The notes under the pieces are model-generated. The model had not been told where the DNA came from and did no database searches. It saw nothing but the letters and a program-made list of their open reading frames with translations. DNA of 22,831 nucleotides from the IMG/VR virus record IMGVR_UViG_3300036829_000074, positions 1 to 22,831 of that record. One strand, 5' to 3'. The stretch comes from a virus. Positions 1 through 22,831 of this stretch are shown piece after piece (within the stretch, counting starts at the first letter, position 1; the number at the start of each line of letters is the position of its first letter). Made by a program: the position numbers and the translations under genes.

Positions 1-2
1 AC

Positions 3-356
3 CCGGTGCCGGCCGGTGGGTCGGTGCTCAACACGGTGAACGCGTTCTCCAACCGGATCGGGGAGGTCGGGCACGGTACTCGTACCGCGCCCGCGCTGAA
101 GGCCACCTACGCCGGACACGACCGGGTGGTCATCCTGACCGACGAGCAGGCGTTCAACGGGGGCTGGCACGGCAACGTGTCCGACCAGGTGCCGGCGCAC
201 ATCCCGGTCTACGCTTTCAACCTCGCGGGATACGAGAAGGGGATGCTGCCGGGCAAGGGCAACCGGCACCAGCTGGGCGGCCTGACGGACTCGACCTTCA
301 AGATGATCCCGATGCTGGAAGCCGGCCGTGACGGCCGCTGGCCCTGGGAGGGGTAG
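3..356 (+). CDS. TROVE (Ro60-like) RNA-binding protein, C-terminal fragment
   Basis: The frame is open at the left edge of the window, so only the last ~117 residues are seen and the true start lies outside. The fragment matches the C-terminal von Willebrand A half of Ro60/TROVE proteins. It has a core strand ending VVILTDEQ, then IPVYAFNLAGY, then a basic stretch followed by GGLTD and a final MIPMLEAG...WPW, the order and ending typical of actinobacterial TROVE proteins. Ro proteins are ring-shaped; the HEAT-repeat part binds misfolded RNA ends and Y RNAs, and the vWA part closes the ring. The metal-site DxSxS motif and the whole HEAT ring would lie upstream and cannot be checked. Ro orthologues are known in some actinobacteriophages. 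The frame ends 4 bases before the next gene, so the two are probably co-transcribed. The family call is firm; the function in this phage is unknown. Confidence 0.85.
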   Translation, partial: PVPAGGSVLNTVNAFSNRIGEVGHGTRTAPALKATYAGHDRVVILTDEQAFNGGWHGNVSDQVPAHIPVYAFNLAGYEKGMLPGKGNRHQLGGLTDSTFKMIPMLEAGRDGRWPWEG

Positions 357-360
357 GACG

Positions 361-549
361 ATGCGTAGCAGTATGGGTCGCCGCCAGATCACCAACGATG
401 GACACGAGCAGGACATCCACACCGGCTGGCGGCGCCTGTACTGCTACGCGAAGCGCGCTGGCGCCGCGTCCTACACGAAGCGTCGGACTCGGCGCCGGGA
501 GCGGCGCGAGGGCAAGTTGGAGGTGAGCAAGCGATGCGAGGAGGCATGA
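361..549 (+). CDS. Small very basic protein of unknown function (62 aa)
   Basis: An ATG start at 361 follows a strong GGGAGGGG ribosome site at about 347-354. An earlier in-frame start at 328 would overlap the TROVE gene and lacks such a site. The product is rich in Arg and Lys. It has a middle motif TGWRRLYCY and a C-terminal basic block reading KRRTRRRERREGK. Small proteins with a 'TGWR...' core and an 'RRxRRERR' tail are familiar, as far as I recall, in actinophage accessory regions, but I know no function. The charge suggests nucleic-acid contact, which is inference only. Its end overlaps the next start by 16 bases, indicating translational coupling. Confidence 0.7.
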   Translation: MRSSMGRRQITNDGHEQDIHTGWRRLYCYAKRAGAASYTKRRTRRRERREGKLEVSKRCEEA

Positions 550-824
550 GCGAGCCGGGCACTCTGACGTTCTTCGAGGTCGTCAAGCGCTACATGGAGC
601 GTGCTGGCGTCCAGCGCATCGACCGCGTCATCTCCGTCGATCAGGAGACGACCTGGGGCGGCTACTGCGAGACGTGCGCCTTCTCCGACATCGAGGTGCA
701 CATCGTCTACGAGGACGAGACCACCGCGCAGACCACGCACGTCCTGCACGACATCGACCTCGGAGAGTTCATCCGGAAGCTCGACGACCTCACCGCCGAC
801 ATGAAGCACGAACGAGGGTTTTGA
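534..824 (+). CDS. Hypothetical acidic phage protein (96 aa)
   Basis: The start at 534 is chosen because GGAGG at 519-523 lies ten bases upstream. A second ATG at 546 has an AGGAGG only one base away, too close to serve it, although it cannot be ruled out. The product is acidic, with a CETC pair near residue 43 in the context WGGYCETCAFSDIEV. The spacing of hydrophobic residues, EVHIVYEDE then THVLHDIDLGEFIRKLDDL, suggests a small alpha/beta fold with a C-terminal helix. I do not recognise the family. It overlaps the upstream basic gene and is the last plus-strand CDS before the tRNA, so it belongs to the same accessory transcription unit. Confidence 0.7.
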   Translation: MRGGMSEPGTLTFFEVVKRYMERAGVQRIDRVISVDQETTWGGYCETCAFSDIEVHIVYEDETTAQTTHVLHDIDLGEFIRKLDDLTADMKHERGF

Positions 825-853
825 GGTAGTCTCGCATCGCTGACGGCAAAGAA

Positions 854-888
854 CTGCCCCGCTTTCCTGTGGAGGGCGGGCGGGGCGG
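854..888 (+). other. GC-rich hairpin between gene and tRNA
   Basis: The arms CTGCCCCGC (854-862) and GCGGGGCGG (880-888) can pair as nine pairs, one of them a T-G wobble, around a 17-base loop. It sits after the stop at 824 and just before the tRNA at 902. There is no following T run, so it is not a standard intrinsic terminator. It could be a Rho-independent-like brake, a processing signal for the tRNA leader, or chance in GC-rich DNA. Confidence 0.3.
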
Positions 889-901
889 TGCCGACAGGCA
901 T

Positions 902-974
902 AGCGGGGTGGTGCAGTTGGTAGCACGCTGGGCTCATAATCCAGAGGTCGCGGGTCCGAGTCCCGCCCCCGCAA
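902..974 (+). tRNA. tRNA-Met (anticodon CAT), partly initiator-like
   Basis: A complete 73-base cloverleaf is visible. Acceptor arms are 902-908 and 967-973. The D stem is GTGC/GCAC with an 8-base loop. The anticodon stem is CTGGG/TCCAG with loop CTCATAA, placing CAT at 935-937. The variable loop is AGGTC and the T stem is GCGGG/CCCGC. The discriminator is A974, and no CCA is encoded (ACT follows). Position 1 (A) cannot pair with position 72 (A); an unpaired 1-72 is the hallmark of bacterial initiator tRNA. The anticodon-stem GGG at 29-31 is also initiator-like, but its partners are TCC, giving one G-U pair, and the D stem has the elongator-type U11-A24. The T loop is TCCGAGT, with C where position 55 is normally T. 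It may be a degenerate host-derived initiator tRNA or a specialised phage tRNA. Confidence 0.9.
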
Positions 975-1359
975 CTGAGAGACGCTGACGAAGCCGTCTC
1001 ATGTATTCCGCGTTCGCCGCACGACACGAAGTGCACCGGCACCTGTACTCGTCCTTGCGGGTGTAGCGAGCGCGAGTCCCATGCTCGGGGATGGAAGCCT
1101 GCTCTGCGCGGGTCTTCGCTTTGTGGTGCTCCCTGCAAAGCACCTGACACTTGGCCAGTTCCGCCTCCCTCTTCTCGACCGAGAGGCTCCATATGCGAGC
1201 CGGTTCCATGGCCTTGATCGAGGGGTCGACGTGGTCCACCTGAAGATCACTGGTGGACCCGCAGACAGAACATGGACCGTGCTCCCTGAGCCATGCGTCA
1301 CGACGTCGCTTGATCCAGGCAAGTTGGTAGTCACGCTTGGCTTGGCCGACGTACACCAT
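934..1359 (-). CDS. HNH endonuclease (141 aa)
   Basis: A small HNH nuclease of the free-standing phage type. A Zn-knuckle cysteine pair C30xxC33 is followed by the catalytic DH pair (D42-H43) in VDHVDP. Then come C75 and H78-H79 in CQVLCREHHKAKT, which complete the zinc site and the alpha helix of the beta-beta-alpha-metal fold. Residues 93-120 hold a second Cys motif (CRCTSC followed by RAANAEY), a tail common in actinophage HNH proteins. The last ~13 residues are encoded by the complement of the tRNA gene, and the stop falls in the tRNA anticodon loop. Relatives, as I recall them, end soon after the RAANAEY segment, so this extension is probably read-through into the tRNA. The gene opposes its plus-strand neighbours and has its own likely promoter. 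It may be a homing-type or packaging-linked nuclease; neither can be decided here. Confidence 0.85.
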   Translation of the reverse strand: MVYVGQAKRDYQLAWIKRRRDAWLREHGPCSVCGSTSDLQVDHVDPSIKAMEPARIWSLSVEKREAELAKCQVLCREHHKAKTRAEQASIPEHGTRARYTRKDEYRCRCTSCRAANAEYMRRLRQRLSVAGAGLGPATSGL

Positions 1360-1365
1360 GGTTCG

Positions 1366-1371
1366 ATTATA
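1366..1371 (-). promoter_or_regulatory. Candidate -10 element for the HNH gene
   Basis: On the minus strand this reads a perfect TATAAT, and its 3' end is six bases before the HNH ATG at 1359. Transcription would begin at or next to the start codon, giving a leaderless mRNA, a layout common in actinobacteria. No convincing TTGACA-like -35 sits 16-18 bases upstream, and no ribosome site is present before the ATG, which agrees with leaderless expression. Confidence 0.45.
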
Positions 1372-1460
1372 TCCGCGTCACGTCTGCTGAGTATCTGCTA
1401 CGCTCGAACTCCGGCAGGGCGCGCAAGCGAGTCAACCTCTGGGTGCACATACTTGTTGGC

Positions 1461-1476
1461 AGGGCCTTCGGGTCCT
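1461..1476 (+). other. Short hairpin with UUCG tetraloop
   Basis: AGGGCC (1461-1466) pairs with GGTCCT (1471-1476), six pairs including one G-U, around TTCG closed by a C-G pair, the very stable cUUCGg tetraloop. It lies in the 168-base non-coding stretch between the divergent HNH and 1528 genes. There is no T run after it. It could be a weak terminator or a leader structure of the 1528 gene. Confidence 0.3.
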
Positions 1477-1481
1477 CCCTG

Positions 1482-1506
1482 ACCGGCTACCCAACCTCAC
1501 CGGCTA
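1482..1506 (+). repeat. Direct repeat ACCGGCTA x2, 17-bp spacing
   Basis: ACCGGCTA occurs at 1482-1489 and again at 1499-1506, ending 21 bases before the ATG at 1528. The second copy runs into the palindrome GGCTAGCC. Two identical sites about 1.6 helical turns apart just before a gene could be an operator, but eight-base repeats also occur by chance, and the intervening sequence is not conserved. Confidence 0.25.
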
Positions 1507-1527
1507 GCCCACGTCACGGGCACCGAC

Positions 1528-1809
1528 ATGACAGAGCAAGGTCCACCGCGCATCCGCGCGGACAAGCTCGACTTCAGCCAGTTTCACCCGCTCGACCATT
1601 GGCCGGGCTCCGCGTACTGCCGCGGCCTCTACGGCGGTACGCGCAACCACCTGAAGATGGCCTGGGACTACCGCTGGAGCGGCCGGCTGGCCGGCGCGAC
1701 GCTCTGCCGAATCGGGCGCCACGACGTGACCACCGCCTGGCGGCAGGGCCTGGACGACGAGTGGACCTCCTGGCGGGTCTGCCGCAACTGCGCCTACCGG
1801 CCCGACTAG
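1528..1809 (+). CDS. Hypothetical Cys/Trp-rich small protein (93 aa)
   Basis: The ORF begins with ATG at 1528 and has only a weak upstream ribosome site. The product is rich in Trp, Arg, His and Cys. It has FHPLDHWPGSAYCRGLYGG near residues 19-37, a single Cys near residue 60 (TLCRIGRH), and a C-terminal WRVCRNCAYRPD. The final CxxC plus the upstream Cys/His residues could bind one zinc ion, but the spacing fits no zinc-finger family I know. I do not recognise the family. It is flanked by the HNH gene on the left and converges with the tail operon; its TAG stop shares the CTAG palindrome with the stop of the opposing gene. Confidence 0.65.
   Translation: MTEQGPPRIRADKLDFSQFHPLDHWPGSAYCRGLYGGTRNHLKMAWDYRWSGRLAGATLCRIGRHDVTTAWRQGLDDEWTSWRVCRNCAYRPD
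1806..1809. other. Convergent stop codons sharing one CTAG palindrome
   Basis: The plus gene ends with TAG at 1807-1809. The minus tail gene ends with TAG read from 1808 down to 1806. Both stops are the same self-complementary tetramer, so the left accessory block and the 21-kb tail operon meet with no spacer. Confidence 0.9.
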
Positions 1810-3647
1810 TTGACGCCTCGCACCCGGCGGTGCCGCCGGTGAGCAGGCGTGAGGGTGAACAGCACCCCCCATCCGCTGCCTGCCTGGGTGAGAGTCGAGG
1901 GCTTGTTCGCGTCCGCCGCGATCGTGGCGGCGGCTTGCTTGGCGGGGATGGCCTGCCCGGCGGTGGCGGGCACGATCGCCCAGTCGTGCGCCCAGGCTGG
2001 TTCGTCAGCCTCGGAGCCGGCGGCAGCCGCAGTGGTAGCGGCAGCCGGCGTGACCGTCGTGGTGTCCGCCTGACCACCCTCCGCCCACGTCAACCCGTCC
2101 GAGCCGCCGGTCACCACACCGATCGTGGTGTTGGTTGCGTTGGTCTCGTGGTAACAGCACGCGATCGCTAGGGCTCCCGCCACCGCGTTGGCGGCCAACG
2201 CAGCGGTCGGACCAAGCACGGTCGTGCTGGTCGCGCTGGCGTAGTTGATCCCCGTAATAGTGTTGGTGTTGTCGGCCGGGTTGGTCATGTCCAGCCCATT
2301 GGGCGGCTGATCAAATATCTCCGTGGTATCGCCCGACACCTTCGAGCCCGAGCATTTAAAGATCTGCGCGGTCATCGTGTCCGTGAGCGTATTCCCGGCT
2401 GCATAGGTCACCGTTGGTGCGGTGTCGCCGGATACCCACGGCCTCGACCAAAGCTGCCACCGCACAGTGTGGACCTGCAGCAGGAGACTTGACGGGTACG
2501 CGCTGTCTGTGCCCGCCGCGAAGGGCATGTGGGTGCTGATAAGTTTATTCCACCCCAAGGCGATGTTCGGCGAAGACGGTGCGCTGTTCGGACCTGGAGC
2601 GGCGGAAGTTGCGGCGGTGGTGCTGGTTGAGTTAATCCCCCGGCTGCTTCGAGCGATGCAGAACATCATGTCGCCGTCGACCAGTCCGCTCGGAAGCCCC
2701 GGAGTCAGATTGATGCCCGTTCCGCCAGAAGTCAAAGGAACTGTCTGGTGCCCCGACGCCTTCGCTCCCCAGGCGACGCCAGAGACCGTGTCCAACCGAT
2801 CCGTCCCGCGCACCTGCACGGAGGTGTCGGTCTCGCCATTATGGTGCGTACGGAAATCGCGGAAGGCGGCCTCACCGTATTCGTTTCGGTCTGTTTCCAA
2901 ACCACCAGTACCGCTGCCGGTCCATTTGGTCTGCAAATACATACCGCATTTAAAGTAGCTATTCGCGCCCGATGTCGCCATTGCCGGCATGTTCACATTG
3001 TCGGTGTTCTTGACGGTCACGGTGTTGCAACTGATCTCGTACCCGGTCACGCCCGAGTGGATAGCGCCGACGTAGATCTTGAGGCGGTACCAGGCGCCCC
3101 ACACGTGCGTAGCCACCAGCTTCGGCCACACGTAGTAGATCGCGTTCCCGCCGCCGTCCACGCCGATCTGCACCCGCGAGGATCCGTTGATCCGGGCGAC
3201 GATCTCGCACAGCCCGCTGGTGGCGAAGTCCGAGCGCGGCTGCATGGCGATCTCGATGATGTCGCCGTTGGCGTCGTGCATCTGCAGCATGACGTAGGAG
3301 GGATGCACGGGTGGCAGGTGCGTGGGCTTCTCCCACACCTCGACCCAGTGATCGCCGGTCAGCGGGTTGAACGCGCGCAGCGTCGTGCCGTCCTGGGCGC
3401 GCTCGCGCCCCTCGGTGCGCGGGAATCCATTGCTGGCGATCACGTCCACGTCCACGTCCGAGCGCAGCATCATCGCGCTGTTGTCCGCCGAGGCGTACAT
3501 GATATTGCTGATGCCGGTCGAGCTAGCTAACGTCGATGGCGTCGCGGTTGTGATGCCGGCGCCCGTCGCGGTCGAGTAGTCTATTTGGTAATTGCTCTTG
3601 CCGGCTCCGACTCCGTAGTTACACCAATCCGCCGCGGGGGTCGCCAT
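1806..3647 (-). CDS. Tail-associated PL7/alginate-lyase-like depolymerase fused to adhesin module (613 aa)
   Basis: Residues ~20-275 resemble the beta-jelly-roll polysaccharide lyases of family PL7 (alginate lyase 2) and its PL20 relatives. Three active-site strands are present in the right order: RTEGRER (R77, E79, R81; family RTELR), QMH (Q122, H124; family QIH) and YFKCGMYLQ (K233, Y237; family YFKAGxYxQ). These enzymes cleave uronic-acid polymers by beta-elimination using the His and Tyr. Residues ~300-605 form a second module homologous to the separate protein at 8860-9645, probably a binding or attachment beta-sandwich. There is no signal peptide, as expected for a virion protein. The ribosome site GAGGAG lies before ATG 3647. 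It is the last gene of the tail operon, a usual place for tail-spike enzymes. The substrate is not predictable from sequence; an unusual HRRHRR-rich end follows the last strand. Confidence 0.75.
   Translation of the reverse strand: MATPAADWCNYGVGAGKSNYQIDYSTATGAGITTATPSTLASSTGISNIMYASADNSAMMLRSDVDVDVIASNGFPRTEGRERAQDGTTLRAFNPLTGDHWVEVWEKPTHLPPVHPSYVMLQMHDANGDIIEIAMQPRSDFATSGLCEIVARINGSSRVQIGVDGGGNAIYYVWPKLVATHVWGAWYRLKIYVGAIHSGVTGYEISCNTVTVKNTDNVNMPAMATSGANSYFKCGMYLQTKWTGSGTGGLETDRNEYGEAAFRDFRTHHNGETDTSVQVRGTDRLDTVSGVAWGAKASGHQTVPLTSGGTGINLTPGLPSGLVDGDMMFCIARSSRGINSTSTTAATSAAPGPNSAPSSPNIALGWNKLISTHMPFAAGTDSAYPSSLLLQVHTVRWQLWSRPWVSGDTAPTVTYAAGNTLTDTMTAQIFKCSGSKVSGDTTEIFDQPPNGLDMTNPADNTNTITGINYASATSTTVLGPTAALAANAVAGALAIACCYHETNATNTTIGVVTGGSDGLTWAEGGQADTTTVTPAAATTAAAAGSEADEPAWAHDWAIVPATAGQAIPAKQAAATIAADANKPSTLTQAGSGWGVLFTLTPAHRRHRRVRGVN
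1824..1839. other. Perfect 7-bp palindromic hairpin at the end of the tail operon
   Basis: CCGGCGG (1824-1830) and CCGCCGG (1833-1839) are exact inverted repeats separated by two bases, only 15 bases from the convergent stop codons. It could act as a two-way transcription brake. There is no T run on either side, and it lies inside the last codons of the 613-residue gene. Confidence 0.3.
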
Positions 3648-3658
3648 CGGTCAACTCC

Positions 3659-5194
3659 TCATGATTGCAGGGTGTACCCGCCGTACAGCCAACCATTTAC
3701 GCAGTACTCACCGATGATGCTCGCGGTCTTTCCCGAAGGGACGACGACCGCACTGGTGGCGTTGTCACTAGTACCTGTCCATCCGGAGAGAGTGACAGTT
3801 CGAGAACCACCGCTTGCGGTGATTTGTACGCGGTAGACGGCAAGTACGGCACCGTTAGCGGGCGCGTTCAGCGTGGTATCGCTACTCAGCGACGCGCAAG
3901 ACCCACCCTTGATCGCGCCGTTCTGCGCGTCCGGATTCAGCGTGGCCGAGTCGGCCAATGTCTCCACCTGACCGGACCAGGCCGGCGCTGGCGCGGGCAC
4001 CCATGACAAGCCAGTGGTCTGCGCCGAATCCGCAATCAATACTTGTGCATCGCTACCAACAGGAAGTCGCGCGACAGTACCCGACCCGGTGGCGGCGTAG
4101 AGATCCCCCACCGCCGCCACGGTAGCCAGATCCACCGCCCCGATAGCGCTGGGTGTTACCGCGTCACCGCCGCCGATGGCGTGTGTGGACGCGTGCACGT
4201 TCGGAGTTCTACTGTCACTCAGTCTGGTGTCGTTACCCGCCGCCGCCTGCACGGAAGTGGTACCCAGCGTGCGCAGCCCCGCCGTGGCGGCGGCTGGATC
4301 GATGAGCGCGGACGCGATCGCGCTAGCTCCGACCGCACCCGCCGCGATGGTGGGGTTCGGGTAGGTGCCCGACAAGGAGCCGGTGGCCGAACCAGTCGGA
4401 GTACGACTGTCGGACAGTCGCGAGTCGTTCCCGATCGTCACTGTGGTCGAGCTGGTGCCCGTCGGAAGCTGCGCGATCGGTACCTTCGTGCTGCCGTCCA
4501 AGCTCGCGTAGCCCGACGCCGCACCCTTGGCGGAGGTGTCCTGCTTGAGGTTGAGCGCGGTCTGCTGGGCGGTGCTGACGGGCTTCGCGGTGTCGGCGGT
4601 GTTGTCCACCGAGCCAAGTCCGACGTCGGACTTGGTCAGCCCGAGCGCGGTCTTCAGGGCGGCGTAGGTCTTGCTGATCCACCCCGAGCCATCAGCGGCC
4701 ATCACGTTGCCGGAGCCGGGCGTGAGCGCGGCGATGCCGGTGAGGTCGGAATCCAGCGGCTGCTTGGCGGCCAGGTGGGTCACCAGGCTGGTGACCTGCG
4801 ACTCCGCCACGGTCAGGTTCGCCTGGTTGACGATGACCGTCGGATTGATCGGGTCGGTGTTGTCGACGTGAATCGAGGTGTCCCCGGCGGTTACCGAGGA
4901 CACCCCGCCGGGCGCGGGATCCACCCAGGCCACGCCGAGCGTCGCCGACGAGTCGGCGGTGAGCACCTTACCGTCGGTGCCGACGGGCAGCGTCGACATG
5001 TCGGCGGCGGCGTGCGCCGCGATCATGTCGCCCTTCGCGGTGGCCAGCGCGTTGACGGCGCCGGCCGCCTCGATGGTGGTCGTCCTGCTGTCCAGCCCAT
5101 CGATCGCGGTGTTGTAGAGCGACAGGTTCTCCGCGTCGATCGGGTCGGAGGTGGTCGGGTCGTTCGTCCAGGAGGGCATCGGGTAGGTCGGCAT
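3659..5194 (-). CDS. Tail fibre protein (511 aa)
   Basis: A long fibre with repeats familiar from phage tail fibres. The N-terminal segment (YPMPSWTNDPTTSDPIDAEN, residues 4-23) resembles the virion-anchoring start of many actinophage fibres. The module LPVGTDGKVLTADSSATLGVAW (~69-90) recurs in degenerate form as LPVGSDAQVLIADSAQTTGLSW near the C-terminal third. VGLGSVDNTADTAKPVST (~191-208) is a widespread fibre repeat. NDSRLSDSRTP (~256-266) recurs once more downstream, and SGTYPNPTIA (~275-284) is another common fibre element. The last ~100 residues differ and probably form the receptor-contact head. It begins behind AAGGAG at ATG 5194. It lies between the 20-residue-repeat protein and the lyase, so it is part of the adhesion end of the operon. 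Confidence 0.8.
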   Translation of the reverse strand: MPTYPMPSWTNDPTTSDPIDAENLSLYNTAIDGLDSRTTTIEAAGAVNALATAKGDMIAAHAAADMSTLPVGTDGKVLTADSSATLGVAWVDPAPGGVSSVTAGDTSIHVDNTDPINPTVIVNQANLTVAESQVTSLVTHLAAKQPLDSDLTGIAALTPGSGNVMAADGSGWISKTYAALKTALGLTKSDVGLGSVDNTADTAKPVSTAQQTALNLKQDTSAKGAASGYASLDGSTKVPIAQLPTGTSSTTVTIGNDSRLSDSRTPTGSATGSLSGTYPNPTIAAGAVGASAIASALIDPAAATAGLRTLGTTSVQAAAGNDTRLSDSRTPNVHASTHAIGGGDAVTPSAIGAVDLATVAAVGDLYAATGSGTVARLPVGSDAQVLIADSAQTTGLSWVPAPAPAWSGQVETLADSATLNPDAQNGAIKGGSCASLSSDTTLNAPANGAVLAVYRVQITASGGSRTVTLSGWTGTSDNATSAVVVPSGKTASIIGEYCVNGWLYGGYTLQS

Positions 5195-5204
5195 TCAGCT
5201 CTCC

Positions 5205-8200
5205 TTAACGTCGCACTGGAGCCGGCTTACCGGCGTTGATGTCCGGCACTGGTGCCGCCCCCACGGCCCGGGGCGATCCGACGCACTGCGCGAGCTTCGC
5301 TCGCGGACTCTGTGCCTCGGTGGCGCACGCGGCGCTGATCGCGCCGAGCACGATCGCCTGGGCGGCCAGCACGCCCTGTTCGAGAGTGGGTGGGCCAGAG
5401 AACGCCTCCCACGGGCGCAGGTGTCCGGTGGCTGTCAGGACAGCTAGCGCACCCAGCACCGCCGAGGCGAAGGTGGTGTCGCGCGGCGCGACGGACACGC
5501 TGGAGTGCGCGGTCAGCACCGCGTTGACGACCACCGTGACGTGCTCGGTGGCGGTCAGGGAGGTGCTGGCCGAGAGCGCCGCGGTCAGAGGCACTCCATG
5601 GGTGGCCACAGCCTGTAGCGCCGCCGCGGCCGCGAGCACAGCCGCACCGTGATACACGATCGTGGCATTCGCCGACAACCCGGTGGTCTGCGCTAGATGT
5701 GCGGTGGGGAACACCGTGTCGCGCGGCTGTGCCGCCATGCCAGAGTGCGCGGCAAGGACGGCGGACGGACGCTGCGTGACGAACGCCGCCGAGGTCAGCT
5801 CCGTGGTGGCGGCCAACGTCGCGGACGGGTGCTGCGTAACGATCGCCGACGAGGTGAGCCCCGTAGTGGCGTGCAGCGCCGCCGCCGGCAACACCCTGAC
5901 GGACGCGGCCGCCACCAGCGAGCTGACCTCCGACAGCACCGCGTCGGCCGGCAGCGAGATGTCCGAGACCTCGACGCCCACCGTCGTGGCGGCGGTCAGG
6001 TGGGCGGTCGGCAACGTCGTAACAGACGCCGACGAGGCGAGCCCAGTGACGGCCGCCAGAGCGGCGGACGGACGCTGGTTGACCGCGGCCGCCGCAGTCA
6101 GTCCAGTGACCACGCTCAGATGCACGGTCGGGAGTTCGACAACGAACGCCGACGCGGACAGTCCAGCGACAGCCGCCAAGTGGGCGGATGGGAGCTGCGT
6201 GTCACGCGCGGCGGCGGTCAGCCCAGTGACGGCCGCCAGGGTGGCGGACGAGAACTTGGTGAGATGCGGCGCCACTGTCAGTGCAGTGACGGCCGACAAC
6301 GCGGCGTGCGGGAATTGCGTGTCGCGCGCGGTCACCGACAGCGCCGTGCTCGCCGTCAGCGCCGCCGCCGCTCGGGTGGTGTCTACCGGGGTGGTGGTCA
6401 GCCCGGTGACCGCATGCAGCGCCACCGCCGGGAACTCGGTGTCGTGAACCTGCCCCGACAGCGCCGCAGTGGCCGACAGAGCCACCTGCGGGAGCTGGGT
6501 GTCGTGCGCCGCCACTGTCAGAGCCGCGGTAGTCGCCAACGAGGCGGTCGGCAGGTGAACGCCGACCGCCGCCACCGTCAGAGCGGCGTGCGTCGCCAGT
6601 GTGGCGGTGGCGAACGTCGTGTCGCGTGCCACGGCCGCCAACGCGCTGACCGCCGATAGTGCTCCGGTGGGAAGCTCTGTGTCGGAGACCGAGGAGGTGA
6701 GCCCGGTGACCGCCGACAGCGTCGCCGTCGGCAGCTGCGTGTCGTGTACCGCGGCGGTCAGCGACGTGCTGACGCTGAACGCCGCACTGGGCAGAACGGT
6801 GTGCGTCGCCGCGACGGTCAAGTGCGCGGTCGCGGCGAGCGCACTTGAAACGGGGATCGTCTGAGCGGCGGAGACCGACAGCGCTGCCTGCGCCGACAGA
6901 GCCGCCACTGCCTGGGTGGTGTCCACCGGCACGGTGGTCAACCCGGTAGCCGCGGCCAGCGCCACCTGGGGCAGCGGGGTGACCGAAGCGGCGACCGTGA
7001 GCCCCGTGGAGGCACTCAGCGACGCGGTCACCACCTTGACCCGCGTCGCGTCCGCTGTGAGCCCCGTGGAGGCGCTCAGCGTGGCCGAGGCAAGGATGTG
7101 CCCACCGGCAGCCGTGACGGCCATCGCCGCGCTGGCGGCCAGGGTGGCGCTCGGGAAGATGTGGACCCAGGGACCGGTGGACGGGTAGAGAGTGCCGCTC
7201 GGGTACAGGTTCTGCCCGGGATACAGCGGATAGGGGCCGATGTCGATCTGAGACTGCCCCGCGAGCGTCGCGGACCCCGCGGGGCCACCGAGCGCCACCG
7301 AGGTCATCCCGGCGGTCGCCGACATGGTGACGGTGCCACCGTCCCGAACGGTGACGGCGACGGCGGACAGGTCAGTGGACGCGATCAGTGCGGCGGTGCC
7401 ACCGGTGACGTCGGTGGCGACCGAGGTCAACCCAGCGGTGGTACCGAGTGCCACCATCGGGAACGTCGTCACCGACAAATCGGTGGTCAACCCCGTGGGG
7501 GCCGACAACCCCGCCGTACCGAACTCGGTCGGCACCAGCGACAGGAGTGTGAGGCCGGACAGGTCCGCCGTCGGGAGTTCGATGACGAACGTCGCGGCGG
7601 TCAGCCCAGCGATGGCCGTTAGGGCACCAGTCGGAAGCTCCACGACCCCGGCGGCACTGGCCAGCCCAGTAGTGGCCGCCAGCGTCGCGGACGCGCTCCT
7701 GACGTCGATGGCGGTCGCCGCAAGCGCCGTGGAGGCGCTCAACGTAGCGACACCGCCGATGACATCGGTAGCTATCGGCGCCAGACCGGCGATACCTGGC
7801 AACGTCGCCGACGGGAGGACCGTCGGCGATGCGACCGCGGACAGACCCGTGCTGGCCGACAATGCCGCGTGCGGAACGTAGTTGACCGTGGCGACGCTGG
7901 TCAGCCCAGCGTTGACCGACAACGAGGCCGAGGCAGGGATGGCGTCGTACGCGGCGGCGATGAGCCCCGTCGTCGCACTGAGCGCAGCCACGGGGTGCTC
8001 AGTGTCGCTAGCGGCCGAAGAAAGCCCCGTAGTGGCCGCCAACGCCACGTGCGGGAGTTCGATGACCGATGCGGCAGCGGATAGGCCCGTGCTAGCCGAC
8101 AGCGCCGCGTGTGGGACGTAGTTGATCGTGGCAACACTGGCCAGCCCAGTGGAGGCCGACAGGGTGGCGTGCGGGAGCTGAGTGTCGAACGCCACCGCTG

Positions 8201-8366
8201 CCAGGCTGGTGGCTGCACTCAGGGCAGCGACGGGGCGTTCGGTGTCGAGCGCGACACTGACCAGTCCGGTGGTCGCGGAGAGAGTCGCCGCCGCGCTGAA
8301 AGTAGCGAAACCGTGCGGCCGCACCCACACGACGTACGCCGGAGTGCCCCTACCGAGACGCGCCAC
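5205..8366 (-). CDS. Giant ~20-residue repeat tail protein (1053 aa)
   Basis: After a 20-residue N-terminus, nearly the whole protein is a tandem array of about 47 imperfect 20-residue units. The consensus is roughly xAxLSAxTGLTxxAxDTxLP. I count about 17 units, then a Tyr/Pro/Gly-rich break at residues ~375-405 (the LYPGQ and LYPSG motifs), then about 29 more. The last ~70 residues are non-repetitive and start HLRPWEAFSG. The unit alternates small and hydrophobic residues with a turn at its end, as in beta-solenoids or stacked strands, which is inference. Similar Ala/Leu/Thr repeats and 'LYPG/LYPS' segments occur in actinophage tail proteins. GTG 8366 follows GAGAGGGG. No enzyme motif is visible; a structural fibre or surface-binding shaft is most likely. 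Confidence 0.75.
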   Translation of the reverse strand: MARLGRGTPAYVVWVRPHGFATFSAAATLSATTGLVSVALDTERPVAALSAATSLAAVAFDTQLPHATLSASTGLASVATINYVPHAALSASTGLSAAASVIELPHVALAATTGLSSAASDTEHPVAALSATTGLIAAAYDAIPASASLSVNAGLTSVATVNYVPHAALSASTGLSAVASPTVLPSATLPGIAGLAPIATDVIGGVATLSASTALAATAIDVRSASATLAATTGLASAAGVVELPTGALTAIAGLTAATFVIELPTADLSGLTLLSLVPTEFGTAGLSAPTGLTTDLSVTTFPMVALGTTAGLTSVATDVTGGTAALIASTDLSAVAVTVRDGGTVTMSATAGMTSVALGGPAGSATLAGQSQIDIGPYPLYPGQNLYPSGTLYPSTGPWVHIFPSATLAASAAMAVTAAGGHILASATLSASTGLTADATRVKVVTASLSASTGLTVAASVTPLPQVALAAATGLTTVPVDTTQAVAALSAQAALSVSAAQTIPVSSALAATAHLTVAATHTVLPSAAFSVSTSLTAAVHDTQLPTATLSAVTGLTSSVSDTELPTGALSAVSALAAVARDTTFATATLATHAALTVAAVGVHLPTASLATTAALTVAAHDTQLPQVALSATAALSGQVHDTEFPAVALHAVTGLTTTPVDTTRAAAALTASTALSVTARDTQFPHAALSAVTALTVAPHLTKFSSATLAAVTGLTAAARDTQLPSAHLAAVAGLSASAFVVELPTVHLSVVTGLTAAAAVNQRPSAALAAVTGLASSASVTTLPTAHLTAATTVGVEVSDISLPADAVLSEVSSLVAAASVRVLPAAALHATTGLTSSAIVTQHPSATLAATTELTSAAFVTQRPSAVLAAHSGMAAQPRDTVFPTAHLAQTTGLSANATIVYHGAAVLAAAAALQAVATHGVPLTAALSASTSLTATEHVTVVVNAVLTAHSSVSVAPRDTTFASAVLGALAVLTATGHLRPWEAFSGPPTLEQGVLAAQAIVLGAISAACATEAQSPRAKLAQCVGSPRAVGAAPVPDINAGKPAPVRR
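5411..8306 (-). repeat. Degenerate 60-bp tandem repeat array (coding)
   Basis: The DNA carries the same 60-base period as the 20-residue units, with recurrent blocks such as GTCAGCCCAGTGACGGCCGCC on the plus strand. Units vary at many positions, so this is an old, diverging array. It is interrupted at about 7152-7256 by the Tyr/Pro-rich connector. Shared blocks give scope for length change by unequal recombination. Confidence 0.75.
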
Positions 8367-8390
8367 CGGTCACCCCTCTCGGTAGGAGAA

Positions 8391-8846
8391 CTACTCGGTC
8401 CAGACCATGTACACCGACGCCAGCACTGTTGCCGGCGCGTTGCAGTAGACCGCCAGACCGGAGTTGGTCGTGGCAGGCCCATCGGGCTCTTGCCCCAACG
8501 GGAACTGGATCACGATCGCGGACGTCGGAGGCACATACCAACTACGCAAGATCGTGGTCAAGTTTCCGATCGTGCCGCCGCCAGTAGCTGAGAAAGAGGA
8601 GGACGGAGCAGCGGGATCGAGAGGTGTCGGAGTTTGAGTAGGAGACGATCCACCGGGAGTTCCAGCTGCACGTGCGATCCTCACCAACACTGGCGTCGCC
8701 GAGGACGAAGTGCCATTAAAGGACACCCCGATCTCGTTCAGGTTCATGCGACGCGCGCCGCCGGTCGAGTAGATACTCAGCGGAGAAATGGCCGTTGCCG
8801 CTGTGCATGAAAATGCTTCATTGGAGGCGATGTACTGATCGGGCAT
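8391..8846 (-). CDS. Jelly-roll-like minor tail protein (151 aa)
   Basis: ATG 8846 follows an excellent AAAAGGAGCT ribosome site. The product is Ser/Thr/Pro/Gly-rich with alternating strands. A run reading RIARAAGTPGGSSPTQTPTP leads into PLDPAAPSSSF, followed by hydrophobic strands ending VYMVWTE. I see the same layout in the 14441-14935 protein, including the PTPL turn and a final acidic strand, so the two look like distant paralogues. Such small all-beta proteins are usually virion surface or tail-tip decorations. No enzymatic motif is seen. The position between adhesin-like genes supports a binding role. Confidence 0.6.
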   Translation of the reverse strand: MPDQYIASNEAFSCTAATAISPLSIYSTGGARRMNLNEIGVSFNGTSSSATPVLVRIARAAGTPGGSSPTQTPTPLDPAAPSSSFSATGGGTIGNLTTILRSWYVPPTSAIVIQFPLGQEPDGPATTNSGLAVYCNAPATVLASVYMVWTE

Positions 8847-8859
8847 GTGTCAGCTCCTT

Positions 8860-9645
8860 TTAGAAGGTAGACGCGCGCTGGATCGCGGCGAATGACACAA
8901 TGCGCGGAGATGCACCTCCACCAGCCGGGAGGAACGACAGCATGTGTCCCGATCCCTTTCCGGACGTAGTGGAGATTGTGGCCTGCTTCGCGGTCACCGA
9001 CGTCTGGGTCGGCACCGGCGCGGAGTAGTTAGCCCACCCGAACGACGCCGTCGTGCCGCCTTGCGCGCCCTGGGTCCACGTCAGACTGTCTCCGGAGATG
9101 TTCGGGACGGAGCCCGAGGACAGCTTGCGTTCGTGGTCAAGCAGCACGATCACTGCCCCGCCGGCAACAATCGGGCCCGACAACACGGGCGCGGGACCGA
9201 TGACTGTGGTGGACGCCGAAGTCGCCGCTGTCCACGTGCCTATTTCATCGATCGAATCCGCGCCGGTCATGCAAGCCATCTGGACGGTCATGTAATCCGT
9301 CACGGTAGACGCTGAGTAGGTGATTACCGGAGCAACGGTACTACTGGAGTCGTAGGAAATAGACCAGATCCGGTGCCGCATCGAGTTTGTCAACGGACCT
9401 GTCGGACTAGTGTTGGCGTTGCCCAATTGTTCGTTATCTTTGCTAGACCAGCCCCCGGTGGCTGTCGCCGGAGTTGAGGGGTATGACGTGGTGGCGCTTC
9501 GCCACGCTCTGGCGACGACTACCAGGAGGTCCCCATCTACTGGCGCATTACCCGCAGTGGGAAACGCTGCCGTCAGCGACAGGCCAGTGCCGGCCGTGTT
9601 TGCCGCTGACGAAGCGGCACCCCATCTGATATTCGAGATAGCCAC
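8860..9645 (-). CDS. Adhesin-like beta-sandwich tail protein (261 aa)
   Basis: GTG 9645 follows GGAGGTGAG. The protein begins with a common N-terminal strand, then VDGDLLVVVARAWR, a Trp/Ser loop, ITYSASTVTDYMTVQMACMT, and a C-terminal set of strands ending SGHMLSFLPAG. It aligns along its whole length with residues ~300-605 of the 613-residue lyase: VDGDMMFCIARSSR, VTYAAGNTLTDTMTAQIF, SDGLTWAEGGQ versus GDSLTWTQGAQ, and AKQA near the end. This is therefore a free-standing copy of the lyase's second module. The wider family is a phage and bacterial all-beta domain with a 'GDLLVxxV' strand and a late 'A/S-x-LxPA' strand. The role is probably receptor or glycan binding, inferred from context. 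Confidence 0.65.
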   Translation of the reverse strand: MAISNIRWGAASSAANTAGTGLSLTAAFPTAGNAPVDGDLLVVVARAWRSATTSYPSTPATATGGWSSKDNEQLGNANTSPTGPLTNSMRHRIWSISYDSSSTVAPVITYSASTVTDYMTVQMACMTGADSIDEIGTWTAATSASTTVIGPAPVLSGPIVAGGAVIVLLDHERKLSSGSVPNISGDSLTWTQGAQGGTTASFGWANYSAPVPTQTSVTAKQATISTTSGKGSGHMLSFLPAGGGASPRIVSFAAIQRASTF

Positions 9646-9681
9646 TGGGGGCTCACCTCCATCGACCTCATCTCGCTTCTA

Positions 9682-10440
9682 TTAGTAGTAGGCGGCGCGC
9701 TTAACCGCTTGGTTGATATTCGTCGGACGCGCCGAACTAGTTGGGGCAGCCTTGATCGCGGCGTCGCCGACCATCCAACCAGAGGACACCGCTGTCACTG
9801 TGACATTGTCCGTGCCGTTGACCTTGTCCAATACGACAAGACCGCAGTTGAACGAGCTGCCGACGTTCGTAAAATTGTTAAGTCGGGTAGACCACCCCGC
9901 AGTACCCGCACTAGTGGGCACGGTCGCCGCGGCTCCAGCGCCGGAGCTATCCAGGGCCCACCCATACATCCGTACCACCATATCGGTGGCGCCCGGAGCG
10001 GGCGACAACGTTCCTTTCGCTGGCGACGTAGTAGTGGACGACCCCGAAGTGATCGCGGACACCGTATCCCCAAATGGTGTACCGGGATTGGCCCCGGTGT
10101 ACCGCAGGATCGCGGCGGCGACCAGCGCGGTAGCCGACGGCCGGAGTGTGATGCTGGTGCCTGACTCCGTACCGACGGCCGTCTTCTCGTAAAGATAGGC
10201 GCTGGTATCCGTGATGATCCCTGGTTGGGATTCCATCACCGTCCACCCGGTCGGCAGCGAAAACGACGTACCCGACGCGCCACTGCCTCCGTTGGGGTTG
10301 TTGTTAACCGCGCACAGGATCAATGCATCGCCAGCCACGATTCCCGACGGGTACGCCCATACCGCACCGGTCGCGTTGGAGACGGCAGCCGTAGTGGTCG
10401 TCGGCGGATACGATGTGAGGCTTGCGAATGCGAGCGCCAC
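9682..10440 (-). CDS. Adhesin-like beta-sandwich tail protein (252 aa)
   Basis: The start is GTG 10440 with a GGGAGGG element about twelve bases upstream; spacing is loose, so the start is moderately sure. The order of elements matches the same all-beta family as its neighbour: VAGDALILCAVNN, PTGWTVMES, SAYLYEKTA, SGTSITLRPSAT, ILRYTGANPGTPF, then a second sheet and a late WMVGDAAIKAAP strand. This family carries recurring 'PAGW', 'YRG(V/A)' and 'AAxxA(L/I)' elements. Sequence identity to the 8860 protein is low, so it is a separate branch. It sits at the start of the adhesion region, just after the Gp80-like fibre gene. Confidence 0.6.
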   Translation of the reverse strand: MALAFASLTSYPPTTTTAAVSNATGAVWAYPSGIVAGDALILCAVNNNPNGGSGASGTSFSLPTGWTVMESQPGIITDTSAYLYEKTAVGTESGTSITLRPSATALVAAAILRYTGANPGTPFGDTVSAITSGSSTTTSPAKGTLSPAPGATDMVVRMYGWALDSSGAGAAATVPTSAGTAGWSTRLNNFTNVGSSFNCGLVVLDKVNGTDNVTVTAVSSGWMVGDAAIKAAPTSSARPTNINQAVKRAAYY

Positions 10441-10469
10441 TTAGGACAACCCTCCCCCTATCCGGTTAA

Positions 10470-10874
10470 TTACGTCAACGAGATTGTGATGCTCGACGAT
10501 GCGAAAGTCACCGTGTCACCAAGGTTCACGACCTTGCTGACACCGCCAGTCAACTGACCAAACCAACGCCGAAGTGCGGCACCCGAGTGAGAGTCCCACA
10601 GCTCGATGCCGACAATCGTGCACGACGGCATGCTGGTGAAGCTGACCGAGCCCGCGCTGTTGGTGATCGAGCCACCGGAGGCGGTCCCCCAGAAGGTTCC
10701 AGAGGTGGACATCCTGGCGTAAGAACCCCCGGTCACCTCAGTGCCCGCCGTGGTGGCGTCACCGTTGGTGGTCATCAGCGCCAGATTGATGGGGGTAGTC
10801 GTGGTGGGGTACGCGGCGCCAGTGACGCTGGCCGTCAGAAGTGCGTTCGCCTCAGCTGTGACGATGTTTCCCAC
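10470..10874 (-). CDS. Gp80-like tail fibre/minor tail protein (134 aa)
   Basis: GTG 10874 follows GAAGGG at eight bases. The product matches a common small actinophage tail protein: LALMTTNGDATTAGTEV, SYARMSTS, SGGSITNSAGSVSF, IVGIELWDS, and a final strand pattern VNLGDTVTFASSSITISL. The family is present in many actinophage tail operons, often named a tail fibre protein. The fold is all-beta and presumably forms a small trimeric or decorating unit. It starts four bases after the zinc-protein stop, within the operon. Confidence 0.75.
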   Translation of the reverse strand: MGNIVTAEANALLTASVTGAAYPTTTTPINLALMTTNGDATTAGTEVTGGSYARMSTSGTFWGTASGGSITNSAGSVSFTSMPSCTIVGIELWDSHSGAALRRWFGQLTGGVSKVVNLGDTVTFASSSITISLT

Positions 10875-10878
10875 GGAA

Positions 10879-11088
10879 TCAGCCCTTCTCGCTCATGATG
10901 TGATCGCGGAGGTCTTCCCCGCGCTTGCCGTCCGCGGCCTTCACGACGGGACCGCACAACTCGCACTCGGTGGCCATGGCGCAGCAGTCCATGTGCCCGT
11001 ACACCGAGACATACCCAGGCAAAATCCGTTCGTGCTTGGGGTGGTCGTCTTCCTGCTGGCAGTAAATGCACGTGCGCTTAACACTCAT
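10879..11088 (-). CDS. Small zinc-binding protein inside the tail operon (69 aa)
   Basis: The start at 11088 gives a 4-base ATGA overlap with the upstream gene; a longer frame exists but buries that gene and lacks the usual start. Cysteines and histidines lie in two knuckles: CIYCQQEDDHPKHE near residues 7-20, then HMDCCAMATECELC (about 32-45). Short actinophage proteins with a DDHPKH and HMDCC pattern are familiar beside tail genes. It probably binds one or two zinc ions. Whether it is structural, a chaperone or a regulator cannot be told from sequence. Confidence 0.75.
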   Translation of the reverse strand: MSVKRTCIYCQQEDDHPKHERILPGYVSVYGHMDCCAMATECELCGPVVKAADGKRGEDLRDHIMSEKG

Positions 11089-11480
11089 TGAGTAACCTCG
11101 GGGGAGACGGTGACGGAACCCATGGACACCCGCGATGTTCGCAATCCCACTGGAGCGGCGGGGTTGGTAAGCAGGATGTCGTAGGCGCCCTGGGTGAAAG
11201 CCCACGCCACTGACTCAGCGGCGAGAACCCGGATATTCAACGTGGTATCAGTGAGGGTGATCAGCCCCTGATCGGCGGTGGGACTCGTCGACCAGGTGAA
11301 GTAGGTTTCATCCGAACCTGGGAACGGGCGGATCTGACCCCGAGCGGAACAGCCAGCCAAGTCATACGGCTGTCCGTCAGGCCCGATGATCGGGTAGTTA
11401 ATCCCCGGCCAGTCGGCGGCTTGCGGGATGACGATATTGAAGGACAACACCCCGAGCCCGGACGGAGAACATTGCGTCAT
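11085..11480 (-). CDS. LtfC-like beta-sandwich baseplate protein (131 aa)
   Basis: The start overlaps the preceding stop by four bases (ATGA), as is typical of coupled tail genes. The order of elements is IVIPQAADWPG, DLAGCSARGQIRPFPGS, GLITLTDTTLNIRV, SVAWAFTQGAYDILLT and a final VSMGSVTVSPEVTQ. It fits the small beta-sandwich proteins (LtfC/BppU-N-like) used by siphophages to attach tail-tip parts, with the usual 'GRVxVSPEVT' ending. A linker role between hub and receptor-binding proteins is inferred from the family and its place right after the OB-fold-like protein. Confidence 0.65.
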   Translation of the reverse strand: MTQCSPSGLGVLSFNIVIPQAADWPGINYPIIGPDGQPYDLAGCSARGQIRPFPGSDETYFTWSTSPTADQGLITLTDTTLNIRVLAAESVAWAFTQGAYDILLTNPAAPVGLRTSRVSMGSVTVSPEVTQ

Positions 11481-11788
11481 GATGGAATAACGATGTTCGT
11501 CGGGTTTACCTGCTGGCCCATCACCATGACATCAGTACCGAAGTGCTGCAGCCACACCGTGTGCCCCTCGGCGGGCGGGTTGGACGCCGAATATGTCTGC
11601 AGGAAGGTCACACCGGGGATTACTAGTCCGCTCGGGTCGTTGTACTCGAAGTCAACGATCCCGTTATACAGGTCGACGTTGCCAATCTGGCCCAAGTGCA
11701 TAGACACCCGTTGGTCGCGCGGGACCCAAGCCGTCGAAGTGCCGCCGCGCTTAATATTGCGGGCCAGCCGAGAAATAGCAGCGTCCAT
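11477..11788 (-). CDS. OB-fold-like baseplate protein (103 aa)
   Basis: ATG 11788 is preferred over GTG 11794 because AAGGAG is five bases before it and overlaps the GTG. AAGGAG also overlaps the hub stop (TAA). The protein has a basic N-terminal helix (SRLARNIKRG). Short strands follow: TSTAWVPRDQRVSMHL, NVDLYNGI, GVTFLQTYS, then GHTVWLQHFGTDVMVMGQQV. The late 'GDxVWxxxxGxDxxVLG' pattern is typical of actinophage proteins encoded just after the DUF5047 hub and is compatible with an OB-like fold. Its role is probably an upper-baseplate ring. Confidence 0.65.
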   Translation of the reverse strand: MDAAISRLARNIKRGGTSTAWVPRDQRVSMHLGQIGNVDLYNGIVDFEYNDPSGLVIPGVTFLQTYSASNPPAEGHTVWLQHFGTDVMVMGQQVNPTNIVIPS

Positions 11789-11797
11789 ACCCACTCC

Positions 11798-13126
11798 TTA
11801 CTTGGTGGACTGACGGAAGCACACAAGCTGCTGCGGATCAGCGGAGGACAGTGACGTAGTCATGGAATTGATCATGTAGTTTCCATCCACGTTCACATTC
11901 CCGATCTTAATTTTGATAATGTCCCCCGGCTCCAACGCGGGGTGGGGAACCACGGTCATCGTGGCCGTGTCGGATGCTCCGAGGGAGTTATTGAGAATCG
12001 CGTTAGCGGCATCTTGCGCCTGGTCAGCGGTCGTAATAAGCGAAAATGTCAATCGCTCCGACACCTGCCCGTAAGGCCCAAGAATGTAAGTCGGGGAGTT
12101 CGGGTTGTTATCGAAGGCTTCCGCGTTGACCGCGTTCGCCGAGGAAGTTGACTGACCGATGACAACGATATGGTTGAACGTCTGCTCGTCACTCAGCTCC
12201 CGGGAAACCTCCGAGACCAACGGGTTCGAGTCCTCATCGAATACCCACACCGGGTCACCGGTAGTCGGATCCGGCACCGGCCGGAAGACGAATACGCCCG
12301 ATGGATCGAAGTACGCCTCAAATCCGATCGCGGCCGCCAGCTCCATGATGTCTTGCCACGGGTCGCCACCCTGGTTCATCCCATAGACGACGACATCGGG
12401 CAGTACGCGTGTGGTAGAAGAAAGAGAGAAGTCTTTCTGTGACGGCAGCCTGTTCAACACCATAGCCTTAGCGGCGTCGGCGTAGTTCAGGCCCGCTACC
12501 AGCGTGTACGGCTCCTGCCAGACATTTCTCTTGATAGCCCGGCTTAGGTCGGTGACATGTACGATGATGGAGGTAGCGCCCCCGGTTTGTCCGCCACCCT
12601 TTCCAATGACGCCGCTCGACGACGGGGCACTCGTGGAACTACCCGACCCTGAAGATCCAGCGACGGATTTGACGGTGACCTTGTCGATCATGCCGTGACC
12701 CAACGGAACGATCTCGTCGGTGCTCGCATCCAGGGAGACACTCATCTCGAACGAGGTGACTTTCGGGGGTGTGGTCCCCGCCGTCAGACGCGTCAGGGTG
12801 ATTCGAGTCAGCACAAACCGCGTCGTCGTATCGCCCTCGTACAGCCGCGCGACCGGGAAGTTGTTTGTCGCCAGGTCCCAGCTCGCGCCGTTGTTGATGC
12901 TGGTCTCGACCGTGAGCGTCGTGTTCGCCGGCACCGTTGCGTTCCAGCGCACCACCGAAGCGGTCACCGGGGTACCGGGCAACAGCAGTGGATCACTGAC
13001 CCAGTACCCGAACAAGGTGTTGTAGGCCGGCCCTCCGCTATCGATCTCACTAGCGGGGCCGATGGCGAAGGTGCTGGCGGTCGAGAGACTGGGGGTGATC
13101 ACCGCGGCGGTATCGGTCTCGGCCAT
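11798..13126 (-). CDS. DUF5047-like tail hub, C-terminal part (442 aa)
   Basis: Residues ~1-150 look like the discoidin-like beta domain often inserted in actinophage hubs (NATVPANTTLTVETSINNGA, then a run ending FEMSVS). From about residue 150 it resumes the hub body: VPLGHGMIDKVTV, a Gly/Ser-rich linker, SRAIKRNVWQEPYTLVAGLNYADA, and WQDIMELAAAIGFEAYFDPSGVFVFRPVPDP. Then follow a VSRELSDEQTFNHIVVIG strand, NNPNSPTYILGPYG and EPGDIIKIKIGN. The SRA...N(Y/Y)xxA, AIGxExYFD and NNPxSPTYxxGPYG blocks are the usual second half of a DUF5047 protein. The matching first half is missing here and lies at 14982-15368. It starts three bases after the preceding stop with no good ribosome site, so it depends on coupling. 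Confidence 0.75.
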   Translation of the reverse strand: MAETDTAAVITPSLSTASTFAIGPASEIDSGGPAYNTLFGYWVSDPLLLPGTPVTASVVRWNATVPANTTLTVETSINNGASWDLATNNFPVARLYEGDTTTRFVLTRITLTRLTAGTTPPKVTSFEMSVSLDASTDEIVPLGHGMIDKVTVKSVAGSSGSGSSTSAPSSSGVIGKGGGQTGGATSIIVHVTDLSRAIKRNVWQEPYTLVAGLNYADAAKAMVLNRLPSQKDFSLSSTTRVLPDVVVYGMNQGGDPWQDIMELAAAIGFEAYFDPSGVFVFRPVPDPTTGDPVWVFDEDSNPLVSEVSRELSDEQTFNHIVVIGQSTSSANAVNAEAFDNNPNSPTYILGPYGQVSERLTFSLITTADQAQDAANAILNNSLGASDTATMTVVPHPALEPGDIIKIKIGNVNVDGNYMINSMTTSLSSADPQQLVCFRQSTK

Positions 13127-13129
13127 GAC

Positions 13130-13579
13130 TCAGGCCGCCGTAGCGATCGTGGTGACGGTACCGGTGAGGTTCCCGCCCGCTGTCGTCGTACTGAAATCAT
13201 GTTTGGTCATTGGAATGATCGCGGAGTCCGCCGAGCCCGACGTCGGGCGGTAGCACGTCAGAAGTGCGCCGAGGGTGTTGTTCACCGCACCTCCGGCCGA
13301 GTTCCACACCAGGTTGCCGGTCAAGGCGACGGTCACGGTGGTCGTCGTGGTGATAGTGATGTTGCCGCTGGCCAAGATGATGCGCGCGTAGTTCGTGAAA
13401 GTCGCCTCATCACTAGTGGCCGCTAACAAGGTGGCCAGGTTCGTGTAGCCGGCGAGCGTGGCGTCCGCTTGAAGGCCGGAGGACAGAAGCAGTACCACGA
13501 CAATGTTGTCGCTGCCGGTCAGCAGTGAATACTTCTCGACGAATCGACCCTTTGCGCACGGGAAAACAAAATTTGCCAC
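13130..13579 (-). CDS. Actinophage virion-associated beta protein (149 aa)
   Basis: GTG 13579 is chosen because relatives, as I recall, begin with a short (V/M)ANxVFxxAKGR segment. A GTG at 13609 would add ten residues unlike the family. The TTGGA ribosome site seven bases upstream is weak. Recognisable blocks are FPCAKGRFVEKYSLL, VVLLLSSGLQADATLAGYTN, SDEATFTNYARIIL, NLVWNSAGGAVNNTLGALL and SADSAIIPMTKHDFSTTTAGGN. The family is common in actinophage structural modules, probably as a tail or virion decoration. Here it is the last of three genes lying between the two hub parts. Confidence 0.75.
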   Translation of the reverse strand: MANFVFPCAKGRFVEKYSLLTGSDNIVVVLLLSSGLQADATLAGYTNLATLLAATSDEATFTNYARIILASGNITITTTTTVTVALTGNLVWNSAGGAVNNTLGALLTCYRPTSGSADSAIIPMTKHDFSTTTAGGNLTGTVTTIATAA

Positions 13580-13662
13580 GAAGCATCCAATCAGTGCTAA
13601 CGGGTACACGAGAAAGCAATAATCACTTCGAGCGAGGGAGCGTAATACAGCACGTGGGTAAG

Positions 13663-14415
13663 CTACGCCGCTCCTACCGCCACGGAAGCATCAGCGCCCG
13701 GAGTCAAAAATGCATAAAGACCCGTGTACGCCGGAGCGCCCTGTGCAGTCGGGAACGCCACTGATCCAGTTGACCCCGAAGTAGAATACGACTTTCCCAC
13801 CACCACGATGCTCGGGTTCGTGTCGTATTGATAGAAATGCGCCCCCGACTTGTCGGTTGCAACCATGGCTGTCCATCCAGTCGGGACACCCATGGACACC
13901 GGCCAAGCCGGCCACGCGCTACCGCCGGGCGGCAGCGCCACGCTTCCCCCGAACATGACCATCGTTCCGGCATTCGGCACTGTCACCGAACTGACCGTGA
14001 CGGTCGTAGCACCCTCAACCTGAGAGAACGACAACGACCCCGCCGCAGGAGTAGTACTGGGGCTAACCCCACGAACAGTTAGGAGCCCAAACATGAAATG
14101 ACGCCACGACGCGGGCTTGACCCACGCGATCGAAGTGTCCGCATCCCCCGACACGAGTCGACGGTAATAGACCCCGTGAGTGTCGTGCCCGACGTTCCTC
14201 GTATACGCAGCGGTAAAGGTAGTCGGTGGGTCGGGGTACATGACCATTTCCAGGGCGGTATCGCTACCCGAGTCAGACCCAGAACCAGTAACGAACACCA
14301 GTCGAATATCGTTCGGCTGCCAGTTTGGCCCAAGAGTTACGGGCAGCGGCTCCCTGTATCCGCCAGGCGGGGTGACTGACACGCTCATGTCTAAAAACTG
14401 GATCTGTGCCGCCAC
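13663..14415 (-). CDS. Beta-sandwich minor tail protein (250 aa)
   Basis: GTG 14415 follows AAGGAGGGG, a near-ideal ribosome site. The blocks QPNDIRLVFVTGSG, GVYYRRLVSGDADTSIAW, HFMFGLLTVRGVSP, TVTVSSVTVPNAGTMVMFGG and PTGWTAMVATD follow the same order as the adhesin-like family at 8860 and 9682. The similarity is structural rather than close. The protein ends in LYAFLTPGADA, matching the late 'AFLTPA' strand of that family. Probably a surface-exposed tail-tip decoration. It is the middle gene of the block lying within the hub. Confidence 0.6.
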   Translation of the reverse strand: MAAQIQFLDMSVSVTPPGGYREPLPVTLGPNWQPNDIRLVFVTGSGSDSGSDTALEMVMYPDPPTTFTAAYTRNVGHDTHGVYYRRLVSGDADTSIAWVKPASWRHFMFGLLTVRGVSPSTTPAAGSLSFSQVEGATTVTVSSVTVPNAGTMVMFGGSVALPPGGSAWPAWPVSMGVPTGWTAMVATDKSGAHFYQYDTNPSIVVVGKSYSTSGSTGSVAFPTAQGAPAYTGLYAFLTPGADASVAVGAA

Positions 14416-14440
14416 TATCTACCCCTCCTTGTCGAGGCCA

Positions 14441-14935
14441 CTAGGCGGCCCAGTCGAGTCGCAGTTCTTCAAAATATATGGTGGGCAAGATGGCGTAGGT
14501 GGGGGTGGCGGTGGCGTTGCCAACCCAGCCATTCGTATAAAACGCTTCACCGGGGCGTAGTGTGACATCAAGTGGGGGCTGATAAATCTGGGTGTCGGAG
14601 CCGTAGCCGCTGCCACCCGTACCTAGAGTTTGCAGGGTTACTACAGTTCCTGAAAATGTCACCGAGCCGTTTTGCGCCGCCGTTGCGGATGCGGCTGGCG
14701 CGCCCGAGCGCAGCGGAGTTGGAATCATCGCGCTACCGCCCGACATGGTGGCACCCGCCACCCTGTTGACGTACCAAGAAATGGCGAAAGTGTTAGTGTC
14801 GGGATAGTAATGAAATATAGTGTAATGAACACTGTTAATGCGTATCGAGTAGATGCCAGCCTTAAGGCCCATGAACCCACCGACTGTCGAGCCACCGCCC
14901 AGGGGGGGAGTACCGTTTAATGCGTATGCGGTCAT
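14441..14935 (-). CDS. Jelly-roll-like minor tail protein (164 aa)
   Basis: ATG 14935 follows GGAGGAAGG. The first half (MGLKAGIYSIRINSVHYTI, FHYYPDTNTFAISWYVNRVA) has alternating Tyr/Ile/Phe strands. The second half has PTPLRSGAPAASATAA, then LRPGEAFYTNGW and a final strand FEELRLDWAA. The second half follows the layout of the 8391-8846 protein. This gene is visibly richer in A and T than its neighbours, especially in the codons at 14780-14850, which hints at a more recent arrival. It is the first of the three genes between the hub parts. Function: virion surface protein, inferred. Confidence 0.6.
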   Translation of the reverse strand: MTAYALNGTPPLGGGSTVGGFMGLKAGIYSIRINSVHYTIFHYYPDTNTFAISWYVNRVAGATMSGGSAMIPTPLRSGAPAASATAAQNGSVTFSGTVVTLQTLGTGGSGYGSDTQIYQPPLDVTLRPGEAFYTNGWVGNATATPTYAILPTIYFEELRLDWAA

Positions 14936-14981
14936 GTATAGCTACCTTCCTCCCGTCTGGACTCGGCCATAAAGGCGTTGA

Positions 14982-15368
14982 TCACGGACCTAGCGTGAGA
15001 CCACCGTCAGTGTCGATTTTCACGCCGTTCATCACCCCCGTCGGAGTCAACGGAGTCCATGGATTCGCCGCACCGTAGGAAGCGGTCACTATCTCAGTGC
15101 TCTTAATCCGCACCCCCCGCCATACCTGCATACGCGTACCGAAGGGGGCGAGCTGCGACGTCATTCCCAGCGGAGTGAGGACCTTATTCGGATCACTGAC
15201 TTCTACCTGGATACTACGCATCAGCGCAGCGGTTCGATCCGCCGTCACGATGCCAGCATGTACCTGGAGATACTCTACGACTTTACCGTTCTGAATAACG
15301 TCAACTCGGGAAACAGCGGTATGAGGCTTCCGCGCGGTGGCGTCAAAATCCGGAGTACGTCCTTGCAT
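14982..15368 (-). CDS. DUF5047-like tail hub, N-terminal part (128 aa)
   Basis: ATG 15368 is preferred: CAGGGA lies six bases upstream, it starts 17 bases after the previous stop, and it gives the usual family N-terminus. An ATG at 15440 would overlap the upstream gene by 55 bases. The protein reads PHTAVSRVDVIQNGKVVEYL, then AGIVTADRTAALMRSIQVEV, then a turn DPNKVLTPLG, and APFGTRMQVWRGVR. These are the first ~110 residues of DUF5047 proteins, the hub or Tal-like proteins of actinophage tails. After an ANPWTPLTPTGV segment it stops (TGGLTLGP-type end), just where the family normally continues into its inserted beta domain. The continuation is encoded separately at 11798-13126. Confidence 0.75.
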   Translation of the reverse strand: MQGRTPDFDATARKPHTAVSRVDVIQNGKVVEYLQVHAGIVTADRTAALMRSIQVEVSDPNKVLTPLGMTSQLAPFGTRMQVWRGVRIKSTEIVTASYGAANPWTPLTPTGVMNGVKIDTDGGLTLGP

Positions 15369-15385
15369 CAGCAGTCCCTGTCCGG

Positions 15386-17056
15386 CTAGAAGTAATCGGG
15401 TACACGCGTCTGCGTCATTGTCAATTTCCGCCGACGCCATTGGACCCTCGTGGGCACCCCCGGCAGCGCGTTGTAGTTCTCCGTGGTGTCCTGGCCGCTG
15501 GCGCCCGGACCCAGGGCGACCCACACCTGCGACCCATCTGGCTTCTGCAACAGCAGCGTGCCGCCCGTGCGGTCCAGCTCATCCACGATGGGCCAGACGT
15601 TTGTCAGGTCATCCAGCTCGAAGAACAGCTCGATCTCGTACTCATCGCCGTGTGTCGGACCCCCGACAATGAACGGCAACGCCTCCGACCCGTCGCTGCC
15701 GAGCGGGAAGAACGTACCCATCGTGCGGCGCTTGGTGACCTTGATTCCGGTGTCGCTCTTCGAGACCGCGACCGGTAGTGGCGTGTTAAGCAACGGATTG
15801 CTCGGGTTCTTCAGCCAGTGCTTGTCTCCCGTCGGGGTCACCGACAGGACATTCGAAGGAGCTTGCGCCGCCACCAGTACCGTCCCGCTGTAGGCGATGA
15901 CTCGATATTGGCTAATAACATTCAGCGGCGCCGTGTACTCGTACACCGTAAGGGGAGTCATTCCGTTCGCCGACAGATACGAGAGACTCGGAATCGCGGT
16001 CCAGCTCGTGCCGTTGTCCCGAGACGCCTGCACCAAGAACGCGGTCGTCGCCGGAGTGGTACCCCCCGGCTCGAACACGAGCTGCACCCGGTTGTTGGTC
16101 ACGTCGAACACCGCGCTGTCCAACACCGCGGCGGGCGGAGGACTCGCGGGAGTGGCCAGACGTGTCCAGGTCGTCGAGGAGACCGCCGTCGGGAAAGAAC
16201 CCGACCCCGACCACTGCGAGAACGCTTGAACGTATGCGGAGTAGGTACCGTCCGTGAGGTCGCTGGTAAGCGTCCACGACAAGCTCTCGCCCAGGGTGAC
16301 CCCCGAGGTCTGGATCGGGACCGTGACGAACGGCGCGAACCCGAGACTGGCCACCTGGGCGGCGGTGTACACCGCGACGTTGGAGGCCGCCTGAGGCTGC
16401 GAATCCGGGCTCGCGTAGGTCCAGGTCACCGTGGGACGCGTTGAACTGACGGTGCCCGTTGGCCCGGTGACAGTGATCGAACTGGCCTGCTGGTAGGTGA
16501 TGTCCAGGTAGACCGCACTCACGCTCAACGTGGTGGTAGTGCTGGCGTCATCACGCCCGATGTCGTAGGTCAGCCCCACTAGGTTGGTCGTGGGGTCCCA
16601 CGGCTGCCCCCCCGGCCCTGTGAGGAACGTCCCGAGGTTCTCTTCGATCCACACCGGAACAGTCGGGGCGGTTGGAGGAGAGGTAGGGCAGTTGCTGTTA
16701 AAGAAGTACTTCAGGATGTCCTGGACCTGCCCGGCGATGGAGATAGTGCCGGTCACCGACCGGAGCCAGTGGTTGCACACCGGAATAGTGGGAGCAGGAG
16801 TGGACGCGACCTGCGTAAAAGTCCTGCGACGAAGTCCTACCGAATAAACCTTGGCGCCAGCGGGAATGGTCGGCGTCGGGAAACCGACCCGCAAAACCTG
16901 CGAGTCCAGCCGACACAATCCATTTATAGAAATGTAGGTAGCGTCAGAGTTATCGGCCAACACCGTACTCGCGGAACCGGCACCCGTGATAGTGACACCC
17001 GTACCTGCTTGAGGCGTACTGTTCGGCCGGAGAACTGAGACCGTCAGAGCAGCCAT
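15386..17056 (-). CDS. Minor tail protein with Ig/FnIII domains, Dit-like position (556 aa)
   Basis: ATG 17056 follows AAGGAGG at four bases; a TTG at 17059 is too close to it. Residues ~1-185 form an all-beta N-terminal domain. At ~190-300 an Ig-like domain has SITVTGPTGTVSSTRPTVTW. At ~310-415 an FnIII-like domain has NRVQLVFEPGG, FLVQASRDNGTSWTAI and ISQYRVIAYSG. The last ~140 residues begin KHWLKNPSNPLLN and contain a charged ELFFELDDL patch. The KHWLK(D/N)PxNPxLN block occurs in minor tail proteins of actinophages. Being the first gene after the tape measure, it corresponds in position to distal tail proteins, but its size and FnIII domains point to a larger tail-tip protein. Confidence 0.7.
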   Translation of the reverse strand: MAALTVSVLRPNSTPQAGTGVTITGAGSASTVLADNSDATYISINGLCRLDSQVLRVGFPTPTIPAGAKVYSVGLRRRTFTQVASTPAPTIPVCNHWLRSVTGTISIAGQVQDILKYFFNSNCPTSPPTAPTVPVWIEENLGTFLTGPGGQPWDPTTNLVGLTYDIGRDDASTTTTLSVSAVYLDITYQQASSITVTGPTGTVSSTRPTVTWTYASPDSQPQAASNVAVYTAAQVASLGFAPFVTVPIQTSGVTLGESLSWTLTSDLTDGTYSAYVQAFSQWSGSGSFPTAVSSTTWTRLATPASPPPAAVLDSAVFDVTNNRVQLVFEPGGTTPATTAFLVQASRDNGTSWTAIPSLSYLSANGMTPLTVYEYTAPLNVISQYRVIAYSGTVLVAAQAPSNVLSVTPTGDKHWLKNPSNPLLNTPLPVAVSKSDTGIKVTKRRTMGTFFPLGSDGSEALPFIVGGPTHGDEYEIELFFELDDLTNVWPIVDELDRTGGTLLLQKPDGSQVWVALGPGASGQDTTENYNALPGVPTRVQWRRRKLTMTQTRVPDYF

Positions 17057-17086
17057 CAAGCCTCCTTATAAAGTTGATAGACCAGG

Positions 17087-17118
17087 TTGGCACCTCACCT
17101 GAAAAAGTAAGATGCCAA
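17087..17118 (-). other. 12-bp hairpin after the tape measure gene
   Basis: On the minus strand TTGGCATCTTAC (17118-17107) pairs with GTGAGGTGCCAA (17098-17087) over all twelve positions, two of them U-G, around the loop TTTTTCAG. The plus strand would have two A-C mismatches, so the RNA form is favoured on the coding strand. It begins five bases after the tape measure stop and 31 bases before the next start. No T run follows, so it may be an RNA-processing or attenuation element rather than a strong terminator. Confidence 0.55.
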
Positions 17119-17123
17119 TCCGA

Positions 17124-20100
17124 TCATCCGACCTGCTGAGGAATAGAATCGGACAGCGAATTAAGAGCCGTCTCGATCTCTGTCCGGGTCATCGTGCGCA
17201 ATTCCGTGCCGTCGATGTACACGTGATTGTTCACGATAGGAACCGCCGCTGTACCGGCGCCCATTGTGATCGCTGCATTGCCCGGGATAGCCCCTCCCGA
17301 ACCGGCAGGACCCAGCAATCCGTCGGCACCCAACGCCGTCTTCGCCAACGCTGAGCCGATCTGCGGAGTAGAGATCGACTGGTAGTCGGCAGTCTTCAGT
17401 ACCGAGTTAACCCCCGATACCATGCTGCCCGCCCACACATACCCGACCTGCAGACCTGAGTTGGAGGCGATACCCATGACACCATCGGACGCGGACTGAA
17501 TTCCCGTCCCGAGTCCGCTGCCCAACGACGCGGTGATAGCGGAGACCGGATCGTAGCTAGCGAACGCGGACGTGGTGGATTGAGTCAGGCCAAGGGACAT
17601 GCCCTCACCCAATCCAGTACCAATGTCGTAGAACACCATGGAGGGGGAGTGCGTCTTGGTCTTCTTCTTCGCGGCGTCGATGGCACCCTGACCGAGTTTG
17701 CCGGCCGAATCGCCGACCTGACCTCCGGCCTTGTCCATCCCGCCCGCGAGTCCCTGCGCGTAGCCGCTACCTTCACCTTGGCCCATTTGCTGGGCGGCGT
17801 GTTGAGCGTCGGACAGCGACTGGCTACCGCTCATCACGTTGCCGGCGGCGTTGGGGGTCAGACCGTGCTGCACACCGAACTGCGCGCGTTGCTGGTTAGC
17901 GGTGTGCTGGTCGCGCGGAGCGACGTTGTGCGAAGAGTCCCGGAACCGTTGAGCGTCCGCCCCCGGTCCGTACAAGGAACGCGCCCTGGCCGCGGCAGAG
18001 GCATCATCACGCCCCGCACGCAGATCATCGGCGTGCCTGTTGTGGGTATCCTCTAGCGTGGCTTTGCGTTGAGCGGAGTCCCGGGTCATGCCCCGATCGA
18101 GCAAGCCCTGCTTGTTCGCGTCGAAGGCGGAATCGCGGCGGAGCTGGTCATTCTCGGCCGGCGTACGATCCTTCGGGTCCTTGCTGAGGATCTTCTGCTC
18201 CTCGTCGCGACGCGCGATATCATGCTTGTCCAACGTCCCACGCATGATCGAGTCTTGATCTTTTCTGGCTTGGTCGCGCTTGTCCTGATTCGCCTTCTTG
18301 TCCGCCTCTTCGCGGGCCCGCGACTCGGCCGCGTACCCGATGTGAGCTTGAGGCGGCACGGCGGCCTGTGCCGTTCGAGCGGTGTCCGCCGCCGCGGGAG
18401 TCGCGGCGGCCTGCATTCCGCCAGCCAGGTTGGTCATCGCGGTCTGCCCGATCGCCTTGAACTGACCGGACGGCGAAGCCGCCGACAGACCCGCCTGCCC
18501 GGCCGCGACGACGCTCTGCATCGCGCTCGCCACCGCCGCGGTCGCGGTCGGGGCGGAATCCCGCACACCGATCGCCAGGCCGTCGCCGATGCCGACACCA
18601 AGATCGACGAAGGTCTGCGAGGGAGAGTGCGCGTTCAACGCCGCGGCTCCACACTTCGCCGCCGCCGCGGCCATCTCAGCCGTCGCGTCGCAAGCCTGGC
18701 TGGTGTTCTGAGTGACCCCGCTGGCCATCGCCTTCGGGATCTCCCCACCCATCTTGGAGCCGCCAGAGGCCACCGAGGAACTGGCCGTGTTCAGCGCCTG
18801 GCTGGCCTGTTGGGGTAGCTGCTGGATCGAGTCCATGGCCGGCGCGGCGGTGGCCTGCAGGGCCTTCATGGGGCTCTGCAGAGCGGTGGCGCTCTGCCCA
18901 ACGGCTTGCAGCGCCTGGCTGGCCCGGGGAGCGTTCTGGCTCAGCTGCGCCATCGGCTGCGACACCGAGCTGGCCGACTGCCCGACCTGCCGCAGCGGGT
19001 TGGCCGCGCTCACCGCGCCGTTGCTCAAGCTGGACAGCGAGGAGTTCGCGGCCGTGGCCGCAGTCTGGGTTTGCTGTAGGCCGTTGCTGGTCGTCGCCCC
19101 CGTCACGCCCAGCTGCTGAAGTTCGCGCTGCGACACCATCGCGCCCGAGCCGCCCTGAAGGCCCTTCGAGCCAGCGCCTCCGCCCGCGGGAATGTCCACC
19201 GGCTTGTCCGGGGCGATCATGCTGGACGGGATCGCCGAAGGATCGATGTTCGTTCCGTAGAGCGTCGGCGTCGAGACCGGCGGGCCACCCGCTACCTGGC
19301 CGCCGCCACCGCCGGGCGTGCTGGAGGGCGTCAACTTGCCCTGATCGTCCTTGCTCCAGCCGTACTTGCCCGGCGCGGTGTCGGTGGGGAACGCGCCACC
19401 GCCATCCGAGCCAGCGCTCACGCTGCCGGGAGTGAACCCGCCGGTCTGGTCTCGATGGTCCTGGTAGGCCTGAACGAGACCCGCACCCGCGCCGAGGGTG
19501 CCACCGATAAGCCCACCCGCCAGGGTGCCCACTCCGGGGATAATCGACCCGATACCGGCGCCGATTCCGGCGCCCATTGTCACGTCGGCGAACATCTTGC
19601 CGGCGTCGCCAGATCCGGGGATCTGCTGGATACCCACGTCAGCGGCTTGCGCGCCCGCGCCCAGTAATGCGCCCCAGGGGCCAGCTACACTCATGCCGAG
19701 CGCGGCGCCACCGATGTTAGAGAAAACGCCAGCGGTGGGATCTTGTCCCTGTTCCTGCTGATAGCTGCCGAGTCCCGCGGCCACGCCCCCGAGGACACCC
19801 GCGATTCCGATGCCCTTGGCGCCACCGCCGAACGCCTTCCGAAGTCCGAAGGCGCCCGCCGCGGCTCCGACGAGTGAGGGCGCGGCCTGCGCGCCCGCGT
19901 CCTGGCCCCCGAACGTTTCCAGCAGCCCGCCGAGCGCTCCGGTGGCGTCCGCGACGACCTGCGTCACGACACCACCCGCGGCCAGCGCTCCGCCGGTCAG
20001 ATCGCTGACGGCGGTAGCGATTCCGGGTTGCTGCAGCGACTCCCCGACGCCCTTGATCGCGGCGACGGCGGCGGGATTCCCGATGCCATTGATAATGGCG

Positions 20101-21362
20101 TTGCCCAGGTTGACCGCGCCCTGCACCGCTGGCCCGATCGCGGGCTCCAGGTTATGCAGGGCGCTGGTGGCGGAGCCCGCCATTTCGGTCATGCCACCGA
20201 CGACGTTGCCCATCTGCTGGGCGCCGACGGTGCCGACTTCCTTACCGAGCCCACTCAGCGCGGCGCCCAGGTTATGGAGTGCCGGTACGCCCTCACCGAT
20301 GGCGGCCATAGCGGTGGACTGCACGCCCCTGGTGAACTGCTGCATCGCGCCATTGGCGGCGTAGGCGAGCCCTGGCGTGGCCTTGATGGCCTCGTTGACC
20401 GCCAGCAGGCCAGCCCCGGCGCCGATCATTTCACCGACGGCACCGGCCATGAGGCCCATGCGGCCAGCGTTATCCCACTGGCGACCGATACCGCCGCCCT
20501 TTTCTCCGTCGTCACCGCCGAGCTTGTCGAACTCGCCTGTCCAGCCGTCCGCAGGACCCCTGCCGGTGGGACCCCTACCGCCTCCACCGCCGCCTCCACC
20601 GCCGCCTCCACCGCCGCCTCCACCGCCTCCACCGGGAGGGCCGCCGCTGGGGGGACCAACGCCCGAACGGACGTAGTCAGCGGCAGCTGTTCGGGTGTAG
20701 GAGGGAAGACTGTCGAGGCTGCCGGCATTGACGCGCCCACCACCGCTACCGCCACCAGCTCCCGCCAGCGCGTTCAGCTCCATCCGCGCGTCCTTGGCCA
20801 CCTGAGTGGTGGAACCGAGGCGGCGCTCCAGCCCTTGCGCGGAACTGGTCATCGCGTCGAGGTTCGCGCTCGCTTCCCCGCCCCCGGAGGAAAGCTGCCC
20901 GATCGAGGTGGTCGTGGTGTCGACCCCCGACGCGGCTCCACCGGCGGCGTGGCCGAGCTGCCCCATCCGGTCCGTCAGGCCCGCCGACGCGACGTTCGCC
21001 GACACCAGCTCGCGTGCCATGCCGCTGACCGAGCCACCGTCGGAGATGCTGAACGCGCGACTGCCGGCCATCGATTCGAGGTCGCGCGAGGCCCCGCGCA
21101 CCTCACCCCGGAACCCGCTCAAGTCGCCGGAAGCCGTCGCCACCGCGCTGGAGTCCACGCCGACCGTGAGCACGGTGCCGTTCAGCTCACGGCCGGCGGC
21201 GGTGACGGCGTTGATGCCGTCCGCGGCGTCGGAACCGCCCTGCACCCGGACGCCGACAGTCGCCTGCGCGCCGTGGAGCTGATCGACGGCTGCGCTCGTG
21301 TTCTGTAGCGCCTGAACAGCACCGGTGCAATCGCCCGTTACATCCAGATGGATTACAGCCAC
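17124..21362 (-). CDS. Tape measure protein (1412 aa)
   Basis: By size and position this is the tail tape measure protein; at about 0.15 nm per residue it predicts a tail near 210 nm. The N-terminal ~200 residues are helical and Ala/Gly/Ser-rich. A ~20-residue poly-glycine run (about residues 243-262) separates them from the core. Hydrophobic segments lie at about 303-325, 496-531, 551-570 and 594-630, as in tape measures that may cross the host membrane. A charged Lys/Arg/Glu-rich stretch runs from about 1009 to 1140 and could form a coiled coil. The HSPS motif with the FxDxGxGxGxG pattern occurs twice (about 905-925 and 1235-1260), a familiar element of tape measures. The start is at ATG 21362, 15 bases after the chaperone stop. 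No lytic transglycosylase or peptidase motif is obvious. Confidence 0.9.
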   Translation of the reverse strand: MAVIHLDVTGDCTGAVQALQNTSAAVDQLHGAQATVGVRVQGGSDAADGINAVTAAGRELNGTVLTVGVDSSAVATASGDLSGFRGEVRGASRDLESMAGSRAFSISDGGSVSGMARELVSANVASAGLTDRMGQLGHAAGGAASGVDTTTTSIGQLSSGGGEASANLDAMTSSAQGLERRLGSTTQVAKDARMELNALAGAGGGSGGGRVNAGSLDSLPSYTRTAAADYVRSGVGPPSGGPPGGGGGGGGGGGGGGGGGGGRGPTGRGPADGWTGEFDKLGGDDGEKGGGIGRQWDNAGRMGLMAGAVGEMIGAGAGLLAVNEAIKATPGLAYAANGAMQQFTRGVQSTAMAAIGEGVPALHNLGAALSGLGKEVGTVGAQQMGNVVGGMTEMAGSATSALHNLEPAIGPAVQGAVNLGNAIINGIGNPAAVAAIKGVGESLQQPGIATAVSDLTGGALAAGGVVTQVVADATGALGGLLETFGGQDAGAQAAPSLVGAAAGAFGLRKAFGGGAKGIGIAGVLGGVAAGLGSYQQEQGQDPTAGVFSNIGGAALGMSVAGPWGALLGAGAQAADVGIQQIPGSGDAGKMFADVTMGAGIGAGIGSIIPGVGTLAGGLIGGTLGAGAGLVQAYQDHRDQTGGFTPGSVSAGSDGGGAFPTDTAPGKYGWSKDDQGKLTPSSTPGGGGGQVAGGPPVSTPTLYGTNIDPSAIPSSMIAPDKPVDIPAGGGAGSKGLQGGSGAMVSQRELQQLGVTGATTSNGLQQTQTAATAANSSLSSLSNGAVSAANPLRQVGQSASSVSQPMAQLSQNAPRASQALQAVGQSATALQSPMKALQATAAPAMDSIQQLPQQASQALNTASSSVASGGSKMGGEIPKAMASGVTQNTSQACDATAEMAAAAAKCGAAALNAHSPSQTFVDLGVGIGDGLAIGVRDSAPTATAAVASAMQSVVAAGQAGLSAASPSGQFKAIGQTAMTNLAGGMQAAATPAAADTARTAQAAVPPQAHIGYAAESRAREEADKKANQDKRDQARKDQDSIMRGTLDKHDIARRDEEQKILSKDPKDRTPAENDQLRRDSAFDANKQGLLDRGMTRDSAQRKATLEDTHNRHADDLRAGRDDASAAARARSLYGPGADAQRFRDSSHNVAPRDQHTANQQRAQFGVQHGLTPNAAGNVMSGSQSLSDAQHAAQQMGQGEGSGYAQGLAGGMDKAGGQVGDSAGKLGQGAIDAAKKKTKTHSPSMVFYDIGTGLGEGMSLGLTQSTTSAFASYDPVSAITASLGSGLGTGIQSASDGVMGIASNSGLQVGYVWAGSMVSGVNSVLKTADYQSISTPQIGSALAKTALGADGLLGPAGSGGAIPGNAAITMGAGTAAVPIVNNHVYIDGTELRTMTRTEIETALNSLSDSIPQQVG
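20578..20634 (-). repeat. 12-bp tandem repeat encoding the poly-glycine linker
   Basis: On the plus strand CCGCCTCCACCG recurs about four times in tandem, with partial copies on either side, and encodes the run of glycines in the tape measure protein. Such a pure short repeat is prone to slippage, which would change linker length in whole codon steps (12 bases equals four residues) without breaking the frame. Confidence 0.8.
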
Positions 21363-21377
21363 GACGCACTCCCCCCG

Positions 21378-21650
21378 CTATTTTCTGTATTTGTCAGGAT
21401 TGGACTCGTCCCACGGCATAGGTAAGATTTCGATGCCTGCTTCTGGGCTATAGGAACTGCCTGAGTACCGCGCCATGAACGAGGTGTAGAAATCGTTGCG
21501 TTGCGGACCGATGGGGCCACGGACGATCATCCACTCCAACCAACCCAACCACTGCGACCTAGACAACTGAGCGCGCAGAATGTCGGGGTGTGCAAAACCC
21601 AGTGCCCACGCTAGGTCGTAGGCCACCAATTCATCTGGGTTTAGTCGGAG
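21378..21650 (-). CDS. Tail assembly chaperone, frameshift extension (GT-type)
   Basis: This frame overlaps the upstream chaperone's end and has no good start of its own. It is reached by a -1 shift at G_GGA_AAC (21656-21650), giving a fused product of about 243 residues from 22108 to 21378. After the shift it reads LRLNPDELVAYDLAWALGFA, then HPDILRAQLSRSQWLGWLEWM, and ends with a hydrophilic tail. The length (90 residues) and the pattern of a Trp-rich helical region right before the tape measure gene are those of the T domain of lambda GT-like proteins. It binds the tape measure protein during assembly in related phages and is absent from the virion. The stop is 15 bases before the tape measure start. 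Confidence 0.85.
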   Translation of the reverse strand, partial: LRLNPDELVAYDLAWALGFAHPDILRAQLSRSQWLGWLEWMIVRGPIGPQRNDFYTSFMARYSGSSYSPEAGIEILPMPWDESNPDKYRK

Positions 21651-22108
21651 TTTCCCCCGGAACTCGACACTTTGGCGCTGTTGACCCGGTTCGCGGCGTT
21701 CAGCAGCAAGTTCAGGCTGGCGCGCCCCACTCCGCCGAGCTGAGCCTTCGCGGCCTCGACGGTCGGCCAAAGACGGTTGCCGTACTGGTCACGCACCGTC
21801 CAGGCCAGGAAGCGGATGTCCTCGAACTTGGAGCTGTAGCGAACGAACGAACCATCCTTGTAGATACGTCCGGCATCGAAGAAATCTTCGTAGTCGGACG
21901 CGGTCATTTCCCAGAGAATGAATCGAGCGGGCTTACCGGAGACGGTCGGCCAATCCTTCAGCGTGACCTTCTCCGTCCGCAACGACGGTGGCGGAGCTAG
22001 CTGACGGGCGTTGGTGACGAGTTCGAACTCCCCCTCGTCCTCCACTGCCTCATCCTCCACTAGGTCCAACTCCAGCTCTGGTACTTCAGCGACATTGGTG
22101 TCAGGCAT
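21641..22108 (-). CDS. Tail assembly chaperone (G-type, 155 aa)
   Basis: The start is ATG 22108; AAGGA lies about nine bases upstream. The upstream part of the longer frame is the shadow of the previous gene and is not included. The N-terminus is very acidic (ELELDLVEDEAVEDEGEFEL). The core reads KVTLKDWPTVSGKPARFILW, then MTASDYEDFFDAGRIYKDGS, and ends with an RASLNLLLNAANRVNSAKVSSS helix. This is the usual shape of actinophage gpG-type chaperones, which keep the tape measure soluble while the tube is built. Its stop comes two codons after the slippery site, so most ribosomes make this form and a minority make the GT fusion. Confidence 0.85.
   Translation of the reverse strand: MPDTNVAEVPELELDLVEDEAVEDEGEFELVTNARQLAPPPSLRTEKVTLKDWPTVSGKPARFILWEMTASDYEDFFDAGRIYKDGSFVRYSSKFEDIRFLAWTVRDQYGNRLWPTVEAAKAQLGGVGRASLNLLLNAANRVNSAKVSSSGGNSD
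21650..21656 (-). other. -1 programmed frameshift site G_GGA_AAC
   Basis: In the chaperone reading frame the sequence reads GGG GGA AAC TCC GAC TAA. The heptamer G_GGA_AAC has the canonical X_XXY_YYZ form; slipping one base back leaves tRNAs on GGG and AAA and moves into the GT frame (CTC next). The zero-frame stop is two codons further on. The site, its frame and its direction are as expected for a lambda-type G/GT pair. Confidence 0.85.
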
Positions 22109-22127
22109 TCGGTTTATCCTTCGACTC

Positions 22128-22391
22128 CTAGACCGTGGTTTCGAACTTGAAGTACATTTCCGGGACACAGCGACACCGCACATGCATAGGTATACGGGAG
22201 CAGTCTTCATTGAGCGCGCAGAGAACGCAGCAGTCAGGATGCTTCTTTACCCGACAATCCATTTCCATGGCATTTTTCGGGTCAAGCATTCTCTTGACTG
22301 CCGCGATCCCTTCCTGCGCGAAATGCGTCGTACTCGTACAAACCGCTTCTACCCAGTCACGCCATGCCGCCTCGGACTCGAAGTCCGGCAT
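22128..22391 (-). CDS. Small Cys-rich protein with MuF-like motif (87 aa)
   Basis: The gene starts three bases after the major tail stop and is followed by the chaperone after 19 bases, so it is firmly in the operon. The N-terminal 60% is helical (WRDWVEAVCTSTTHFAQEGI). The C-terminal part reads DCRVKKHPDCCVLC, then LNEDCSRIPMHVRCRCVPEM. The CxxC, IPxHxxCRC pattern is the zinc-like end of MuF/SPP1-gp7 head-morphogenesis proteins. Here it stands alone at 87 residues, without the MuF body, between the tail-tube and chaperone genes, an unusual place for that motif. It could be a tail-completion or head-tail factor, or a convergent zinc protein. Function unknown. Confidence 0.65.
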   Translation of the reverse strand: MPDFESEAAWRDWVEAVCTSTTHFAQEGIAAVKRMLDPKNAMEMDCRVKKHPDCCVLCALNEDCSRIPMHVRCRCVPEMYFKFETTV

Positions 22392-22394
22392 GGA

Positions 22395-22831
22395 TCACAC
22401 GTCGAGGTTGACGCCGCGCGCGAACCCGAGCAGCACCTGCACTCCGGTCGGTGCGCCGGTCAACGTCCAGATCGCCTGCACCTTCGCGTTGACCACGGTG
22501 GTCGAGGGCAGCGTGATCCGCTGGCTCCCGGTCGCGCTGACCGAGCTGAAGGTAGCCAGGTCGGTCCAGGTGGTGCCGTCCGTCGAGTGTTGGATCTTGA
22601 TCGCGGCCGACGGGGTAGTGCCACCATCCAGCGCCCATACGTGCAGCTGCGCCGCGGCTCCGGTCTGGGTGGCGCCACCGAACAGGGTGTTGTCATCCAG
22701 CGAGCCGGTACCCGTGGTCGTGGTCAGCGGGGTGCTGGGGGACAGCAGGATGATGCCGTCGTTGTACGCGCCGCGCGCGTCCAGCTCCAAGCTGAAATCA
22801 ACAGCGTCCTTCAGCTTCGCCGAGATCGAGG
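22395..22831 (-). CDS. Probable major tail protein, C-terminal part
   Basis: The frame is open to the right window edge, so the start lies outside. About 145 residues are seen: KLKDAVDFSLELDARGAYND, GIILLSPSTPLTTTTGTGSL, a DDNTLFGGATQTGAAAQLHV strand, then IKIQHSTDGTTWTDLATFSS and VQVLLGFARGVNLDV. The IQHSTDGxxWTDL block followed by a 'QRITL...VQAIWTL...GFARG' ending is the usual C-terminus of actinophage major tail proteins. Its place directly upstream of the chaperone pair agrees. Other all-beta tail proteins share similar blocks, so the call is strong but not certain. Confidence 0.65.
   Translation of the reverse strand, partial: SISAKLKDAVDFSLELDARGAYNDGIILLSPSTPLTTTTGTGSLDDNTLFGGATQTGAAAQLHVWALDGGTTPSAAIKIQHSTDGTTWTDLATFSSVSATGSQRITLPSTTVVNAKVQAIWTLTGAPTGVQVLLGFARGVNLDV

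Follow-up and report, generated by a model that had tools for sequence, protein, structure and literature searches.

The window analysed here (22,831 nt, the whole stretch taken from IMG/VR virus record IMGVR_UViG_3300036829_000074) carries a long ORF that consists almost entirely of one short repeat, and it raises the question of what such a protein builds, and on which part of the virion. The ORF lies on the minus strand (nt 8366 – 5205, 1053 aa), starts with GTG and has the sequence GAGAGGGG 6 nt upstream of the start. The preliminary description had located it correctly (5205 – 8366) and given no strand. Its parts, and the neighbouring genes that are relevant here, are listed in Table 1.

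Table 1. Features of the window that are discussed in the text.
Feature	Position (nt)	Strand	Basis
Tandem-repeat protein, 1053 aa, GTG start	5205..8366	-	ORF, lag analysis, unit profile
Residues 1-25: tag MARLGRGTP (first codon GTG) and linker	8292..8366	-	
Repeat block 1, residues 26-364, ~17 units	7275..8291	-	unit profile
Tyr/Pro-rich break, residues 365-405 (GQSQ...GPYPLYPGQNLYPSGTLYPSTGPW)	7152..7274	-	
Repeat block 2, residues 406-987, ~29 units	5406..7151	-	unit profile
C-terminal segment, residues 988-1053	5208..5405	-	
Upstream partner gene, 151 aa	8391..8846	-	homologues precede tagged repeat genes
252-aa protein ending NINQAVKRAAYY; domain fused to repeat body in L011, L018	9682..10440	-	
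Tail hub-like protein, 442 aa	11798..13126	-	phrog_1887 / phrog_177
Fibre-like minor tail protein, 511 aa	3659..5194	-	L002 homologue matches PTR, BppL_N
Alginate-lyase-2 domain (PF08787) protein, 613 aa	1806..3647	-	Pfam

Organisation of the repeat protein

The self-identity of the protein at lag 20 is 0.327, compared with 0.122 expected, and among 300 shuffles of the protein the best lag reached at most 0.165. A 20-position profile scores 44 units, the spacing of which is almost always exactly 20. Together with three degenerate units (residues 266 – 283, of 18 aa; one near residue 365; one near 787) this confirms the approximately 47 tandem 20-residue repeats that had been reported earlier. 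The division into two blocks by a Tyr/Pro-rich break also holds; the break has 41 residues, equal to two coil lengths. The consensus given in the preliminary description was xAxLSAxTGLTxxAxDTxLP. Units from the window and from the related contig L002 give S-A-T-L-S-A-S-T-G-L-T-A-A-A-x-D-T-x-L-P, in which A2, L4, A6, G9, L10, T11, A14, T17 and P20 are strong whereas D16 and L19 are weak. Unit positions 2, 4, 6 and 10 are hydrophobic and almost invariant, and the exposed positions vary. A conserved motif, LRPWEAF, begins inside the last scored unit and is followed, in the C-terminal segment, by a hydrophobic stretch (AGVxAAQAIxL); AF2 predicts a helix for this segment, with low confidence.

Relatives and age of the array

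A search beyond the window, as had been proposed for this repeat, found the same protein encoded on five related viral contigs (six with the window). The number of scored units ranges from 24 to 53, with the records of L018 and L012 ending within the repeat gene, and the products of L002, L019 and L011 have 1271, 974 and 966 aa, respectively. Searches of 50,697 annotated phages with tblastn, megablast and blastn found no relatives, although the BLAST low-complexity filter may conceal some, and a search of genome contigs recovered none; 12 tandem-pattern matches in the latter are other Ala/Gly/Phe-rich frames and were rejected as members of the family. There was likewise no match to the PDB (phmmer), or to Pfam and NCBIfam (hmmscan). 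The sole profile match of the window protein is phrog_31951, of unknown function, which matches several repeat stretches (E = 3.8e-6 for the window, 8e-21 for L002, 4.8e-10 for L019) but spans only about four units and comes without a function or a fold. Beyond this entry, the repeat sequence family has no name.

The ends and the break recur among the relatives. The N-terminal tag is conserved in L002, L019 and L012, while in L011 and L018 it is replaced by a domain like the 9682 – 10440 protein of the window, fused N-terminally to the repeat body. The Tyr/Pro break is conserved in L019, L012 and L018, more loosely in L002, and not in L011. The C-terminus with LRPWEAF is common to the relatives wherever the record extends that far. 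Between the window and L018, five hub-region proteins (557, 442, 159, 131 and 105 aa) are 91 – 96% identical, compared with 48% for the repeat protein. The repeat protein has thus diverged faster than the hub proteins, its putative platform, which is what one would expect if it faces a receptor.

The view that the units have diverged and are not a recent expansion is upheld for the window. Given the same residue, two units use the same codon at a frequency of 0.412, against 0.380 from codon usage, so that the choice among synonymous codons is almost random from unit to unit, and the most similar pair of units shares 77% DNA identity. A recent expansion is thereby rejected for the window; the array is old and is maintained at the protein level. 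Recent duplicates are present in L019 and L002 (unit pairs at 93% and 90%), and L002 also has a 240-bp tandem copy at 76%. Reciprocal-best units are collinear between the window and L019 (11, with 5.6 expected) and between the window and L002 (11, with 5.1 expected); collinearity with L012, L018 and L011 is not clear.

Predicted fold

The structure prediction suggested in the preliminary description gave an answer that depended on the alignment supplied. With four sequences, AF2 reached a pLDDT of 47. For nine units (residues 547 – 726) it reached 78.9 (pTM 0.68) with an alignment of 16 non-overlapping in-register fragments, which was built from the repeats and hence favours a periodic model. 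This model is a regular one-chain beta-solenoid with one coil per repeat, in line with the regular solenoid-like structure anticipated in the preliminary description, and its predicted strands are strictly 20-periodic (unit positions 1-6, 10-15 and ~18). The inward positions 2, 4, 6 and 10 are 91 – 100% hydrophobic and of low entropy; the outward positions vary.

Foldseek returned nothing below E = 0.02 for the model among PDB entries, and nothing at E <= 0.001 among viral structures. Using VIA-align, the model overlays parallel beta-helices (NosD, RbmB, K5A lyase, polygalacturonases, tailspikes and the adhesin PfbA) over 177 – 180 residues, with Z of 14 – 16 and rmsd of 2.3 – 2.9. The window protein differs from these in its strict 20-residue coils and Ala/Leu core, and at 3 – 10% identity there is no sequence similarity. 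The earlier statement that the unit has no named fold therefore needs to be divided: on the evidence of the modelled overlay the fold is probably of a known type (parallel beta-helix or beta-solenoid), while the sequence family is still undescribed.

Curlin (CsgA) offers a further comparison, as it too is built of short tandem strand-arc-strand units with one coil per repeat (PMC10192328). Its core is N-x-psi-x-psi-x-Q in repeats averaging 23 residues, compared with an Ala/Leu core and 20 residues in the window; inward Asn/Gln ladders of the curlin type are not found in the window repeat, the inward residues of which are Ala/Leu, and the conserved positions are without Asn or Gln. The overlaid helices are right-handed, but the study of curli indicates that shallow alignments may lead AF2 to choose the wrong hand for such solenoids (PMC10192328), and our claim is therefore limited to a solenoid of approximately 22 nm, without handedness.

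Gene neighbourhood and location on the virion

The repeat cassette of the window comes after genes for the major tail protein, a chaperone-like protein, the tape measure and the hub, and a fibre-like gene and then an alginate-lyase-domain gene follow the repeat gene. The position after the tail hub genes is shared by the relatives, with conserved order. The designation 'tail protein' given earlier is thus supported as far as the tail-module position in the window goes, but does not extend to all such cassettes, as elsewhere they adjoin head genes. In L191 and L205, the tagged cassettes (see below) are found with genes for terminase, head protease and major head protein. The related gp13 (phrog_14065) of Streptomyces phage Keanu is encoded between the major capsid and head-to-tail adaptor genes, adjoining a w_159-type gene. 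Placement at the tail tip is therefore likely for the window phage, judging by gene order, and is not put forward as general. Keanu gp13 resembles the window protein in having long 20-residue repeats in a virion-gene region, and differs in its repeat sequence, in a LamG-like N-terminus instead of the tag, and in its head-proximal position.

Several minor observations may be added. Keanu gp13 (L221:9106-12426) is annotated as hypothetical, and its LamG-like domain is followed by the 20-residue repeats within the head module. The alginate-lyase-domain protein of the window is 72 – 80% identical in L002 and L041, and its C-terminal half resembles the window 8860 – 9645 protein. The hubs of L011 (2518-4143) and L002 (2706-5078) carry an insertion, absent from the window hub, with LFPSPSLYPS / LYPGPTVF repeats similar to the Tyr/Pro break of the repeat protein. 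Towards the start of the window, a tRNA-Met(cat) gene (nt 902 – 975, plus strand) overlaps the end of an oppositely oriented ORF (nt 934 – 1359, minus strand) that has a CxxC...HxD arrangement and reads like an HNH endonuclease.

The N-terminal tag and the upstream partner

The tag and the gene upstream of the repeat gene are both conserved, and both had been missed in the preliminary description. The sequences MARLGRGYP of L019 and MARFGRGFP of L002 match the pattern MAR[LF]GRx[FY]P fully; the window tag has T where the pattern has F/Y. A scan with this pattern found 46 stretches (L175 – L220) with 34 distinct phage ORFs, 26 of which encode tandem-repeat proteins, 25 of them at lag 18 – 22 (13 at lag 20, five at 18, four at 22, two at 21 and one at 19; the remaining one is at 14). 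The window period fits this range. Among control ORFs from the same stretches, 10 of 400 are tandem repeats, several of these lying on contigs with tagged repeat genes, where they may be antisense frames of those genes. The repeat sequences of tagged proteins are unlike each other, for example 'INPTGIASGEAFGTPSVQA' (L182), 'PAKRRALGVATETDSAITLG' (L186/L191) and 'RVLAGAPGAYTLTGADAALLAT' (L205). Strand-like hydrophobic alternation is weak among them (3/25 at p<0.05, Fisher 0.04; p=0.09 for the window family itself), and a common fold is therefore not claimed for the class.

Of 32 tagged repeat genes, 15 are directly preceded by a homologue of the 151-aa gene, with a QFPLGxEP motif (16 if L180 is counted). 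In at least eight other tagged cases the upstream product has a C-terminal tail resembling QAVNRASxY, possibly a second docking peptide. Two window proteins have tails of this type, the 9682 – 10440 protein and the 8860 – 9645 protein (AAIQRASTF), both on the minus strand, and such tails were also seen in upstream ORFs of L183, L186, L199, L203, L206 and L214.

These data would fit a modular phage surface system, in which a MAR[LF]GRx[FY]P docking peptide and an upstream partner of 150 – 175 aa present swappable rods with a period of about 20 residues, the bodies, unrelated in repeat sequence, being exchanged or re-invented while the anchor stays unchanged. We offer this tentatively, as a possibility somewhat short of even. 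If it is correct, the nine-residue tag is a handle for finding and annotating many 'hypothetical' phage repeat proteins, and points to a swappable construction of virion rods; the fixed period in unrelated sequences then raises the question of whether a coil of about 20 residues is what selection keeps constant. The repeat gene family, and especially the arrangement of tag, partner and interchangeable repeats, appear to be undescribed in the sources searched. The tag sequences were found in no paper of the literature searched. Keanu gp13, which comes closest among named repeat proteins, lacks the tag. Stretches from Shagrat, Samy, phiAsp2, Rowa, AGM16 and Madraxi showed neither the tag nor a clear 20-residue repeat protein, and the frames listed by a loose screen of them look like noise.

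A possible virion rod and its alternatives

On balance, we lean towards a rod-like virion adhesin or spacer, a one-chain beta-solenoid whose place on the virion is probably the tail tip, with the N-terminal tag as its anchor. Each 20-residue unit would form one coil, with two strands of 5 – 6 residues (A-x-L-x-A and L-x-x-x-A) plus a third, short one; Ala and Leu would fill the interior, and Ser/Thr/His together with variable residues the surface. At the 4.8 A per repeat of the curli solenoid (PMC10192328), about 47 coils would give a rod of ~22 nm, in which the Tyr/Pro break may introduce a kink or knob. The tag MARLGRGTP would most likely be what fixes the rod in place, aided by the 151-aa protein or the hub. 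Towards the host envelope, the rod would present either the conserved segment at its C-terminus or the repetitive surface of the rod itself. This explanation is supported by the periodicity, the AF2 model, the inward hydrophobic residues, the VIA overlay (Z up to 16), the protein-level conservation of an old array, the recurrence of tag or fused domain, break and C-terminus among the six contigs, the faster divergence of the repeat relative to the hub, and the combination of tag, repeats and partner, which recurs in unrelated phages. The fold is a prediction; what we infer is the anchoring, the oligomeric state, the location (head or tail) and the host contact. The low pLDDT with four sequences, the lack of significant Foldseek matches, the repeat-built alignment and the unreliable handedness of such AF2 solenoids weaken this explanation, and the head-module position in other phages weakens its tail part.

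The same low first pLDDT is open to other readings. The adenovirus fibre is an example of an intertwined trimeric shaft, the triple beta-spiral, the units of which have two strands with alternating hydrophobic residues, a turn and a Pro-containing loop. The window unit, with two strands around a TG turn and a Pro loop, resembles these, and phage fibres are usually trimers. The protein could thus form such a shaft or a similar one, with two short strands per unit, the monomeric solenoid being an artefact of AF2. As the window period is 20 and not ~15, and the monomer reached a pLDDT of 79 with the 16-row alignment, we regard this as unlikely. A flexible, largely disordered linker rich in Ala/Thr/Ser would agree with the low-complexity composition as well as with the four-sequence prediction; it is difficult to reconcile with strict 20-residue spacing across ~47 units, the conserved inside hydrophobic pattern and the confident second model, and is the least probable of the alternatives. 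That the protein is an appendage of the capsid or neck, and not of the tail, is suggested by the head-gene surroundings of the L191 and L205 cassettes and of Keanu gp13; since the repeat gene comes after those of the tail hub, in an order shared by the window and the relatives, this too is improbable for the protein described here.

Other 20-residue repeats in phages

Many further 20-periodic phage proteins were found by scanning for a spaced series of three A-x-L-x-A...L units. Comparison of repeat profiles, with position-permuted profiles as controls, links those of L043, L106, L063, L085 and L061 to the window repeat (z of 5.1 to 8.5), while L081, L046, L087 and L053 were not clearly above the permuted controls. 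The filamentous haemagglutinin repeat (PF05594) was rejected as a family for the window protein, there being no match at E <= 10 for it or for the L002 protein; this family does match the 20-residue repeat proteins of L081, L046 and L087, with E down to 1e-35. Lastly, the protein encoded by L020:3-1706 has repeats of the 20-residue type on either side of an enzyme-like domain that resembles glycerophosphodiesterase.

Follow-up and report, generated by a model that had tools for sequence, protein, structure and literature searches.

Tail hubs of related phages and the locus analysed

The tail hub closes the tail tube of a phage and carries its tip. The DUF5047/phrog_177-type hubs (Shagrat gp23, Samy SAMYPH_23, VWB gp49 and AbbeyMikolon gp18) are homologous over domain 1 and the body to the hub described here. 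Each is one chain of about 365-375 aa whose gene, in these actinophages, stands in the same locus order, after the tape measure and distal-tail-position genes, and, unlike the split hub, it has neither a jelly-roll insert nor intervening genes. Longer hubs occur in Gordonia phages GMA7 and Woes and in Rhodococcus phages ReqiDocB7 and Trogglehumper; by eye, they carry an extra domain near the same domain 1 hairpin, but the inserted domain (about 190 aa) differs from that of the split hub, and the gene consists of a single open frame. In hubs of about 580 aa from Gordonia and Rhodococcus phages (L029 2511-4250, L032 2382-4127 and L033 2331-4070), the domain of about 190 aa near this hairpin, again placed by eye, is possibly Rossmann-like. 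The domain-1 hairpin is suggested to be a hot spot for insertion.

The window analysed here, 22,831 bases in full, is a single viral record (IMGVR_UViG_3300036829_000074) in which the tail genes, and all features given below for it, lie on the minus strand. Its hub genes follow the tape measure gene (21362-17124) and a distal-tail-position gene (15386-17059), which is where DUF5047-type hubs are placed. The latter gene is named by position and is a conserved neighbour in relatives; it had no phrog match and only a sub-threshold match in Pfam. Downstream of the hub, another conserved neighbour (11477-11794) takes the position of the small post-hub gene of Samy and Shagrat, and its product has marginal similarity to Samy gp24 (E 0.03). 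Elsewhere in the window, 5205-8366 encodes a 1053-aa protein made almost entirely of imperfect repeats of about 20 residues (ALSASTGLTSVA...), probably a fibre-like tail protein, and 10470-10874 matches Pfam Gp80 (Podophage GP4 fiber I protein gp80; E 2e-14). A small HNH-like protein (CSVCG ... VDHVDP; Pfam HNH match sub-threshold) is encoded at 934-1359, far from the hub break.

Two open reading frames correspond to one hub gene

The original prediction described a tail hub gene in two halves with three tail genes between them, these three in the same direction and with starts of their own, and we found all five open reading frames on the minus strand: the front part, hub-N (14982-15368, 128 aa), three intervening genes (14441-14935, 164 aa; 13663-14415, 250 aa; 13130-13579, 149 aa) and the back part, hub-C (11798-13126, 442 aa). 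The start of 13130-13579 is an internal ATG, the longest open frame beginning at 13609.

When we searched annotated phages with tblastn, hub-N and hub-C fell on the same single gene in the Rhodococcus phages Shagrat, Madraxi, REQ1 and Jflix2 and in Streptomyces phage Samy, where that gene is annotated as a baseplate hub protein. We then used hhalign to align both parts with a profile built from 19 intact hubs, each about 365 aa long and with a DUF5047 match. Hub-N occupied columns 1-88 (E 4e-16) and hub-C columns 89-349 (E 2e-43), values that rule out chance as an explanation. The two sets of columns abut with neither overlap nor gap, and the junction lies just after the strand 'WRGVR(I)'.

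In Pfam, hub-N has a weak DUF5047 match over positions 1-50 (E 0.06), its score of 14.1 being below the curated cut-off of 25, and hub-C has no DUF5047 match. The DUF5047 match of intact hubs spans their residues 39-166, and the lack of any single protein with an above-cut-off match is what would be expected if the domain is divided. Hub-C matches positions 375-644 of the 670 in phrog_1887, 'tail protein' (E 5e-48), as well as phrog_177, 'baseplate hub', and Pfam Phage-tail_3. The claims that 14982-15368 encodes the first part of a DUF5047-type hub and that 11798-13126 begins in the middle of the same architecture are thus both borne out, and the uninterrupted counterpart that the prediction proposed to look for exists as the DUF5047 hub of Shagrat, Samy and VWB. 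By sequence homology, the two products correspond to the front and back portions of a single tail-hub protein; the split hub is a DUF5047-type hub over domain 1 and the body, and, being encoded by two open reading frames, is not a single polypeptide.

The break probably lies within a jelly-roll-like domain

When we compared the split hub with an intact one, we found 38 extra residues at the end of hub-N and about 134 at the start of hub-C. Hub-N residues 1-90 (15099-15368) make up the opening portion of hub domain 1 and extend to the strand 'MQVWRGVRI', as bounded by hhalign, and residues 91-128 (14985-15098) form a tail that is conserved in our 14-sequence alignment of hub-N. It ends in (N)GVKIDTDGGLTLGP in the window, and complete hub-N parts of the deep relatives have variants of this motif such as NNGTIGDPVSGALILGWT. 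Hub-C opens with a linker (residues 1-32; 13031-13126) that holds two ETDTA-type repeats and was delimited by alignment with fused relatives. Residues 33-134 (12725-13030), from AYNTLFGYWVSDPLLLPG onward, make up a beta-rich stretch absent from hubs of about 365 aa, and residues 135-442 (11801-12724) comprise the strands that end hub domain 1 (STDEIVPLGHGMIDKV) together with the remaining hub, according to hhalign and the Phage-tail_3 match.

A protein of Moorella phage MTATph1, unrelated to the hub, has a repeated domain similar to the jelly-roll-like stretch of hub-C. By eye, this protein has an A-strand motif resembling the hub-N tail ahead of its equivalent of GYWVSDP, and one copy of the domain holds another domain in the same loop. 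On the strength of this domain order and motif resemblance, the hub-N tail would be strand A, and the start of hub-C strand B onward, of one jelly-roll-like domain. The break would then be nested, the gene being interrupted in the first loop of a jelly-roll-like domain that is itself carried on a loop of hub domain 1. A single query made up of the hub-N tail followed by the hub-C jelly roll found no uninterrupted copy; it returned the MTATph1 match, which hub-C alone also finds, and one weak match in an E. coli phage.

The AlphaFold2 models of the hub parts, built from shallow alignments of 13-14 sequences, were poor (mean pLDDT 53 and 50), with residues 50-110 of hub-C beta-rich at a pLDDT of about 70-82. 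With the low-confidence hub-C model, Foldseek placed 3D37, 3CDD, the lambda tip and VgrG at the top and Mu gp44 lower, at low TM-scores; we take these likenesses to solved hubs and related tip proteins as no more than supporting. No meaningful match came from Foldseek with the hub-N model, as might be expected of half a domain. Searches of PDB sequences with the alignments of hub-N and of hub-C brought no meaningful match, and the same search with intact hubs gave a sub-significant match to 3D37 only.

Both parts are conserved, and the genes between them are reshuffled

The split was seen, at the same protein position, in all 20 IMG/VR contigs (the window included) in which both parts are visible, and two more contigs showed hub-N only. 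All split members are metagenomic contigs, and their carriers are a family of uncultured, actinophage-like viruses. Both parts are kept in the 20 contigs down to about 40% identity. In about 60 further loci the hub is uninterrupted or, in five cases, lies in two overlapping frames, and a profile search of genome contigs with the hub-C alignment found no prophage relative. A counterpart of about 128 residues in many phages had been named as evidence against a split gene; such a protein does exist, yet it is confined to the split lineage and always lies upstream of hub-C.

In a maximum-likelihood tree of the hub back part (84 hubs, of which 19 are split and 65 fused), the split hubs form one group (support 98/75) and a single change accounts for the distribution, consistent with a single origin of the split. 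The tree is unrooted, and the wide occurrence of single-chain hubs points to the fused hub as the ancestral state. In comparisons with the two nearest relatives, dN/dS (Nei-Gojobori) was near 0.05 for both hub-N and hub-C, and it was about 0.1 against a third relative (L009), where synonymous sites are near saturation. Judged by these ratios, both parts are under strong purifying selection, which, together with their retention in 20 contigs, backs the proposal that the halves are still working.

The distance between the halves ranges from 468 to 2897 bases among the 20 contigs, and a stand-alone hub-C mostly starts 0-4 bases after the preceding stop. A gene of the 13130 family (phrog_26662, E 4e-24 in the window) lies between the halves in 20 of the 21 contigs examined and has homologues in the structural regions of Hiyaa and Pam4; a gene or domain of the 13663 family was found there in at least 19 of the 21. 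Genes of the 14441 family are restricted to the window's clade, where they are sometimes duplicated, and gave no matches in cultured phages. The gene at 14441 had been described as richer in A/T, which needs a minor correction: its GC content is 56.8%, against 57.1% for hub-N and 64.6% for the window, and in this it does not stand out distinctly. The order of the intervening genes, 14441-13663-13130 in the window, is 13663-14441-14441-13130 in L007 and L008, 14441-13130-13663 in L015, L019 and L021, 13130-14441-13663 in L018 and 13130-13663-14441 in L016, L022 and L052.

In L011, L013 and L017 and in the deep relatives L054, L055, L058 and L059, the 13663 domain is fused in frame to hub-C through ETDTA repeats, which places the domain at the hub in these seven cases. 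The intervening proteins would sit on the hub also where they are separate chains. Two further genes occur between the hub halves in one relative each, a weakly sulfotransferase-like gene in L008 (6384-6902) and a 2OG-Fe(II) oxygenase-like gene in L021 (8159-8779). L057, the most divergent split relative, lacks the 13130 and 13663 families in the gap, and its hub-C frame (4753-7122) starts with a long Ala-rich repeat region that by eye is like the repeats at 5205-8366 in the window. The intervening sequences that we searched had no Pfam or Rfam match to a mobile element or homing endonuclease.

A candidate frameshift after domain 1 in related hubs

In seven related hub loci (L075 5480-6567, on the same contig as L127; L083/L123; L081/L130; L084/L128; L071/L125; L124; and L126), a conserved GGGAAAA slippery heptamer (CAGGGAAAAGCCTSGAGG) in the X XXY YYZ register closely follows domain 1 of an otherwise intact hub. 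The rest of the hub is encoded in the -1 frame, while frame 0 ends soon afterwards in some loci and later in others; the frame 0 open frame is 123 aa in L126 and in L127. From its sequence, this looks like a candidate programmed -1 frameshift in the tail hub gene, leading to a domain-1-only product. If true, it would be a second, independent route to hub domain 1 as a separate chain.

Origin of the split hub and alternative explanations

We consider it very probable that a siphophage-type tail hub gene underwent insertional fission long ago and that two chains now complete hub domain 1. The prediction of a tail-module block inserted in a hub gene agrees with the intact gene in relatives, the complementary open reading frames and the tail genes between them, but is refined in one respect, as the break would fall in a jelly-roll loop and not in plain hub sequence. 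We found no intact hub with the same jelly roll, and we therefore infer the order of insertion and splitting. The jelly-roll-like domain would have entered domain 1 of the hub at the hairpin that follows the 'WRGVRI' strand, at about the place where phages such as GMA7 and ReqiDocB7 have a different domain. A 13130-family gene together with a 13663-type domain and ETDTA repeats would then have entered the A-B loop of the jelly roll, which would explain why hub-N stops after strand A and hub-C opens with new domains. The gene content of the deepest relatives suggests that this first block consisted of the 13130-family gene and a 13663-like domain fused to the back half, and that 14441 and the shuffling came later; in the window's clade, by comparison, the 13663 domain would have become mostly a separate gene, 14441 been added and the order changed.

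In such a virus hub-N and hub-C would be translated separately and meet in the assembling tail tip. Hub-N would contribute the opening strands of domain 1 and, through its tail, the strand A that completes the jelly roll of hub-C; hub-C would supply the remainder. The two chains, physically paired, would together close domain 1, and the hub would be a hetero-oligomer with the intervening proteins near the break. It is conceivable, though we hold it only tentatively, that the break serves as a permanent docking site where exchangeable surface proteins, separate or fused to hub-C, are built in at the jelly-roll loop and swapped as modules by gene shuffling.

Split genes in phages often prove to contain introns or inteins, as in ribonucleotide reductase genes (PMC3653736), and the two pieces might be rejoined as one chain in this way or by ribosomal bypass or read-through. 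However, no intron family was found at 11000-16000 (Rfam) and no intein family in Pfam, and merely 38 aa follow the front part of the hub. The stop codons vary (TGA, TAG, TAA), as does the length of the gap, the frame relation between hub-N and hub-C takes all three values among the 20 contigs, and in several relatives hub-C opens with an extra domain of some 200-350 aa. We therefore reject an intron, an intein or read-through; the pieces are seemingly not rejoined at the RNA or protein level, and rejoining of any kind is extremely improbable. An assembly chimera or one-off recombinant might be suspected in a window that is one 22.8-kb record, but 19 other contigs, drawn from several IMG/VR datasets, share the arrangement, which refutes a chimera and leaves such readings with next to no probability.

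The distance of up to 2.9 kb between the halves would also suit a hub-N that is a decaying or non-essential remnant, hub-C alone being a shortened hub in which the jelly roll replaces domain 1. That is very unlikely: all 20 contigs have kept hub-N, its length hardly varies, its tail is conserved and it is under purifying selection, and hub-C retains the closing strands of domain 1, for which the opening strands are needed. Separate roles for the two products, with hub-N a stand-alone ring or adaptor derived from hub domain 1 and hub-C the hub, would find a parallel in the separate domain-1 polypeptide indicated by the frameshift-type site in the seven related loci. Only pieces that complement each other would be expected to conserve both a jelly-roll-like tail on hub-N and strands of domain 1 in hub-C, which makes separate roles very unlikely.

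Comparison with known cases of gene fission

In the phages compared the hub is one chain; in this virus, two chains seem to make up what is elsewhere a single-chain part. A stable two-chain form reveals a place at which the hub withstands being broken and offers a natural split point for work on modular tail tips in laboratory phages. Hub-N will probably be labelled a 'hypothetical protein' and hub-C a 'minor tail protein' by annotation pipelines, and such hubs may be overlooked. A limited search of the open-licence literature returned no split tail hub, DUF5047 tail or tail-protein gene fission, which is weak evidence of absence.

From its sequence features, namely an intact homologue, complementary pieces and genes between them, the history of the hub gene is closest to insertional gene fission, and it is a case of such fission in a structural gene whose gap holds no intron, intein or endonuclease that we could detect. 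In the genes-in-pieces ribonucleotide reductase of Aeromonas phage Aeh1 (nrdA; Friedrich et al. 2007, as cited in PMC5374615 and PMC3322345), inserted DNA likewise splits a gene of which both pieces are kept, and, according to the title of that study, function is retained. A homing endonuclease is reported as the cause there, and the gene affected is that of an enzyme, whereas the split hub is a structural protein with tail genes inserted and no endonuclease found in the gap. A mitochondrial cox2 gene offers the other parallel: a gene cluster inserted in one gene gave two complementary genes, as in the split hub (PMC5374615). The cox2 fission is mitochondrial and evolutionarily recent, whereas the hub split is old in its clade and the genes inserted in it have been reshuffled.
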